DNA from: an uncultured Actinomycetes bacterium | Lineage (GTDB): Bacteria > Actinomycetota > Actinomycetes > Nanopelagicales > Nanopelagicaceae | Assembly (NCBI GenBank): GCA_903838295.1 | Contig: CAILXX010000006.1 | Span: forward strand, 1 to 64,000 | Direction of reading: 5' to 3' | DNA length: 64,000 nt | Shown: one piece after another, positions 1 to 64,000 of the stretch | Layout of the letters: the number at the start of each line of letters is the position of its first letter | Position numbering within the stretch: the first letter of the stretch is position 1 | The notes under the pieces: model-generated | Database searches by the model: none | What the model saw: only the letters and a program-made list of their open reading frames with translations | Told to the model about the DNA's origin: nothing | Position numbers and translations under genes: made by a program

Positions 1-99
1 AACCCCGCTCTATCCGCACTCATATCTGGACACTTTGGTCGATTAACCAGCAGTCCTAAGTTTCATCTAGAGATTGCCCAACTCTCGGGAATGGAGTGA
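1..99 (+). CDS. possible C-terminal end of an upstream gene
   Basis: Frame 1 is open from the first base to a TGA at 97-99, giving 32 residues that end LSGME. The other two plus frames hit stops by about position 60. The stretch shows no recognisable motif and could be chance. It is listed only because the following gene starts after it and the window cuts the upstream side. Nothing else was seen in bases 100-154. Confidence 0.2.
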   Translation, partial: NPALSALISGHFGRLTSSPKFHLEIAQLSGME

Positions 100-154
100 C
101 TAGTCATCCATTTGAAGCGTTGTCATCGCGACTATATTTCAATCTAAAATATGC

Positions 155-790
155 TTGAATTTGGGAGTCGGCTTGGAAGTATCAGCTGATGAAGATTTAC
201 TTGGCCGTAATTTTAAAATATATGCATTCGATGGAACTGTACCCAACCCGCTACCAGACGAACCGTCTTATATCTTCACCGAGAAGAATATTGGCTTTGT
301 TGAAACTAACGAGAAAATGACCAACTTAAGGAAAATTTTCACAGAAAATGCAGATTTAGAAGAGTTAGATTTAATTCTCATTGATATCGAAGGTAACGAG
401 TATTCTGTTTTGAAAGAGGAGTTAGAGTTTGTAAAGAAGGCTAAGCAGGTGGTAATTGAATTCCACGGTTTGGAGCTGTTAGGCGACTCCAACTTCAGTG
501 TGACTTTCATAAATATTTTAGATCAACTGACAATGACCCACAGCCCAATCCATGTCCACGCCAATAATTCAGGAGGTGCATTGCCGTTGGGAGGGGCGCA
601 TTGGCCCACTATTTTGGAAGTTACTTTTGCTAAGAATGAATACTGTACTGGAGAAATCAATTATGGACCATTTCCAACTTCCATGGATTTCCCTAATGTC
701 AACATTCGTCCCGATATGGATTTAACTCCGTTTTATGGATGCCAAAAGACCTATGCATCTTTAGCCCGGACTATTTTTGGTATTGATTAA
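155..790 (+). CDS. FkbM-family methyltransferase, apparently N-terminally truncated
   Basis: The 211-residue product carries the hallmarks of FkbM-type SAM-dependent methyltransferases. These are a GVG-type first motif near residues 4-7, an acidic loop ending AFDGTVP (about 24-30), the strand-loop LILIDIEGNEYSVLKEE near 73-89, and a C-terminal HVHANN...LEVTF segment. Family members normally have additional residues before the GVG motif. Here a stop lies in frame at 113-115, the only nearby start is TTG at 155, and no Shine-Dalgarno precedes it. Codons 116-154 still encode plausible family sequence, so the 5' end may be decayed or the start non-canonical. The gene is AT-rich compared with its neighbours, which fits acquired cell-surface glycan functions. 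The family assignment is good; whether it is active is uncertain. Confidence 0.6.
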   Translation: MNLGVGLEVSADEDLLGRNFKIYAFDGTVPNPLPDEPSYIFTEKNIGFVETNEKMTNLRKIFTENADLEELDLILIDIEGNEYSVLKEELEFVKKAKQVVIEFHGLELLGDSNFSVTFINILDQLTMTHSPIHVHANNSGGALPLGGAHWPTILEVTFAKNEYCTGEINYGPFPTSMDFPNVNIRPDMDLTPFYGCQKTYASLARTIFGID

Positions 791-862
791 ATGATTAACC
801 ATTAGATTCTTGTTTGTATCTAAACGAAAAACAATTAACCTGATCCAATTAGAAGGGGAAAC

Positions 863-1126
863 ATGACTAAGCAAACGATGATTACGGCTATAAGCGCTCT
901 TGTTATAGCCATAGCAGTTATAACTCCCACTCAGTCATTTGCAAGTGACAGTGATCGTATTACGCAATTAGAACTTAAAGTGACACAGCTTGAAGCACGA
1001 TTGAGCACCCTTGAAGCCCAAAGTAAGTCGGCAAATCAAATTTTGCAGTGTTTGCAAAGTGTAAAGGGAAACAGTTTCACACTTCCCTTTAAAGCCTTAA
1101 GTTGTTTAAAGAAAAAGAAAAAGTAA
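863..1126 (+). CDS. small secreted coiled-coil protein with poly-Lys tail
   Basis: An 87-residue product preceded by a good Shine-Dalgarno (GAAGGGG, about 6 bases before the ATG). Residues 1-27 form a signal peptide (hydrophobic ISALVIAIAVI, likely cleavage after SFA). Residues 33-56 have Leu/Ile at heptad spacing (ITQLELKVTQLEARLSTLEAQ region) and predict a short coiled coil. The rest contains two cysteines and ends in five lysines. No family was recognised. It probably acts outside the membrane as a small oligomeric protein, but no function can be named. It stands alone between the methyltransferase remnant and a membrane protein gene. Confidence 0.7.
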   Translation: MTKQTMITAISALVIAIAVITPTQSFASDSDRITQLELKVTQLEARLSTLEAQSKSANQILQCLQSVKGNSFTLPFKALSCLKKKKK

Positions 1127-1178
1127 AGCAATTTAGATTTGAATAACCCACCTCCCACCCTTTAACTTATCCACGCTC

Positions 1179-1184
1179 TACGCT
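1179..1184 (+). promoter_or_regulatory. -10 element of a leaderless promoter (membrane protein gene)
   Basis: TACGCT ends exactly six bases before ATG 1191, fitting TANNNT at -12 to -7. Transcription would start at or next to the start codon. No Shine-Dalgarno is visible. The -35 region is not convincing. Confidence 0.5.
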
Positions 1185-1190
1185 TAATCC

Positions 1191-2267
1191 ATGTTAAACA
1201 ATCTCGAGAAGCGCCTTCGTTGGATTGCGGATTCGACTTTTATTGGGCTTTTACTTGTGATTATGATTGTGCGAGTGGGCCCAAGCCCAATTGGGAAGCC
1301 CTGGGTCGGATGGGTTTATGACGCAGCTCGGGTATTTCCTAAGACGACAAGTTACCTCTCTTATTCACCACTGCCAGTTTTGATAGCAAAGACGATTGGT
1401 GAACCAAGAACTTTGGTCTGGTGGGGTCTCTTTGGGTTGATTCTTATCCTCTGGTTTGTCGCTGTCATGCGCAGATTGCGTGATTTATTTCCAGATCATT
1501 ACAGAATTGTTCAAATTATCTTTGCAGCGAGCCAAGTTGTAATGTTGGAGACAACTCACATTGGCCACTATGACAACATCAGCGTGATTGCTGCCTCTCT
1601 CGTCTTTCTCTGGGATTCAACGTGGTTGATTTATATCGGCGCACTCTTGGCCGCTGGTGCCAATTCCTATATGTCATTTGCTACAGGTATTTGTGTATTG
1701 GTCTTGTATCTAGGGACGAAAGAGAAGCGACATCTAAAGATCGGTGCTATTTGGACGATTGTCAGTGCTGCCATGTTGATTGGGTTACATGTTTGGTTGA
1801 ATGGTCCCGCCAGCAACACCCGCGAGAATATTGTTCTGCATCAAGTTGGTTCTGTCGTCAAAGGAGCATTTGGCGTTTGGAGTTTCATTTTTCTGGCAGT
1901 GCTGGGACCTCTTTGGTTTCTTTATGTATGGTTAATAGCTCAACCAGAATGGTCATTTGGACCAGTGACAAAATTTCGTAAGCTCTGTGTAATCAAGGGC
2001 ACGGTTATTATTCCCATGCTGATGTCGTTCTTTATCCTCGATCACACTCGGATCGGTGTCGTTGTTGGCGGATTGCCACTCTTCTTATATCTCCTACCCG
2101 AGCTGAAATTGCATTTGAAGAGAATTGGTTCGCTGAAGGAATTTAAGTTCCCAGTTCTCTCAACGATGCTGATTGTGTGGATTATTTACCCGGCAATCAT
2201 TGTCGATAATGCGGGTGTTTTCCGGCTGCCATATGCCAAATTTATTTCACTGGTAAGTGGGGGATAG
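1191..2267 (+). CDS. polytopic membrane protein of unknown function
   Basis: The 358-residue product has about nine hydrophobic spans: one near residues 16-30, a block from 75 to 105, several between 125 and 205, and several between 225 and 350. Short charged loops separate them. A periplasmic-type loop follows the first span. The overall shape resembles membrane glycosyltransferases of the GT-C kind (mannosyltransferase/GT87-like), but I see no decisive DxD or similar catalytic motif, so this is only a suggestion. It appears leaderless (TACGCT six bases upstream) and is followed by a hairpin terminator. Confidence 0.6.
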   Translation: MLNNLEKRLRWIADSTFIGLLLVIMIVRVGPSPIGKPWVGWVYDAARVFPKTTSYLSYSPLPVLIAKTIGEPRTLVWWGLFGLILILWFVAVMRRLRDLFPDHYRIVQIIFAASQVVMLETTHIGHYDNISVIAASLVFLWDSTWLIYIGALLAAGANSYMSFATGICVLVLYLGTKEKRHLKIGAIWTIVSAAMLIGLHVWLNGPASNTRENIVLHQVGSVVKGAFGVWSFIFLAVLGPLWFLYVWLIAQPEWSFGPVTKFRKLCVIKGTVIIPMLMSFFILDHTRIGVVVGGLPLFLYLLPELKLHLKRIGSLKEFKFPVLSTMLIVWIIYPAIIVDNAGVFRLPYAKFISLVSGG

Positions 2268-2296
2268 AGGAGCAGCTACAGATTGACAAAGAAATC

Positions 2297-2324
2297 CTTT
2301 CAATGAAATGTTGAAAGAGTTTTT
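2297..2324 (+). terminator. intrinsic terminator after the membrane protein gene
   Basis: A perfect seven-base inverted repeat CTTTCAA (2297-2303) / TTGAAAG (2311-2317) with a seven-base loop is followed by a five-T run (2320-2324). It lies between two convergent genes. Confidence 0.6.
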
Positions 2325-2332
2325 GTTATTAG

Positions 2333-3457
2333 TTAATTGAGGTGGGCTACACCTAAAACACCTAAGCACATCTCATCTGATGATCCTTCGCCCCAAGTTA
2401 CATACCGGGGTGGCAGGTTTTTGAGTTGTGGAAGCAGGCTTCGAAGACCGGGGTCAAATGTGCACTGCACCCGGACGGTATCGCCGATCTTGAGGCGAAT
2501 CGGTGTTGTAAGTATTGTGGGGGATTGATCATCGAAGTTGTAGTCGGGTCGATCAAGCAAAATCTGTTCAGTGGGGGTACCTGGATTTAGGATCATTCGC
2601 AATGAACGCCCAAGTAAATGCATGTGTGGTGTGGCTTTCACGACCAACTCGTTCTGTGTGATCTTTTTATCGCAGGTAGAGGTGTTACTGGGGGTCGGGT
2701 TAATTGCATTGTGGCCACAGATCAAATTAAGACCAACAGATTCCATGGCACTGGACTGACTGGTGCGCTGGGCAAGGTCGATTAATGACTTGCCTCGATC
2801 ACATAGATAGCCGGTGACACCTTGTGGACATGCGAGCTCTACGGGCGCTGCCACAAGTTCGGTATAAAGAGTTGTTAGGTGAGAACCTTTTGCTGGCACA
2901 GCAGTAATCAATACCTTTGATTGATCTGTGGGAATCTTGCCAGAAGTGATTGCCAGTAAGTTGTAATGCACTTGCAAAACGATCTCATCCGATTTAGCAA
3001 CCGGTGTACCAAAACCTGCTGGCATGATGTCTTTATCGCGTCCAGGGGCCCACGAAGATAACCATGGCGAAGTTAAGAAAGAGGAGAAACTAGAGCCCAG
3101 GCCGGTGCCGCCGAAACACGGCCAGCCGGTTCCGTTGTTATCAAGCGCTTTGGCTGCTGCCAGATCTTTCTTGCCGACCAAAAACATGATTGCGTGATGC
3201 ATCATGATCCGTTGTTGTGGTTGAAATTGAACCTGTGTAATAAGTGAATCTTCTGTGATCTTTGGATCTATCAGAAAGCAGCGATAGTCATCGGTCCCAC
3301 CATTTGGAGCCTGCGGCAGGTGCGGCTTAACCATCTGTGCCACATAAACTTTTGCCTTAGGGGTGTTCTGTGCATCACTAACTGCGGTGCCTATAAAGGT
3401 TGCAGAGAAGAGGCAGGTGATAGCAATAATGGCTAGTTTTTTAAGTCGCTGATCCAC
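2333..3457 (-). CDS. secreted PHM/DBH-like copper type II monooxygenase
   Basis: A 374-residue protein beginning with a signal peptide (hydrophobic residues 8-25, cleavage near residue 29). The copper ligands of peptidylglycine monooxygenase are recognisable. MMHH (H87, H88) and QVHYN (H164) correspond to the CuH site. PHMH (H278, H280) and DEMC (M363) correspond to the CuM site. Several cysteines (60, 114, 210, 219, 247, 262, 332, 364) suggest disulfides, as in that family. The expected role is ascorbate-dependent hydroxylation of an extracytoplasmic substrate; the substrate is unknown. The start is GTG at 3457, apparently leaderless. The gene is divergent from the hydrolase-ABC fusion with only 61 bases between them. 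Confidence 0.85.
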   Translation of the reverse strand: MDQRLKKLAIIAITCLFSATFIGTAVSDAQNTPKAKVYVAQMVKPHLPQAPNGGTDDYRCFLIDPKITEDSLITQVQFQPQQRIMMHHAIMFLVGKKDLAAAKALDNNGTGWPCFGGTGLGSSFSSFLTSPWLSSWAPGRDKDIMPAGFGTPVAKSDEIVLQVHYNLLAITSGKIPTDQSKVLITAVPAKGSHLTTLYTELVAAPVELACPQGVTGYLCDRGKSLIDLAQRTSQSSAMESVGLNLICGHNAINPTPSNTSTCDKKITQNELVVKATPHMHLLGRSLRMILNPGTPTEQILLDRPDYNFDDQSPTILTTPIRLKIGDTVRVQCTFDPGLRSLLPQLKNLPPRYVTWGEGSSDEMCLGVLGVAHLN

Positions 3458-3463
3458 TCTCTT

Positions 3464-3492
3464 ATTGTAATAACCTTCTTAAATGGCGTCAT
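3464..3492 (-). promoter_or_regulatory. leaderless promoter of the copper monooxygenase gene
   Basis: On the minus strand ATGACG (3492-3487), a 17-base spacer and TACAAT (3469-3464) precede GTG 3457 by exactly six bases. No separate Shine-Dalgarno exists. Confidence 0.55.
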
Positions 3493-3506
3493 TCTGAAAT
3501 CCTGAC

Positions 3507-3512
3507 TACCTT
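3507..3512 (+). promoter_or_regulatory. -10 element of a leaderless promoter (hydrolase-ABC fusion)
   Basis: TACCTT ends six bases before ATG 3519, on the TANNNT pattern. No Shine-Dalgarno is present. The 61-base divergent spacer therefore appears to hold two back-to-back leaderless promoters. Confidence 0.45.
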
Positions 3513-3518
3513 TATTCT

Positions 3519-5975
3519 ATGGTTCGGATCCGAAAGTTAATTGCGGCCGTCTTGCTCATTACATCAATTGGTATGGGTTCTACTGCTTACGCAGGGACAA
3601 ATTATTCAACTCAGGATTTGCGCTTAACTGGAGCAGGTGGAGTCGCCCTGGATGCAACCATCTACCTACCAAAGGCTACCCCCGCACCCGCAATTCTTTT
3701 GGCTCATGGTTTTTCTGGAGATAAGACGAGTGTGGCGACACAGGCAGAGCAATTGGCAAGTAACGGTTATGTAGTTTTGGCATGGACAGCGCGAGGATTT
3801 GGGAATTCGACCGGAGAAATTTCGATGGATTCTCCTAATGGTGAAGTAGCCGACGTATCTAAGTTGATTGATTACTTATCAACGCGCAAAGAGGTGATTC
3901 AGCAAGCCAAGAACGATCCAATGGTGGGGATTACCGGAGATTCATACGGTGGTGGGATTTCTTTAATGACTGCGGGTTATGACAGGCGCATTGATGCAGT
4001 TGCTGCAAATATTACCTGGAACAATCTTCGTCAATCGCTTTTTCCTCAGAATTCAAATGATCCCGCACTTGGACCTTATAAGAAGTTCTGGGCTGGTACA
4101 TTTTTTGCGCTTGCCACTTTACCAAATTCTCTAGCTGGTGAGTGTGGGACTTTCACCCCTGAATGGTGCAACGCATTCAAAGATGCAGTGGCCACTGGCC
4201 TACCAACAGCTGCCGATGTGAAACTTTTAGAGGCTTCTTCTCCTTCGACTATTACTAACCGAATCACCGCACCGACTCTTCTAATGCAAGGCGAAGCAGA
4301 CTCGCTCTTCCCACTATCAGAGTCGATAAAGAACGCGGAGCAGATTCATGCGGCACACCCAAAGACTCCGATTGCGATGATTTGGCATAGCGGTGGGCAT
4401 GACGGTGGTACAGATGAGTCGCCACGGTTGCATCAGGCTGTAATAGATTGGTTCAATATTTATCTAAAAGGTATGAAGAAGAATTTCCCAACTTTTCAGG
4501 TAACAAATACCAATGGGTCGATCTCACTTGTGGACTCCTCTGTTATTCCAAAATTCTTAAGCAGCCCTAATCTTCCTTTGAATATCCCGACAAAAATGAT
4601 CCCGATCGCTGTTCCATTTGTTGCTTTGGTTGCACCAATCGGGGGAATTCCAGGCGCAATATCCTCGTTACCGGGGGTTGGATCAGCTCTTGCCTTGGCG
4701 GGCAACGTCGGTGGAGTCACTGCGGCGTTTTTACCTGGACAGAGTGGATTTTTAGAGAGCGCTCCGCTGGTTGCCCCGATACATATTGTGGGACCGTCAT
4801 CAATCAAAATACGGATCTCTTCTAACAAAACCGATGCCATTCTCTTCTTCTCACTTGTCGTAAGAACTGCTTCTGGTCAAACTAAACAACCGGATGGAAT
4901 TGTTAGCCCAGTACGTCTTACAAATATTGCAAATACTGGCTCTGATTACACTATTCAATTACCAGCAGTAGTTCTGGATGCAGCCGTGGGTGACAAGCTG
5001 GCGATCGGAATTTCTACAACGGATCAGGGTTATGCACTTGCACAAGATGGACGCCAGTACACCATCACCGCACAGTCACCTATAACGATCCCGCAGATTA
5101 TTTTCACGACAAAAGTGAATCGAGTTTCGCTCTATGGCTGGCCAATCACAGCGCTGCTCTTTATCTTGCTTGCTTTTATTGCAATATATGTACGCAGGCC
5201 TCGGCATAACACTCAGCCGGCAGAAGTCAGTGATGCACTTGTCACGGTTAGTAATCTGACGAAGGTTTATAAAGATGGGTATAAGGCGGTCGATGGGCTC
5301 TCCTTCGAAGTAAAGCGCGGCCAGGTGTTGGGCTTGTTGGGTCCAAATGGTGCTGGAAAAACGACGACCTTACGCATGATGATGGGGTTGATTTTCCCAA
5401 CTGAAGGCGAAATTGCTATTGATGGTCATCCGATTTATCCAGGATCACCAACTCTTGCAAAACTGGGGTCCTTTGTCGAAGGTTCTGGTTTCTTGCCACA
5501 TCTGTCGGGCCGCGAAAACTTAGAACTTTATTGGAAATCAATTGGTAGGACAGATGAACCATTTTTTGAAGAGGCAATCCGAATCACAGATCTTGGAAGA
5601 GCGCTAGACAAGAAGGTGCGGTCGTATTCGCAAGGCATGCGCCAGCGACTAGCAATTGCGCAATCGATGCTGGGGATGCCAGATCTACTAGTTCTTGACG
5701 AGCCTACAAATGGGCTTGATCCTCAGCAGATCAAAGCTATGCGTGAAGTTCTGAAGAGTTATGCAAAGACCGGCCGGACCGTCATTGTTTCTTCGCACCT
5801 ATTGGCGGAAGTAGAGCAGACCTGTTCGCATGTGGTCCTGATGCACCGTGGCCGATTGATTACTTATGGAACCATGCGCCGAATTTTGACTAAGGCCGGC
5901 AAACGCGCAGGGACGCTTGAAGAGATCTTTATTGAACTTATTGGTGATGACCTGACAATCGGAAAGGATAAGTAG
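3519..5975 (+). CDS. exported alpha/beta hydrolase (S15-like) fused to an ABC ATPase
   Basis: The 818-residue product joins three parts. Residues 1-26 look like a signal peptide or anchor. Residues 30-320 are an alpha/beta hydrolase with HGFSG (63-67), nucleophile Ser142 in GDSYGGG, Asp261 (QGEADSLFP) and His294 (SGGHDGG), resembling X-Pro dipeptidyl peptidase/CocE enzymes. A beta-rich region follows, then one membrane span at about 540-560 ending in Arg-rich residues. Residues 575-810 are an ABC ATPase with Walker A GPNGAGKTTT (about 606), signature YSQGMRQ (about 703), Walker B LLVLDEPTNGLDP (about 723) and an H-loop SSH. The topology implies an extracytoplasmic hydrolase tied to a cytoplasmic motor. 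It is directly followed by its permease. Comparable fusions occur in other actinobacteria; the substrate is unknown. Confidence 0.85.
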   Translation: MVRIRKLIAAVLLITSIGMGSTAYAGTNYSTQDLRLTGAGGVALDATIYLPKATPAPAILLAHGFSGDKTSVATQAEQLASNGYVVLAWTARGFGNSTGEISMDSPNGEVADVSKLIDYLSTRKEVIQQAKNDPMVGITGDSYGGGISLMTAGYDRRIDAVAANITWNNLRQSLFPQNSNDPALGPYKKFWAGTFFALATLPNSLAGECGTFTPEWCNAFKDAVATGLPTAADVKLLEASSPSTITNRITAPTLLMQGEADSLFPLSESIKNAEQIHAAHPKTPIAMIWHSGGHDGGTDESPRLHQAVIDWFNIYLKGMKKNFPTFQVTNTNGSISLVDSSVIPKFLSSPNLPLNIPTKMIPIAVPFVALVAPIGGIPGAISSLPGVGSALALAGNVGGVTAAFLPGQSGFLESAPLVAPIHIVGPSSIKIRISSNKTDAILFFSLVVRTASGQTKQPDGIVSPVRLTNIANTGSDYTIQLPAVVLDAAVGDKLAIGISTTDQGYALAQDGRQYTITAQSPITIPQIIFTTKVNRVSLYGWPITALLFILLAFIAIYVRRPRHNTQPAEVSDALVTVSNLTKVYKDGYKAVDGLSFEVKRGQVLGLLGPNGAGKTTTLRMMMGLIFPTEGEIAIDGHPIYPGSPTLAKLGSFVEGSGFLPHLSGRENLELYWKSIGRTDEPFFEEAIRITDLGRALDKKVRSYSQGMRQRLAIAQSMLGMPDLLVLDEPTNGLDPQQIKAMREVLKSYAKTGRTVIVSSHLLAEVEQTCSHVVLMHRGRLITYGTMRRILTKAGKRAGTLEEIFIELIGDDLTIGKDK

Positions 5976-6821
5976 ATGTATCTGCCTAGTAAGACACTCC
6001 CATATCGGCTTGAAATGTACCGCCAGATCAAGCGCAAGCGAACTCTCTTCTCTTATCTATTTGTGATCTCACTCCCGGTAATCGTCGCCCTTGCCGTTAA
6101 ATTTGGAACGTCAGGAAACAGTTCTGGGCCCACTCGATTTGGCTCTGGTACCGCAGATTTAATTGGCTTAGCCACCAAAGGCGCAGCAAATTTCACGACA
6201 ACTATGTTTTACTTCGCAACGCCGTTTTTGTTGATAGCAGTTATATCTATTTTTAATGGAGATACGGTTGCATCAGAAGCATCCTGGTCTACTTTGCGTT
6301 ATCTTCTAGCTGCGCCAGTGCCCCGTACTCGATTACTGGTTCAAAAGCTTAAAGTCAGCCTGACGCTTTCACTGGCGGGAGTTGTGCTTTTGATTGTGAC
6401 ATCATGGGTTGTAGGTGCCATTACATTTGGCTTTGCACCAATGCAAACTCCGTTGGGTGTAACACTTAGTAATTCGATAGCAATTGAGCGCATCGCGATC
6501 ATCGGGTGTTACCTGGCCCTAGTGCTCTTATCGGTGGCTGGACTGGCTTTTTATTTGAGCGTTTCGACGGATGTTCCACTTGGCGCTGTTGGTGGGGCGA
6601 TCGGAATTATTATTCTCTCCAATATTTTGGATGCAATATCTGGGCTGGGATCAATTCGTAATTGGTTGCCGACCCATTACTCGTTCTCCTGGTTTGATGC
6701 TTTATCAAGTTCTATCGACTGGTCGCAGATGATTCGCGGTGTTTCATATAGCATCGTGCTCTTCTCTATCTTTACCTCTTTGGCGGTCATTAAATTTAAT
6801 AAGAAGGATATAACTTCTTAG
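5976..6821 (+). CDS. ABC-2 type transporter permease
   Basis: A 281-residue protein whose ATG follows the stop of the hydrolase-ATPase gene with no gap. It has about six hydrophobic spans (near 26-43, 75-95, 120-150, 168-195, 200-225 and 250-272) and the LRYLLAAPVPRTRLLVQKL motif typical of ABC-2 membrane subunits. It would form the membrane channel for the fused ATPase upstream, giving an exporter linked to an extracytoplasmic hydrolase. The cargo cannot be inferred. Confidence 0.85.
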   Translation: MYLPSKTLPYRLEMYRQIKRKRTLFSYLFVISLPVIVALAVKFGTSGNSSGPTRFGSGTADLIGLATKGAANFTTTMFYFATPFLLIAVISIFNGDTVASEASWSTLRYLLAAPVPRTRLLVQKLKVSLTLSLAGVVLLIVTSWVVGAITFGFAPMQTPLGVTLSNSIAIERIAIIGCYLALVLLSVAGLAFYLSVSTDVPLGAVGGAIGIIILSNILDAISGLGSIRNWLPTHYSFSWFDALSSSIDWSQMIRGVSYSIVLFSIFTSLAVIKFNKKDITS

Positions 6822-6917
6822 TCCTTTGCAGTATATTTTCTCTCAGGGTGCAGGCATACTTCCACCTAACAGAAGAACCTGGATACCCTTAACGTAGATA
6901 GAAACGGGCTGAAAATT

Positions 6918-8429
6918 ATGTCATCACAAACCTTTCAAGCAGTCAATCCTGTTGATGGTCAGCCATTTGGTAAGGAATATTCTGAGGGTACCCACGGTGA
7001 AGTTACCGCTGCGATTTCTGCGCTATCCGCAAGTGCCACGGCATTTGCCGCACTTTCATTGTCAGATCGAGCAAATCTTCTAGAAAAGATCGCGAGTGAA
7101 TTGGATAGTGCTCGCGCGGATCTAGTAAAAATTGCGGAGTTAGAGACCGGGATCCCGCAAGCGCGACTTAACGGCGAAGTTACTCGCACGATGATTCAGT
7201 TACAACTTTTTGCGGCACAAGTGCGTACGGGTGCACACCTGAATGCAGTTATTGATTTAGCTGATGCTGACTATAAGCCGGCCCCACGCCCAGATATGCG
7301 CAAGATGAATCTTCCTATCGGTCCAGTTGCGGTATTTGGTGCATCCAATTTTCCCTTTGCATTTTCTACAATTGGAGGCGATAGCGCTTCTGCACTTGCT
7401 GCTGGCTGTCCTGTGATTGTTAAGGCCCATCCATCTCACCCAGGTGTTAGCGAACTGACATTCCAGGCGGTTCAAAGAGCGTTAAAGAGCTGTGGCATAT
7501 CGGGCGATGTTTTTGCAATAGTCCAAGGACGCAACCCAGAGATCACTCATTGGCTTGCTTTGGCGGAAGAAATCTGTGCCGTTGGCTTCACTGGATCTGC
7601 TGGCGTCGGAAAATTATTGGTAAAACTCTGTAACTCACGGCAAATCCCGATTCCTGTTTATGCAGAGATGGGAAGCCTTAACCCAGTTTTTGTCACTGCA
7701 GCAGCAATGACCGAGCGCGGAGTATCAATTGCGGAGATGCTTTTTGATTCAGCGGTTCTTGGCGCGGGTCAATTTTGCACAAAGCCGGGGTTGATATTTA
7801 TTGGCGCAGACCATGAACCATTTGTTGCGACCATACGGAGCAAAATGGAATCTGTGGGATCACAACCTCTGTTGAACAAGGGAATCTTGGATCGATACGT
7901 CGAATCTGTTAAGAGTTTGAACCAAATTGAGGGCGTAGAAAGCATCACTGGCAGTGTTTCGGTCGAAGGATTTATCGCACAACCCACCTTCTTTGTGATG
8001 GATTATGCCCACTTTAAAACACATCCTGAATTTGCAGAGGAACATTTTGGGCCAACCACGGTAATTGTTAAATGTAGCGAAGAGGATTTCGAGGAGATCA
8101 TTGCGCAGTCACAAGGACAATTGACGGCTACTTTGCATATTGGGGCGGCCGAGCCGAAGGCAGCTTTGCTTCAGAAGCTGGCAACGATTGCGGGCCGTGT
8201 GATTCTCAACGGCGCTCCAACTGGAGTATCTGTGACCGCTGCGCAAAGTCATGGTGGCCCATGGCCATCTTCTTCTACTCACACAACATCGGTCGGTACC
8301 GATGCGGTATTTAGATTCATGCGACCAGTAACATTTCAAGGCTTCGCTGATGATCTATTGCCGCCAGCGCTACAACAGGCAAATCCAGAGAAAATTGAAC
8401 GTGTGGTCAACGGCGTCCGGAGAATCTGA
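6918..8429 (+). CDS. NADP-type aldehyde dehydrogenase, 2-ketoglutarate semialdehyde DH-like
   Basis: A 503-residue aldehyde dehydrogenase with catalytic Cys287 (GAGQFCTKPG), general base Glu250 (AEMGSLNP) and the GSAGVGK cofactor loop. The N-terminal FQAVNPVDG and the AEMGSLNPVFV segment match the 2,5-dioxopentanoate (2-ketoglutarate semialdehyde) dehydrogenase branch. That enzyme makes 2-oxoglutarate at the end of non-phosphorylative pentose and hexuronate degradation. This agrees with the sugar-acid genes downstream. No clear Shine-Dalgarno was found. It is monocistronic, or co-transcribed with the next gene over a 152-base gap. Confidence 0.8.
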   Translation: MSSQTFQAVNPVDGQPFGKEYSEGTHGEVTAAISALSASATAFAALSLSDRANLLEKIASELDSARADLVKIAELETGIPQARLNGEVTRTMIQLQLFAAQVRTGAHLNAVIDLADADYKPAPRPDMRKMNLPIGPVAVFGASNFPFAFSTIGGDSASALAAGCPVIVKAHPSHPGVSELTFQAVQRALKSCGISGDVFAIVQGRNPEITHWLALAEEICAVGFTGSAGVGKLLVKLCNSRQIPIPVYAEMGSLNPVFVTAAAMTERGVSIAEMLFDSAVLGAGQFCTKPGLIFIGADHEPFVATIRSKMESVGSQPLLNKGILDRYVESVKSLNQIEGVESITGSVSVEGFIAQPTFFVMDYAHFKTHPEFAEEHFGPTTVIVKCSEEDFEEIIAQSQGQLTATLHIGAAEPKAALLQKLATIAGRVILNGAPTGVSVTAAQSHGGPWPSSSTHTTSVGTDAVFRFMRPVTFQGFADDLLPPALQQANPEKIERVVNGVRRI

Positions 8430-8512
8430 GGCGCCGAAAGCACTTTTCGCAGGTGATGGTCTGCGGGTGCATTGGTAGAACAATCTGGGTCGCAGATCTC
8501 TCTTGCGAGTCA

Positions 8513-8540
8513 TTGACATTTAATCGTGCTACGAAATAAT
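8513..8540 (+). promoter_or_regulatory. sigma-70-type promoter upstream of the U32-like gene
   Basis: TTGACA (8513-8518) matches the consensus perfectly. It is followed after 16 bases by AATAAT (8535-8540). The predicted start near 8547 coincides with the left half of a palindrome, so a repressor is likely. Confidence 0.6.
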
Positions 8541-8546
8541 GTATTA

Positions 8547-8561
8547 CCGAACGGTGTTCGG
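8547..8561 (+). promoter_or_regulatory. palindromic operator overlapping the transcription start
   Basis: CCGAAC-GGT-GTTCGG is a perfect six-base inverted repeat with a three-base centre. It sits over the expected +1 of the TTGACA promoter. A third similar half-site (AGAACGG) follows at about 8568. No regulator gene is adjacent, so the cognate factor is elsewhere. Confidence 0.5.
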
Positions 8562-8581
8562 CACTACAGAACGGAACTATT

Positions 8582-9496
8582 ATGTTGGCTGATTCACTCC
8601 TAGGTGGCTTTCCTTCCGAACTTATTCCGCCATCAAGCAAAGCCAAATTTCCTGATGGTGCCGATTTTCGAATCGAAATCCCATCAGTAGAAGGTCCAAA
8701 AGTTTTAGAGGCTGTCCTCAAGGAAGCTAAGCACTACGGAGTTACTGTAAACCGAGTTTCGCAAGGTAGTGGCGCGATGCTGCACACCGAGTCTGAATTA
8801 AAAGAGATGTCAAAGATTGCATCTGATGCTGGTGTAGAAATATCTCTCTTTATTGGCCCACGTGAAGAGTGGGGCATCGGGGCGATGTCACGAAGTAAAG
8901 AAGGCCCGGTGCTCAATGGTTCTATCCGCGGAATGCGACAGCTGCGATACGCAGTCGAAGATTCGCTTCGTGCGATCGAATGTGGAATCCGTGGCTTGTT
9001 AATTGCTGATCTTGGTTTGTTACAAGTTCTTAATGAAGCAAGAAGCCAAGGAAAAATTCCGATGGATGTGGTTTATAAAGTGTCGGTAATGAAGGCACCA
9101 TCAAATCCGGCAACTTTAAAAGTCATTGAAGGACTGGGCGGGGATACGATAAATCTTCCGACAGATCTAAATTTAAACGAACTTCATGAGATGCGTTCTG
9201 TCACAAAGCTTCCAATCGATCTTTATGTTGAAGCCCCAGATGGACTTGGTGGAGTTGTTCGTGGCAACGAATTGGCTGATCTTGTTGCCGCAGCATCGCC
9301 TTTGTATGTGAAATTTGGGCTACGCAATTCTCGGCCTTTGTACCCATCTGGGTTACATCTAGAAAATGATGCAATTATTATCGCGCGTGAAAAAGTACGT
9401 CGTGCCAGCATCGCGCTGGAGTGGATGAAGCGCGATTCTAGGAGCTTTGTTCAATCTACAGCCGGAGCAGAAGGGCTTGGAATTCCAAAACCGTGA
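8582..9496 (+). CDS. TIM-barrel protein resembling U32 family peptidases
   Basis: The 304-residue product shows alternating strand-helix units typical of a (beta/alpha)8 barrel: RIEIPS, VEISLFIG, GLLIADLGLLQ, VVYKVSVMKAPS, DTINLPTDL, PIDLYVEAP and LYVKFGLRNS. The GLLIADLG...VYKVS and LPIDLYVEAP segments recall U32 collagenase-like peptidases. The Cys/His features of proven U32 enzymes are not obvious, so proteolysis should not be assumed. Its own promoter and operator suggest induction by a metabolite, possibly together with the aldehyde dehydrogenase upstream. The ATG at 8582 has only a weak GGA ahead of it. Confidence 0.5.
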   Translation: MLADSLLGGFPSELIPPSSKAKFPDGADFRIEIPSVEGPKVLEAVLKEAKHYGVTVNRVSQGSGAMLHTESELKEMSKIASDAGVEISLFIGPREEWGIGAMSRSKEGPVLNGSIRGMRQLRYAVEDSLRAIECGIRGLLIADLGLLQVLNEARSQGKIPMDVVYKVSVMKAPSNPATLKVIEGLGGDTINLPTDLNLNELHEMRSVTKLPIDLYVEAPDGLGGVVRGNELADLVAAASPLYVKFGLRNSRPLYPSGLHLENDAIIIAREKVRRASIALEWMKRDSRSFVQSTAGAEGLGIPKP

Positions 9497-9536
9497 CAGA
9501 AATGTCGAACTGTTCTAACAATTGTCACGGGTTTTT
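9491..9536 (+). terminator. intrinsic terminator overlapping the U32-like gene's stop codon
   Basis: CCGTGACA (9491-9498) pairs perfectly with TGTCACGG (9523-9530) and is followed by GTTTTT. The TGA stop (9494-9496) lies inside the stem. The 24-base loop contains a further GAAC-T-GTTC palindrome. The convergent MBL gene ends 26 bases beyond. Confidence 0.6.
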
Positions 9537-9561
9537 ACTTGATAAAGTGAAGTTGGGTTTT

Positions 9562-10530
9562 CTAGCGGGAAAAAGTAACTAGATTCTCGCCATTGCGACC
9601 ACGCTGAATTTTTTTGTATGACTCCAAGACTTCGATATGCCCCAACACGGGGTATACCAAGTATTTATAAGCGGGATCTGCCCAAACACCTAAACGCTCA
9701 TGCGCGATTTCGATTATCTCTAGCAATGTCAGCGGTTGATCTGCAGCCACAATGGTTTCTAATACAACCTTCTCTACCAAATCTGCATAATTTTTAGACT
9801 GATCCAAGAAATCCATAGCGGCCTGGCGTTGGTAGCGAGGGTAATGTGAAGTCAGAATCTCTGATGGGTTACGGCCTTTTAGCAGAGCAATTGTTGCTCG
9901 ATAAGCTTCAACAAATCGGTAGGTAGGCGGGAATGCATGCGTCCCATCTGCCAACAGGACACTCTCACCTAGAACCGCGTCACCAATGATGACGGCACGC
10001 GTGGTTTCGTCCCAAAATGATAAGTGGCCCCATGAATGTCCTGGCGTATGAACTATCTCAACAAATCGATCGCCTAAGTCAATTCTTTCACCACCAGTAA
10101 AACCGATATCAATCGAAGTTTCGCGGGCCACCGTGAAGATGAAGTCTTTAGACTCTTGTGATTCTGCAAAACCATGGTCTTTATCGAATTCGTTATAGCG
10201 ATCATCAATCATTTTTTGCAGGCTTACAATCATGTCGCGGTCTCGTTCGCCACAACATATGAGTGCGTTTGGCATGGTTTCTCTGACCACGACGTTGCCG
10301 CCGGTATGGTCATAATCCGAATGGGTATTAACCGCATAACGCACTGATTCCAGCGCGATCCCAGCCTCTTTCATATAAGGAATCAAGGTCTCACGGATGG
10401 AGTCTTCAAACCCGGTGTCGATCAGCATGGTTTGGGTCTTACCGACGATCAAATATAAAGCAACAAATCTTTCACCTATTGGACATTCGACCCTGTGGAT
10501 CCCAGGGAGTATTTCGCCAGATATTTTCAT
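9562..10530 (-). CDS. metallo-beta-lactamase-fold hydrolase with altered metal motif
   Basis: A 322-residue MBL-fold protein. The zinc motif reads THSDYDH (H70, D72, D74, H75), so the second His of the usual HxHxDH is Asp. Later ligands are present in HTPGHSWGH and VIIGDAVLG. The C-terminal about 80 residues form a helical DNA-binding-like or dimerisation tail, as in other glyoxalase-II-like MBLs. It is the last gene of a minus-strand operon and overlaps the GH105 gene by four bases. A thioesterase or lactone/ester hydrolase role is plausible beside CoA-transferase and crotonase genes, but this is inference. Confidence 0.7.
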   Translation of the reverse strand: MKISGEILPGIHRVECPIGERFVALYLIVGKTQTMLIDTGFEDSIRETLIPYMKEAGIALESVRYAVNTHSDYDHTGGNVVVRETMPNALICCGERDRDMIVSLQKMIDDRYNEFDKDHGFAESQESKDFIFTVARETSIDIGFTGGERIDLGDRFVEIVHTPGHSWGHLSFWDETTRAVIIGDAVLGESVLLADGTHAFPPTYRFVEAYRATIALLKGRNPSEILTSHYPRYQRQAAMDFLDQSKNYADLVEKVVLETIVAADQPLTLLEIIEIAHERLGVWADPAYKYLVYPVLGHIEVLESYKKIQRGRNGENLVTFSR

Positions 10531-11618
10531 AGAAGGTCCTCTGCATCACAAATTGCCATTGCCAATGGACCCTGACCCCACGGAACTAAGAATCCACGAG
10601 GAGTAAATTCGTAATGAGATTTACGTGTGGAGGCCATGACGGCTGCCGTAACATTTTTTAGGTATCCATTTTCGTCGGCATCATCAATTGCTCCGCCCAA
10701 GGCTGCTTGAAAAGCGGGACGTAATTGCGTATCACTTATAATTCCCAATTTAATTGCGCGCGCGAAGCCAGCTGCCATAAACGCCGCAGTCGACCCTTCT
10801 TCGCCAGAGCGTGGGCTATCTAGGACGCACCACCAACGACCATCTGGTCGTTGCAATTTAACCATTGCATGTATTTGTTTCAACACAGCGTCGGTTATGG
10901 CAGCTCTTGCGGGATGGTCGGTAGAAATATTTTTTAAAACATCTAGCATCCCCAACATCGACCAACCTTGGCCACGTCCCCATGCTGGTCCAAAAGTGCC
11001 GGGTTCGTCCCGTAAGAAGAAATGATCGAATATTCCATTGTCTCTTTGGAGCGCTGCAATGTAAGCAAGCGCCTGATTAACACCGACTTCGGTAAATTCG
11101 CTGTTATTGGTCGCTTTCCCTAGCGCTGTAAAGAAAGGTGGATCAAAATGTAGGCAGTCGACACAGGTGCCCGCAGGTGGATTTGCAAGTAGTTCGGCTT
11201 CGCGCGGTGGTAATTCTTCCCCGCCGTATGGTGGGATCAAACAAAGAGATTCCCAGGTATCAAGAATTCCGCGATCTACTGGACGCGACATTAAATATCT
11301 AGCCAGTGGAATTAACGCTGCTAGCAAGACCTCGTCGCCGGTCTCTTCTGCGACTTGCACCATTGCCATCCCAGGCGCCGTGCAGTCCAATCGTCGATAT
11401 GGCTCTGCTCGGGTAGCCCACGATCGCATCCACCCGTGTGCAAAAGCAAGGTATTGCGCATCTTTTAGCACCCGGCCAGATTCAAGAATTCCTTCAAAGC
11501 CAGTCGAATCGCCAAAATTCCAGGTGCTGTACGGCATCTTTAAAAGCGATTGCCCAACCTTTTCTAAGAGTTGAATTCGCTCTGCTCGTGGTGGAATTGC
11601 AGGGGCAACTGATTGCAT
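10527..11618 (-). CDS. GH105/GH88-like unsaturated uronyl hydrolase
   Basis: A 363-residue all-helical glycoside hydrolase of the six-hairpin type. The WGRGQGWSMLGML motif (213-223) matches the W-x-R-G-N-G-W signature of unsaturated rhamnogalacturonyl/glucuronyl hydrolases. Asp154 in CVDCLHFDPPFF sits where the catalytic Asp is expected. DGRWWCVLD...GEEGSTAAFMAAGFARA corresponds to the conserved C-terminal helices. No signal peptide is visible, so it would act on imported unsaturated disaccharides from pectin or related polymers. It abuts the crotonase gene and overlaps the MBL gene, indicating one operon. Confidence 0.75.
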   Translation of the reverse strand: MQSVAPAIPPRAERIQLLEKVGQSLLKMPYSTWNFGDSTGFEGILESGRVLKDAQYLAFAHGWMRSWATRAEPYRRLDCTAPGMAMVQVAEETGDEVLLAALIPLARYLMSRPVDRGILDTWESLCLIPPYGGEELPPREAELLANPPAGTCVDCLHFDPPFFTALGKATNNSEFTEVGVNQALAYIAALQRDNGIFDHFFLRDEPGTFGPAWGRGQGWSMLGMLDVLKNISTDHPARAAITDAVLKQIHAMVKLQRPDGRWWCVLDSPRSGEEGSTAAFMAAGFARAIKLGIISDTQLRPAFQAALGGAIDDADENGYLKNVTAAVMASTRKSHYEFTPRGFLVPWGQGPLAMAICDAEDLL

Positions 11619-12407
11619 TTAGCGACCTTTAAAGTTTGGTGGACGTTTTTCGGCGAATGCTTTCTGGCCTTCGGCAGCGTCTTCAGTTCTCATCAAATAA
11701 GCAAATGAATCATTTTCATAGAGCAAACCGATTTCTAGTGGAGTGCTCTGAGCCATACGCACCATGTGCTTCGTCATTTGCGCAGCGATGGGACCCTTGG
11801 TTGCGATTGATTCAGCAATTTGAATTGAGCGATCCATAACTTTGTCTGCGTCTATGATCTCTTGGACAAGTCCCATACGTAGGCTGGTCTGGGCATCGAC
11901 TGGTTCCCCGTGCAGCAAAAATAGGGAGGCGTTTCCGGAGCCAATTGTGTGGGTGAGCAATTGTGTCTGTCCTGAACCACCATGCCAACCCCAGCGAATT
12001 TCACCTGCTAAAAATTTTGTATTAGGCGCTGCAATTCTGATATCGGAAGAACATGCCATTTCTAATCCGCCGCCGACAACCCAACCATGAAGTGCTGCAA
12101 CAATTGGTTTGCGCATCAGCCACAGTGCTCGCGCATAATCCATATGTAGCGAGAATCGATTGCGGTATTCCCAGTTAGTTCCGTATTGATCCAGTTCTGT
12201 GATGTCACTTCCTGCACAGAAACCTTTTTCACCTTTGCCATAAAGAAGTACCGAGCGAATTTCTTGATCATTATTGATGCGATCTACATGTGAGTTCATT
12301 TCTGCATCCATGACGTGTGACATGGCGTTTATTTTCTCTGGACGATTAAGGATGATGTGGGCGACATGACCATGGACTTCTAGATCAACTGATCCGGGTG
12401 AGCTCAT
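11619..12407 (-). CDS. enoyl-CoA hydratase/isomerase (crotonase family)
   Basis: A 262-residue crotonase-fold protein with the CoA and oxyanion-hole segments GFCAGSDI and HGWVVGGGLEMA. The first catalytic Glu is kept (AGEIRWGW), but the position of the second (rat Glu164) is a hydrophobic residue in NASLFLLHG. It may therefore be an isomerase, lyase or hydrolase rather than a classical hydratase. The C-terminus EDAAEGQKAFAEKR is typical of the family. It lies two bases after the CoA-transferase gene and abuts GH105, so these enzymes probably act on the same acid as CoA thioesters. Confidence 0.8.
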   Translation of the reverse strand: MSSPGSVDLEVHGHVAHIILNRPEKINAMSHVMDAEMNSHVDRINNDQEIRSVLLYGKGEKGFCAGSDITELDQYGTNWEYRNRFSLHMDYARALWLMRKPIVAALHGWVVGGGLEMACSSDIRIAAPNTKFLAGEIRWGWHGGSGQTQLLTHTIGSGNASLFLLHGEPVDAQTSLRMGLVQEIIDADKVMDRSIQIAESIATKGPIAAQMTKHMVRMAQSTPLEIGLLYENDSFAYLMRTEDAAEGQKAFAEKRPPNFKGR

Positions 12408-12409
12408 AT

Positions 12410-13627
12410 TTACTCCTTTAGGGTACCCACGGCGTTTGCCGCGATTAAAGATTTAATTTTTTGATCGTCATATCCCAAAATATCTCGAAGGATTTCTTGA
12501 TTATGTTCACCTAGGGCCGGTGCGCCACGCTCTATAGAAGGTGGGGTTTCTGACATTCGTACGGGTGGACGCAGGGTTTTTGCGGTACCTCCGCGATACT
12601 GAGGCTGTTCTACGAAGTATTTCTGGTCAACGATATGTTGGTCTGACTGCAGATCTTCGTAGTTATATACGGGCCCACACCAGGCACCAGCTTTATCACA
12701 AATATCTATCCATTCTGCGGTCGTCTTGGTTACAAAGCGATTGCGGATGGTGCGATAAACCTCGTCTCTATATTTTTGTCCATCGTTGTAATGCTTAAGC
12801 GAACGTAGCCAATCGTCATCCAAGACTTCGCCCAAAATTGGTAGGGGGACCATGGCTAGAGTGAACCAAGAATCTTTAGTCTTATAGACACCATACGGTG
12901 CAGGGATCGATCCGTGCGCGCTTTTCTCTTCGGTACGTCGGGGCATCTGACCAGCATTTAAATAGGTAACTATTTCTTGTAACTGACAATCTAGAACGAC
13001 CGAGAGCATATCTATCTCTACATGTTGTCCGACTCCAGTTTGGTGCCTAGATTCCACCGCAGCCAAAATTCCAATCACGGCTTGATATCCGGTCATTACA
13101 TCTGCGCCCCACAATGCACTGGGGATGGGATCTTCACCAAGTGCGCCGACACTGAACATAGAACCGCTATAGCCCTGTATTACCAAGTCTTGCCCTGGTC
13201 GATCCCGATAAGGTCCCGTGGATCCATAACCAGATATTGAACAATAAATAATTCTAGGATTGATTGCTTTGAGTTGCTCGTAGCCGATACCTAATCGATC
13301 GGCAGTTCCGTGACGGAAATTTTGTAAAAAAACATCTGAATTTTTTATAAGGTCGTGTATAACAGCAAGACCTTCTGGATTCTTTAAATCGACTGATAAT
13401 GAACGTTTATTACGGTTGACAGCTAAAAACGTGGTCATTTCGCCATTGCTCTGCAAATCTTCAAAGCCGTGGGTGCGATTGAATTCACCTGACAGAGGCG
13501 GTTCAATTTTTATTACATCTGCGCCTAAGTCACCTAACCGTGTCCCGGCTAATGGACCCGCAAGCATTTGTGTTGCATCAAGAACTCTGAGACCTGCAAG
13601 TGCGCCTTTTCCCATGCGGTTAATCAT
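12410..13627 (-). CDS. family III CoA-transferase (CaiB/BaiF type)
   Basis: A 405-residue protein beginning (after a short leader) with LAGLRVLDATQMLAGP, the standard N-terminus of formyl-CoA/CaiB transferases. It also has GADVIKIEPP, NRNKRSLSVDLKNPEG, SISGYGSTGPY and the catalytic-Asp segment AVIGILAAVESR preceded by DVMTGYQ. It would move CoA from a donor thioester to a carboxylic acid. The start may be ATG 13627 or ATG 13615; the latter begins closer to the conserved region. It heads a tight run with the crotonase, GH105 and MBL genes, 70 bases after the enolase paralogue. Confidence 0.85.
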   Translation of the reverse strand: MINRMGKGALAGLRVLDATQMLAGPLAGTRLGDLGADVIKIEPPLSGEFNRTHGFEDLQSNGEMTTFLAVNRNKRSLSVDLKNPEGLAVIHDLIKNSDVFLQNFRHGTADRLGIGYEQLKAINPRIIYCSISGYGSTGPYRDRPGQDLVIQGYSGSMFSVGALGEDPIPSALWGADVMTGYQAVIGILAAVESRHQTGVGQHVEIDMLSVVLDCQLQEIVTYLNAGQMPRRTEEKSAHGSIPAPYGVYKTKDSWFTLAMVPLPILGEVLDDDWLRSLKHYNDGQKYRDEVYRTIRNRFVTKTTAEWIDICDKAGAWCGPVYNYEDLQSDQHIVDQKYFVEQPQYRGGTAKTLRPPVRMSETPPSIERGAPALGEHNQEILRDILGYDDQKIKSLIAANAVGTLKE

Positions 13628-13697
13628 TTAGTATGAAGAATTGAAAAGCAATAGCCGAGAAGCATTACTTGATTAGTTATTAAATCTGCTTCCTTAA

Positions 13698-14978
13698 TTA
13701 GGACTTAAGAGGTTGACCCTTATTAAATTCACAATCCTCTATCGCCTCCAGCTCTAGGAGCCGATTCCATTTAGAAGTTCTATCGGAACCATGGGTCGAA
13801 CCAACTTTGATCTGACCGGCGCCCCAACCCACGGCTAAATCAGCAAGCCAAGAATCTTCGGTTTCACCGCTACGAGCAGAGACGACGGTGCGCAAATTAC
13901 TTGCCTTAGCTTCTTTTAGAACCTGCAAAGTCGTGGTGAGTAAGCCATTCTGGTTTGGCTTAATAAGAATTGAATTACTTGAATTGTGCAGGATCCCTCG
14001 ATTTAATCGAACCAGGTTGGTTGTGTAGAGATCGTCACCGACAACCTGAAGGTTTGTGGGTATACCAGTCATGAATTGATTCCATGAATCCCAGTCATCT
14101 TCGGCAAAGGGATCTTCGATCGAAATAATTGGTTGATTCTTAACAAGGTTCTGCATGTAAGCGATGAAATCGTTCTTTGTGTGTACCTTATTTGCGTTGG
14201 GTAGGTGATATGAACCGTCGATGTACAGTTGGGTTGCCGCTACGTCAAGTGCGATTGAGACATCACGACCCACTTCTAGACCAGCCAACGTAATGCATGA
14301 TGATACAAAATCACACGCACTTTCGATTGTAGTAAAAGGAATAGCAAGTCCACCTTCATCGGCAATCAAATGTGTCGGAGCACCCAGCTTTGCGCCTTCG
14401 GTGGTTGCAATTTCTCGGATTGCGGATATCCATGAGATGGCTTCACGGAAAGATGTCGCGCCATGTGCCATCACCAGGACATCTTGAATATCCATAGTCT
14501 TCTTAGCATGAGCACCGCCAGAGAGAATATTGACCATAGGCATTGGTAATTGCAAAGGGCCAGTTGGTTGAAAGAAACGAGCCAAAGATTTGCCTTCGGT
14601 GTGCGCTTGACTTTTTGCGACCGCAATTGATACTGCCAGGGATGCGTTTGCCCCAATTGTATGAAAATCTTCGGACGGGTCGATTGTCTTAATCAATTGA
14701 TCAGCAGCAACGAGATTGGCTACATTTCCTACTAACTTTGGGGCAATCAGCTCATTAATATTGGCGCAGGCCTGGAATACAGATTTTCCATTGAAAATCT
14801 TCTCTGAATAAGGGGTCTTATGGTCCCGCAATTCTTTAGCTTCATGTAATCCAGTAGATGCACCTGATGGGATATGGGACGTATGAGAAGTTCCATCTGA
14901 TAAAAGAACGGTTGCAGCTACTGTGGGCCGCCCTCTGGAATCAAGTACTTGATAGCCAACTAATCGCGTGATGGTCAT
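13698..14978 (-). CDS. divergent enolase paralogue with altered catalytic residues
   Basis: A 426-residue protein clearly homologous to phosphopyruvate hydratase along its whole length. Kept features (yeast numbering in brackets): the SGASTG loop, His157 (159), Glu208 in DEGG (211), metal ligands Asp245, Glu288 and Asp315 (246/295/320), base Lys340 (345), Arg369 (374) and Lys391 (396). Changed: the catalytic His373 is Ala368 in VSARSGETED, Glu168 is Asp166 (IQDVLV), and the K-V-N after the base Lys is K-P-N. The fold and metal site should persist, but the substrate is probably not 2-phosphoglycerate. It overlaps the kinase gene upstream by four bases, implying coupled translation and a shared pathway. 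Confidence 0.85.
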   Translation of the reverse strand: MTITRLVGYQVLDSRGRPTVAATVLLSDGTSHTSHIPSGASTGLHEAKELRDHKTPYSEKIFNGKSVFQACANINELIAPKLVGNVANLVAADQLIKTIDPSEDFHTIGANASLAVSIAVAKSQAHTEGKSLARFFQPTGPLQLPMPMVNILSGGAHAKKTMDIQDVLVMAHGATSFREAISWISAIREIATTEGAKLGAPTHLIADEGGLAIPFTTIESACDFVSSCITLAGLEVGRDVSIALDVAATQLYIDGSYHLPNANKVHTKNDFIAYMQNLVKNQPIISIEDPFAEDDWDSWNQFMTGIPTNLQVVGDDLYTTNLVRLNRGILHNSSNSILIKPNQNGLLTTTLQVLKEAKASNLRTVVSARSGETEDSWLADLAVGWGAGQIKVGSTHGSDRTSKWNRLLELEAIEDCEFNKGQPLKS

Positions 14979-15961
14979 GGGAACAACTCCAAGATATCTA
15001 CTTTTTCACTAGAAAGTGCCTCGATAGTAAGTGTACGCAATAATTCCTGACCCGCGGGCTCCAAATAATTAACAGGTGAGACACCATCGACCCTGGCCAA
15101 AGCAACTAAAGCAGCGTGATTGGCAAAATTGTGAGCGACAGGGATCAGCGAATTTTTCTGGTAACCATCTACAAATTTTAAGGCTGTCTCTTTCAGAAGG
15201 CTTTTTTGATCCGGGGAGGTTGCTCGGATATTTTTACAGATCAGATGAGCAAGTAAGAAACCTAAATCGAAGACTGGATTGCCAACATGGATTACTTCAA
15301 AGTCCAGGACAATAGGCGCCATATCATTTGCAACCATGACATTTTTTGGAGAGTAATCGCCATGAACAATTGTCAATTTTTCTTTGGTTATCTGATCCAT
15401 CATTGACGATATCTTGGAAGCAAGCTTTGGGTTCTTATCTCGAAGCACACCATAAAAAGGTTGCACTCGCAATTGTCCAAATAAAATATCTTCCTGGAAT
15501 TGGTCTTGTATTGCTTGGTTATTGAATCCAAAGTTGTGCCAAGCAGCCAGGATCGCTCCTAATTGATAACCAGTTGTTGGGTCGATATTTCCTTCGAGTA
15601 ATTCACTCTTCCACACCTTAAAATCGCGAGGGCAGCGGGTCATTGTCAGCGTGAATTCAATTGGGTCAACATCAACAAGTACTGGAATATTTTTTGGAGT
15701 GACTGAATGCAAAATCTTGATGGCCCGAGCTTCTGTGATTGCCCGTTTTTGATCGGCCAACCACTCAATTTTTGTTTTGAGTTGGGGCAGCGCTTGCTTG
15801 AGTACTAAATCTGAATCAGATGTGCGAATTCCTAAAACAACGTTAGAGACTCCGCCGGTCAGGATTTCTACTTCCACATCCCCAGAAATAATTCCCCTGT
15901 CGCGAAGGTATGGCACCACGGTGGTTTCATCTAAGAGGTCAGCAGAATTGGAAGTTGTCAT
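14975..15961 (-). CDS. APH/MtnK-like small-molecule kinase
   Basis: A 328-residue kinase of the aminoglycoside phosphotransferase/choline kinase fold. The N-lobe has EILTGGVSNVVLGI and LVLKQALPQLK, where KQALP is reminiscent of 5-methylthioribose kinase (MtnK). The catalytic loop is IVHGDYSPKNVMV and the metal-binding DFE follows in IVLDFEVIHVGNPVFDL. A Shine-Dalgarno (GAGGAG) precedes ATG 15961, which lies 24 bases after the tRNA-Gly gene. Its stop overlaps the enolase paralogue's start. It probably phosphorylates the compound that the enolase-like enzyme then acts on. The substrate is unknown. Confidence 0.75.
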   Translation of the reverse strand: MTTSNSADLLDETTVVPYLRDRGIISGDVEVEILTGGVSNVVLGIRTSDSDLVLKQALPQLKTKIEWLADQKRAITEARAIKILHSVTPKNIPVLVDVDPIEFTLTMTRCPRDFKVWKSELLEGNIDPTTGYQLGAILAAWHNFGFNNQAIQDQFQEDILFGQLRVQPFYGVLRDKNPKLASKISSMMDQITKEKLTIVHGDYSPKNVMVANDMAPIVLDFEVIHVGNPVFDLGFLLAHLICKNIRATSPDQKSLLKETALKFVDGYQKNSLIPVAHNFANHAALVALARVDGVSPVNYLEPAGQELLRTLTIEALSSEKVDILELFP

Positions 15962-15985
15962 AGACCTCTACTCCTCACATTGATA

Positions 15986-16059
15986 TGGAGCGGATGACGG
16001 GAATCGGACCCGCGCTGTCAGCTTGGGAAGCTGACGTGATACCACTTCACTACATCCGC
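15986..16059 (-). tRNA. tRNA-Gly(CCC)
   Basis: The minus strand folds as a complete cloverleaf. The acceptor GCGGATG pairs with CATCCGC, and the anticodon stem TCAGC/GCTGA encloses loop TTCCCAA with anticodon CCC. A GGGTCCGATTCCC T-arm is present and the CCA end is encoded. It reads GGG codons. It sits between the acetyl-xylan-esterase-like gene and the kinase gene, all on the same strand. No duplicated 3' end that would mark an integration site was seen. Confidence 0.93.
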
Positions 16060-16106
16060 CTATATTCGATCTTGATTATTACATATTCGAAGATAGCTAT
16101 CTAGGG

Positions 16107-17069
16107 TTACAGAAGAGATCGAATCCAATTTACTTGATTTACCCATTGATGAGCCTGGCCGCCTTCGTGGTCATTGAATTTAAAGACTTCGATGGTCGAA
16201 TTTCCCGCGTAGGTATTTTTAGCAGCAAAGACTGTAGATGGTGGGCATATCGTGTCCATCATCGCCACAGAGAAGTAGGCAGGAGCATGTGCACGCCTTA
16301 CGAAATTGAGCGAATCAAAATAATCAAGGACTGCAAAAGTTTCCTCGTATTTATCACGATGAATCGATAGATAGTTGGTGATTTCTGTATACGGCGCGCG
16401 TGGCGTTATTTCGATTGCTCGCCGGTAATAAGTAAGGAACGGGACGTTTGGCATCACAGCAAATAAATCATCGACAAGTCCAGCGACCGCTAGTGAAATC
16501 CCGCCACCTTGACTGATACCAGTAACTGCTATTTTCTTTGGATCAACAATATTGAGTGATCTGACTGCATCAATTGCTAGTACTGCATCGGTGAAGAGGC
16601 GCCGGTAGTAATAGGTCTCTTTCGATTCAATTCCCTTGGTCATAAATCCCGGGAATTGTGATTTGCTACCGTGGTCGTCATATGTGCTTCCGCCGCTGCC
16701 CCAAGCACTTCCTTGGCCTCGTGTATCCATAATGAAATATGCAAAACCAGCTGCTGGCCAGGCAAGGTGTTCGTGGGGGAATCCACGTCCACCGCCATAA
16801 CCCAAGAATTCGACTACTGCCACGGTTGGTTTTGAATTGCGGGGAAGTATGTACCAGGCACTTACATCTTCTCCATTAAATCCAGAGAAGGTAACGTCAT
16901 ATATATCTAGTTCAGAAATTCCGTCATCAATCTTCTTGAGAACTGGTGGTTTCCATTTAGCACGACTACTTGCAAGTGTCTGTGCCCAGAAATCGTCAAA
17001 ATCTTTAGGGAGATGGACTTCCGGGAGAAAACTTTCGAGTTCAGGCAGTGTTAAATCTGAATAAGGCAT
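16107..17069 (-). CDS. acetyl xylan esterase / cephalosporin-C deacetylase family hydrolase
   Basis: A 320-residue carbohydrate esterase (AXE1, CE7-type) with nucleophile Ser186 in GISQGG, Asp272 in MMDTICPPST and His301 in NDHEGGQ. It also has the family's RGQGSAWGSGG segment near 117-127. No signal peptide is visible, so it would deacetylate imported oligosaccharides. It overlaps no gene but lies two bases after the alpha/beta hydrolase gene, suggesting one transcript with the oxidoreductase and ThuA genes further upstream. Confidence 0.85.
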   Translation of the reverse strand: MPYSDLTLPELESFLPEVHLPKDFDDFWAQTLASSRAKWKPPVLKKIDDGISELDIYDVTFSGFNGEDVSAWYILPRNSKPTVAVVEFLGYGGGRGFPHEHLAWPAAGFAYFIMDTRGQGSAWGSGGSTYDDHGSKSQFPGFMTKGIESKETYYYRRLFTDAVLAIDAVRSLNIVDPKKIAVTGISQGGGISLAVAGLVDDLFAVMPNVPFLTYYRRAIEITPRAPYTEITNYLSIHRDKYEETFAVLDYFDSLNFVRRAHAPAYFSVAMMDTICPPSTVFAAKNTYAGNSTIEVFKFNDHEGGQAHQWVNQVNWIRSLL

Positions 17070-17071
17070 GT

Positions 17072-17845
17072 TTATACCTTATCCCAGAATCCGACCAAAA
17101 CGTTGGTCGTGAGTTTTGGATTATCTTCATTTGGACAATGTCCGCAATCTTCAATCACCGTCACAGATGCATTTAAGTCACTGGCCATGGCGATTTGATC
17201 CGAGATGGGCCAGGCATCGTCATTTTCACCGTAGACAACGTGTGTGGGGATTCCTAACTTGGCGATATCTGCAACGAGTGAAGGTTGGGTGACCAATTGG
17301 TCACGCTGAGTAGCCGTGGAAAGACCATCACTGGCGAGCCAACGCTTCTTATGAATTTCGTAACGTGGGTGGCTCTTACGTCCTTCATCAAAGAAGGTGA
17401 ACCAAATTTCCGACATCGTCAGAGTGCCTAACTCTTCGAAGGCGGGGTCTCTCTTCCAGGCATCGCGTCCACTGGGTCCAGAACACATTAATGTCAGAGA
17501 TTTCCATAATGAAGGTGCGAGGGTAGCTGCACGTTGCGCAACTAAACCGCCAAAGGAGTGCCCCAACAAATGTGGATTACTCATTCCGTGCGCAGCAGCA
17601 AGTTCGATGACATCTTGTGCCAGTGAATCTATTCGGTAAGCATCCACGCGCTTGCTATGTGAGGATTCAAATTGTCCACGGTTATCGAAGGTGAGGACCC
17701 TATATCCGTGGTCTGCTATCAAATTGGCAATGTCGGTGAAATCTTCTTTACTGCCAGTAAATCCATGGACCAAAATCACGTCACCGCGATTTCCCTTACT
17801 TTCAAATACTGCAGTTGCTAGTGGTTCACCCTGGATATTTATCAT
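17072..17845 (-). CDS. alpha/beta hydrolase
   Basis: A 257-residue cytosolic alpha/beta hydrolase with oxyanion motif HGFTG (27-31), nucleophile Ser in GHSFGG (about 97), acidic residue in YGENDDAWP and His in CGHCPNEDNP. The general fold matches esterases and C-C hydrolases such as BioH/PcaD-like enzymes. The substrate is not predictable. It may work with the adjacent acetyl esterase on acylated sugars. A TATTAT sits five bases ahead of ATG 17845, so it may have its own near-leaderless promoter. Confidence 0.75.
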   Translation of the reverse strand: MINIQGEPLATAVFESKGNRGDVILVHGFTGSKEDFTDIANLIADHGYRVLTFDNRGQFESSHSKRVDAYRIDSLAQDVIELAAAHGMSNPHLLGHSFGGLVAQRAATLAPSLWKSLTLMCSGPSGRDAWKRDPAFEELGTLTMSEIWFTFFDEGRKSHPRYEIHKKRWLASDGLSTATQRDQLVTQPSLVADIAKLGIPTHVVYGENDDAWPISDQIAMASDLNASVTVIEDCGHCPNEDNPKLTTNVLVGFWDKV

Positions 17846-17863
17846 GGTTGATAATAACCATAA

Positions 17864-18961
17864 TCAATCTGCAATTGTAGGTTGAGCCAACAGGACGAGA
17901 GAGCTCGGTTGAACTTTGCTCTTAATCAATTCCCTAGCCGAACCATTTCCAGATTTTAAAATAGCTTCCATGATTTCCAGGACGTGTAGCCCTAACTCAC
18001 CAGATGCGCGGTGCTGTCGATTTTCTTCCATAGCTGTGGCCATATCGGATAATCCAAATCCGCGGCCAGCATCGACATAACCAGCCAGTGGTTTAACTTC
18101 TTTCCACTCTGGCTCTTCTTCGGTAAATAGAAATGCGGGATCGCTGAAGCGATTGGGATCAGGCACCGAAATTGTTCCTTTCGTGCCATAAATTTCTATG
18201 GTTGGAAGTTTTGATCCCCAGATTTCGAAGCTCACCATAATTGTTGATTGTGCCCCCGATGCGTGGGTCAGAATTGCAGAAATATGAGTATCTACTTCTA
18301 CTGCGATGCGTGTCCCAGCCAGGTCACCGGTATGGATTTTGCGTTCCCTGTTGGACCTAGTCGTGTTGCCGATGACATTTACGACTGGACCTAAAAGCGT
18401 AACCAGCGCAGTTAAATAGTAAGGCCCCATATCAAAAAGTGGTCCAGCACCATTTAAATAATAGAACTGAGGAGACGGATGCCAACGTTCGTGGCCAGGT
18501 GCGCTCCAAGCAGCAGAAGCGGCAAAGGCGCCACCAATGGCGCCATTATCTAATAAATATTTAGATGTCTGAATACCAGTACCAAGAAATGTGTCTGGCG
18601 CACAACCAATTCGTAAATTATTTGATGCTGCGTATTCGATAACAGGACGTGCTTCTTCCATCGTAAGAGCGAATGGTTTTTCTAGGTAGACATGCTTTCC
18701 GTTCTGCAAAGCTTTGAGCGTAACTTCTGCATGAGACTGCGGAAGAGTCAGATTCAAAATGACATCCACATTGGGCGCGGTATAGATCTCTTGGACCGTG
18801 AATGCCTGCACACCTTGCGCAGCCGCAACTTTCTTGGCCCGTTCTACATCAAGGTCTGCTACCCCAATCAATTTCAAATTCGTTAGTTTTGGGATATTTT
18901 CAAAGTATTGGCCACTGATATTGCCAACGCCAACTACTCCAACGCCTAGCGGCTTGCCCAC
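17864..18961 (-). CDS. Gfo/Idh/MocA family oxidoreductase
   Basis: A 365-residue protein with the N-terminal Rossmann motif VGVVGVGNISGQYF, the conserved EKPFALTMEEA loop (about 94-104) and a C-terminal alpha/beta substrate domain. Family members oxidise or epimerise sugars and cyclitols with NAD(P). Its start overlaps the end of the ThuA-like gene by 16 bases. That pairing is frequent in sugar-utilisation loci and suggests both enzymes handle the same (perhaps keto-) sugar. Confidence 0.85.
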   Translation of the reverse strand: MGKPLGVGVVGVGNISGQYFENIPKLTNLKLIGVADLDVERAKKVAAAQGVQAFTVQEIYTAPNVDVILNLTLPQSHAEVTLKALQNGKHVYLEKPFALTMEEARPVIEYAASNNLRIGCAPDTFLGTGIQTSKYLLDNGAIGGAFAASAAWSAPGHERWHPSPQFYYLNGAGPLFDMGPYYLTALVTLLGPVVNVIGNTTRSNRERKIHTGDLAGTRIAVEVDTHISAILTHASGAQSTIMVSFEIWGSKLPTIEIYGTKGTISVPDPNRFSDPAFLFTEEEPEWKEVKPLAGYVDAGRGFGLSDMATAMEENRQHRASGELGLHVLEIMEAILKSGNGSARELIKSKVQPSSLVLLAQPTIAD

Positions 18962-19635
18962 AGCAAACCTCTTTCGATAATTGTGCGTACGTTTTTATCT
19001 AAGACGATGTCGAGGTTGTGGCCACTGGTAGTTACAAATATTCTTCCTTTGCCCCAGTTGCGGGTCCAGATTGCTGGCGAAGTTATTTCGCGATTCCAAG
19101 GATCCCAGGCACGAACTTTCTGAGTAGTTGTCGCCAGGACATCGTTGTAGCTGTCATGGAGAACCCAATACTGTTCGGTGACAAGATCAAAATCCCCAAT
19201 GCCCTCTGTGATTTCGTGGGTTCGGCCTAGTTCTGTCATATTAATTGTGTGCGGAACATAATTGTCAGACTGTTCACCGATACGTTGATCAGGACTCTTG
19301 CCTGGATGATTAGCGAACTGCCCACCCACCATCTGCAAATAGTCGGAGGTGTTTCGGTATGAGTCAGCGATACCCCCATGCCATCCCGCGAAGCCTGCGC
19401 CGTTGATGATTGCGTCTTGTAGGCCTTGGAATTCTTCCTTTTCAATCACATTCATGGTGTTTGTCTGTTGGATCAAATCGACGGTGGCCATGTAAGTGCT
19501 ATCTGCATAGATTGCGGGGGACTCTTCGACTCGGACTTCATACCCATTGGCCTTAAGAAAAGGGATAAATACTTCAGTGGTTTCTACGGGTTGGTGGCCA
19601 AACCAGCCGCCACGGACGACAAGCGCATTTTTCAT
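18946..19635 (-). CDS. ThuA-like domain protein
   Basis: A 229-residue ThuA-family protein (class I glutamine amidotransferase-like fold) with ALVVRGGWFGHQP at the N-terminus, GFAGWHGG (about 78-85) and a C-terminal RNWGKGRIFVTTSGH segment. ThuA proteins are tied genetically to trehalose/sucrose and ketosugar catabolism, but their chemistry is poorly defined. It overlaps the Gfo/Idh/MocA gene downstream and begins the minus-strand sugar operon. Confidence 0.8.
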   Translation of the reverse strand: MKNALVVRGGWFGHQPVETTEVFIPFLKANGYEVRVEESPAIYADSTYMATVDLIQQTNTMNVIEKEEFQGLQDAIINGAGFAGWHGGIADSYRNTSDYLQMVGGQFANHPGKSPDQRIGEQSDNYVPHTINMTELGRTHEITEGIGDFDLVTEQYWVLHDSYNDVLATTTQKVRAWDPWNREITSPAIWTRNWGKGRIFVTTSGHNLDIVLDKNVRTIIERGLLWASR

Positions 19636-19743
19636 ACCTAATTATTAAGCTATTTACATCTAGTATCAACCCCAATATCCATTTATTCACAGGTAACTCA
19701 AGGGTGGGGTTCTGTTATTTCAGAGAGTTCTTCTTTATCCTCT

Positions 19744-19767
19744 CCTTTAGTCAATCAACTAAAGGGA
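19744..19767 (+). promoter_or_regulatory. hairpin sequestering the Shine-Dalgarno of the next gene
   Basis: CCTTTAGT (19744-19751) and ACTAAAGG (19758-19765) form a perfect eight-base stem with a six-base loop. The 3' arm includes most of the only Shine-Dalgarno (AAAGGGA, 19761-19767) for ATG 19778. The arrangement would block ribosome entry when folded. A thermosensor, a protein-binding site or simple attenuation are all possible. Confidence 0.5.
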
Positions 19768-19777
19768 TAAATAAACA

Positions 19778-20350
19778 ATGCGTCTAAAAACATTAATAAC
19801 CACAATTTCAACAACAGGTTTATTGCTGGCTGGGATCTCATTTGCCCCTGCATCGCAGGCAGCCGCATCATCGTGTGCATCGATTACTAAGGCAGCTGTC
19901 GTGGGTGATGGATTTACGGGCGCGATCGATCCAACTATTACTTCTTATAACTATGCAAATCCTTCTGCTAATCAAGCAAATGCTCTTGGCACCACAATTG
20001 ATTTTGGTATCAAAGCACTAGTTGTTGGCTGTATCAGCCCAGCAGATATTGCAAAGCTTTCGGTGACAGCTCAAGGAGCAAAGAAGCCAGCGATGACCGC
20101 CACACAATACTTAGCCTATGTCGTAAAGCAATCTGCCGGTGCTATGAAGAAGAGCGCGGTTGGTGGCTTTAGTGATTATCTTGATTTTGGTAATGGCAAG
20201 GAAGATGGAGTTGGTTCAACTTCGAAGGCAGGAAGCTTGAGACTAGATTCATGGGTAGCAGGAAAGTATATTTTTCTAACATTTTCTGCCCCTGCTGGTG
20301 CGCCATCGCCTGCTTTGTTGAAGTTCATGAAATCTACTAAATCCTTTTAA
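19778..20350 (+). CDS. secreted protein of unknown function
   Basis: A 190-residue protein with a signal peptide (hydrophobic TGLLLAGISFAP, cleavage after ASQA near residue 29). The mature part is rich in Ala, Ser and Lys, has two cysteines (about 33 and 87), and no recognised domain. It is a lone plus-strand gene between minus-strand sugar genes and has a ribosome binding site locked in a hairpin. An extracytoplasmic role is likely; no function can be assigned. Confidence 0.7.
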   Translation: MRLKTLITTISTTGLLLAGISFAPASQAAASSCASITKAAVVGDGFTGAIDPTITSYNYANPSANQANALGTTIDFGIKALVVGCISPADIAKLSVTAQGAKKPAMTATQYLAYVVKQSAGAMKKSAVGGFSDYLDFGNGKEDGVGSTSKAGSLRLDSWVAGKYIFLTFSAPAGAPSPALLKFMKSTKSF

Positions 20351-20356
20351 ATCGTT

Positions 20357-21031
20357 TTAGTAGGTAGTTCTTCCGCCACTGATATCAAAGACGCTTCCAG
20401 TTGAAAATGTGCATTGATCTGAGCTAAGCCAATAGATCAATGCAGCAACTTCTACTGCAGTACCTGTCCGCCCCATAGGAATCCTTGAAATCATATATTC
20501 CAATAATTGTTCACTGGTGTCTTTATTCATCGGTGTGGCAATCACGCCAGGTGTAATTGCATTAACCACAACCCCCTTTTGCGCCAACTCTTTACCTAGT
20601 GACTTGGTAAGACCTAAAACGGCTGCTTTCGAGGCAGAATAGGCGCTCAGATTTGGATTTCCCTCTTTACCGGCGACGCTGGAAATATTTACTATCCTGC
20701 CCCATTTTCTTTCAATCATTCCGGGGATGACGGCGTGGCAGGTGTTGAAAGTACCCCGAACATTTACTGCAAATGTTTTATCCCAGTCAGCAGCTTCAAT
20801 CTCCCATAACGGTGTGGTCGGACCAACAACACCAGCACAATTTACAAGAATATCGATGGGCCCCGCCGCGGCAATAGCTTTGCTGACAGCCGCAGAATCA
20901 GAGACATCGACCGCTAAATCTGCATCTTTGTGAAGATCTAACGAGATGGTTTCTATACCTTCTGCTTTAAATCGCTCGATACACGCAGCCCCAATTCCAC
21001 TTTGGCCACCAGTGACAAGTGCACGTTTCAT
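20357..21031 (-). CDS. short-chain dehydrogenase (possible ketodeoxy-sugar-acid dehydrogenase)
   Basis: A 224-residue classical SDR with cofactor motif TGGQSGIG (7-14), NCAGVVG, catalytic Ser in NISSVAG and YSASKAAV (Tyr-x-x-x-Lys). The C-terminus DISGGRTTY recalls SDRs of deoxysugar-acid oxidation. Paired with a second SDR 24 bases upstream and a divergent FAH-family hydrolase, it could oxidise a 2-keto-3-deoxy sugar acid at C4. A Shine-Dalgarno (AGGAG) precedes ATG 21031. Confidence 0.75.
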   Translation of the reverse strand: MKRALVTGGQSGIGAACIERFKAEGIETISLDLHKDADLAVDVSDSAAVSKAIAAAGPIDILVNCAGVVGPTTPLWEIEAADWDKTFAVNVRGTFNTCHAVIPGMIERKWGRIVNISSVAGKEGNPNLSAYSASKAAVLGLTKSLGKELAQKGVVVNAITPGVIATPMNKDTSEQLLEYMISRIPMGRTGTAVEVAALIYWLSSDQCTFSTGSVFDISGGRTTY

Positions 21032-21055
21032 CTTTTTCTCCTATGGATTATGCGG

Positions 21056-21820
21056 TTAGTTAATACGCAGACTATGCAATCCAGCATCTACTTTAAGGAT
21101 GGTTCCGGTTGTTGAACCACTTAAAGGACTTGCTAGGTAGGCAATTGCATGAGCTACCTCTTCGGCACTTATTAATCGTTTCATTGGTTGGCGCGCGATA
21201 AGGCTAGCGCTCATTGCCGCAGGATCTGGCGCATCGGATAACAAGCGCGCTACCCATGGGGTATCAGCAGTTGCCGGTGAAACCGCATTGATTCTAATTC
21301 CGAGAGGAAGGTAGTCAGCGGCCATCGCTCGTGTAAGTGCTTCTAGTGCGCCTTTGGATGCTGAATAAAGTGCACGATTTGGGATTCCAATTTCGGAGAC
21401 CACGGAACAGGTATTAACAATTGCGGGGTTTGATGATTTTTTAAGGTATTCCATCGCCGCCCTGGTAACTCGTACGGCACCAAAGACGTTGACATCAAAA
21501 ACTTTTTGCCATTCGGAATCTGAGTTGGTGGCTACATCTCCGCCGGCACCAATACCCGCATTGTTTATTAAAATATCAATACCGCCGAATTTTTTAACGA
21601 TGGTAGCAATGGCATCCATTACTTCGGCATCATTGGTGATGTCACAGATAATAGAAAAATATTTATTGTTAGAAGATTCTGATGTATCCAGCAATGCTAC
21701 TTTGGCACCACGAGCACTTAAGTAATCTGCCGTCGCAGATCCAATTCCGCCGGTACCGCCGGTAATCACGGCAATTAGTCCTAAAAATTCTTGCCCTAGA
21801 GGGAACTTATCAAGGCTCAT
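21056..21820 (-). CDS. short-chain dehydrogenase (possible sugar dehydrogenase)
   Basis: A 254-residue SDR with TGGTGGIG (20-27), the NNAGIGAG loop, NTCSVVSEIG and the catalytic YSASKGAL. The expected reaction is oxidation of a hydroxyl on a sugar or polyol using NAD(P). It has a strong Shine-Dalgarno (GGAGGGAG) and starts the two-gene SDR transcript, divergent from the FAH hydrolase. It is a candidate first enzyme (aldose 1-dehydrogenase) of the inferred deoxysugar pathway. Confidence 0.75.
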   Translation of the reverse strand: MSLDKFPLGQEFLGLIAVITGGTGGIGSATADYLSARGAKVALLDTSESSNNKYFSIICDITNDAEVMDAIATIVKKFGGIDILINNAGIGAGGDVATNSDSEWQKVFDVNVFGAVRVTRAAMEYLKKSSNPAIVNTCSVVSEIGIPNRALYSASKGALEALTRAMAADYLPLGIRINAVSPATADTPWVARLLSDAPDPAAMSASLIARQPMKRLISAEEVAHAIAYLASPLSGSTTGTILKVDAGLHSLRIN

Positions 21821-21863
21821 GCGATATCTCCCTCCGAAATAACCATGTTTTTACTTCCTATAA

Positions 21864-21887
21864 ATTTACTATAAATTAAGTGTAAAT
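21864..21887 (+). promoter_or_regulatory. inverted repeat in the SDR/FAH divergent spacer
   Basis: ATTTAC (21864-21869) and GTAAAT (21882-21887) are six-base inverted halves 12 bases apart, in the 128-base region between the divergent SDR and FAH genes. A TTGACT-16-TGGAAT promoter for the FAH gene follows at 21904-21931. It could bind a shared regulator, but AT-rich DNA gives such repeats by chance. Confidence 0.3.
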
Positions 21888-21948
21888 ACAGCATAAGATT
21901 AACTTGACTATACACGACCTAATTGTGGAATAGAAGGGGAATAGACAA

Positions 21949-22806
21949 ATGAAGTTACTGCGTATTGGAGAAGCTGGGCAAGAAAAACCAGCAGCGCTTA
22001 TTAATGAAACTCATTATGTGGATCTCTCTGATGTTGTAACAGATTTTGACGAATCGTTTTTCGGATCTGGAAAAATTGCTGAACTTCCAGCGATCATTAG
22101 TGCAAAAGTTGGGCGTGGCGAAAAACATCTTTTAGCGGAGAAGCGAATTGGATCTCCCATTGCGCGTCCACATCAAATTTTGTGTGTTGGCCTGAATTAC
22201 AGCGATCATGCTGCCGAAACCGGGCAACCGGTTCCAACCGAACCAATTATTTTTAATAAGTCCCCCAATACTTTAATTGGACCAAATGATGATGTTCTCA
22301 TCCCAAAAAATTCTATGAAGACAGATTGGGAGGTAGAACTTGCGATCGTCATTGGAAAGAAAGCCCTCTATCTCAAGGACGAAGCCGCCGCCGCCGATGC
22401 GATCGCCGGCTATACCTTGGTTAACGATGTATCCGAACGTGAATGGCAGGTTGAACGCGGCGGCCAATGGGTGAAAGGAAAGTCCGCGCCAACATTTAAT
22501 CCAGCAGGTCCCTACCTGGTGACTGCGGATGAGATACCTAATGTTTTGAATCTCAAAATGAAACTAGATATTGATGGCGTCAGTAAGCAGAATGGTTCGA
22601 CCGCAACTATGTTATTTAGCCCTACCTTTGTCGTGCACTATGTTTCCCAATTCATGCAATTAGAGCCTGGCGATCTTATTAATACCGGCACTCCTCCTGG
22701 GGTTGGAATGGGTAGCAAGCCTCCTACGTATCTCAAGGGTGGAGAGACCATGACGCTTTCAATCGAGCACCTAGGAACCCAGATCCAACACGTCCGCAAG
22801 TACTAG
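21949..22806 (+). CDS. fumarylacetoacetate hydrolase family enzyme
   Basis: A 285-residue FAH-domain protein. LCVGLNYSDHAAETG begins the catalytic domain near residue 78. Metal-binding acids are present in KTDWEVELAIVIGK and VNDVSEREWQ, and the GDLINTGTPPGVG loop is near 242-254. Closest family themes are 2,4-diketo-3-deoxy-L-fuconate/rhamnonate hydrolases, which yield pyruvate and lactate. Its divergent arrangement with two SDRs fits a non-phosphorylative deoxysugar pathway, though lactonase and dehydratase genes are not in the window. A clear Shine-Dalgarno (AGAAGGGG) precedes ATG 21949. Confidence 0.8.
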   Translation: MKLLRIGEAGQEKPAALINETHYVDLSDVVTDFDESFFGSGKIAELPAIISAKVGRGEKHLLAEKRIGSPIARPHQILCVGLNYSDHAAETGQPVPTEPIIFNKSPNTLIGPNDDVLIPKNSMKTDWEVELAIVIGKKALYLKDEAAAADAIAGYTLVNDVSEREWQVERGGQWVKGKSAPTFNPAGPYLVTADEIPNVLNLKMKLDIDGVSKQNGSTATMLFSPTFVVHYVSQFMQLEPGDLINTGTPPGVGMGSKPPTYLKGGETMTLSIEHLGTQIQHVRKY

Positions 22807-22850
22807 AATTGAGTTATTGCTCGTTTAATTAGCTACTTAAAAGGATGTAG

Positions 22851-24572
22851 ATGGTTCTCTCGTTAAATAAATTAGATACAGATTGGTGGCGCCAGGCCGC
22901 TATTTATCAGATCTATCCACGTAGCTTCAAAGATTCCAATGGGGATGGTCTTGGTGATATCAATGGCATTACCTCGAAAGTCGCTTACTTAAAATCTTTG
23001 AGTCTCGACGCTGTGTGGTTGAGCCCGTTTTATCCCTCTGCGCTCGCTGATGGAGGCTATGACGTATCGGATTACCGAAATGTGGATCCACGTCTGGGCA
23101 CTCTTGAAGATTTTGATCAAATGGTCACGGCGTTGCACAACAATAATATTCGCGTTTTCGTAGATATCGTCCCCAATCATTCTTCGGATCAGCATGCATG
23201 GTTCCAAGAAGCTCTTGCTTCTAAACCTGGCTCTCGGGCACGTGACCGTTATATTTTTCGTGATGGTAAAGGTAAGAATGGTGAATTACCACCAAATGAT
23301 TGGGTATCTCACTTTGCGCCATCTGCGTGGACGCGCTCAAAGAATTCGGATGGGACCCCAGGGCAGTGGTACCTGCATTTATTTGCACCCGAACAACCAG
23401 ATTTCAACTGGGATAACCGCGAAGTCCAATTAGATTTCTTAAAGACGCTCAAGTTTTGGGCAGACCGTGGGGTAGATGGATTCCGCATCGATGTAGCACA
23501 TGCTTTGAAGAAAGATATGAGCAAGATCAATAAGTCATATCCAAAGCTTAAAGGATTTGATATCACTGATAAAGGAAACGATATTCTCTTTGATCGCAAC
23601 GAAGTCCATGAGATTTATCGCGAATGGCGTAAATTATTTAATGAATATAACCCACCCCGCGTTGCTGTTGCCGAAGCCTATGTTATGGCAAAGCGTCGCA
23701 TGCTTTATGCGCGCCCAGATGAACTTGGCCAGGCATTCAACTTTGATTTATTGGTTGCTCCATACGACGCTAAGACCTTTAAAAGAATTATTAAAGATAA
23801 CATAAAACTAGCCAAGACCGAAGGTTCGTCGTCTACATGGGTCTTAAATAATCATGACAAAGTACGTCATGCCACGAAATATGGATTGCCAAAAAATGCA
23901 GATTTAAATCAATGGTTATTATCTGACGGTAAAGATATCCCTCTTAATCGTGCTCAAGGAAGCAAGCGTGCCCGTGCGGCAAGTATGTTAACGATGGCGC
24001 TGCCAGGGTGTGTCTATATCTACCAAGGTGAAGAGTTGGGACTCTTTGAAGTAGAAGATTTGCAGCATCAAGATTTGCAGGATCCCAATTGGATCCGCAA
24101 TGTCGAAATAAAAAGCCAACGTACTTTTTTCAAAAAAGAAGGTAAGACAATTAAAGGCGTCGCCGTGGTCCACACAGAGAAAGGACGTGATGGCTGTCGA
24201 GTGCCGCTTCCATGGACAAGTTCGGGTCGATCCTTTGGTTTCGGTAGTGCTGATGCTCATTTGCCACAACCGTCGTGGTTTGCGGAGCACTCGGTTCAGA
24301 GTCAAACTGGAGTAAATGAATCCACCCTGGAGCTTTATCGGATGGCGTTGGCGCTGCGTGCCAAGTATCAGTCAACAGAGGAAATTGAGTGGATTAAAAC
24401 TGGAGATCCTGAAGTCCTGCACTTCAAGCGTGAAAATAGTTGGCACTGTGTCATGAATTTTGGTGGGGCTACTTATACGTTGCCAGCTGGAGAGATCCTG
24501 GTGACAAGTGCTCCAATCAAGGGTCGTTCGTTGCCAAAAGATACCTGCGCATGGATTATGGCCCCCCAGTAG
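22851..24572 (+). CDS. GH13 alpha-glucosidase
   Basis: A 573-residue glycoside hydrolase family 13 enzyme. QIYPRSFKDSNGDGLGD opens the barrel (about 19-35). The nucleophile is Asp214 (GFRIDVAH), the acid/base Glu275 (VAEAY) and the third acid Asp336 (NNHDK). The pattern matches cytosolic alpha-glucosidases/oligo-1,6-glucosidases that split imported malto-oligosaccharides or isomaltose. No signal peptide is present. The Shine-Dalgarno AAAAGGATG is just ahead of the start. A degenerate nine-base tandem repeat begins at its stop codon. Confidence 0.92.
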   Translation: MVLSLNKLDTDWWRQAAIYQIYPRSFKDSNGDGLGDINGITSKVAYLKSLSLDAVWLSPFYPSALADGGYDVSDYRNVDPRLGTLEDFDQMVTALHNNNIRVFVDIVPNHSSDQHAWFQEALASKPGSRARDRYIFRDGKGKNGELPPNDWVSHFAPSAWTRSKNSDGTPGQWYLHLFAPEQPDFNWDNREVQLDFLKTLKFWADRGVDGFRIDVAHALKKDMSKINKSYPKLKGFDITDKGNDILFDRNEVHEIYREWRKLFNEYNPPRVAVAEAYVMAKRRMLYARPDELGQAFNFDLLVAPYDAKTFKRIIKDNIKLAKTEGSSSTWVLNNHDKVRHATKYGLPKNADLNQWLLSDGKDIPLNRAQGSKRARAASMLTMALPGCVYIYQGEELGLFEVEDLQHQDLQDPNWIRNVEIKSQRTFFKKEGKTIKGVAVVHTEKGRDGCRVPLPWTSSGRSFGFGSADAHLPQPSWFAEHSVQSQTGVNESTLELYRMALALRAKYQSTEEIEWIKTGDPEVLHFKRENSWHCVMNFGGATYTLPAGEILVTSAPIKGRSLPKDTCAWIMAPQ

Positions 24573-24606
24573 ATTCAGGAGATTCAGTAGATCCAGCAGA
24601 CGCAAT
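24571..24606 (+). repeat. degenerate nine-base tandem repeat after the alpha-glucosidase gene
   Basis: Four nine-base units follow one another: AGATTCAGG, AGATTCAGT, AGATCCAGC, AGACGCAAT. They begin inside the stop codon. A six-C run lies just before the stop, so slippage there would read the repeats as an acidic Asp/Ser tail in another frame. Confidence 0.6.
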
Positions 24607-24656
24607 TCAGGGAATAGAAGAGATATAAGATGGTCTTCTACCCTTGAGGAGGCACT

Positions 24657-24872
24657 ATGAAAGCAAAACTATTTGGCTTAGTTGTCACAACTCAACTTTA
24701 TTTATTGACGTCAAACGCGTGGGCAGAAGAAACAACGAGTCGGCCAGAGATTTCAAATATTGGTGGCGAAGACCATAGCCCCGGTGCAACATTGGTAATT
24801 GTGCTAGCGCTACTAATTATTGGTTTTGGGGCCGGATTTTTAGTAGGCCGCCGTACAAGCAAGAAAAAATAA
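24657..24872 (+). CDS. small single-span membrane protein
   Basis: A 71-residue product with an excellent Shine-Dalgarno (GAGGAGG) before ATG 24657. Residues 1-23 are a signal peptide ending NAWA. A short acidic segment follows. Residues 45-63 are a Gly-rich transmembrane helix, and the tail is RRTSKKK, giving an outside-N/inside-C arrangement after cleavage. No family was recognised. It is two bases ahead of the dienelactone hydrolase gene and probably co-transcribed with it. Confidence 0.7.
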   Translation: MKAKLFGLVVTTQLYLLTSNAWAEETTSRPEISNIGGEDHSPGATLVIVLALLIIGFGAGFLVGRRTSKKK

Positions 24873-24874
24873 TC

Positions 24875-25561
24875 ATGGGAAGCAAAATTTCTTATACATT
24901 CCAAGGTAGAACTGGTGAAGGTTATTTAGCGCTTCCAGAGTCTGGTGCAGGTCCCATTGTCATAGTTATTCAAGAGTGGTGGGGATTGGTCGGGCATATC
25001 ACCGATGTAACAGATCGATTTGCTGCTGCTGGTTTTGTGGCATTTGCTCCCGATCTTTATCATGGTCAAGCCGCGGCAGAACCGGATACTGCTAAGAAAT
25101 TAATGATGGAACTTGACCTTAATCAAGCAGGTCAAGAAATTTCTAACGCTGCTAGTTATCTATTGTCGCTTCCAGAATCTTCGAGTAAGAGCGTAGGTGT
25201 GGTTGGTTTTTGTATGGGCGGCAGTCTGGCAATCTGGAGTGGGACCCTGAGCGAGAAAGTCTCAGCAACCGTTGGTTTTTACCCTGGCGCATCGTGGGAA
25301 CGTCACGCTCCGGTCTGGAAAAATTATTCTGGGAAATCCACCATGATTCATTGCGCAGAAGGCGATGGAACTTCTTCGGCTCCTGGAATTCAAGAAGCAG
25401 TGCGTGAAATATCTGCGGCGGGTGGATCAGCTATCACTTTCGACTACGAAGGCACCCAGCATGCATTTTTTAACGATGATCGTCCGCAAGTTTATGCACC
25501 GATTGCTGCAGCTTTGGCTTGGGAACGTACCTTAGATTTCTTCTTCACAAAACTTAAATAA
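24875..25561 (+). CDS. dienelactone hydrolase family protein
   Basis: A 228-residue alpha/beta hydrolase of the dienelactone hydrolase family. VIQEWWG (about 32-38) supplies the conserved Glu. The nucleophile is Cys in GFCMGG (about 113), the Asp lies in AEGDG and the His in TQHAFFND. The Cys nucleophile separates it from Ser-type hydrolases. Proven members open dienelactones in aromatic degradation, but many act on other lactones. Here a sugar-acid lactone is a possible substrate, given the neighbouring oxidoreductase. Confidence 0.85.
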   Translation: MGSKISYTFQGRTGEGYLALPESGAGPIVIVIQEWWGLVGHITDVTDRFAAAGFVAFAPDLYHGQAAAEPDTAKKLMMELDLNQAGQEISNAASYLLSLPESSSKSVGVVGFCMGGSLAIWSGTLSEKVSATVGFYPGASWERHAPVWKNYSGKSTMIHCAEGDGTSSAPGIQEAVREISAAGGSAITFDYEGTQHAFFNDDRPQVYAPIAAALAWERTLDFFFTKLK

Positions 25562-25577
25562 GTACTAGGTTTATGCA

Positions 25578-26657
25578 ATGATCAAAATTGCGGTGGTTGG
25601 TGGTGGTTGGCGAGCCGAATTCTATTTAAAGCTGGCAAAATCAATGCCAGATAGATTTCAACTCGTAGGTATCGTTGTCAGAAATTCTGACACTGCTGCA
25701 AAATTATCCGCAAAATATCAGACCAAATCATATGCATCCGTTCAAGATTTATTAAGACATGAAAAACCTGATTATGTCGTGAGCTCGGTTTCTTGGATCT
25801 CAAACCCCGGTATCTTGGAAGAACTAGTTGCGGCCAAGATTCATGTATTAAGTGAGACCCCACCGGCACCGGATACAGATGCGCTACGCAAATTATGGGC
25901 GAATGTCGGGGCATCGAACTTGGTGCAGGTGGCAGAGCAATATTTATTACTACCGGGACACGCCTCACGGATGCACGTGGTTAAAAGTGGGGCTATAGGA
26001 ACTGCAACATCGGTAGAAGTTTCATCCACACACGGTTATCACGCCATATCTATGATGCGTGGATTTTTAGCTTCGGGGTATGGTCGCGCAAAAGTTAGTG
26101 CACAACAATTTGAAGCTCCATTAGTCAATCCACTCTTGAGAGATTCCTGGAATCACGACTTATCCGAGAAGAACGCAAAAACCACAATTGCCATGATCGA
26201 TTTTGGAGATCATGGTTCTGGAATATATAACTTTGTAGATAACCAATGGCATAACCAGTTACGTCATCGTCGGATAGTTATCAGGGGCAGTAAAGGTGAA
26301 ATTGTTGATGACACGGTAATTAGATTGGTTGATAGCCCAGCCATAGTCACTTCGCGCTTAGAGAGATATCAGTTGGGATATGACCTGAATCTCGATGGCT
26401 ATGACACCGAACACATCTCATTCGATGGAAATGTGATCTATAAAAATCCATTCATAGGCCACCGATTCATGGATGAAGAGATTGCGATCGCGACAATGAT
26501 GGTCCGAATGGGGGATTGGTCGACCGGGAGCGCAGATGCTCCTTATCCACTGCAAGAAGCGTGTCAGGATCACTTAATCTCGTTAGCAATGGATCAGTCG
26601 ATAGCCACAGGCGAGTCAGTGTGTACTGCGGTCGAAGCATGGTCGGATACTCTATAG
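25578..26657 (+). CDS. Gfo/Idh/MocA family oxidoreductase
   Basis: A 359-residue NAD(P)-binding protein with IAVVGGGWRAEFYL at the N-terminus and LSETPPAPDTDALR at the position of the usual EKP loop. The EKP Lys is replaced (ETP), so catalysis may differ from classical members. The C-terminal domain keeps the STHGYHAISMMRG segment. It is 16 bases after the dienelactone hydrolase gene and two bases before the SIMPL gene. The substrate is unknown. Confidence 0.75.
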   Translation: MIKIAVVGGGWRAEFYLKLAKSMPDRFQLVGIVVRNSDTAAKLSAKYQTKSYASVQDLLRHEKPDYVVSSVSWISNPGILEELVAAKIHVLSETPPAPDTDALRKLWANVGASNLVQVAEQYLLLPGHASRMHVVKSGAIGTATSVEVSSTHGYHAISMMRGFLASGYGRAKVSAQQFEAPLVNPLLRDSWNHDLSEKNAKTTIAMIDFGDHGSGIYNFVDNQWHNQLRHRRIVIRGSKGEIVDDTVIRLVDSPAIVTSRLERYQLGYDLNLDGYDTEHISFDGNVIYKNPFIGHRFMDEEIAIATMMVRMGDWSTGSADAPYPLQEACQDHLISLAMDQSIATGESVCTAVEAWSDTL

Positions 26658-26659
26658 CC

Positions 26660-27412
26660 ATGGAAGCAAAGAAGAAGTCATCCCTGTTCACCCCGAAATT
26701 TACGGGGGTTATTCTCGCTTCGATAATTCTTTCAATAGGCCTGGGTTATGGATTAAGTCTTGTTGGCCAAGGACTTGCCGCTAAAGCTGGCAACTCTGTG
26801 ATTGTTACTGGTCAGGCGCGAACCAACGCAACAGCCGATAACGCAGTGTGGACGCTTAATGTTCAAGAGAGTGCGCCGACTGTTGCAAATGCTGTAACTA
26901 AAGTAGGTAAGAGTGTCATAGCTTTATCCAAATACTTAACTGATGGCGGCATTGCGGATTCTGGAATTCAGGTTGCAGGAGTAAATACCAATGCAATCAA
27001 TGAATATGTAAATGGTAATCCGACTGGACGTGTGCTCTCTTATCAGGCTTATCAGAATGTCGTTGTACGTTCGACCGATGTTAATTTGATCAACAAGTTA
27101 AGTAATGGGATCGGTACCCTGTTACAGACAGGCGTCAATTTAAATAACAGCGGTCCTCAGTTCTATGTTTCTAATCTTGCTGCTTTACGTCCAGCTCTGT
27201 TGGCACAAGCGATGATCGATGCAAAGAGTCGTGGAATTTCTATAACTAAGGCTGTGGGTTCAAAGCTTGGTCCTGTTATTGCAGTATCGAGTGGCCCGGT
27301 TCAAGTTACTTCACCGGATTCGGTAGATACATCTGGTGGCGGAATGTATGACACAACTACCATCCCTAAGACAGTCACTGTCACGGTTTCAGTTAGCTTT
27401 AAAGTTAACTAA
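26660..27412 (+). CDS. SIMPL (DUF541) domain membrane-anchored protein
   Basis: The 250-residue product from ATG 26660 begins KKKSSLFTP, then a single N-terminal membrane span (about 11-33), then a SIMPL/DUF541 domain (about 40-248) with VTGQARTNATADNAVWTLNVQ and the C-terminal TVTVTVSVSF strand. An in-frame ATG at 26639 is possible but overlaps the upstream gene. Family members are envelope proteins of loosely defined stress roles. It overlaps the convergent ybaK-like gene by eight bases. Confidence 0.8.
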   Translation: MEAKKKSSLFTPKFTGVILASIILSIGLGYGLSLVGQGLAAKAGNSVIVTGQARTNATADNAVWTLNVQESAPTVANAVTKVGKSVIALSKYLTDGGIADSGIQVAGVNTNAINEYVNGNPTGRVLSYQAYQNVVVRSTDVNLINKLSNGIGTLLQTGVNLNNSGPQFYVSNLAALRPALLAQAMIDAKSRGISITKAVGSKLGPVIAVSSGPVQVTSPDSVDTSGGGMYDTTTIPKTVTVTVSVSFKVN

Positions 27413-27887
27413 CAACCATAGATTCTGCTCCGGTCTGTTCTTTTAGCTCGGTAAAACTTGTAGGAAAAACCGCATGTGAGTGGCCCGCTGCTGCCCATAC
27501 AACATCAAAATCATTGAGGGATTGATCGATAATAATCGTTGGGGTCGCAAGCCACCCAAAAGGTGAAATACCACCGATGCTGATTCCTGATGCTGACTTC
27601 ACAAAATCTGCATCCGCGCGATGGAGTTTTTCGACTCCGAGCTTTTCTGCAACCATTTCGGTATTGACTCGATGGGAGCCAGAAGTGATGACAAGCAGAG
27701 GATTTCCATCTGGCAGCTTGAAGACGATCGACGCTGCGATCTGACCAACCTGAATTCCCAGCGCAGCAGCAGCTTGCGCGGCGGTTCTCGCGCTCTCGCT
27801 CAATATTTTGATTTCACCGGCAATATTGCGACGCTTCATTTCGGCCATAATCCTGCGCACCGATGAATTTTTAAGAACATCTTCCAT
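27405..27887 (-). CDS. YbaK/EbsC-type aminoacyl-tRNA deacylase
   Basis: A 160-residue YbaK-fold protein. Typical features are the central Lys of VFKLPDG (about 57), GSHRVN, and GISPFGW (about 107-113), which matches the GGISPFG loop of Cys-tRNA(Pro)/prolyl-tRNA editing enzymes. It would hydrolyse mischarged aminoacyl-tRNA in the cytoplasm. TAGAAT lies exactly six bases before ATG 27887, indicating leaderless expression. Confidence 0.85.
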   Translation of the reverse strand: MEDVLKNSSVRRIMAEMKRRNIAGEIKILSESARTAAQAAAALGIQVGQIAASIVFKLPDGNPLLVITSGSHRVNTEMVAEKLGVEKLHRADADFVKSASGISIGGISPFGWLATPTIIIDQSLNDFDVVWAAAGHSHAVFPTSFTELKEQTGAESMVVS

Positions 27888-27893
27888 TCTGGA

Positions 27894-27899
27894 ATTCTA
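27894..27899 (-). promoter_or_regulatory. -10 element of a leaderless promoter (ybaK-like gene)
   Basis: Minus-strand TAGAAT (27899-27894) ends six bases before ATG 27887. There is no Shine-Dalgarno. Confidence 0.45.
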
Positions 27900-27919
27900 G
27901 GCGCCTTGCCATGCTTAGG

Positions 27920-28834
27920 TTATGCAAATTCCTCAATAATATTTATTGGATCTTCACCGCGGGCAATTCGCTGTAATTGTTCTTCGATCAGCTTGCGGCC
28001 CCGTTTTTCAAAGGCTTCGGAATCTCCACCTACGTGTGGTGTAATTAAACAATTCTTAGCAGACCACAGTGGATGGTCTTTTGGTAGTGGTTCTGGATCG
28101 GTGACATCAAGGCCCGCATAGATTCGCCCGGTATTCAACTCCGTTATCAGGGCATTTGTGTCAATGACCGCTCCCCGCGCAACATTGATAAGGACAGAAC
28201 CATCTTTCATCCGCGACAGGCGTTCGGCATTTATCAAGTGTCTGCTCTCGGTATTGAGTGGAAGGATCAAAAAGAGAAAGTCAAAAGTTGGTAAATACTC
28301 GTCGAGTTCTGTGATTTTAAGTGAACGGTTCATGCCAGAGCGTGAAAAAGTTGTGATTTCAACATCATATGGTCGTAGGTAGGAAACTAAGGTTTCTCCG
28401 ATTGAACCTGCACCAATGATTCCGATTTTGCTATCGTTGAGAGATCCCATCCGTTGGTGAGTCCATGCCCCGTGTGCTTGCGCGCGTACAAATTCTGGAA
28501 TTCCTCTGCGCAGAGCGATTGCCATACCAACAGCAAGTTCTGCTGTTGATGCATTATGTACCCCACGTGCATTGCACAAAGTCATGCCAGATCGAATGAA
28601 TGGTTTGACGTCGTCGTATCCGGCATTCGGTGTCTGGACCAAGCGCAGATTAGACATTCGATTTATGGGCTCTAGAAATTCAACGCCGGTCATGTAGGGC
28701 GGAACATAAATTGTGATTTGTGACAGGTCAGAACTATCTAATGGAAAATTTGCAGGAGATAACCTTTGAATTCCTTCGGGGACTTTTAAGTCGGGCCATT
28801 GGCTCCAAACGGAATCTGTATATTTAGCCATCAT
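27920..28834 (-). CDS. D-2-hydroxyacid dehydrogenase
   Basis: A 304-residue NAD-dependent D-isomer 2-hydroxyacid dehydrogenase. The cofactor motif is GIIGAGSIGETL (about 140-151). The catalytic Arg is in NVARGAVIDTNAL, the Glu in DVTDPEPLP and the His in TPHVGGDS. The chosen start (ATG 28834) gives an ATGA overlap with the cytosine deaminase stop. It would interconvert a 2-keto acid and a D-2-hydroxyacid; the substrate (glyoxylate, hydroxypyruvate or other) is not evident. Confidence 0.85.
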   Translation of the reverse strand: MMAKYTDSVWSQWPDLKVPEGIQRLSPANFPLDSSDLSQITIYVPPYMTGVEFLEPINRMSNLRLVQTPNAGYDDVKPFIRSGMTLCNARGVHNASTAELAVGMAIALRRGIPEFVRAQAHGAWTHQRMGSLNDSKIGIIGAGSIGETLVSYLRPYDVEITTFSRSGMNRSLKITELDEYLPTFDFLFLILPLNTESRHLINAERLSRMKDGSVLINVARGAVIDTNALITELNTGRIYAGLDVTDPEPLPKDHPLWSAKNCLITPHVGGDSEAFEKRGRKLIEEQLQRIARGEDPINIIEEFA

Positions 28835-29277
28835 TCTTCGCCAATATCCTCGTTCCAAACTTCTGGCTTTTCAGAGATGAATTTAGCCATCAAATCTTTG
28901 CACGCTTGTGAGTTGAGGTTGATGACTTCGACGCCATGGGATCGAAGTAAATCTTCTGCCCCCATAAATGTTTCGTTTTCCCCCAGGACCACTCGAGGAA
29001 TTCCATAAAGAAGAATTGCACCGCTACACATATGGCATGGTGACAGAGTGGTGTACATGGTCGCTTTACGATAAACGCTCGCGGGCAACCGACCAATATT
29101 CTCCAAACAGTCAGTTTCTCCGTGACGAATCGCGCTTGCCTGCTGTACCCGCTTGTTAAAGCCGACACCCAATACTTTGCCATCAACAACGAGTGCCCCG
29201 CCGATGGGGACTCCACCTTGTGCCCCGCCTTCGCGAGCGGCGGCAATTGCGAATTCTAGAAATCCTTGATCATCCAT
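28831..29277 (-). CDS. yeast-type cytosine deaminase
   Basis: A 148-residue zinc deaminase of the small CDA fold. HGE (H52, E54) and PCHMC (C81, C84) bind zinc and supply the proton shuttle. Long stretches match fungal Fcy1 cytosine deaminase: EGGVPIGG-like, RHGETDCLENIGRL, TTLSPC, YGIPRVVLGEN and a C-terminal W-x-EDIGE. It should convert cytosine to uracil, releasing ammonia. ATG 29277 is preceded by a strong Shine-Dalgarno (AAAGGGGGAG). It is divergent from an NCS1 nucleobase carrier, forming an uptake-plus-salvage pair. Confidence 0.88.
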   Translation of the reverse strand: MDDQGFLEFAIAAAREGGAQGGVPIGGALVVDGKVLGVGFNKRVQQASAIRHGETDCLENIGRLPASVYRKATMYTTLSPCHMCSGAILLYGIPRVVLGENETFMGAEDLLRSHGVEVINLNSQACKDLMAKFISEKPEVWNEDIGEE

Positions 29278-29326
29278 TTTCTCCCCCTTTTTACGCTTTG
29301 AGCCTACTTTAAAGCCAAGAACTCTG

Positions 29327-29422
29327 CGTGTGACACCTGGGAATCGACCCGTTTGCTTATACGGTTTTCCTATTCCCACGGTCTGTGAGCCGCCATTTCA
29401 CACGGGGTCGCAACCACCCCCG
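29327..29422 (+). ncRNA. multi-helix structured leader of the NCS1 transporter gene (riboswitch candidate)
   Basis: The 5' leader can form nested helices. P1 is CGTGTGA (29327-29333) with TCACACG (29398-29404). P2 is TGGGAAT (29338-29344) with ATTCCCA (29372-29378). P3 inside P2 is CCGT/ACGG with an eight-base loop (29349-29364). P4 is CGGT/GCCG (29379-29392). A fifth hairpin CGGGG/CCCCG (29403-29422) shares bases with the 3' side of P1, so the two are mutually exclusive, as in switching expression platforms. The Shine-Dalgarno follows at about 29434. It matches no riboswitch class I recognise (not TPP, purine or guanidine). Confidence 0.45.
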
Positions 29423-29446
29423 ATAACAAAATTAGGAGCTACATCG

Positions 29447-30823
29447 ATGGCTAATCTAGAGATTCGTGAAGGCGAGTATGGCGATAAAGTCATGGCCCTT
29501 GAACCGGGAGGCATTGAATCAATTCCGGCAAAAGATCGTCATGGCAAGGCGCGAGATCTTTTTGCTACATGGACAAGTCCAAACCTTGAATTTGCAACGA
29601 TTTATGTCGGCGCGCTAGGCGTCTTTTTTGGAATGAGCTTTACCCAAGCAGTTCTTGGAATTCTTATTGGAAATGGATTGGGAGCTCTTAGCCAATATTT
29701 CCTCACACAAGATGGTCCAAAGTATGGCGTTCCACAGATGGTTATGGGGCGCGCAGCATTTGGAAAGCTTGGAAATATCCTTCCTTCTACTTTTAACGCA
29801 GGTGCCGCTGGTATCGGCTGGTTCGCTGTAAATAGCGTTTCGGGTGCATTTGCATTAGCAACCCTGACAAAACTTTCTGCGACCGTTTCACTTGTGATTG
29901 TTGTATTGATCCAAGTTGCGATTGCATTCATTGGCCACAATCTTGTTCAAACCGTTGAAAAGTACCTGGCCCCATACCTTGTTGTAGTTTTTGCGATAGC
30001 AGCAATCATTGTTATCTCCAAGGGCCATATGGGTGCACATGCTAAGGGTGCATTCCCAGGAGCATTCCTTGTATTTGTCGGTGCGGTTTATGGTTACGCA
30101 GCAGGTTGGAACCCATTCTCTTCCGACTATTCACGTTATTTGCCCGCAACCGAAGATCCAAAGAAAGCTGGTCGTGCGGCAAGTCTTGGAATCTTTGTTT
30201 CTTGCACAATCCTTCAGATTGTTGGCGCTGCAGCTGTAACAGCTGGTATCCATGATTACGGCGCTAAAACAAACCCAGTTGCTGACTTTACGGGTCTACT
30301 GCCTAGTTGGCTGGGGAAGTTGATCTTGCTTGGCATTGTTGGCGGTTCAATTTGTGCAAACGTATTGAACATCTACTCAGGCTCAATGTCGTTCCTAACA
30401 ATTGGATTCAAGCTTGGTTCTGGCCAACGCCGTGCACTCTCTGCAGTTCTCTTTGGTATCGCAGGATTCTTACTTGCTCATAGTGCTATGAACAACCCAG
30501 CAAACAATTACGAGAACTTCTTGCTCGTTATGTCTTACTGGATTGGGCCATGGCTGGGAGTCATCTTTGCCGACAAGGTATTACGTAAAGGCGCATCGGT
30601 TGAAAGACTTCTCTTCTCAAAGCGTGAGAATATAGCTGGACCAGTTGCTTTCGTGCTTGGTGCAGTTATTTCGATCTGGTTGTTCTCTAACCAGAAGTAC
30701 TACACAGGAGTAGTTCCCAAGCACAATGGAAACTTTGGTGACTTGGCATTCCCTGTGGGCTTCTTGATAGCTTTTGTTACTTATTACATATTGGGTGCCA
30801 AGAAAGCTAAGGCAGGAAATTAA
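29447..30823 (+). CDS. NCS1 family nucleobase transporter (cytosine permease-like)
   Basis: A 458-residue protein with about 12 membrane spans. SPNLEFATIYVGALGVFFGMSF opens the first span. The NCS1 hallmark segments VPQMVMGRAAFG (about 92-103), NAGAAGIGWFAVNS and YAAGWNPFSSDYSRYLP are present. It should import a purine or pyrimidine base with cations. Cytosine is the best guess because a cytosine deaminase is divergent from it. ATG 29447 has a Shine-Dalgarno (TAGGAG) and lies behind the structured leader. Codon choice is unusually uniform, suggesting high expression. Confidence 0.9.
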   Translation: MANLEIREGEYGDKVMALEPGGIESIPAKDRHGKARDLFATWTSPNLEFATIYVGALGVFFGMSFTQAVLGILIGNGLGALSQYFLTQDGPKYGVPQMVMGRAAFGKLGNILPSTFNAGAAGIGWFAVNSVSGAFALATLTKLSATVSLVIVVLIQVAIAFIGHNLVQTVEKYLAPYLVVVFAIAAIIVISKGHMGAHAKGAFPGAFLVFVGAVYGYAAGWNPFSSDYSRYLPATEDPKKAGRAASLGIFVSCTILQIVGAAAVTAGIHDYGAKTNPVADFTGLLPSWLGKLILLGIVGGSICANVLNIYSGSMSFLTIGFKLGSGQRRALSAVLFGIAGFLLAHSAMNNPANNYENFLLVMSYWIGPWLGVIFADKVLRKGASVERLLFSKRENIAGPVAFVLGAVISIWLFSNQKYYTGVVPKHNGNFGDLAFPVGFLIAFVTYYILGAKKAKAGN

Positions 30824-30834
30824 TTAATAAGTAA

Positions 30835-32295
<1,461 letters not shown>

Positions 32296-32301
32296 TCTTA
32301 T

Positions 32302-32646
32302 ATGTTCGGAATTAGCATGGAGAAGCTACTCACGCTTACCGTGCTTGCTGCAATCTTGATTGGGCCAGATAAATTGCCACAATTTGCCGTTGACGCTGCT
32401 CGTTTTTTACAAAAAATTCGCAGTATGAGCCAACAGGCAATGTCAGAATTTAAAGGGCAGCTTGGCCCAGAATTTGCGGATATGGAGATTAAGGATCTGA
32501 ACCCCAAGAGATTTCTAGCGAATCACTTAAATGATCTAGATGATCTAGATAATCTTGCGGGAGAGACCAAGAATATTGCAGAGAGTGCCGTGGCCGATAT
32601 CAGAGCCATAGTGAATAATTCTCGGATTGATCCAGATTTACTTTAA
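32302..32646 (+). CDS. tatB: Sec-independent translocase subunit TatB
   Basis: A 114-residue TatA/B-type protein: one short N-terminal membrane helix (about 8-21), the hinge LIGPDKLPQFAVDAARFL, an amphipathic helix to about residue 60, and an acidic tail. The length and IGPDKLP motif favour TatB over TatA. It helps export folded proteins, such as the RR-signal deacetylase in this window. The tail contains a duplicated nine-base unit (NDLDDLDNL). It overlaps the convergent UbiA-like gene by nine bases. Confidence 0.85.
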   Translation: MFGISMEKLLTLTVLAAILIGPDKLPQFAVDAARFLQKIRSMSQQAMSEFKGQLGPEFADMEIKDLNPKRFLANHLNDLDDLDNLAGETKNIAESAVADIRAIVNNSRIDPDLL

Positions 32647-33294
32647 AATTATAAGAGCGCACCCACAAAAAATAAGTACTCCTGCTACCACTGCACTTAA
32701 TTTGCTGCCCAATCGTTGGGGTAATCCCATGATCAACTGCTCCCGATCTTTCTCCATATCCTTGATTACATTGAGAAAATGAAAGGCAACAGTAAAAATA
32801 GCAAACCCCGCATAAAGCCAGAGCGGTGGTGATTTATGGTTCGCTCGGTACACCGCCCAAGGCATTGCGCCAAATGAGATCACATATGGCAGAAATGAAA
32901 TCATGGTGCGCTTCAAGCCAAAGTTGTATGCCATTGCGCTTGCGATCCCTAATAGATGGATGATCGTGCCGACTAATTTGAGTGGGCCGAATATGGAGAA
33001 TACGATCGCCAAAATGAGAGATACAAAAATTAGATAGTTGAGAGTTTTCGCCTGGATTGACCCAATCACAAGTGGCTTATTGAAGCGATTAGCGCTGCGG
33101 TCGCTCTCTAGGTCGATCAGATCATTACTCCAACCTACGGTACATTGACCGAAAAAAATTGCAAGAGTTACTTCCAGAGACCCTTCAGTCGAAAATTGGG
33201 TAGAAGCAAGAAAGAATGCTGCCGTACACACCAAAATTGTTGGTCCAAAATGAGTTGCTTTGCCGAATCCAATAATCTTCTCCGCAATCGTCAT
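32638..33294 (-). CDS. UbiA-like prenyltransferase
   Basis: A 218-residue integral membrane protein, short for UbiA (usually about 280-300). The first Asp-rich motif is NDLIDLESDRSANRFNKPL (about 56-74). The second, DMEKDREQLIMGLPQRLG (about 178-195), resembles the family's DxxxD...G...P region. About seven spans are predicted. It would transfer an isoprenyl chain or a prenyl-linked group. Its four-base overlap with a Pr6Pr membrane protein suggests a shared lipid-related pathway. The exact acceptor is unknown. Confidence 0.75.
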   Translation of the reverse strand: MTIAEKIIGFGKATHFGPTILVCTAAFFLASTQFSTEGSLEVTLAIFFGQCTVGWSNDLIDLESDRSANRFNKPLVIGSIQAKTLNYLIFVSLILAIVFSIFGPLKLVGTIIHLLGIASAMAYNFGLKRTMISFLPYVISFGAMPWAVYRANHKSPPLWLYAGFAIFTVAFHFLNVIKDMEKDREQLIMGLPQRLGSKLSAVVAGVLIFCGCALIILK

Positions 33295-33971
33295 CGCTTC
33301 TGGCGGGCTCTACGCCGATCAATGGTGACAAGTATCGATACTGTGAGCAGAGAGAAGACCATAATTTCAAGTGATGCAATCGTAAAATCACGATAACCCC
33401 ACTTTGCTGCGTTGAGAAAGCCGTAAGGGTATTGATGGATAACCGCACCCCGAGCAAGGGTATAAATCAGATAAGTAATTGGTACGATAAAATAATTACC
33501 AATCTTCTTAAAACTCATTAAATATGGCCCACAGGTAAACCAGACATAAAGTGCCAAGAGCGGCGTCAAGATATGCTCAAAGAAGCTGGTAAATATGAAG
33601 AATCCATGTGGTGGATAACTAGGAGCGATTAAGGCGTTGTAAAGAATTCCGGTAACAGTGATCATTAAAAGAGATGTTGGAATTAAGGTAAGCATCCTTT
33701 TTGAGATCTTCTCTGGATTTCTTGCTAATTTTGTAAAAATAATCGCCACTGCCAGGTTACTCCAGAGAGTGAAGTAACTCATGAAATCCAAGGTACGGGC
33801 AAAGACGCCCATAAATCCAGGGTGATAATTAAATAATGTTAAGTCTGGATGTAAATCCCATGACGGTTGATAATCAATCAGCGTAAGGAGTAATCCGACT
33901 GAAAAACCAATCCACGCACTTGCAGCTAATACCTGATACCAAAATGTGCGAGGCTTTATTTTTAGGCTCAT
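33291..33971 (-). CDS. Pr6Pr-family integral membrane protein
   Basis: A 226-residue protein with six hydrophobic spans. It has the pattern of actinobacterial Pr6Pr/FAR-17a-like proteins: FTLWSNLAVAI (about 66-76), HILTPLLALYVWF (about 131-143) and LARGAVIHQYPYGFLN. The function is not established. It sits between the MMPL and UbiA-like genes on the minus strand. TAAAGT exactly six bases before ATG 33971 may provide an internal leaderless promoter. Confidence 0.7.
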   Translation of the reverse strand: MSLKIKPRTFWYQVLAASAWIGFSVGLLLTLIDYQPSWDLHPDLTLFNYHPGFMGVFARTLDFMSYFTLWSNLAVAIIFTKLARNPEKISKRMLTLIPTSLLMITVTGILYNALIAPSYPPHGFFIFTSFFEHILTPLLALYVWFTCGPYLMSFKKIGNYFIVPITYLIYTLARGAVIHQYPYGFLNAAKWGYRDFTIASLEIMVFSLLTVSILVTIDRRRARQKR

Positions 33972-33983
33972 GACCTTACTTTA

Positions 33984-36095
33984 CTAGTCGACTTTAATCT
34001 TTGGAATACGTTTTTCCAAGAATTCTGGTAACCACCAGTTTGCCGAACCCCACCACTGCATTAACGCCGGCACAAGCATCGAACGAATCACGGTTGCGTC
34101 AAAGGCAACGGCAGCCGCTAAACCAATACCGAATTCCTGGATAACTCGTTGTCCACCAAAGACAAACGCTGCAAATACAGAGAACATAATTGTTGCTGCA
34201 GCAGTGATAACACCACCTGTTGCAGCTAGGCCACGGCGAACCGCGGCAGAATTATCACCAGACAATAGGTATTCCTCTTGAATTCTAGAGACCAGGAAGA
34301 CCTCGTAATCCATAGATAAACCAAAGAGAATTGCAAAGAGCATTACGGGTAAGAAGGCTTCGATCGGACCACCTTTTATCCCCATCAGCCCAGCGTCCCA
34401 ACCCCATTGGAAAACTGCGACCAAGATTCCAAATGCTGCGCCGATTGATAGCAAGTTCATGACTGCTGCTTTTAGTGGAATCAATAGCGACCGGAACAAG
34501 AACATCAGCAAGATGAAGCTCAACAAAACCACAGAGCCAATGAAGAGCGGCAACTTGCCATCCAAAACTGTTGCAAAGTCGCTGAAGATCGCGGTTACAC
34601 CGCCAACATAAACCTTGAGCCCAGAATTACCAATGGTTGAAGGAATTATCTGCTTACGTAAGCGACTAATCAGGTCGTTCGTGGCTTTAGATTCAGGCGA
34701 ACTCTTAGGATAAATTTGAATTAAGGCAACCTTTTGGTCTCCACTTGGGAAAGCTGGGGATGCTTGTGCAACATCAGAATCACCTGCGACTGCCGCAGAA
34801 AGTTTGTTCATTTGAGCCAAATCCGCAGGCGTACTAATAGGAGCAACGATCTGAATCGATCCTGCGTATCCGGCACCGAATCCCTTTGCTAGTAAATCAT
34901 AAGCTGCGCGGGTTGTAGTTCCCTTAGGGTCGTTACCAGAATCGGCAGAACCTAATCGGATGCTCAGCGCTGGTATACACAAAATACCGAGAATCAGTAC
35001 TCCTACTATTACATATCGCACCGGACGCTTTTGAATTCCAGCAGCCCAGCGGGCCCAACCGCCACCTTCGATCTCGTGCGTTTTTTTACGGCGACCCGGT
35101 AACGATAGGCGGTCGATGTTATGCCCGACCATGGAGAGTAGCGCCGGAAGTAATGTGATTGCTGCGCTCATGGTTACCAAAACGGATAAGGCTGCAGCAA
35201 TCGCAACGCCATAAAGAAAGCTGACATGGACCGTAAATAAACCTAGTAGTGCGATACATACGATGATTCCGGCAAAGAGAACTGCGCGACCAGATGTACG
35301 GATGGCAGTTTTTACAGAGTCTTCGACCGATGCACCACCGTGAAGTTCTTGTCTAAATCGAGTAACAATGAAGAGCGCGTAATCGATTCCTACGCCCAGT
35401 CCAACCAGTGCTGCCAGAATTGGGGCAAAGGATGCAGTAGAAAAGATGTGACTGAACAATGAGACGCCACCGGACAAGATTCCTAGTCCAAAGGCAGCGA
35501 CTACTAGGGAGACCAAGGTTGCGACAACACTGCCAAAGGTGAAGAGCAGGATGATTGCCGATGCGAGCAGTGCAATTCCTTCGGAAGAACCAGGCTTGGC
35601 CTGACTTGCTTCTTGGACAGATGCACCAAGAAGTTCGATCTGCAGGCTCGAATTTTGATAACTTTTTGCGGTATTAATAATTGCTTTGATAGCCGGAAGA
35701 GGCACGGCACGGCCGATGGTGTCTAGGTAGACCGTTGTAAAAGCTACCGTTCCATCTTTACTGATCGCACGAGTGTTGGGAGAGAAAGGAGATTGCACAG
35801 AAGTCACATGCATCAGTGTTTTAAGTTGTGCGTCTACGGGATCAACTTCGGCTTGCGTAACCGGTGCGCCATTTTTCCCGGCAAAGACAACCTGGATGCT
35901 GGTGCCCTTTTCGGCAGGGTTGTGTTGAGTCAATAAATCTAACGCCATCTTGCTCTCTGTATTTGGCAGAGTAAATGAGTCACTATAAGCAGAGCCGGCC
36001 TTCTGGCTCCAGGTGCTAATTCCTACAAGCAGTAAGATCCAAATTACTGTGGTTAATTTGCGATGCTTATAAATAATGCTTCCCAGACCAGACAC
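33984..36095 (-). CDS. MMPL family RND-type transporter
   Basis: A 703-residue exporter with about 12 spans in two halves, each following a large periplasmic loop (about 40-160 and 380-510). Characteristic segments are LVGLGVGIDYALFIVTRFRQEL (about 228-250) and AILFGLSMDYEVFLVSRIQEEY (about 590-611), which carry the proton-relay acids. MMPL proteins export lipids or small hydrophobic molecules. The UbiA-like and Pr6Pr genes just downstream on the same strand suggest an envelope lipid cargo. The start is GTG 36095 after GAAGAGG. Confidence 0.88.
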   Translation of the reverse strand: MSGLGSIIYKHRKLTTVIWILLLVGISTWSQKAGSAYSDSFTLPNTESKMALDLLTQHNPAEKGTSIQVVFAGKNGAPVTQAEVDPVDAQLKTLMHVTSVQSPFSPNTRAISKDGTVAFTTVYLDTIGRAVPLPAIKAIINTAKSYQNSSLQIELLGASVQEASQAKPGSSEGIALLASAIILLFTFGSVVATLVSLVVAAFGLGILSGGVSLFSHIFSTASFAPILAALVGLGVGIDYALFIVTRFRQELHGGASVEDSVKTAIRTSGRAVLFAGIIVCIALLGLFTVHVSFLYGVAIAAALSVLVTMSAAITLLPALLSMVGHNIDRLSLPGRRKKTHEIEGGGWARWAAGIQKRPVRYVIVGVLILGILCIPALSIRLGSADSGNDPKGTTTRAAYDLLAKGFGAGYAGSIQIVAPISTPADLAQMNKLSAAVAGDSDVAQASPAFPSGDQKVALIQIYPKSSPESKATNDLISRLRKQIIPSTIGNSGLKVYVGGVTAIFSDFATVLDGKLPLFIGSVVLLSFILLMFLFRSLLIPLKAAVMNLLSIGAAFGILVAVFQWGWDAGLMGIKGGPIEAFLPVMLFAILFGLSMDYEVFLVSRIQEEYLLSGDNSAAVRRGLAATGGVITAAATIMFSVFAAFVFGGQRVIQEFGIGLAAAVAFDATVIRSMLVPALMQWWGSANWWLPEFLEKRIPKIKVD

Positions 36096-36198
36096 AAGAA
36101 CCTCTTCAATATTTTAGATTTTTTCACTGCAGGACTCGCTGAGTCTAACTTGTCAGAGAACATTTACCCGTTTAAAGGTATTTGGGAGAAAGGGTTGA

Positions 36199-36204
36199 TA
36201 CGCT
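36199..36204 (+). promoter_or_regulatory. -10 element of a leaderless promoter (methyltransferase)
   Basis: TACGCT ends six bases before ATG 36211, and no Shine-Dalgarno is placed correctly for this start. Confidence 0.45.
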
Positions 36205-36210
36205 CACAAT

Positions 36211-36810
36211 ATGGAGTTCAATTCAGTTGCATTTTGGCGCGCTCGCTACGAAAAAGGTCAAAATTCAGGTTCTGGAAGTTATGGCGCGATGGCGGAATTC
36301 AAGGCGGAGGCATTTAATGAATTTGTAAAATTACACCAAATCCATAGTTGCTGTGAGTTTGGTGTGGGGGATGGCAATCAGCTGGGGTATTTAAAAGTTC
36401 CACAGTTTCTTGGGCTTGACGTTGCGCCAGCCGCGATTGATTTGTGTATCTCAAAGTTTGCAGATGATGCCAGCAAGAGTTTTATGGTTTATGACCCAGC
36501 ACATTTTGTTAATAATGGCGCGATCAACGCGGACCTTGGGTTATCCATGGATGTAATTTTGCATCTCATTGAAGATCAAATTTACGATTCTTATATGCGC
36601 AATCTGTGTGCAGCCAGCAATAGCTATTTAGCGATCTTTAATACTGCTAGTGATGCCCAATTGCCCAAGATGGCAGTACACAATAAATACCGTGATCATC
36701 GCCATTGGCTGAGCAGGTGTGCACCAGAGTTCAAAGAGCTATCCGTGGCGCTCTGCCCAGCCGAATTAGGCTACCCGGCCGAAACCGGGTTCTACTTTTA
36801 TAAGAAGTGA
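36211..36810 (+). CDS. class I SAM-dependent methyltransferase
   Basis: A 199-residue protein. The SAM-binding motif is CCEFGVGDGNQLGYL (about 47-61), followed by LGLDVAPAAIDLC (motif II) and the post-motif DLGLSMDVILHLIED. The N-terminus FNSVAFWRARYEKG resembles small glycan or metabolite methyltransferases. The target is unknown. It is a lone plus-strand gene whose stop is directly followed by the stop of a convergent small gene. Confidence 0.75.
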   Translation: MEFNSVAFWRARYEKGQNSGSGSYGAMAEFKAEAFNEFVKLHQIHSCCEFGVGDGNQLGYLKVPQFLGLDVAPAAIDLCISKFADDASKSFMVYDPAHFVNNGAINADLGLSMDVILHLIEDQIYDSYMRNLCAASNSYLAIFNTASDAQLPKMAVHNKYRDHRHWLSRCAPEFKELSVALCPAELGYPAETGFYFYKK

Positions 36811-36918
36811 TTAATCTTTCTTAGACTTCTTCTCTTGCTTCGCTAGACGCTTCTCCTTGAGAGAAGACTTTGGTTCCTTCTTAGTCTTTGCGTTGCTCTT
36901 CTGTTCCTTGTTTGCCAT
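36811..36918 (-). CDS. 35-residue Lys-rich small protein
   Basis: A short gene with an ideal Shine-Dalgarno (AAGGAG, seven bases before ATG 36918) and TAA at 36813-36811. The product begins MANKEQKSN and has 14 lysines among 35 residues plus several Glu; it has no hydrophobic segment. Similar MA-x-x-Q-K-S-N-starting basic peptides occur in many bacteria without assigned function. Nucleic-acid or ribosome binding is plausible. It is separated from the cta operon by a terminator, so it has its own promoter. Confidence 0.7.
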   Translation of the reverse strand: MANKEQKSNAKTKKEPKSSLKEKRLAKQEKKSKKD

Positions 36919-36965
36919 TTCTGACTCCTTCGTGATGGTGTGAATAGATTACTCGATGCTCCAAT

Positions 36966-37005
36966 AATAAAGGCCCCACAAGATCTAACTTGGGGGGCCT
37001 TTATT
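36966..37005 (-). terminator. strong intrinsic terminator of the cta operon
   Basis: A perfect 12-base inverted repeat, AATAAAGGCCCC (36966-36977) and GGGGCCTTTATT (36994-37005), with a 16-base loop. Read on the minus strand it ends CCTTTATTATT, a U-rich tail. It lies 12 bases after the ctaE stop and can work in both directions. Confidence 0.8.
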
Positions 37006-37017
37006 AGGATTCTCTGG

Positions 37018-37623
37018 TTACTTGAATGATGTAGCTATCGCGCAGAGGATTCCTGAGACCGCGATCCACGTGAACCACGATCCAGCAATGCGTTGGCGCC
37101 ATTCTTCTAATACTGGGTCGATCGACGCGCGGCGTCCACGGATTACTAGTCCCAGCGCAACAAAGCCACCGATCAGGTAATGGAACATATTTGCTCCAGC
37201 AACTAATACCCAGTTAGAGGCGTAAGCACCGTTATAAAACGGACGGCCAGCATCATCTTGAGCAATGAATGGCATGTGTGCCATCTGGTGCCATTGGTAG
37301 TAGAGACCAAAAATAAGGGCAAGGAATGCAACCATAGAAGTTATCTTGCGTGCTTCCATCTTCTTTTCACCAATGCGGTGGGCCACAGCTGCTACAACTA
37401 ATCCAGCAGCAGCCATATATCCAGATGAAGTTGTGAAGGTATGGACACCCTTGGGCAACCATGCACCGTTGACATTTAGATTACGAAGATAGAACCACGA
37501 GAAGATCATCGAGAATAGGAATGAACCATCCGCAACAATCAATATTCGAACGCCTAGACGTTCGCGGCGACCAACTTTCTCTGGTGAGTCGTGATGTATA
37601 TGAAACTCTGTGTCATGTGCCAT
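37018..37623 (-). CDS. ctaE: cytochrome c oxidase subunit III
   Basis: A 201-residue, five-span heme-copper oxidase subunit III. It starts in the actinobacterial manner with a His-rich N-terminus, then RRERLGVRILIVADGSFLFSM and the conserved histidine and acidic pattern (KGVHTF, YYQWHQM, FHYLIGGFVALG). It stabilises the catalytic subunit and the oxygen/proton path. Its ATG shares one base with the ctaD stop. The genes qcrCAB, which often follow ctaE in actinobacteria, are not here; a terminator comes instead. Confidence 0.92.
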   Translation of the reverse strand: MAHDTEFHIHHDSPEKVGRRERLGVRILIVADGSFLFSMIFSWFYLRNLNVNGAWLPKGVHTFTTSSGYMAAAGLVVAAVAHRIGEKKMEARKITSMVAFLALIFGLYYQWHQMAHMPFIAQDDAGRPFYNGAYASNWVLVAGANMFHYLIGGFVALGLVIRGRRASIDPVLEEWRQRIAGSWFTWIAVSGILCAIATSFK

Positions 37624-39488
37624 TACTTTGCACTCCTTCCATAGCCATACGGATCACTTGTAACAACTGGTGGTGTATCAAAGTTCACGAGTGGAACCGG
37701 ATAAGGAACCGTCCATTCGAGTGTCTTTGCACCCCATGGGTTCATTGGAGCGACAACTCCGCTACGTGCAGAATGAATAATTGCCCAGAGCAGAGTGAGC
37801 ATTCCGATACCTACGCTGTAAGCGCCGATGGTGCTGATTAAGTTGGCATGAGCGAAGAGATGCGCATAGTCAGCGACGCGACGAGGCTGCCCTTCGGCAC
37901 CTGCAAGGAACATTCCTAGGAACAAGACGTTAAATCCAATCTGGACTAACCAGAATGAAATATAACCACCACGTTCGTTTAGCATGCGTCCGGTCATCTT
38001 TGGGAACCAATAAGCCAGGCCACCAATTGCGCCGGTGAGAGCAGCACCCATCAAGGTGTAATGGAAGTGTGCTGTCACATACATAGATCCATGTAGATAG
38101 TTATCGGCGGGAACATCTGAAAGGTAAATTCCAGTGATTCCACCAATTAAAAAGTCCCAGATGAATGCATACACAGAGAGCATAGGAAGTTTCATCCACG
38201 GTTTACCACGCCACAGAGTTCCAATAAGAACCAAGAAGAGCAGACCCGTCGGAACCGAAATGAATTCGGTGGTAACCATGAATGGACCATTGAGTGCAGG
38301 CATCCAACCAGACATGTACATATGGTGAGCCCATACCAAGATAGATAATCCCGCAATGCCTGCAAAGCCAGCGATTGCTGCGTTGTACGAGAACAAAGGT
38401 TTGCGCACAAAGACGGGTGCAATTTCCATGAGTGCCGCTACACCCGGAATCAAGATGACGTAAACCTCTGGGTGACCCATAATCCAGAACAAGTTGGCAT
38501 AGAGCCAGCCACTGCCACCGACGTTTGGATCGTAAAAGCCGGTTGCTATTGTGCGATCCATTGCGGTCTGAATCATGGCGACCATGAAGGTTGGGAATGC
38601 GGGAACAGCGAGAGCAACCGAGATAGTTGCTCCGATAACGAAGATCGGTACGCGGTTCCACTTCATGCCCTTGGCACGCATTGCAATAACTGTTGTGGTG
38701 ATATTTGCACCAGCTACAGCGGTTGAAAGCGCGAAGATAATAATTGTGGCTAAGAATGCGTTCATTCCTGGACCAGCCTGATCGCTCAAAGGTGCATATG
38801 CGGTCCAGCCAGTTGGTATCCCACCCAAGAACCATGCGCTACACAGAACCGGGATAGCGGTGAACAAGACCCACCAGCTAAGAGCGTTGAGGCGTGGGAA
38901 GGCCATATCTGCAGCACCAATCATGATTGGCATGATGTAGTTACCGAAAGGACCGGTCGAAACGATGATCAACGCAATAATCATTGTGATTCCATGGAGT
39001 CCAACTAATGAGTTGTAGACGTTTGGATTCACAAAGTGCGAACCAGGTGTAGCTAGGTTGGTCCGGATCATCATGGCCATAGTTCCACCTGCGCCAAGCA
39101 TGGTCATAACACCTACTAAATATTGGATACCTACAACTTTGTGGTCGGTGCAATATTTGAAGTAGCGCTTGACCCCTTGGCCATCGCCAGCGAGATACAA
39201 CTGTTCTTCTGCGGTTAGATCTTTGCCAATCAACCAACGGAATGGTCCGATCAATGCACCGATACCAACGAGGAAGCCAAAGCTCCACATCATCATCGAA
39301 GCGAGCAAAACTTTATTCACGTTGTGAGAGTCGGTCATGTCTCGACCGGCCTTCATTGCAAAGTACGTACCCCAACAGAAAATAATTCCTACAACCATGC
39401 CCGTACCCATATGGAGTCGGGTGATCAAACTCTTCTTTGGGTTAGGGATTGGACGCGATGATGCTGGTGCGTGTGTAAGTGTGGTCAC
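37623..39488 (-). CDS. ctaD: cytochrome c oxidase subunit I
   Basis: A 621-residue catalytic subunit. Heme a ligand His is in GLHGITM. The CuB His and cross-linked Tyr are in GHPEVYVILIPG, the CuB His pair in WAHHMYMSG, and the heme a3/heme a His in TAHFHYTLMGA. This is an A-type, aa3-like oxidase. The start is GTG 39488: it has a good Shine-Dalgarno (AGGAGG) and overlaps the ctaC stop as GTGA. An extra upstream methionine codon would sit inside ctaC and lacks a ribosome site. Confidence 0.95.
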   Translation of the reverse strand: MTTLTHAPASSRPIPNPKKSLITRLHMGTGMVVGIIFCWGTYFAMKAGRDMTDSHNVNKVLLASMMMWSFGFLVGIGALIGPFRWLIGKDLTAEEQLYLAGDGQGVKRYFKYCTDHKVVGIQYLVGVMTMLGAGGTMAMMIRTNLATPGSHFVNPNVYNSLVGLHGITMIIALIIVSTGPFGNYIMPIMIGAADMAFPRLNALSWWVLFTAIPVLCSAWFLGGIPTGWTAYAPLSDQAGPGMNAFLATIIIFALSTAVAGANITTTVIAMRAKGMKWNRVPIFVIGATISVALAVPAFPTFMVAMIQTAMDRTIATGFYDPNVGGSGWLYANLFWIMGHPEVYVILIPGVAALMEIAPVFVRKPLFSYNAAIAGFAGIAGLSILVWAHHMYMSGWMPALNGPFMVTTEFISVPTGLLFLVLIGTLWRGKPWMKLPMLSVYAFIWDFLIGGITGIYLSDVPADNYLHGSMYVTAHFHYTLMGAALTGAIGGLAYWFPKMTGRMLNERGGYISFWLVQIGFNVLFLGMFLAGAEGQPRRVADYAHLFAHANLISTIGAYSVGIGMLTLLWAIIHSARSGVVAPMNPWGAKTLEWTVPYPVPLVNFDTPPVVTSDPYGYGRSAK

Positions 39489-40285
39489 TGTTGGACACCT
39501 CCTGTTGCTTGAATGGAAGAGACCCAACTAGTGAAGTCTGCCGAAGTTTGTACTTGGCCACTGGTCTCCATGTATGCGTGGTACAGACCGCAAAGTTCTG
39601 CGCACTTCACATCTAGTACACCAACCTTGGTTGGGGTTGCGTGAATCACTGTTGTTGCTAAGCGATTGGCATCTACCTTCACACCTAGTTGTACTGGCCA
39701 GAAAGAATGGTTAACGTCATCAGAGATGACATTAAATGTCACTGGTCGGTCAACTGGCAAGTTGAGAGTATGAGTATGAATATTCTGTGCTGGGTAGAAG
39801 AACGACCAGTTCCACTGTGCCCCAGTGACATCCACAGTCAACGAAGTAGCTGAATCCGCAGCAGCCTTAGTGGCATCAGTATTCATGACCACTAAGCCCC
39901 AAACGATTGCAACGATACAAAAAAATACCGAACCTGCGGTCCAAATAATGACCACCGGGGTGTTTGTACGGATCGCAACACCCTCTTCAGGGGGAGTATC
40001 GCCGCGGTGCATATTAAGAAAAGACTCCATAGCTACTGCCAGAACAATGCCGGCGATCGGTGCCGAAATTACGGTGAACCAGATCATTATGTCTTCGTTG
40101 CCCTGCATCTCTTTGCTCAGGACTGGCGGCATCCAATGGGGATATGCCAAGCGCCCCAGTACACAAAAGACTATGGTGAAGAAGAGCCAGAGCCAAAATG
40201 TACGCTTGACATCTTTACGTTTAGAAAATGTACCTACGCGCTGGCCGGGGGTTGGGGCCAGAACTTCTTCTTCGTGATTAACCAT
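39485..40285 (-). CDS. ctaC: cytochrome c oxidase subunit II
   Basis: A 266-residue subunit with two membrane spans (about 28-48 and 66-90), an additional hydrophobic stretch at about 110-134, and a C-terminal cupredoxin domain. CuA ligands are all present: His193, Cys228, Glu230, Cys232, His236 and Met239 (CAELCGLYHAYM). It receives electrons from cytochrome c or a bound equivalent. It overlaps the extra cupredoxin gene by eight bases, so both are translated from one message. Confidence 0.93.
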   Translation of the reverse strand: MVNHEEEVLAPTPGQRVGTFSKRKDVKRTFWLWLFFTIVFCVLGRLAYPHWMPPVLSKEMQGNEDIMIWFTVISAPIAGIVLAVAMESFLNMHRGDTPPEEGVAIRTNTPVVIIWTAGSVFFCIVAIVWGLVVMNTDATKAAADSATSLTVDVTGAQWNWSFFYPAQNIHTHTLNLPVDRPVTFNVISDDVNHSFWPVQLGVKVDANRLATTVIHATPTKVGVLDVKCAELCGLYHAYMETSGQVQTSADFTSWVSSIQATGGVQQ

Positions 40286-41021
40286 TGACGACGGTCACCT
40301 TTCCGCTCATGTAACCGAGTTGTCCCATGACGGCACCGAATCCTTGATAGGTGCTATCACCACATGGATATTCGCAGTTCCATACATAATGGCCTGCGCC
40401 TTGCGTAATAAAGGAGAAAGTAACTTTATGTCCGATCGGTAACTTCGTTGGATCTGCGTTGTACGCCTTCATCTCTGCATCCGTGTTCATTGGAAGAGGA
40501 ACGTTAACGAACAATGGATCCTGAGTTGATGTCGGTAAACCGTGAAGGGTAAAAGTGTGTTCGACTCCATCTGGAGCTAAATTGGTTTTATCAACTCCGT
40601 CAAAATTAGCAGTTCCGCCAACTGTGCCGACAATGCTTGCAAAATATGGAGTATTGAGTTTTATACCACCGTCATACACAGTTAACGTGACTGTCACATA
40701 TGAATGGGCAGGTAATACAAAATCTGTATATGGTCCATACGAAGGCCAACTTGGATGTCCACCATCACACGTTGCACACGTTCCGTGCGCCTTTGAATTA
40801 ATTGGATCGGCATAAACACTGTCCGCAATTGTGTAGTGGTTATATGTTTTGCCGTCAGCGGCCACGATTGTGCCTATCTTTGTCGCGTATAACTTAGGCT
40901 GTGGATCGGCAGAGACTTTGTGCAAAGTGAAGCCGACACCAGCTACAACACCGATACCGAGCACTATTGCAACAAGTGCCCCGATCGATTTCTTAGCTTG
41001 AGGGGTAGTGGATGTTTCCAC
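40278..41021 (-). CDS. membrane-anchored cupredoxin-like protein of the oxidase operon
   Basis: A 247-residue protein with one N-terminal membrane helix (about 13-33) and an extracytoplasmic domain. The C-terminal copper-type loop is WNCEYPCG...VMGQLGYM (C216, C220, M232, M238), with candidate His155 or His160 in EHTFTLHG. The C-x3-C-G spacing resembles CuA, but the CuA His and Glu after it are missing. A CxxC pair (C82, C85) is an added feature. As the first gene of the operon it may deliver copper or electrons to CtaC. The start is GTG 41021 after AAAGGA. Confidence 0.75.
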   Translation of the reverse strand: METSTTPQAKKSIGALVAIVLGIGVVAGVGFTLHKVSADPQPKLYATKIGTIVAADGKTYNHYTIADSVYADPINSKAHGTCATCDGGHPSWPSYGPYTDFVLPAHSYVTVTLTVYDGGIKLNTPYFASIVGTVGGTANFDGVDKTNLAPDGVEHTFTLHGLPTSTQDPLFVNVPLPMNTDAEMKAYNADPTKLPIGHKVTFSFITQGAGHYVWNCEYPCGDSTYQGFGAVMGQLGYMSGKVTVVNG

Positions 41022-41165
41022 GCCAGTCCTTTCTAGAGGTAAAAGAAATACGCTGGAAGTGTACGCTCATGGGTAGTGTTAGGGAACACAATCCCTTATA
41101 TGAATTAGGTATAAAAAATTAGACATTAAATTTATTTTTAATTGCTTTAAGAATCAGGAGTCGAG

Positions 41166-41963
41166 ATGAAACTCAATCCATTATGGGACCTCATCTTTGC
41201 GCTGCTCCTATTTCTGGTAGGTGGCTGGTATTTTTCTGAGAAAGATGCACGCAATTCGGTCTCAAAGCTTCGTCAATCACTTTTTATAGTAGGGCTAGCA
41301 CTCACATTTGTTTTATTGGTTGGTCCAGTTCCTCATTACGCGATTAAGATTTTTTGGGTTCACATGATTCAGCACATTGGATTGATGATGCTTATCTCAC
41401 CGTTGCTGGTTCTAGGTTCTCCGATCAAGGTAGCGGTCAACTCTCAGTTTCTGCTCATTCGCAGCGTGACTGGTCTTATATTTTCAAATCATCTGGTCAG
41501 ACAGTTGTTCAAAGCTCCCGTTGGCTTCACACTCTTCTTGGCAATTTTGATTGGGACGCATTTTTCACCACTAGCTAATGCAGGAATGACTAATCCAAAT
41601 ATCCACTGCCTAGAACTCATTCTCTTCTTGGTTGGGGGCTTTATCTATTATTACCCGGTCCTTGAAGGAAATCCACATCCGTTTCATGTCCCATACGCGA
41701 CTCGAGTAATCTCCCTTTTTGCCATGATGCTGCCCGAAACTATGGTCGGTTTCTTTCTTTATTCGGGTAACAAAGTCCTGCACTCACTTCCTTCTGGTAC
41801 GTCTATGAGTATGGGCCTCGCTGATCAACACCAAGGCGGGTCGATTATGTGGGCGATGGGCATGTTGATCGATACCATGTGGATCGTCCTAGCTGCCAAA
41901 GATTGGTTTGCAAACGAGCAACGAACCGCGGAAGAAGAAGATGAAGCCTCAACCAACTCCTGA
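41166..41963 (+). CDS. ctaG: CtaG-type cytochrome c oxidase assembly factor
   Basis: A 265-residue membrane protein with about seven spans, of the caa3-type CtaG family. It has HMIQHIGLMMLISPLLVLGSP (about 66-86), the THFSPLANAGMTNP segment and a conserved C-terminal DQHQGGSIMWAMGM. His residues near membrane ends suit copper handling. It is divergent from the cupredoxin-ctaC-ctaD-ctaE operon across 144 bases and probably shares control with it. A Shine-Dalgarno (AGGAG) precedes ATG 41166. Confidence 0.9.
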   Translation: MKLNPLWDLIFALLLFLVGGWYFSEKDARNSVSKLRQSLFIVGLALTFVLLVGPVPHYAIKIFWVHMIQHIGLMMLISPLLVLGSPIKVAVNSQFLLIRSVTGLIFSNHLVRQLFKAPVGFTLFLAILIGTHFSPLANAGMTNPNIHCLELILFLVGGFIYYYPVLEGNPHPFHVPYATRVISLFAMMLPETMVGFFLYSGNKVLHSLPSGTSMSMGLADQHQGGSIMWAMGMLIDTMWIVLAAKDWFANEQRTAEEEDEASTNS

Positions 41964-42183
41964 CCTGGACCCAAAACGTAAATGGGTGCTCTGGGGCCTA
42001 CCCCTTTGCGGACTTATGGGAGTTTGGGAATTTAATCGCGCTTTAGGTGGCAATCACTTGAGTTGGGTCTACGTTTTTGAATGGCCGTTTTTTGGAGTCT
42101 TTATTTATTACATGTACTGGAAGTTGGCACAGCCACAAGAGCCCTACGATGATTCAGATGATCCCCCGCGGGAAGTTGAATGA
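41941..42183 (+). CDS. 80-residue membrane protein downstream of ctaG
   Basis: The start at ATG 41941 lies 23 bases inside the end of ctaG, after GAAGAAGAA. The product has a charged N-terminus (PDLDPKRKW), two closely spaced hydrophobic segments (about 15-27 and 40-60) and an acidic tail ending PREVE. No family name can be given. Its translational coupling to ctaG suggests a role in oxidase assembly, or as a small oxidase subunit. Confidence 0.65.
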   Translation: MKPQPTPDLDPKRKWVLWGLPLCGLMGVWEFNRALGGNHLSWVYVFEWPFFGVFIYYMYWKLAQPQEPYDDSDDPPREVE

Positions 42184-42231
42184 CACTTAAATAAAACTTA
42201 ATTAAAAACTAGTCGAGTAGAGTTGCCCCTA

Positions 42232-43356
42232 ATGTTCCAATTACTTTCATTAAGCACCGAAGTTACCTTCTGGATTTTTACGCTTATCGGGATTGCTCTA
42301 ACCATTGTTTTATGGAAAAAAGTAAGCAATAACAGGTGGCCTCATATTGTTGGACGTCTGGGAATTATTCTCGTTATTCAATCTCTAGCGCTCGCTTCAG
42401 TTGGTGTTACGGTCAATAGGTATGGTGAATTTTACGAATCATGGGGAGACTTATTTGGGGCTAAACAGCAGCTTGCAAAGATTGCGATCAATGCACAAAA
42501 TTTATCTCAGATATCTTTTTCCGATATTGCAAAGGCAAAGAAGACAAAGGGTGGGAGCTTAATTTTTAGAGAAGTAATCAAAGGTGCTAAATCTGGAATC
42601 TCTGATTATGTTTACGTCGTAGCATCCCCGAAAATAGCGGCACAGCTTGAACAACCAACTCGTTTGATCGGAACCAAATACCAAGTTATTGAATTGTTCC
42701 CTGGTTCACCAGGGGTTCCTCAGACATGGATCGGGACTTTGGGTGGAGTCACCACCATGGAAAATCTTGAGAACGCTGGAAAAATTGGGCCCACCATCGC
42801 GGTAATACCGGCTATCAATGTAGTAGCTGGAGAAGATACTGAATGCATGAATTTTGTGGGTGGCGCAAAAGTTGAAACTTGGATCACTGATGATATGCAG
42901 ACATTTATGCAAAGATTCATGGGAATTGATAGTCGTCCCTGGTCAGCATTTGGTTATTCGACAGGTGGTTGGTGCGCCGCCGAAGTTGCTATCAAGCACC
43001 AGAATCAATATTCCGCCGGGGTATCACTTGCCGGGTATTTTCAGCCGATTCTTGCGCGTGGATTATCTAAACGTGAAAGAACCTATCTATCGGATCGTTA
43101 TGACCTAGCAAAGTTATTGAGAACCGGTCAACGAAATACCAAGATCATGATTATTTCTTCGGTTCAAGATAAATTTACACATGCATCCGCTTTAAATTTT
43201 ATCGCTCAAGCTGCCTCGTTAATACCTATCAAGTACGTATCAATTCCCCACGGGGGGCATAACATCGATGTCTGGAAACCCTTTGTTGCAAATGGGTTCT
43301 TGTGGATCAATGCACAAAATTTATTAGCAGGGCCCTCGACCCCGCTAACGCCTTAA
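42232..43356 (+). CDS. membrane-anchored esterase (Esterase D/antigen 85-like)
   Basis: A 374-residue protein with two N-terminal spans (about 8-25 and 40-60) and an extracytoplasmic alpha/beta hydrolase domain. The nucleophile is Ser in FGYSTGGWCA, the acid is in SSVQDKFTH and the His is in PHGGHNIDVW. Family relatives are putative esterases and mycolyltransferase-like enzymes. TTG 42223 is a rival start, but the conserved hydrophobic start follows ATG 42232. It ends four bases inside the convergent MprF-like gene, hinting at linked envelope functions. Confidence 0.75.
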   Translation: MFQLLSLSTEVTFWIFTLIGIALTIVLWKKVSNNRWPHIVGRLGIILVIQSLALASVGVTVNRYGEFYESWGDLFGAKQQLAKIAINAQNLSQISFSDIAKAKKTKGGSLIFREVIKGAKSGISDYVYVVASPKIAAQLEQPTRLIGTKYQVIELFPGSPGVPQTWIGTLGGVTTMENLENAGKIGPTIAVIPAINVVAGEDTECMNFVGGAKVETWITDDMQTFMQRFMGIDSRPWSAFGYSTGGWCAAEVAIKHQNQYSAGVSLAGYFQPILARGLSKRERTYLSDRYDLAKLLRTGQRNTKIMIISSVQDKFTHASALNFIAQAASLIPIKYVSIPHGGHNIDVWKPFVANGFLWINAQNLLAGPSTPLTP

Positions 43357-45026
43357 ATAGATTTTTTGCGCCATCCACTGATAAATTTCTCGGCACGTAG
43401 CGCCGCCCATGCAACTTTAGGTAGATCCGTCGCGCGGGGGTACAACACGTAGCGTGTTTCCCATTCTGGCTGGAACTTGGCATTGAAGCGATAGAGCGAT
43501 TCAACTTGAAAAAAGTTAGAGAAGAATCGAAGTACATTGCGCCTACCTCGAGTAATTGGTCCGGCACTGATCTTGTCAGCGCGTTCGAACAATGATCGAA
43601 ATGCAGCGAAGTTGAGTGATACATGCTTTAAATTATTAGCACGTGCATACTCGACCGTATCTACAATCATCAATTCGTTGATTCCAGCATCGGTCCCGCG
43701 TTCGCGCTGCATTCGATCCAGTGAGAGCCCATCAGTTGTCCATGGTACGTAATACTGCAATCCCTTAATTTCTCCGTTCAAGCGCGCGATGGTTATATAA
43801 GTATCGGGATCGCCTACTTCACCAAATCGATCCATCGACATAGAAAATCCACGCTCTGCCACGCCATAACGCCACTCATGAGCTAGCTTTCGCAGCTCTG
43901 CTTGAGTTTGAGGATCAACGTCTGACCACTTAAGTGTGAGAGATGTATATCCCTTGCGCCGAATCCGGTTGACCATCTGGCGTACATTCGCCATGGGACG
44001 ACCCTCTAAAGTGAAATCATTCACCTGAATAATTGCCTCATCACCGATATCCACGGCGATCATTCCTGCATGCTCCACCCACACTTCACCACCATGATCA
44101 CTACAACCCATTACAGCCGGCGTCCATGCGTGTTCTTCGGCGATTGCGATAAATTCCTTAATTGCATCAGGCCACAGGCTGTATTCACCAAAAGGGTCAC
44201 CGCTGGCTAACATAACGCCGCCCTGCACGCGGTAAGCAATACCAGCCTTGCGGTTGGCAGACCAAACAACACTTTTGTCTCTGCGGGTTGCAAAATAACC
44301 CAAAGAATCTTGCTCTAAATCATGTTTGATAAGTAATCGCACCTGATCCATGTCAGCGTCAGACATTTTTGGAATTGGTTTGATGCGTCGAAAGTAAAGC
44401 CACATTGGCACTAAGACAATGAATACTCCAAAAGTTCCGAGCGTAAAAGCGCTGAGGTCGGATGCCCGTTCTGATGCAAAATGGACTGGCCCTGCAACGC
44501 CAACGAAACCTTCAATGATGAAGAGGAAGATGCTTGCGTACGAAGGAGAACCAATGATCTCATCATGACTGCGATATTTAAGGAGCAATAAGCTGGCAAC
44601 GAATAGGACAATTACTGCTAATCCAAATCCAATCAACGGTTGCGATTTAGTCGAAGGATCAGATTTAGCGTAAAAAGATTTACGAAAAAATCCCAAGATA
44701 ATTATGAGAATTACCGAAAGAAATATTTGCAATGGATGGTGGGATGATCTAAATATTTCAGTTGCCAAATTTACTGCCAAGATAATTAAAGTAAGAGTCC
44801 AAGCGCGGTGCTTCCTGCGAGCTAATCCACTAGCAAGAATCATCAGGATCAAGCCTGTAAAAATTGCGGTAGCAAGAGCTGATGCATTAAGGAAGACAGG
44901 CAAAATGTGATCAAGCCTATGAATTGGATTACGAATTCGACGACTGACGTTTGCCAAAATATCGAAGAGGCCCACCAAGAATGTCGCTCGACCTATCCAA
45001 AGAGGCACTGACCGTTGTAATTTCAT
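43353..45026 (-). CDS. MprF-like phosphatidylglycerol lysyltransferase-type protein (DUF2156)
   Basis: The 557-residue product has an N-terminal membrane block (about 10-225, roughly six spans) and a cytosolic C-terminal GNAT-type DUF2156 domain (about 235-545). The domain includes VMLASGDPFGEY, AIIQVNDFTLEGRPMANVRQ and LNGEIKGLQYYVPW. Homologues transfer amino acids from aminoacyl-tRNA to membrane lipid, making it more cationic. Whether Lys or another residue is used is unknown. It is translationally coupled (TAATG) to the beta-propeller gene. Confidence 0.85.
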   Translation of the reverse strand: MKLQRSVPLWIGRATFLVGLFDILANVSRRIRNPIHRLDHILPVFLNASALATAIFTGLILMILASGLARRKHRAWTLTLIILAVNLATEIFRSSHHPLQIFLSVILIIILGFFRKSFYAKSDPSTKSQPLIGFGLAVIVLFVASLLLLKYRSHDEIIGSPSYASIFLFIIEGFVGVAGPVHFASERASDLSAFTLGTFGVFIVLVPMWLYFRRIKPIPKMSDADMDQVRLLIKHDLEQDSLGYFATRRDKSVVWSANRKAGIAYRVQGGVMLASGDPFGEYSLWPDAIKEFIAIAEEHAWTPAVMGCSDHGGEVWVEHAGMIAVDIGDEAIIQVNDFTLEGRPMANVRQMVNRIRRKGYTSLTLKWSDVDPQTQAELRKLAHEWRYGVAERGFSMSMDRFGEVGDPDTYITIARLNGEIKGLQYYVPWTTDGLSLDRMQRERGTDAGINELMIVDTVEYARANNLKHVSLNFAAFRSLFERADKISAGPITRGRRNVLRFFSNFFQVESLYRFNAKFQPEWETRYVLYPRATDLPKVAWAALRAEKFISGWRKKSI

Positions 45027-46141
45027 TACCTAAATACTCCTGTATGTCCGAGCGAATAGCGACCGGGTTGTGGGTAGATCGCTAGACCATGTGGCTCTTT
45101 TCCTACTTTAATGCTTCGTAAGAATTTTCCGTGGGTTATATCAAAGACATAAACCACATTGTTGTAGCGCCCTGATACCCAGAATTGAGTTCCATCAGCT
45201 GAAATTCCACCCATATCTGGGGAACCACCACCTGGGATTTTCCACTTCGCAACAAGTTTATTATCTGAAAAACGCAGAACTGAGATACTTCCCTCACCAC
45301 GGTTAGAGATAAGCGCGAATTTTGAATCACGCGTCACATAAATCCCGTGCGCTCCATTTCCGGTCTTGATAAATCCAAATTTTCCAAATTGATGAGCCTT
45401 CATAGTCCAGACACCGTTTGACATCATGTCTGCAATATAGAAAGTAGATCCATTAGGAGAAATTTTTACATCTTGTGGCATCGGGCTTTTGCTATACGTG
45501 CGTGGCAACATTGCGGTCTTCAATATTTTCATTTTTTCGGTATCTACAAGTAAAACTTCACCAGAGAATTCACAGCTGACCACAAAGAATGTTCCATCAG
45601 CGCTCCAGTCCGCGTGATTTAATCCAGAACATGGGACTGCAACCTTTTTCTTAATCGCCATGGTGTGCGGATCACGGAAGACCATTTGCTTATCTGACTC
45701 CGCCATGACGATCGCATACTTACCATTTGGAGTGAAATACAGGTTATATGGATCGTGAACATAAATCGATTTACCAGGTAGGCCGGTCATCGGATTAATA
45801 GGAGTGAGGTGATTGCCTGCATTGTCGTTTACCCACAACGTTTTGAGATCCCACGATGGCACCACGTGTTGGGGACCCTTTGGTACCGCAAAGGTCCGTA
45901 TTACTTTGAAGGTCTTGGGGTCGATCTCTGTAACAGAATTACTAGTGTGGTTAGGCACATATACGCGTTCCGGAAAGTTTTTAACAACGGGACTTAATAG
46001 GTTCGGACGATCCGCGGCATAGATATCCGTCGGGTTTATCACGGGCGGCATTCCTACAAGAGGTGTGGCTGCACTTGCGGATCCAGAAATAACAGGAATA
46101 AAAAGAGCCCAGATTGTTAGAAGAGCAATGCTTCTTTTAAT
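45026..46141 (-). CDS. secreted beta-propeller (YVTN/NHL-like) protein, probable ATT start
   Basis: The 371-residue product contains about seven repeats of the YVPNHTSNSVTEIDPKTFKVI type, a seven-bladed propeller. The only in-frame ATG (46051) would leave it without an export signal. Thirty codons upstream the same frame encodes a clean signal peptide (KRSIALLTIWALFIP, cleavage after SASA). No ATG, GTG or TTG begins it, but an ATT at 46141 lies six bases after AGGGG. The start is one base past the deacetylase stop. It lies between the deacetylase and MprF-like genes and presumably binds a surface ligand. Confidence 0.7.
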   Translation of the reverse strand: MKRSIALLTIWALFIPVISGSASAATPLVGMPPVINPTDIYAADRPNLLSPVVKNFPERVYVPNHTSNSVTEIDPKTFKVIRTFAVPKGPQHVVPSWDLKTLWVNDNAGNHLTPINPMTGLPGKSIYVHDPYNLYFTPNGKYAIVMAESDKQMVFRDPHTMAIKKKVAVPCSGLNHADWSADGTFFVVSCEFSGEVLLVDTEKMKILKTAMLPRTYSKSPMPQDVKISPNGSTFYIADMMSNGVWTMKAHQFGKFGFIKTGNGAHGIYVTRDSKFALISNRGEGSISVLRFSDNKLVAKWKIPGGGSPDMGGISADGTQFWVSGRYNNVVYVFDITHGKFLRSIKVGKEPHGLAIYPQPGRYSLGHTGVFR

Positions 46142-46142
46142 T

Positions 46143-46835
46143 TTATGCCCCTAATAAAGTTGTTAATGTGACTGGTTTTAAACCTTTTGCATGCAGATTC
46201 TCGAGCAGGGTTGGCATTGCATCGATCGTATCTTGATGTCCAAAGTGCAGACTGATGATGCTTCCGTTTTTGATTCCATGTGAAATATCACTGAGCACTA
46301 ACTTTTTACCGACATTTTGATAATCGTGAGAATCAACGTCATAACTAATGCACTGTTTGTAGCCATACTTGAGCGCCGCCTTGCGAATAATTGCATTCGA
46401 ATACTGAGTACCGGATGGTCGAAACCATTTTCCATGATTGCCAATCAATTTTTTTAGCTCTACCGCGCAGCCTGCAATTTCTGCGTCCGCGATCTTGGCA
46501 CTCAATGTTTTCATTTGGTAATGATTCATCGTGTGGTTGCCCAAGTCATATCCCGCATCTAGCATCTGTTTGGCAACGGTTGGATAACCCTTCAGCCAAC
46601 TTCCAATTGCAAAAACCGATACCGGGGTCGATGTGCTCTTAAATATGGCCAATAATTTTTGAACCATAGCGGGATCTCCTGCGCCATGAAAAGTTAGGGC
46701 GACGTTGGGGACTGACCTTGGGCCGTGGGTGATATCTGGATTCACAGCCTGTGCGCCCTCAGAAATTCCTGCAAGGAGCGTGGCCGAGGCGGCAATCAGG
46801 CTGGTCTTGATGAATTCTCGGCGGCTAAAGGACAT
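46143..46835 (-). CDS. polysaccharide deacetylase-like (NodB fold), Tat-exported
   Basis: The 230-residue product from ATG 46835 starts with a twin-arginine signal (SFSRREFIK, then a hydrophobic stretch and GAQA). The NodB domain keeps GNHTMNH (His101, His105, metal site), FRPSGTQY and SLHFGH. The first motif is TFHGAGD rather than TFDDG, so the usual catalytic/metal Asp pair is altered; Asp54 may substitute. It likely acts on cell-wall or capsule sugars. TATCCT six bases upstream marks a leaderless start for this envelope operon. Confidence 0.78.
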   Translation of the reverse strand: MSFSRREFIKTSLIAASATLLAGISEGAQAVNPDITHGPRSVPNVALTFHGAGDPAMVQKLLAIFKSTSTPVSVFAIGSWLKGYPTVAKQMLDAGYDLGNHTMNHYQMKTLSAKIADAEIAGCAVELKKLIGNHGKWFRPSGTQYSNAIIRKAALKYGYKQCISYDVDSHDYQNVGKKLVLSDISHGIKNGSIISLHFGHQDTIDAMPTLLENLHAKGLKPVTLTTLLGA

Positions 46836-46841
46836 GAGGCA

Positions 46842-46847
46842 AGGATA
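46842..46847 (-). promoter_or_regulatory. -10 element of a leaderless promoter (deacetylase operon)
   Basis: Minus-strand TATCCT (46847-46842) ends six bases before ATG 46835, with no suitable Shine-Dalgarno. It supports choosing this start over one 63 bases upstream. Confidence 0.5.
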
Positions 46848-46923
46848 CTTGCTGCGTTGGACGACACCATTACCCCACCTATTGCTAGGGTAAGACAAGC
46901 ACTCATTTAGGGGGGATCACGCC

Positions 46924-47859
46924 TTGAGCGATGACGAAGAAGACAATGGCCTAGAAGACATCGTCACCGAAGAGATGCTCTGGGAGCGGATACCCGAAAC
47001 TACTGGGCTAGATCGTGCAAATACCTTCTATGAACTCAGCGCCCGTATTTATGCTCGTGGTCAATATGACGAAGCACTTGCCCTCGCAGAGACCGCGCGT
47101 GATATTTATGCCGAACTTGGACCGATCGTTCCTGCAGATGGTTTAGCGCAGGCATATTCGGCTATTGGCTATAACCTCAATCAGTTAAAGCGAAATTCCG
47201 AAGCAGCACACGCAATGAGCAAGGCAGTCGAACTACTCCGCGAATCTAAATCTCCATTAGCAATTGACTTAGCCTGCACATTAGGTGAATGGTGCTTTGG
47301 CGCAAAAGATTATGAGAAGACGATTGAATGTATGCGTGAATGCGTACAAGAACATCTTGTAGACGGTAATGAGGCTGGTGCCGCAAATGATCTGCACTTG
47401 ATTGGTTGCGCGCATCGCGAACTCAATCAACACGAAAAATCATTAGAAGCTTTTCGTGAGGCACGAGTCATCTTTAAAAATATTAAAGAGGTCATCAATG
47501 TTGCCCGCTGCGATCAGAAGATTGCCCATGCTTTGATTGAACTGGGCGAAGGTGAATCGGCACTTGCTGCCGCTCAAAAATCTTTGGATGTTTTCTCGAC
47601 TGCGCATGATCATCGCCGCGAGACTTACTCGTTGTTCGAACTCGGCAAGGCTCAGATTCTGACCGGGGAAGAAGATGAAGGTTTAGATACCCTGCAGCGA
47701 GTCTTGGATATCGCGACGGAGAGTGAGTGGAAAGACTTTGAGTTCATCGTTGAAATCGAACGGCGTATAGCCACTGTTATGCGCTCACTTGGTCGAATTG
47801 ATGAAGCCGATGAGATCGAACGTCGGCTCGCTTCGGTGACAGAAATTACTGAGGATTAA
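46924..47859 (+). CDS. tetratricopeptide repeat protein
   Basis: A 311-residue, acidic, all-helical protein with about six TPR units, for example ANTFYELSARIYARGQYDEALALAE (shortened here) and LDTLQRVLDIA. The N-terminus is very acidic (DDEEDNGLED). The start is TTG 46924 eight bases after AGGGGGG. It probably acts as a scaffold or co-chaperone; the partner is unknown. It overlaps the convergent rRNA/tRNA methyltransferase gene by 14 bases. Confidence 0.8.
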   Translation: MSDDEEDNGLEDIVTEEMLWERIPETTGLDRANTFYELSARIYARGQYDEALALAETARDIYAELGPIVPADGLAQAYSAIGYNLNQLKRNSEAAHAMSKAVELLRESKSPLAIDLACTLGEWCFGAKDYEKTIECMRECVQEHLVDGNEAGAANDLHLIGCAHRELNQHEKSLEAFREARVIFKNIKEVINVARCDQKIAHALIELGEGESALAAAQKSLDVFSTAHDHRRETYSLFELGKAQILTGEEDEGLDTLQRVLDIATESEWKDFEFIVEIERRIATVMRSLGRIDEADEIERRLASVTEITED

Positions 47860-48496
47860 CTAAACCAGGATTTAGGTGCGCCATCGCCCAGGCATACATG
47901 GCGATGGCGCCAGCGGCAGAGGCATTCATAGAACGAGTGGATCCATATTGTTGAATCGCTAATACAACGGAACAAATATCGACAGCTTCATCGGACATCC
48001 CCGCACCTTCTTGACCGAAGAAAAGGACGCACTTTTCGGGGAGGGGATAATTTTCTAATTGTTTGGATACCGGCAAATTATCGATTCCGATAATGGGCAC
48101 GCCTTTTTCTTGGCACCATTGCTGAAAATCTTGAACTGTAGGGTGATGGAGGACATGTAAATACTTATCTGTGACCATGGCACCTCTGCGGTTCCAGTCG
48201 CGTTTGCCAACGATATGAACAAATGAGACGTTGAATGCATTTGCGGTTCGAACCACAGATCCAATGTTTAGATCATGTTGCCAATTTTCTATTGCAATTT
48301 GTAAGGGGTGCCTCTTAGTATCTAAATCCGCGACAATGGCTTCAACTTTCCAGTATCGATAATGATCGAGCACATTTCTGCGATCCCCGTTCTCAAGAAG
48401 TTCGGGATCTAGGCGTTGATCATCGGGCCAAGGTAATTCATGTGGCCCAACGCCTACGACCGGGAAAAATTCTCCAGGGCCAATTTCAGATGCCAT
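47846..48496 (-). CDS. TrmH/SpoU family RNA 2'-O-methyltransferase
   Basis: A 216-residue SPOUT methyltransferase. Motif 1 is DLNIGSVVRTANAF (about 75-88), motif 2 is LFFGQEGAGMSDEA, and motif 3 is STRSMNASAAGAIAMYA. It should methylate a ribose in tRNA or rRNA using SAM. The N-terminal about 65 residues are specific to this actinobacterial subgroup. TAGGGT six bases before ATG 48496 indicates leaderless expression, divergent from dacB over 50 bases. Confidence 0.85.
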   Translation of the reverse strand: MASEIGPGEFFPVVGVGPHELPWPDDQRLDPELLENGDRRNVLDHYRYWKVEAIVADLDTKRHPLQIAIENWQHDLNIGSVVRTANAFNVSFVHIVGKRDWNRRGAMVTDKYLHVLHHPTVQDFQQWCQEKGVPIIGIDNLPVSKQLENYPLPEKCVLFFGQEGAGMSDEAVDICSVVLAIQQYGSTRSMNASAAGAIAMYAWAMAHLNPGLVNPQ

Positions 48497-48502
48497 TGCA
48501 GC

Positions 48503-48540
48503 ACCCTATTCCATGAATTCGCAGGTTGGGCGTGCATAAT
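48503..48540. promoter_or_regulatory. back-to-back leaderless promoters (RNA methyltransferase / dacB)
   Basis: On the minus strand TAGGGT (48508-48503) is six bases before ATG 48496. On the plus strand CATAAT (48535-48540), close to TATAAT, is six bases before ATG 48547. Two leaderless genes thus share a 50-base spacer. Confidence 0.5.
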
Positions 48541-48546
48541 CACCTA

Positions 48547-49662
48547 ATGCGTCGGATCCCCATCTTCATCCTTGCCGGCATTGTGATGGCCCTAAGCGTT
48601 GTATCAGCGCAGGCGGGTACCGTCCCAAGTACTTTTGTTAAGTATGCGTCCTCTCCCACGTTACGTAATCCTGGAATCCTGGTGCTTGATCCAAGCTCCA
48701 ACCAGATTATTTATTCACTGCATCCAGATGTCATGCGGGCCCCGGCCTCGGTACTGAAGCTCTTTTCGATGGCAACCACGCTCGACACTTTTAGCCCAGA
48801 CTTAGTATTCACAACAACAATTTCGACCACCGCTAATCCAGATACCTTTGTGGTGAATGGGCAGGGTGATCCCTGGATGACGTCCAGTGAATTTGAGGCC
48901 ACCAAGTATCATCGCGCCTTCTTGCCACATCTGATTGATGAAGTTCTTGCGGCGAATCCATCGCTGAAAACCATTAATTTGGAGTACAGCGGTGTGTATA
49001 CCTTAGATATGAAAACTGTAAAACGTTTCTTTGCTGGCAGAGTCACAATCAATCTCGTGCCAATTGCTTCTCCGCATATTGCGCTAGCGGACGCCGTAAA
49101 TCCGATCGCTACTGTTTCTTCACCAAAACTTGCCGAGATAGTGCAATTTACGCTTTTATATAGTGACAATATTTTGGCTGATCGGTTAGTAAGAGCTGCG
49201 GCAAAGCAATTGGGTTTTGGGAGTGATGCGGTAGGAATCAAATCTGCAATCGACAAAACTTTGAATGATTTAAAAATTAACAGCACGGGGTTGTCAGTTC
49301 AGGATGGAAACGGTCTCTCCCATGCGACCCGTGTAAGCGTTCGCCAAGTTGTTGATTTACTAATAGCAATTAAATCTGATCCAAAATTCCAGGTAATTTA
49401 CGATGGGCTACCCACGGCTGGAGAAACCGGAACTTTAAAGACTCGATTTGTGAAGGACGCGCCAAACGCAGTTGGGCTTGTACACGCAAAAACAGGGTGG
49501 ATTGATACAACCGTAAGCTTGGCGGGATATGTAAGAGTACGCGCGCGAGAATATGTATTTGCAGTTGTGGCAAACCACATAAGAAATCATGAAACTGCGC
49601 GTGAAGATGCCAGAGTCACGATAGACAAGATGCTGGGAACTATTGCGAGGCCCCTAAATTGA
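48547..49662 (+). CDS. dacB: D-alanyl-D-alanine carboxypeptidase (PBP4/DacB, S13)
   Basis: A 371-residue exported penicillin-binding protein with signal peptide residues 1-24 (cut after AQA). The active site comprises SVLK (Ser nucleophile of SxxK, about residue 68), YSDN (SxN) and HAKTG (KTG). It trims peptidoglycan stem peptides outside the membrane. The position upstream of tilS-hpt-ftsH is typical of actinobacteria, although heme and ABC genes are inserted here. TTG 48526 was rejected because the signal peptide begins at ATG 48547. Confidence 0.9.
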   Translation: MRRIPIFILAGIVMALSVVSAQAGTVPSTFVKYASSPTLRNPGILVLDPSSNQIIYSLHPDVMRAPASVLKLFSMATTLDTFSPDLVFTTTISTTANPDTFVVNGQGDPWMTSSEFEATKYHRAFLPHLIDEVLAANPSLKTINLEYSGVYTLDMKTVKRFFAGRVTINLVPIASPHIALADAVNPIATVSSPKLAEIVQFTLLYSDNILADRLVRAAAKQLGFGSDAVGIKSAIDKTLNDLKINSTGLSVQDGNGLSHATRVSVRQVVDLLIAIKSDPKFQVIYDGLPTAGETGTLKTRFVKDAPNAVGLVHAKTGWIDTTVSLAGYVRVRAREYVFAVVANHIRNHETAREDARVTIDKMLGTIARPLN

Positions 49663-49675
49663 TTCAATTGCCGAC

Positions 49676-49681
49676 TAGTAT
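49676..49681 (+). promoter_or_regulatory. -10 element of a leaderless promoter (ctaB)
   Basis: TAGTAT ends six bases before ATG 49688, and no Shine-Dalgarno is present in the 25 bases between dacB and ctaB. Confidence 0.45.
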
Positions 49682-49687
49682 CCACTT

Positions 49688-50578
49688 ATGAGCCAATTAT
49701 CAGTAGCGCCCTATGTAGCGCTAATGAAGCTACGGGTCGTAGAACTTTTACTTGTTACGACCCTTCCAGCTTTGTTTATGGCGACGTATGCTCAAAATCA
49801 TTCCCACAAATTTCCGACTCTGGTTCTGACGTTGGCAACTCTTGTCGGGGGCACTCTTGCAGCAGGCGCTGCCAATGCCTTCAACATGATCATCGAAGTT
49901 GAATCTGATCGATTAATGAAGCGTACAGATAAGCGCCCACTGGTTAATGGAGATGTAACAAAAAACCAAGCTATGGTTTTTGCTCTGGTAATCACTGCGA
50001 TATCTCTCTTAGTCTTTGCTTTATTTACGACGGCATTAGCGACGTGGCTTACATTGGCTGCAATAGCTTTTTATGTTTTTGGGTACACCATTGGTTTAAA
50101 ACGTAGAACAGCGCAGAACATTGTGTGGGGTGGAATAGCTGGATGTATGCCGGTACTTATTGGGTGGGCCGCAGTGACCAACTCCTTATCGGCAACCGCT
50201 TGGTTCTTCTTCCTTCTTATCTTCTTCTGGACCCCACCACATTTTTGGGCGTTAGCAATCAAGTACAAAGATGATTATGCCGCCGCCGGAATTCCAATGT
50301 TGCCTGTTGTGGCATCAATTAAAACGGTGCAGAAGCAGATGTGGTTCCACACTATCTTCATGGTGGCTATGTCGTTACTTGTTTTGCACAGTGCCCATAT
50401 GGCCTGGTGGACCTGGGTTATCACCATTGGGCTTGCACTTGGGTTCGGAGTCCAATTGGTGAAGATTTCCGGTGGAGATTCTGAACGTACTGCGGCGAAG
50501 CTTTTCCAGTGGTCGATTACTTACCTGAGTGTTTATTCACTACTACTAGTCATTGGCGTATTGGTCGCCTCCAAATAG
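49688..50578 (+). CDS. ctaB: protoheme IX farnesyltransferase
   Basis: A 296-residue UbiA-superfamily membrane enzyme of about nine spans. It has NAFNMIIEVESDRLMKRTDKRP (first acidic motif; Glu in place of the common Asp at two positions) and DDYAAAGIPMLPVVAS (second motif). It converts heme B to heme O for the aa3 oxidase encoded at 37-41 kb. The KMWF-like QKQMWFHTIFMV segment and length agree with CtaB/CyoE. Confidence 0.9.
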   Translation: MSQLSVAPYVALMKLRVVELLLVTTLPALFMATYAQNHSHKFPTLVLTLATLVGGTLAAGAANAFNMIIEVESDRLMKRTDKRPLVNGDVTKNQAMVFALVITAISLLVFALFTTALATWLTLAAIAFYVFGYTIGLKRRTAQNIVWGGIAGCMPVLIGWAAVTNSLSATAWFFFLLIFFWTPPHFWALAIKYKDDYAAAGIPMLPVVASIKTVQKQMWFHTIFMVAMSLLVLHSAHMAWWTWVITIGLALGFGVQLVKISGGDSERTAAKLFQWSITYLSVYSLLLVIGVLVASK

Positions 50579-50581
50579 GCA

Positions 50582-50587
50582 TATTGT
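50582..50587 (+). promoter_or_regulatory. -10 element of a leaderless promoter (ABC exporter)
   Basis: TATTGT ends six bases before ATG 50594, in a 15-base gap after ctaB without a Shine-Dalgarno. The transporter may be expressed independently of ctaB. Confidence 0.45.
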
Positions 50588-50593
50588 TGTGAT

Positions 50594-51493
50594 ATGACAA
50601 CAGCTATATCTGTTCAAGATCTGACGAAGGTTTATGGTGAGCGCAGCGCGCTATCCCATGCAAGTTTTGAGGTGCCATTGGGTTCTGTCTGCGGATTCGT
50701 TGGTCCAAATGGTTCGGGCAAAACCACCACAATTCGAATGTTGTTGGGTTTGATCACACCCACTGGTGGGACAGGTACGGTTCTTGGAGAAAGCATTACT
50801 CATCCTGAAAAATATTTACCAAATGTTGGCGCCATGATTGAAGGACCAGCTTTTTACCCAGCTCTGTCCGGTGCCGAAAATCTACGTGTTCTTGCATCAC
50901 TTGGTGGCTTTCCACAAGAGCGAGTTGAAATACTTTTAGAAAAAGTTGGACTTGAAGATCGAGGCCAATCTAAATTCAAAACCTATTCATTGGGAATGAA
51001 GCAGCGACTAGGGATTGCTGCTGCGCTCTTGCCACAACCAAGGCTGCTAGTCCTGGATGAACCGACAAATGGATTGGATCCATCTGGAATACAAGAGGTA
51101 CGTAACCTTATTAAGGAATTGGCTGCGGATGGTACTAGCGTGTTTGTATCTTCACACTTACTGAGTGAACTCGAGATGATTGCAGAGCATTTAGTTATGT
51201 TGCGCGAAGGCAAAGTTCTATTTGCCGGAAGAACTCAAGATCTGCTCAGATCCCAGAGCGCGATCTTGTTGGCAAAGCCAGAATTTGCAGTGGACCTCAA
51301 TAAATTTGCAACAGTACTTCAAAACTCTGGTTTTAAAGTCACGGTAGAGAATGGTGTGGTAAATATTGTCGCAGATGCAGATAGTGCGGCAAAGGTCAAT
51401 CGAATGGCATTTGAATCCGGAATAACTCTCTCTTCATTGGTTGCAACTCAACCAACGTTAGAAGAGACATTCTTCGAAATGACTGGGGAATAA
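50594..51493 (+). CDS. ABC transporter ATP-binding protein
   Basis: A 299-residue ABC ATPase of the drug/bacitracin exporter type (CcmA/DrrA-like). Walker A is GPNGSGKTTT (about 38-47), the signature YSLGMKQRLGIA (about 136), Walker B LLVLDEPTNGLDP and the H-loop SSHLLSE. A C-terminal about 80-residue regulatory tail follows. It is two bases ahead of its permease gene. The cargo is unknown; self-resistance or lipid export are common roles. Confidence 0.88.
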   Translation: MTTAISVQDLTKVYGERSALSHASFEVPLGSVCGFVGPNGSGKTTTIRMLLGLITPTGGTGTVLGESITHPEKYLPNVGAMIEGPAFYPALSGAENLRVLASLGGFPQERVEILLEKVGLEDRGQSKFKTYSLGMKQRLGIAAALLPQPRLLVLDEPTNGLDPSGIQEVRNLIKELAADGTSVFVSSHLLSELEMIAEHLVMLREGKVLFAGRTQDLLRSQSAILLAKPEFAVDLNKFATVLQNSGFKVTVENGVVNIVADADSAAKVNRMAFESGITLSSLVATQPTLEETFFEMTGE

Positions 51494-51495
51494 TC

Positions 51496-52287
51496 ATGCT
51501 TAATGTCACTAGAGCCGAGCTTCGCAAATTACGCAGACCCACTCTTCTTTATTCAACAATTCTTGTGGTCATGCTTTTAACCGGGCTTTTCACCACGATT
51601 ATCTTCCTGCGGATCGGATCTGCGCATGGTCCTAACCGTCGGGGAGACATGATTGATGCATCTATTTTGAGCCAACCACAAGGACTTGTATATGGCTTCA
51701 AGATCGTTGCGTTCTTTTTAGGGATTACAGCGCTCTGTGTTTTTGCCTCGCAAACTGCTCAGGAATATACGCTTGGCACTTTGCGGAATCTCTTGGTGCG
51801 GCAACCTGCCCGGATGAAGATCTTGGCTGGCAAGTACCTATCTATGACGATATTTGCAATAGTCCTAGTTCTTGCCGATGCACTTGTCGCAATTGGGGTT
51901 TCTTTTGCACTCGCTGGTCACGCAAAGGTAAGTACTTCTACGTGGATAACTTCTGCTGCACTAGTTCTCTTTGGCAAAACATTTGTGAATGTATTGTTGG
52001 CAACGATGGCATACGGAACCCTGGGCATGATTCTTGGTTTACTCTTTAGATCTCCAATTAGTGCAATAGCGACAGGTGTTATCTGGTCTCTAATACTGGA
52101 GAATATTCTGAGCGCAGTGGTATCTAGCACTAGCAAATGGCTCCCTGGCCAGAATTTTTCAAATATTGCACAAGGTGGGGCGCCAGAAGTAAGTTATCAC
52201 TGGTCCTTAATACTTTCCCTGATTTATCTCACCGGAGCATTTGCTATCGTCGCAATTTTATTTAAGAGAAGAGATGTTGCTAACTAA
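51496..52287 (+). CDS. ABC-2 type transporter permease
   Basis: A 263-residue permease with six spans and TLGTLRNLLVRQPARMKILAGKYL (motif shortened in meaning: the TLR...R...LAGK loop typical of ABC-2 permeases). It pairs with the preceding ATPase (two-base spacing). A second, unrelated ABC-2 pair occurs at 3.5-6.8 kb. No substrate can be inferred. Confidence 0.85.
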   Translation: MLNVTRAELRKLRRPTLLYSTILVVMLLTGLFTTIIFLRIGSAHGPNRRGDMIDASILSQPQGLVYGFKIVAFFLGITALCVFASQTAQEYTLGTLRNLLVRQPARMKILAGKYLSMTIFAIVLVLADALVAIGVSFALAGHAKVSTSTWITSAALVLFGKTFVNVLLATMAYGTLGMILGLLFRSPISAIATGVIWSLILENILSAVVSSTSKWLPGQNFSNIAQGGAPEVSYHWSLILSLIYLTGAFAIVAILFKRRDVAN

Positions 52288-52374
52288 CTTCTACGACACA
52301 GCAATTTCTCATTAACTAATAGCCCTCTTACCCCTTGGTATCAATTATTCTTGGGTGATTATCTTGGAGGCGAA

Positions 52375-53595
52375 ATGATTAATAAGCAGAGGCAGGTGAC
52401 CGCATTGGCGGTGACCTTCTGCCTACTAACGGCAGCCCCAGTTCTAGCTGCCACCCCCAAGCCAAAAGTGTCGGCACCCACCAAGGCACAGATTGCAGCA
52501 GCTCAGGCAGCAGAAAATGCAAAGGCAGCAGCAGCTGCAGCAGCATCAAATAAGTTAGCTTCTGCACAGAACGTATTAGAACAACTGACAACTACTGCGA
52601 ATCAGACACATGCACGATTAAAGAGTGCACAAGGTGCGTTGGCAGTTGCTGTGTCCCAAGCAAATTTGGCAACTGCTCATGCGGCGCTGACTCAAGGAGC
52701 TGTACAAGAAGCCAACCGAACAATTGGTCGAATGGCCAACAATGCTTACATTATGGGTGGTGGTTTCACGACCCTTAACAGCGTCCTGGAAGCAAATGGT
52801 CCGCAAGATTTGATCGATCGGTTAAGCACGCTGAACCAAGTAGGCGCATCCGACTCTGTAGCTCTATCTCGATATAAATCGGCTTTAGTTGTCGCAAAAG
52901 CCGCACAGGCAGCCGCGACGACGGCAAAGATTGCTCAAGCAAATGCGACCGCAAAAGTTGCGATTGCAAAAAGAGAAGCAGACGCTGCGCAATCTGCACA
53001 GGCAAGTGCGGTAGCAAAACTTAAGGCCGAGCAAGTTCTATTGATCGCCGAATTATCTAAGGCCCGTAACTTTAGAATTACCTTGCAACAACAATTGGCG
53101 ATGTCACAATTAGAAGAGGCAAATTCTAATACCGCTGCAAAAACTAGAGGCCAAGCAAAGATCTGGCCGGATCGAGGCTTTAAAGGACGATCAACAATTC
53201 GTTCGACAGATTTAATACGAACTGCGGCGGTTGCATTTGCACGCGCACAAGTACTTGCACGTAAACCGTATGTGTGGGGCGCGCAAGGTCCAAGAAGTTT
53301 TGACTGCTCCGGTTTGGTATATGCATCGTACAAAGCGGCTGGGCTGGGCTATCCCAACTGGTCTCGACTAAATGCTGCCCTATATTTTGTTGATACCCAG
53401 CGCGTCCCCCTTGCAAACCTTGTTCCAGGGGATTTGCTCTTTTATTCTTACGACGGGTCGGTACAGAATATTCACCACATCACCATCTACGCAGGTAATG
53501 GAATGATGTGGGAGGCCAACTCAACTCGTACCGGATTACTATTTTCTAGTATGTACAGCGTCTCAGGTTTGATGCCATCTGGCGGTCGGGTTTAG
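52375..53595 (+). CDS. secreted NlpC/P60 endopeptidase with coiled-coil N-domain
   Basis: The 406-residue product from ATG 52375 has a signal peptide (cleavage near VLAA), then an Ala-rich coiled coil (about 30-255) like RipA/RipC-type hydrolases. A C-terminal NlpC/P60 domain follows (about 280-406), with catalytic Cys in SFDCSGLVYASYKAAG and His in NIHHITIYAGN. It should cut D-Glu-mDAP bonds of peptidoglycan in cell division. The Shine-Dalgarno TTGGAGG fits this start. It leads directly into the tilS block. Confidence 0.88.
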   Translation: MINKQRQVTALAVTFCLLTAAPVLAATPKPKVSAPTKAQIAAAQAAENAKAAAAAAASNKLASAQNVLEQLTTTANQTHARLKSAQGALAVAVSQANLATAHAALTQGAVQEANRTIGRMANNAYIMGGGFTTLNSVLEANGPQDLIDRLSTLNQVGASDSVALSRYKSALVVAKAAQAAATTAKIAQANATAKVAIAKREADAAQSAQASAVAKLKAEQVLLIAELSKARNFRITLQQQLAMSQLEEANSNTAAKTRGQAKIWPDRGFKGRSTIRSTDLIRTAAVAFARAQVLARKPYVWGAQGPRSFDCSGLVYASYKAAGLGYPNWSRLNAALYFVDTQRVPLANLVPGDLLFYSYDGSVQNIHHITIYAGNGMMWEANSTRTGLLFSSMYSVSGLMPSGGRV

Positions 53596-53601
53596 GACGA
53601 T

Positions 53602-53607
53602 TAGGCT
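53602..53607 (+). promoter_or_regulatory. -10 element of a leaderless promoter (tilS)
   Basis: TAGGCT ends six bases before ATG 53614. An AGGGGC follows but is too close for normal Shine-Dalgarno spacing. Confidence 0.4.
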
Positions 53608-53613
53608 AGGGGC

Positions 53614-54564
53614 ATGAAGGCGACCCTGCAGATTCGACAAGCGGTACGTCCTTGGGTTGAATCTAGCGTTGCAAGAATTTTGATTGGCGTTTCTGGAGGA
53701 GCCGATTCGATGGCATTGGCTGCAGCCACCATTGCAGAATGTCGCAACACCGGAATAGAAGTGATTGCAATTATTGTAGATCACCAACTACAGGATGGCT
53801 CTTCCGCGGTAGCATCGAAAGCGCAAGAAACTTTATTGGCAATCGGCTGCAATAAAGTGAAGATCTATACGGTCAATGTAATTCTTATCGACGGTTTAGA
53901 GGCAAGTGCTCGAAGAGCGCGATATGAAGCATTTGAAAATGCAATTACAGAATTTAATCCAGATTATTTCTTCTTAGCCCACACTAAAAATGATCAAGCA
54001 GAGACCGTTCTCTTGGGGTTGGTGCGCGGTTCTGGTACACGATCATTGTCAGGAATTGCAGAAGTTCAAGATAAATATGTACGGCCACTTTTGGAGATAT
54101 CTCGTGAAACCACAGAAACTGTATGTAAAGAAAATGAGATCATTCCCTGGCAAGATCCGCATAATTTTGATACACAATATTTACGTGTTCGTATTCGAAG
54201 AGAGATTTTGCCAGATTTAGAGAAAAATATTGGACCAGGGATTATTGAAGGGTTGGCAAGGAGCGCACGTCTCTTACGCGAAGATGCTGATGCCTTGGAT
54301 CAAATCGCATCAGAGTTTCTGGCCCCCCTAGACCCGACCGACTTGCCCATCGATGCCCTAGAGCCCCTTCCCAAGGGGATCCGATCGAGGGTACTTCGAC
54401 TCGCTATTTTTGCCGTTGGAGCCCCTCCGGGCTCGCTGAGCGCCGAACATCTGGCCCCAGTTGAGGCGCTGATCACAGATTGGCACGGCCAAGGGGTGAT
54501 CTCGCTGCCCGGTGGTGTGAAGGTCGAACGAATTTCGGGCAGACTTTCGCTCTTGCACCGTTAA
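53614..54564 (+). CDS. tilS: tRNA(Ile)-lysidine synthase
   Basis: A 316-residue N-type PP-loop ATPase with SGGADSMALAAA (about 29-40), DHQLQDGS and the AHTKNDQAETVLLGLVRGSG motif. It modifies C34 of tRNA-Ile(CAU) to lysidine so that it reads AUA. It lacks the long C-terminal domain of E. coli TilS, like other actinobacterial versions. Its position before hpt and ftsH is conserved. Confidence 0.92.
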   Translation: MKATLQIRQAVRPWVESSVARILIGVSGGADSMALAAATIAECRNTGIEVIAIIVDHQLQDGSSAVASKAQETLLAIGCNKVKIYTVNVILIDGLEASARRARYEAFENAITEFNPDYFFLAHTKNDQAETVLLGLVRGSGTRSLSGIAEVQDKYVRPLLEISRETTETVCKENEIIPWQDPHNFDTQYLRVRIRREILPDLEKNIGPGIIEGLARSARLLREDADALDQIASEFLAPLDPTDLPIDALEPLPKGIRSRVLRLAIFAVGAPPGSLSAEHLAPVEALITDWHGQGVISLPGGVKVERISGRLSLLHR

Positions 54565-54604
54565 CGAATAATTTAACCAATAATTAACCAATAAAAGGAG
54601 CACC

Positions 54605-55156
54605 GTGGACCAGGCAACATCAAACGCTGACATTGACCGTGTAGTCGTTACTGCTCCAGAGATTCAGGCACGTATTGCAGAACTAGCCGTCCTGGTCGAG
54701 AAAGATTATGCAGATAAGAACTTGTTAGTGATTGGAATTCTTAAGGGCGCAGTTATGACTATGGCTGATTTTGTTCGTCAGCTCAACATTCACGTTGAGA
54801 TGGATTGGATGGCTGTAACGTCATACGGTTCGGGAACCAAGTCGAGTGGAGTTGTTCGAATCCTTAAAGATTTGGATCGAGATATCACGGGGAGAAATGT
54901 TTTGATAGTGGAAGATATCGTCGATACGGGTCTGACACTTTCTTGGCTTAAGTCCAACTTGCAGTCACGCGGGACCAATAGCGTTGAGATTTTAACAATG
55001 CTTCGCAAGCCCGAAGCGGCAAAAGTAGATGTCCAAGTCAAATATGTTGGATTCGATATCCCTAATGAGTTCGTAGTGGGATATGGATTGGATTACAACG
55101 AAAAATATCGCAACCTTGATTACATTGGAATTCTCGCTAAGCATATTTACTCCTGA
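54605..55156 (+). CDS. hpt: hypoxanthine phosphoribosyltransferase
   Basis: A 183-residue type I phosphoribosyltransferase with PRPP-binding VLIVEDIVDTGLTL (about 100-113), the SYGSGTKSSG flexible loop and ILKGAVMTMADF. It salvages hypoxanthine and guanine to IMP and GMP, complementing GuaB1 elsewhere in the window. The start is GTG 54605 with Shine-Dalgarno AAAGGAG. Confidence 0.93.
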   Translation: MDQATSNADIDRVVVTAPEIQARIAELAVLVEKDYADKNLLVIGILKGAVMTMADFVRQLNIHVEMDWMAVTSYGSGTKSSGVVRILKDLDRDITGRNVLIVEDIVDTGLTLSWLKSNLQSRGTNSVEILTMLRKPEAAKVDVQVKYVGFDIPNEFVVGYGLDYNEKYRNLDYIGILAKHIYS

Positions 55157-55216
55157 ACAACCCCGAACTTTTTCCATGTCCAACCTACAAATCTAACGAG
55201 AAGATAGAGAAGAGAA

Positions 55217-57244
55217 ATGGCTGACAAGAAGATCAACATTCCGCGAAAGAATGTTCGCAAGTTGCTTCGTGGTCCACTTTTCTGGATCGTTCTTGCCCTG
55301 GTCCTGGTAGTTGCAGTTGGACGAATCTCTGGTAGCGGGGCAACCTATACAACTGTTGATACATCAACAGTGCTCGCAGAAATTTCGCAGGATAAAGTTG
55401 AGTCGGCGCTTCTGATTGATAAAGATCAGAAGATTCAAGTCGTACTGAAATCAGGTTCGTCTTATAACGGCTCGACTCATCTAGAAGCTGCATATGTTGC
55501 GAATCAGGAACCCCAAATCACCGAACTCTTGACCAGCAATCCGCCGTCAAAGTCTTGGAACGTCAAGGTCCCCACAACCTCTGTTTTAGCCTCACTTTTC
55601 TTTAGTCTTGCACCAATTTTGCTTATTGGATTCTTGTTGCTCTTTTTCATGAGCAAAGCACAGGGTGGTAACCGCATATTCTCATTTGGTCGGTCTAAAG
55701 CAAAGATGCAGAGTAAAGAGAGCCCCAAGAGCACCTTTGCTGATGTTGCCGGAGCCGATGAAGCAGTCGCCGAACTCCAAGAAATTAAGGACTTTTTAGC
55801 CGAACCTAAGAAGTACCAAGATATTGGAGCGAAGATTCCAAAAGGCGTCTTGCTTTATGGACCTCCGGGAACTGGTAAAACTTTGTTAGCTAGGGCGGTT
55901 GCTGGTGAAGCAAACGTACCTTTCTATTCAATATCAGGATCGGAATTCGTAGAGATGTTCGTGGGTGTTGGAGCATCACGAGTGCGTGATCTCTTTGCGC
56001 AGGCTAAAGAAAATGCGCCAGCAATTATCTTTGTCGATGAAATCGATGCAGTTGGTCGCCAACGTGGTGCCGGACTTGGTGGCGGACACGACGAACGTGA
56101 ACAGACGCTTAACCAATTACTTGTTGAGATGGATGGCTTTGAAGCAAACGGTCAAGTTATTTTGATTGCTGCCACCAATAGACCAGATGTTTTAGACCCA
56201 GCTCTGCTGCGCCCGGGACGTTTTGATCGACAGATTCCGGTGGATCGGCCGGATCTTCTTGGTCGCAAAGCGATTTTGGAAGTTCATGCTAAAGGCAAGC
56301 CAATGGCAAAGACGGTTGATTTAGGATCTTTTGCCAAGCGCACTCCCGGTTTTACTGGCGCTGATCTTGCAAATGTGTTGAACGAAGCAGCGCTTCTGAC
56401 AGCACGCGAAAATTCAAAGGTGATTACAACTATGGCGTTGGATGAGGCCATTGATCGAGTTATGGCAGGGCCTCAACGAAAGACTCGATTAATGACCGAA
56501 GAAGAACGTCGAATCACGGCATATCACGAAGGCGGACACGCACTTGTTGCGCACGCGTTGCCACATACTGATCCTGTTCATAAAATCACGATTATGCCAC
56601 GCGGGCGTGCACTTGGTTACACCATGGTCCTGCCTGATGAAGATCGCTATGCAACTACACGTAATCAGATGCTCGATCTATTGGCTTATTCGCTGGGCGG
56701 GCGCGCAGCAGAAGAGTTGATTTTCCATGATCCAACCACTGGTGCTTCGAACGACATTGAAAAAGCAACTAACTTGGCTCGCGCGATGGTTACTCAATAT
56801 GGAATGACCGAAAAAATTGGGGCGATCAAATTAGGAACTTCCGACTCCGAACCGTTCTTAGGCCGTGACTATGGCCATCAACGTGATTACTCTGAATCTG
56901 TTGCCGGAATTGTGGATTCCGAAATTCATAGTTTGATTGAAAACGCACATCAAGAGGCTTTTAATGTTCTTGTTGAGAACCGAGAAATATTAGATCTATT
57001 GGTTATTGAATTACTTGAACGAGAAACTCTGCTCAAGGAAGATATCGAACGAATCTTCTCGAAGGTGAAGATGGTCCAGCCCCGTCCAGCCTGGACAGGT
57101 TCGCCAACGCGAACTCCTTCAAATAAACCACCGGTCGCACTTGCACCAGCAAAGCCACAGGTGGATCCCGAAGCAGTAGCAACTAAGTCTCTTCGCAAGC
57201 CACGCAAAAAGGTAGCTTCACCAGATAACAGTGAGCAAGTATAA
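55217..57244 (+). CDS. ftsH: ATP-dependent zinc metalloprotease FtsH
   Basis: A 675-residue membrane AAA protease. It has two N-terminal spans (about 17-34 and 115-138) around a small extracytoplasmic domain. The AAA domain has Walker A GPPGTGKT (about 214) and Walker [12 protein letters not shown]. The zinc site is HEGGH (437-441). The C-terminal tail is Pro/Lys-rich. It degrades misassembled membrane proteins and short-lived regulators. It is followed after two bases by folE, starting the folate run. Confidence 0.96.
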
Positions 57245-57246
57245 AA

Positions 57247-57873
57247 ATGACTAACGACATCAGTTCGGTATCGATGGGTCCGCATGATGGACGTGCCCGC
57301 GCTGAATTTGATCAGGAGCGAGCAGAACGTGCTGTGAAAGAATTGTTGCTTGCTATTGGTGAAGATCCAGATCGTGATGGATTGCGTGATACACCTGCAC
57401 GGGTAGCTCGCGCCTACCGAGAGAATTTCGAAGGATTATGGCAACAACCAGAAGATGTTCTTACTACGACCTTTGATATCGGCCATAAAGAGCTAATTAT
57501 TGTGAGAGATATCGAGGTTTTCTCGCACTGCGAACATCATTTGACTCCATTTCATGGATTTGCGCATATTGGTTATATTCCTGGGGAATCTGGTCGGATC
57601 ACCGGAATTTCGAAATTGGCACGCCTCGTTGATATGTATGCCAGGCGACCTCAGGTTCAGGAGCGGCTGACAACTCAGATCGCTGATGCGATAGTAGAAA
57701 TTTTGAAACCCGCCGGTGTCATTGTCATTATCGATTGCGAACATTTATGTATGTCGATGCGTGGCGTTCGCAAATCACAGGCTCGCACCACGACTTCTGC
57801 GGTTCGTGGCCAGCTCCGAACACCAGCGACTCGTGCGGAAGCGATGGCGTTGATTACATCTTCGGATAGATAA
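57247..57873 (+). CDS. folE: GTP cyclohydrolase I
   Basis: A 208-residue enzyme with zinc ligands in [12 protein letters not shown] (Cys, His) and [10 protein letters not shown] (Cys), plus [26 protein letters not shown]-type core residues. It converts GTP to 7,8-dihydroneopterin triphosphate, the first committed step of tetrahydrofolate synthesis. It shares one base with folP (TAATG). Confidence 0.95.
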
Positions 57874-58679
57874 TGAAACTGACTAATCCCACGCTAGTTA
57901 TGGGCATCTTGAACGTCACACCAGATTCATTTGCAGATGGTGGGCGACACTTTGATTTTGATGCTGCGATTACGCGAGCGAAAGTGATGATTGCAGAAGG
58001 CGTTGACATTATTGATGTGGGCGGTGAATCGACCCGCCCGGGATCTGAACGAGTCTCAGTGGAAGATGAACGCGACCGGACAATTCCCGTAATCACCGAA
58101 TTGCAACCACTTGGCGTGAGCATCAGTATAGATACAACCAGGGCAGAGATCGCTCGAGCAGCGATTGCTGCGGGAGCAACTATGGTTAATGATGTTAGCG
58201 GCGGATTGGCAGATCCAGCGATGGCTAAGTTGATTGCAGCAAATCCTTTGGTTCAATATGTGGTGATGCACTGGCGCGGAGAGTCTGTCGATATGCAAAG
58301 TCGAGCTGTGTATACAGATGTAGTGAAAGAAGTAAAAGAAGAACTTGATCAACGGGTCACCGCACTTTTGGCTGCTGGAGTATCTCCAGAACAAATAATT
58401 TTGGATCCTGGAATTGGCTTTGCAAAAAATGGCAAACACAATTGGGAATTGCTGCGTAATATTGATCGACTGCAGCTATTGGGATACCCGTTATTAGTCG
58501 GCGTCTCTCGTAAGCGCTTTTTAGGGGATTTGCTAGATGCATCTAATCCGGACGACCGCGAATCTGCCACCCTGGCTATCACCACCGAACTAGCCCGCCA
58601 AGGTGTTTGGGGCGTAAGGACACATAGTGTTAAACCACACGTTGACGCAATCAAAGTAGTTATGGAGCTAAATTCATGA
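57873..58679 (+). CDS. folP: dihydropteroate synthase
   Basis: A 268-residue TIM-barrel enzyme with MGILNVTPDSFADGG (about 10-24), GGESTRPGSE and a conserved DPGIGFAKNGKHNWELL segment. It joins p-aminobenzoate to 6-hydroxymethyl-dihydropterin diphosphate and is the sulfonamide target. It overlaps folE by one base and folB by four, so the folate genes are translationally coupled. Confidence 0.95.
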   Translation: MKLTNPTLVMGILNVTPDSFADGGRHFDFDAAITRAKVMIAEGVDIIDVGGESTRPGSERVSVEDERDRTIPVITELQPLGVSISIDTTRAEIARAAIAAGATMVNDVSGGLADPAMAKLIAANPLVQYVVMHWRGESVDMQSRAVYTDVVKEVKEELDQRVTALLAAGVSPEQIILDPGIGFAKNGKHNWELLRNIDRLQLLGYPLLVGVSRKRFLGDLLDASNPDDRESATLAITTELARQGVWGVRTHSVKPHVDAIKVVMELNS

Positions 58680-59035
58680 GTGATCACATAATTATTAATG
58701 GCATAGGTGGTTTTGGGTATCACGGAGTCTTTGATCATGAGCGGAAGAATGGTCAGAATTTTTCTATTGACTTAGATATTGAATTGAAAAACAAAAAAGC
58801 TGGCAAAAGTGATTCAATTGATGATGCAGTGGATTATTCAAAGGTAATCAATCTTGCCCACAAGATTCTAGTTGGCGAGCCAGTAAATTTGATCGAGCGA
58901 GTTGCAGAGTTGATTGCGAAAGCAATCCTTGCGGAATTCCCCGCAAAATCTGTCGAAGTAGTGGTTCATAAGGCAAATGCCCCGGTGGGATTACCCGTGA
59001 GTGATATTGCAGTACGGATTAAGCGTTCACGGTGA
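58676..59035 (+). CDS. folB: dihydroneopterin aldolase
   Basis: A 119-residue tunnelling-fold aldolase with the N-terminal FGYHGVFDHERKNGQNFSID (catalytic Glu in DHE; conserved G-x-x-x-E-R-x-x-G-Q), DYSKVI and the C-terminal KANAPVGLPVSDIAV with the active Lys. It makes 6-hydroxymethyl-dihydropterin. Starts and stops overlap folP (ATGA) and folK (GTGA). Confidence 0.93.
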   Translation: MSDHIIINGIGGFGYHGVFDHERKNGQNFSIDLDIELKNKKAGKSDSIDDAVDYSKVINLAHKILVGEPVNLIERVAELIAKAILAEFPAKSVEVVVHKANAPVGLPVSDIAVRIKRSR

Positions 59036-59478
59036 AAGCAGTTATTGCCCTTGGTTCTAATTTGGGAGATCCACTCACAAACCTTGAAAATGCAATCGAA
59101 AGCCTTAAGGCAGAATTACATGTCTTATTAGTTTCTACTCTGATCCAAACCTCCCCTGTGGGTGGACCGGCTCAAGGGAATTACCTCAACGGCGTTGTAA
59201 TCGCAGAGTCAGAATTAGAGCCGATCGAGCTACTTAAAATTCTACAAAAGATCGAAGATGCTGCTGGCCGCACCCGTGAAGTCCGTTGGGGGCCACGTAC
59301 GTTGGATTTGGATTTGATTTCGTATGGTGACTACATGTTTACATCCGATGAACTTGTATTGCCCCACCCTAGAGCTCACGAGCGAGCCTTTGTCTTAGAA
59401 CCTTGGCTTGAGCTACAGCCAGATGGAGTGTTGGTTGGAGCCGGTCCGATCAAGGATTTATTGGCAAGAATCTCGTAG
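59032..59478 (+). CDS. folK: 6-hydroxymethyl-dihydropterin pyrophosphokinase
   Basis: A 148-residue kinase with ALGSNLGDPLTNLENAI, GPRTLDLDLISYG (metal-binding DLDL) and LPHPRAHERAFVLEPW. It supplies the diphosphate substrate for FolP. The start is GTG 59032, in a GTGA overlap with folB. A 45-base gap follows before panC. Confidence 0.94.
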   Translation: MKAVIALGSNLGDPLTNLENAIESLKAELHVLLVSTLIQTSPVGGPAQGNYLNGVVIAESELEPIELLKILQKIEDAAGRTREVRWGPRTLDLDLISYGDYMFTSDELVLPHPRAHERAFVLEPWLELQPDGVLVGAGPIKDLLARIS

Positions 59479-59523
59479 TAAACTTCTCTTGCACGCCCGG
59501 TACCCCGTTAGGACTGGAGCACT

Positions 59524-60351
59524 ATGCCAGAAGTAATTGCAGAAGATATCGCCTTCGTTCCAACGATGGGTGCGCTTCACGCTGGGCATTTGGCGCTTAT
59601 TCAACAGGCCAAAACGCTTTCAAAAAAAGTAGTAGTTTCGATATTTGTTAATCCACTCCAGTTCGAAAATCAGAAAGATTTGCAGAATTACCCAAGAGAT
59701 TTAGATGGCGATATCGAAAAGGCTATGACCGCCGGAGCAACCGAGGTGTGGGCGCCTACATACGAAGAAGTCTTCCCTGGGCATATTATGAAAATTAGTG
59801 CTGGTCCAGTTGGCGATATTTATGAAGGAGTTCATCGCCCCACCCACTTTGATGGGATGTTAACAGTAGTAAATCAATTATTTAAAAAAGTTAGACCAAA
59901 GTATGCAATTTTTGGCGAGAAAGATTTCCAACAATTATTTATTATTAAGCAATGGGTGAAAGATGCCCAGATTCCTGTGGAAATTGTTGCTGGAAAAACT
60001 GTGAGAGATTCTGATGGACTTGCGCTATCTTCACGAAATATTCGATTGACGGTGGAAGATCGGAAGGCGGCTCTTGTAATGTCCAGGGCGCTAGAACAAG
60101 GTTCTAAGGCCGATATGCTGCAGATGTTAGATAGCGAACCACGGTTTACGCTCGATTACGCAGAAATAATCGATAGCGAGACTTTTGAGATTGCCACGAG
60201 TGAGACAGATCTAGCTCGGGGAATCATTGCTGGGTGGATAAATGGCATCCGATTGCTAGACAATTCACTTATGTCACTTATGTCACTTATGCCACCGATA
60301 TCACCCATCTCAGAGATGGACATAGGGAACGACATAGGGAAGAAGGAATGA
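59524..60351 (+). CDS. panC: pantothenate synthetase with repeat-derived C-terminal tail
   Basis: A 275-residue enzyme with the nucleotide-binding VPTMGALHAGH (about 12-22), NPLQFE, FGEKDFQQL and LALSSRNIRL. It joins pantoate and beta-alanine. The N-terminus is short, with an in-frame TAG only 15 bases upstream of the ATG, so nothing is missing by misannotation. The last about 27 residues, after GIRLLDN, come from two tandem repeats (9-base and 12-base units) and are not part of the family. A Shine-Dalgarno (GGACTGGAG) precedes the start. Confidence 0.92.
   Translation: MPEVIAEDIAFVPTMGALHAGHLALIQQAKTLSKKVVVSIFVNPLQFENQKDLQNYPRDLDGDIEKAMTAGATEVWAPTYEEVFPGHIMKISAGPVGDIYEGVHRPTHFDGMLTVVNQLFKKVRPKYAIFGEKDFQQLFIIKQWVKDAQIPVEIVAGKTVRDSDGLALSSRNIRLTVEDRKAALVMSRALEQGSKADMLQMLDSEPRFTLDYAEIIDSETFEIATSETDLARGIIAGWINGIRLLDNSLMSLMSLMPPISPISEMDIGNDIGKKE
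60266..60342 (+). repeat. two in-frame tandem repeats at the 3' end of panC
   Basis: CACTTATGT occurs three times in tandem (60266-60292, the last unit with one change). Further on GACATAGGGAA plus one base occurs twice (60319-60342). Both unit lengths are multiples of three, so copy-number change would alter the PanC tail without frameshift. The second repeat also adjoins the ribosome binding site of nadB. Confidence 0.75.
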
Positions 60352-61961
60352 AACTCTTCGCCGGCAAACCCGGATGGACTGTGACCGCTGACGTTATTGT
60401 CATTGGTTCTGGGGTCGCTGGTTTAACGACGGCGCTCAATGCGCGAGCCGCGGATTTGTCAGTGTTACTGGTAACAAAGGCCAAGATCGATGAAGGTTCT
60501 ACAAAGTGGGCTCAAGGTGGAATCGCTGCAGCACTTGGACCCGGCGATACTCCAGACCAGCATAAAGAAGATACTTTGATAGCCGGAGCCGGACTATGTG
60601 ATTTGGATGCAGTAAACGTATTGGTGAAAGAAGGACCAGAAGCAGTTCGCAAGTTGATTGCTCGAGGCGCTGTATTTGATAAGGCCGAAACTGGCGAGAT
60701 TGCTCTAACCCGTGAAGGTGGTCATCACCGGAATCGAATTTTGCATGCAGGTGGAGATGCAACCGGTGCAGAAGTATCACGTGCCTTACTGGCAGCTGTG
60801 CAAAATGACTCTGGTATAGAAATCATCGAGCACGCCTTAGTAGTAGATGCACTTCAGACAGAAGATGGTCGAGTATGTGGCGTCACCTTGCATGTAATTG
60901 GTGCCGGATCCACAAATGGTGTCGGTCAAGCATTGGCGCGAGCAGTAGTAATTGCCACAGGAGGATTGGGTCAGGTTTATTCACAGACAACCAATCCATC
61001 TGTATCAACTGGCGATGGTGTAGCAATGGCATTGCGTGCAGGCGCAGCTGTTGCCGACGTTGAATTTATTCAATTTCATCCGACCGTACTGTGGCGCGAT
61101 ACTTCGCAAGCGGGACAGCAACCATTAATCAGTGAAGCGGTTCGGGGTGAAGGTGCAATTCTTCTCAACCACAAAGGTGAAAAATTTATGGCTGGAGTAC
61201 ATCCTCAAGCCGACCTTGCTCCTCGTGACATCGTGGCTAAAGAAATCTTTGGCCAGATGAAGGAAGCGCATGTTCCACACGTTTGGTTAGATACAACAGC
61301 AATGAAAGATTTCAAGGAGCGATTCCCAACAATTTTTGCATCCTGCATGTCTAATGGCATTGACCCCCAAAGACAGTTGATTCCAGTGGCTCCAGCCTCG
61401 CATTATGCCTCTGGCGGTGTCCTGGTGGATCTAAACGGTCAGAGCACGGTGGCCGGTCTGTATGTATGCGGGGAAAGTGCTTGCACGGGTGCACATGGCG
61501 CAAACCGATTAGCTTCAAATTCACTTCTTGAAGGTTTGGTCTTCGGAGCACGTATCTCTGAGCACATCGCTAAGCATCTTCCAGAACAAGGTGTTCCGCA
61601 GATCGATGAGACCGAAGAACGAGTATTAATAGATCCATCGATCAGAATCCCGCTACAGCTGGCTATGAGCGAGGGGGCAGGGGTAATGCGCTCGGAGAAA
61701 AGTCTTAAGGCAGCTCTGGCGACGTTACAACAACTAGGAACCCATCGAACCAAGACACCTGCCGTAGATGCTTGGGAAGTATCTAATCTTTACTTTTTAG
61801 CGACAGCGATTGTGCGTTCCGCCCTTGAACGCAAGGAATCTAGGGGATCGCATTGGCGGAGTGATTTCTTAGAGACAGATAAATTATGGGAACGAAGAAT
61901 TATTCAGCACCTAGACACGTCAGGTAACTGGACATCAAGCGAGCAAGAGGTGAACGTGTGA
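60348..61961 (+). CDS. nadB: L-aspartate oxidase
   Basis: A 537-residue flavoprotein with FAD-binding GSGVAGLTTALNA (about 18-30) and STKWAQGGIAAA. The succinate-dehydrogenase-like active-site segments are GGHHRNRILHAGGDATG, EFIQFHPT and REAVRGEGA-type residues (here SEAVRGEGAILLN). It oxidises aspartate to iminoaspartate for NAD synthesis. The start at ATG 60348 forms an ATGA overlap with panC and has GAAGAAGGA ahead. An upstream in-frame ATG would read through the panC repeats. nadA is not in the window. Confidence 0.93.
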   Translation: MKLFAGKPGWTVTADVIVIGSGVAGLTTALNARAADLSVLLVTKAKIDEGSTKWAQGGIAAALGPGDTPDQHKEDTLIAGAGLCDLDAVNVLVKEGPEAVRKLIARGAVFDKAETGEIALTREGGHHRNRILHAGGDATGAEVSRALLAAVQNDSGIEIIEHALVVDALQTEDGRVCGVTLHVIGAGSTNGVGQALARAVVIATGGLGQVYSQTTNPSVSTGDGVAMALRAGAAVADVEFIQFHPTVLWRDTSQAGQQPLISEAVRGEGAILLNHKGEKFMAGVHPQADLAPRDIVAKEIFGQMKEAHVPHVWLDTTAMKDFKERFPTIFASCMSNGIDPQRQLIPVAPASHYASGGVLVDLNGQSTVAGLYVCGESACTGAHGANRLASNSLLEGLVFGARISEHIAKHLPEQGVPQIDETEERVLIDPSIRIPLQLAMSEGAGVMRSEKSLKAALATLQQLGTHRTKTPAVDAWEVSNLYFLATAIVRSALERKESRGSHWRSDFLETDKLWERRIIQHLDTSGNWTSSEQEVNV

Positions 61962-62791
61962 CTACTTCACTCCAAACTCTTATTAAATTAGCGATTGATG
62001 AAGATTTAGCGGGAGGAGTCGACATAACTTCTGTCGCCACAATACCTGCTGATCAACGCTCGATTGCTCAATTTGTGACACGCTCTTCTGGTGTCATCGC
62101 TGGCATTCCAGCAGCTGTAGCCGTTCTAGAGCACGTAGGGATTACCGATATTTCGGTCCCCGTTACGTGCGCACATGAAGTCGTGGCAGGAACCGTAATT
62201 TTAGAGGCGCGCGGGAAGACTCGGGATTTACTGCTTGCAGAGCGCACAACCCTTAATTTCCTCACACATTTAAGCGGCATAGCGACACTGACTCGTGCTT
62301 GGGTTGATGCGGTAAGTCATACCAATTGCACGATAAGAGATACGCGCAAAACCACGCCGGGTTGGAGAACATTAGAAAAAGAGGCGGTTCGCATGGGCGG
62401 TGGAACCAACCATCGCATGTCTTTGTCTGATGCGGCGTTGGTTAAAGATAACCATATAGTTGCAGCGGGTGGCGTACTTAAAGCATTTGAATTAGTTAGG
62501 TCCAAATATTCATCCGCACTCATCGAAGTAGAAGTAGATACTTTGGATCAGTTGCAAGAAGTATTGGTGGGCAAACCAGATTTAATTCTGCTCGACAACA
62601 TGTCCCCAGCAATGTGTAAAGAGGCGGTTGAACTGGTCAAAGGCAAAGTTCCGTTGGAAGCTTCCGGTGGTCTTACCTTAGAAAATGCTGCTGCTTATGC
62701 CGAGACAGGTGTGGATTTTCTGGCGATTGGTGCACTGACTCATTCTGCTAAAGCACTAGATATTGGTCTAGACCTAAAGATGGAGAGATAA
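61958..62791 (+). CDS. nadC: nicotinate-nucleotide pyrophosphorylase (quinolinate PRTase)
   Basis: A 277-residue type II phosphoribosyltransferase with RDTRKTTPGWRTLEKEAVRMGGG (shortened: DTRKT and the following Arg/Lys residues bind quinolinate/PRPP), HRMSLSDAALVKDNH and GLTLENAAAYAETGVD. It makes nicotinate mononucleotide. The start is GTG 61958 overlapping nadB by four bases, and coaX follows without a gap. Confidence 0.93.
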   Translation: MTTSLQTLIKLAIDEDLAGGVDITSVATIPADQRSIAQFVTRSSGVIAGIPAAVAVLEHVGITDISVPVTCAHEVVAGTVILEARGKTRDLLLAERTTLNFLTHLSGIATLTRAWVDAVSHTNCTIRDTRKTTPGWRTLEKEAVRMGGGTNHRMSLSDAALVKDNHIVAAGGVLKAFELVRSKYSSALIEVEVDTLDQLQEVLVGKPDLILLDNMSPAMCKEAVELVKGKVPLEASGGLTLENAAAYAETGVDFLAIGALTHSAKALDIGLDLKMER

Positions 62792-63580
62792 ATGTTACTT
62801 GCCATTGATGTCGGAAATACAAATACCGTTCTTGGCGCATTTGATGGCGAGAAGTTAGTGCGATCATGGCGAGTAAAAACCGATCCACGGGATACCGCCG
62901 ACGAACTTTGGCTTCAGTATCGTTCGCTTCTAGATGGAATCGCTATTGATGGATTATCTGTGTGTTCGACTGTTCCAGCAACTCTTCGCGAAATTCGTCA
63001 GATGATCAAGACGTATTTTGCTGACATTCCTACAACGATAGTCGAGCCTGGAATCAAAACTGGGGTTCCATTGCTGGTTGATAATCCAAAGGAAATTGGC
63101 GCAGATCGCATTGTTAACACTTTGGCTGCACATACGCTTTTTGGGTCGAGCGGACCATGCATCGTGGTTGACTTCGGAACATCAACAAATCTAGATGTGG
63201 TTTCTCCCAAAGGTGAATTTCTTGGCGGGGCATTGGCACCAGGAATCGAAATCTCGGTGGATGCGCTGGCAGCACGCGCTGCCCAATTGCGAAAAGTCGA
63301 ACTTGTAAAACCAAAATCTGTTATTGGAAAGAACACGGTAGAAGCATTGCAATCCGGGACCATTTACGGCTTTGCAGGCCAGGTTGATGGGCTGGTGACC
63401 CGGATAATTGAGGAACTCGAAATCCTTTATCCAGGGGCGGGCGCTACAACAGTGGTTGCCACCGGGGGGTTGGCGCCTCTCGTCGTTGGAATCAGCGAAA
63501 CAATTGATTCGCATGAGCCAGATCTGACCTTGTTGGGATTGGCAATGATCTTTGATCGTAATTCTGGGGCCAATAACTAG
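62792..63580 (+). CDS. coaX: type III pantothenate kinase
   Basis: A 262-residue ASKHA-fold kinase with the phosphate loop DVGNTNTVLGAF (5-16), the GADRIVN segment, CIVVDFGTSTNLDVV and GGALAPGIEIS. It phosphorylates pantothenate in coenzyme A synthesis, thus consuming the PanC product. Type III enzymes are not feedback-inhibited by CoA and need a monovalent cation. The ATG directly follows the nadC stop. Confidence 0.93.
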   Translation: MLLAIDVGNTNTVLGAFDGEKLVRSWRVKTDPRDTADELWLQYRSLLDGIAIDGLSVCSTVPATLREIRQMIKTYFADIPTTIVEPGIKTGVPLLVDNPKEIGADRIVNTLAAHTLFGSSGPCIVVDFGTSTNLDVVSPKGEFLGGALAPGIEISVDALAARAAQLRKVELVKPKSVIGKNTVEALQSGTIYGFAGQVDGLVTRIIEELEILYPGAGATTVVATGGLAPLVVGISETIDSHEPDLTLLGLAMIFDRNSGANN

Positions 63581-63612
63581 ACTAATAATCGACACGGTAG
63601 GCTTGGCTGATT

Positions 63613-64000
63613 ATGAGCGAAGCACCAATCGAAGACGACCTACCCGAACAACTGCGGATTCGGCGCGAAAAGCGTGCTGCAATCTTGGCCAGGGGGGATG
63701 AGGCCTATCCAGTAGCGGTAGCCCGCACGGCTTCGCTTAAAGATATCCGGGAACGGCATATCGGATTAGATATTGATGTTGCAACAGGAATTTCTGAAAG
63801 TCTTTCGGGAAGAGTTATCTTTAAACGCGATACTGGCAAATTATGTTTTGCCACCTTGCGTGAAGGTGATGGCACCGAGCTTCAAGCTATGTTCTCGTTG
63901 GATAAAGTCGGTGCAGAAGTATTAGATCGTTGGAAGAGTGATATTGATTTGGGCGACTTGGTCAGTGTTACCGGAGAAATAATTACATCCAAGCGAGGCG
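63613..64000 (+). CDS. lysS: lysyl-tRNA synthetase, 5' part
   Basis: 129 codons are visible before the window ends. The N-terminal extension (EQLRIRREKRAAILARGDEAYPV) and the OB-fold anticodon-binding domain (LSGRVIFKRDTGKLCFATLREGDGTELQ, shortened in scope) match class II LysS. LysS after coaX is common in actinobacteria. The rest of the gene lies outside. Confidence 0.92.
   Translation, partial: MSEAPIEDDLPEQLRIRREKRAAILARGDEAYPVAVARTASLKDIRERHIGLDIDVATGISESLSGRVIFKRDTGKLCFATLREGDGTELQAMFSLDKVGAEVLDRWKSDIDLGDLVSVTGEIITSKRG

Follow-up and report, generated by a model that had tools for sequence, protein, structure and literature searches.

Enolase is usually treated as a family with a single function. 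In the enzyme of M. tuberculosis, Glu163 and Glu204 (equivalent to Glu168 and Glu211) take part in catalysis, whatever the state the ligand is touched by Lys335, His154 and Arg364 (PMC10619443), while His373 of the yeast enzyme was addressed by a mutagenesis study (Brewer 1997, as cited in PMC5237310). Glycerate kinases fall into three unrelated classes, none of which is described as APH-like (PMC2063504). No description of a kinase-enolase pair was found in the open-access PMC literature. Here, such a pair is reported from an uncultured actinobacterium, in which it probably performs an unrecognised step in the breakdown of small sugar-derived acids.

The window, that is the whole stretch of 64,000 nucleotides that was analysed, carries on its minus strand the genes of a small-molecule kinase (KIN) and of an enolase paralogue (ENO) (Table 1). 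The overlap of four bases noticed in the first-pass annotation was found as ATGA, in which the TGA stop codon of KIN meets the ATG of ENO, and both reading frames were recovered at the coordinates listed. The host genome (1.46 Mb, 23 contigs, 99% complete) contains exactly two enolase matches, namely ENO (243.6 bits) and a canonical enolase on contig 4 (448.8 bits), which are 42% identical; the search for a canonical eno that had been proposed was therefore positive, and the lack of a second enolase, which the first-pass annotation had named as part of a possible refutation, does not apply. The surroundings of the pair are mixed, with an acetyl xylan esterase upstream and a CoA-transferase III, a crotonase, a GH88 and an MBL-fold protein downstream. 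Immediately downstream of ENO, and oriented like it, come the genes of the class III CoA-transferase, crotonase and GH88 (10527-13627), a gene order that the other loci did not show beside the pair.

Table 1. Features of the window discussed in the text, with their coordinates
Feature	Position	Strand	Remarks
KIN, APH/MtnK-fold small-molecule kinase	14975..15961	-	328 aa; intact HGD-SPKN and DFE motifs
ENO, enolase paralogue	13698..14978	-	426 aa; D166/A368 at yeast Glu168/His373
TIM-barrel protein, weak Peptidase_U32	8582..9496	+	near KIN-ENO in many loci of the window's family
Aldehyde dehydrogenase, probably 2,5-dioxovalerate (KGSA) type	6918..8429	+	clusters with KIN-ENO neighbours; type by inspection
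FAH-family protein	21949..22806	+	member L064 of its cluster resembles 2,4-didehydro-3-deoxy-L-rhamnonate hydrolase, below cutoff
D-2-hydroxyacid dehydrogenase	27920..28858	-	profile 153 bits, below cutoff 400

ENO matches the Pfam domains Enolase_N and Enolase_C above cutoff and reaches 395.8 bits with TIGR01060 eno, for which the cutoff is 300. Alignment with solved enolases and relatives confirmed all the catalytic residues that had been claimed for it. The three metal ligands D245, E288 and D315 (yeast Asp246, Glu295 and Asp320) are aligned and invariant, and the base K340 (yeast Lys345), the acid E208 (yeast Glu211) and K391 (yeast K396) are kept, as are H157, Q165 and R369-S370 (yeast H159, Q167 and R374-S375). 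On the contrary, D166 replaces yeast Glu168 and A368 replaces His373. The proline that had also been pointed out after Lys340 is present but it is not diagnostic, since the ordinary enolase PDB 3qn3 (IKPNQIGT) has one too; within the kinase-linked enolase family, the residue that follows the base Lys varies between P, A, V, L and M. Given the roles described for the corresponding residues (PMC10619443), the retained residues and metal ligands imply a 2-phospho-carboxylate as the putative ligand of ENO.

The pair is widespread. Among the best 80 relatives of the kinase, 66 are followed immediately, on the same strand, by an ENO-type enolase gene at a distance of about -6 to 220 nt, while 3 loci are cut by contig ends and 11 have no enolase as next gene. 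Of the 91 genomes searched within the window's taxonomic family, 36 have a relative of KIN; relatives also occur, among the matches listed, in Actinomycetota, Acidobacteriota, Chloroflexota, Planctomycetota, Bacteroidota, Bacillota, Armatimonadota, Sumerlaeota and an archaeal MAG. The phylum survey was a scan of contigs with one genome per species that gives a lower bound, and by this count the pair is present in at least seven bacterial phyla and one archaeal MAG. Organism labels of MAGs are fallible; for instance, a contig of the window's actinobacterial group carries the label Bifidobacterium.

At the positions of Glu168 and His373, the 130 distinct enolases that were compared have Asp/Ala (82), Asp/Gly (1), Asp/Val (1) or Glu/His (46), with no mixed state among them. 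The family members thus have Asp in 84/84 and Ala in 82/84 cases, whereas Glu and His are found together in all 46 other enolases, and the family-wide changes N153S, G206A, F211L, E250Q and T392V are linked to this signature. A scattering of the substitutions among ordinary enolases, which the first-pass annotation had considered fatal to its proposal, was not observed: a maximum-likelihood tree built from 106 sequences places the Asp/Ala group on one side of a branch with an SH-aLRT of 100. When 26 diagnostic columns were removed, the Ala group needed two changes instead of one, with a single origin still possible; the long-branched sequence L043 may be the cause of the second change. As the pair reappears with both substitutions in different phyla, their association is far beyond chance. 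At least two enolases were found in 38 of 40 genomes with the pair, both exceptions being MAGs. In other actinobacteria (L047, L048 and L049), second enolases that have Glu and His and no linked kinase form a separate long branch.

KIN matches the Pfam family APH with 51.8 bits (cutoff 23.2), and its catalytic motifs are invariant in 15 aligned relatives. Its AlphaFold model (pLDDT 93) finds its best PDB folds in MtnK and PsiK at 16-19% identity, with the MtnK structure 2pyw as best solved structural neighbour (TM 0.83), which places it in the APH-like kinase fold. The earlier description as an MtnK/APH-like kinase is thus appropriate for fold and superfamily but not for an identity as MtnK, the NCBIfam profile MTRK scoring 57.9 bits, far under its cutoff of 275. 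Only APH-type families were matched by KIN, from which the glycerate kinase domains PF02595 (class I) and PF13660 (class II) are absent. Part of the kinase family may have another role. As a separate observation, the kinase homologues of L128, L131, L139, L150, L153 and L114 have no enolase beside them, and those of L128 and L137 are divergent from genes that by eye resemble IspE and SpoVG.

The inspection of neighbours suggested by the first-pass annotation revealed that pairing is strongly conserved and that 2-hydroxy-acid and sugar-acid genes lie nearby in many phyla. Many of the neighbour names given here are profile matches below curated cutoffs or readings of the sequence by eye, ORF calls in high-GC loci are mechanical, and the two locus sets overlap for some genomes, so that the counts of neighbours lack independence. 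Within the window's taxonomic family, the pair usually lies in an operon of SGL lactonase, the U32-like barrel, an SDR, KIN and ENO, and KDG kinase, KDPG aldolase, IlvD/Edd, FAH and aldehyde dehydrogenase genes are found near it. A second form consists of MR/MLE, KIN and ENO, followed in G016 directly downstream by a class I glycerate kinase, and a third one of GlcD, GlcF, KIN and RraA-like, ENO. The family of the TIM-barrel protein accompanies the pair in 36 loci from the window's group, with some genomes counted twice, and has a mean column identity of 75% over 12 members (e.g. L064:11266-12198 and L044:4034-4972). It has no family in NCBIfam and no PDB relative, and the attempt to deduce its function from the fold was abandoned, the matches being unspecific TIM barrels.

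In other phyla, cluster mates of the window's D-2-hydroxyacid dehydrogenase are found in one operon with KIN-ENO. A D-2-hydroxyacid dehydrogenase shares one operon with the pair in Streptomyces, Mycobacterium, Nocardia and Microbacterium, in which FAH and aromatic-oxygenase genes are often close by. Near the pair of L115 and L122, a MarR-like regulator and a polysaccharide-deacetylase-like gene were observed in both Streptomyces and Mycobacterium. Chloroflexota combine the pair with a D-2-hydroxyacid dehydrogenase, a DeoC-family aldolase and an FGGY kinase. Three arrangements exist in Negativicutes: one with tartronate semialdehyde reductase (above cutoff), HpcH aldolase, RraA, a dehydrogenase and an MFS transporter, one with a LarAH10 2-hydroxyacid racemase and an LctP permease (both above cutoff), and one with solely a methyltransferase-like gene, a regulator and a transporter beside the pair. 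In 5/5 Negativicutes genomes (L220-L224, L133, L154), the pair is preceded by an MtaA/CmuA-family methyltransferase-like gene and a regulator of the PucR type, and the corrinoid link of the former was unexpected. Finally, in many genomes the pair stands without recurrent neighbours, which is expected if its product is a central metabolite and favours phosphoenolpyruvate (PEP). For a product larger than PEP, a conserved follow-up enzyme would be expected next door; no dedicated one was conserved beside the pair in the loci compared, which counts against such a product.

KIN and ENO can be read as a module that, driven by ATP, converts a small 2,3-dihydroxy acid of sugar-acid catabolism in two steps, with putative reactions and substrate, a reading that we hold with as much belief as doubt. 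In the first step, KIN would phosphorylate the 2-hydroxyl of the acid to give a 2-phospho-2,3-dihydroxy acid. ENO would then bind the carboxylate via two Mg2+ and the 2-phosphate via the retained Arg-Ser, Lys340 would abstract the C2 proton and the 3-hydroxyl would leave, yielding PEP or a C3-substituted homologue. Loss of His373 and shortening of Glu168 to Asp would remodel the pocket around the C3 leaving group, and because the pocket appears reshaped at this place, ENO probably acts on a substrate other than glycolytic D-2-phosphoglycerate. 2-Hydroxy acids are common to all contexts, and the leading candidates are L-glycerate, a tetronate or another acid of four or more carbons, such as an aldonate, ahead of D-glycerate. 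An acid larger than glycerate is also favoured by the preference of LarAH10 from Megasphaera, which works best on gluconate and mannonate, which it epimerises, and is nearly inactive on glycerate (PMC11770544).

The evidence on D-glycerate is mixed. KIN might be a D-glycerate 2-kinase that has escaped recognition, and ENO might be an enolase dedicated to converting ordinary 2-phosphoglycerate into PEP, its residue changes being tolerated, which we consider possible although unlikely. Tartronate semialdehyde reductase and hydroxypyruvate/glyoxylate-reductase-like dehydrogenases, which form D-glycerate, are found in the same operons, and PEP requires no further enzyme. Moreover, among the 91 genomes of the window's family, 4 have the pair and a class I glycerate kinase, 32 the pair only, 21 the kinase only and 34 neither. 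This anti-correlation (Fisher p 0.007 for an overlap of 4 between 36 and 25, kinship being ignored) points back to glycerate; the exclusion holds in genera g10, g16 and g17 and is absent in the window's genus. Related genomes have a class I glycerate kinase beside similar FAH, SDR, KDPG aldolase and dehydrogenase genes, while class II glycerate kinase is absent from the listed genomes of the family. G058, which has the pair, carries a class I glycerate kinase fragment with an in-frame stop (L209:1280-1426), and its genus mate G088 has a full-length class I glycerate kinase and no pair. Against D-glycerate stand the altered catalysts together with the canonical enolase alongside, as Glu168 and His373 are present in every sampled canonical enolase and never in the ENO family. 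It is also spoken against by known D-glycerate kinases, which co-occur with the pair in most genomes outside the window's family (32 of 37 pair genomes sampled across phyla and 5/5 Negativicutes), and by the one directly downstream of ENO in G016.

Alternatively, KIN and ENO could replace a sugar-acid dehydratase, leading from an aldonate or aldarate to a 2-keto-3-deoxy acid via an enol phosphate. The lactonase, KDG kinase, KDPG aldolase and HpcH aldolase that adjoin the pair would fit such a route, and so would the gluconate/mannonate epimerisation by the characterised LarAH10 (PMC11770544). However, pair genomes contain IlvD/Edd and MR/MLE-type enzymes of the ordinary kind (as many as 23 MR/MLE), in G039 with IlvD/Edd about 13 kb from the kinase, so that there is no clear gap to fill and the argument from a missing dehydratase is weakened. 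As no conserved phosphatase or kinase dedicated to the enol phosphate was found either, this replacement seems quite improbable.

It is very improbable that ENO is no dehydratase at all and uses enolate chemistry to epimerise a 2-phospho-hydroxyacid (e.g. L- to D-2-phosphoglycerate) or to break a C-C bond. Racemisation is a frequent reaction in the enolase superfamily at large, the pair has racemase and hydroxyacid dehydrogenase genes among its neighbours, and the changed residues are those of the leaving group, with proton abstraction and metal ligands retained; nevertheless, Glu208, which serves as general acid for the hydroxyl that leaves, is invariant. Three further candidates were rejected: methionine salvage with methylthioribose, for which the MTRK score lies far under cutoff and nothing speaks in support, a phosphonate (CPEP synthase) link, for which no phosphonate genes were recognised in the neighbour lists and no paper in the open-access PMC literature was found, and a sulfolactate-type substrate with sulfite leaving, for which the residue changes would remove, not add, positive charge near C3.

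The two-step module on a 2,3-dihydroxy acid would amount to an undescribed catabolic route, with a hydroxyacid 2-kinase of the APH type that forms a 2-phospho acid different from D-2-phosphoglycerate and a non-glycolytic, isofunctional family of the enolase subgroup that turns it into PEP or a homologue; our confidence in it is evenly balanced. If true, this is a new step in hydroxyacid metabolism that occurs in at least seven bacterial phyla and is now scored as glycolytic enolase. NCBIfam scores ENO as phosphopyruvate hydratase above cutoff, so that the family is hidden by annotation, and its annotation as ordinary enolase is probably wrong in many genomes, including those of freshwater actinobacteria. 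As a sister family with a fixed exchange of two catalytic residues, ENO represents a natural experiment on the roles of His373 and Glu168.

Among known systems, enolase (EC 4.2.1.11, TIGR01060) shares with ENO the fold, both domains, the metal ligands and the equivalents of Lys345, Lys396, Glu211, His159 and Arg374-Ser375, but ENO differs from it by the changes of Glu168 to Asp and His373 to Ala, by further family-wide changes, by its linkage to a kinase and by its separate branch. MtnK, which has the APH fold in common with KIN, is its best solved structural neighbour and best profile match; yet identity is 16-19%, the MTRK equivalog profile stays below cutoff and no methionine-salvage genes were recognised among the neighbours examined. 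With glycerate kinases of classes I-III, KIN may have in common the phosphorylation of a 2-hydroxy acid at C2. Finally, KIN has a weak profile match to ACAD11, and in ACAD10/ACAD11, which combine a 4-hydroxyacyl-CoA kinase with an elimination, as far as described in PMC11342911, a kinase domain activates a hydroxyl for the next step as is proposed for KIN, whereas the second enzyme, the CoA substrate and the leaving group differ from those of KIN-ENO.
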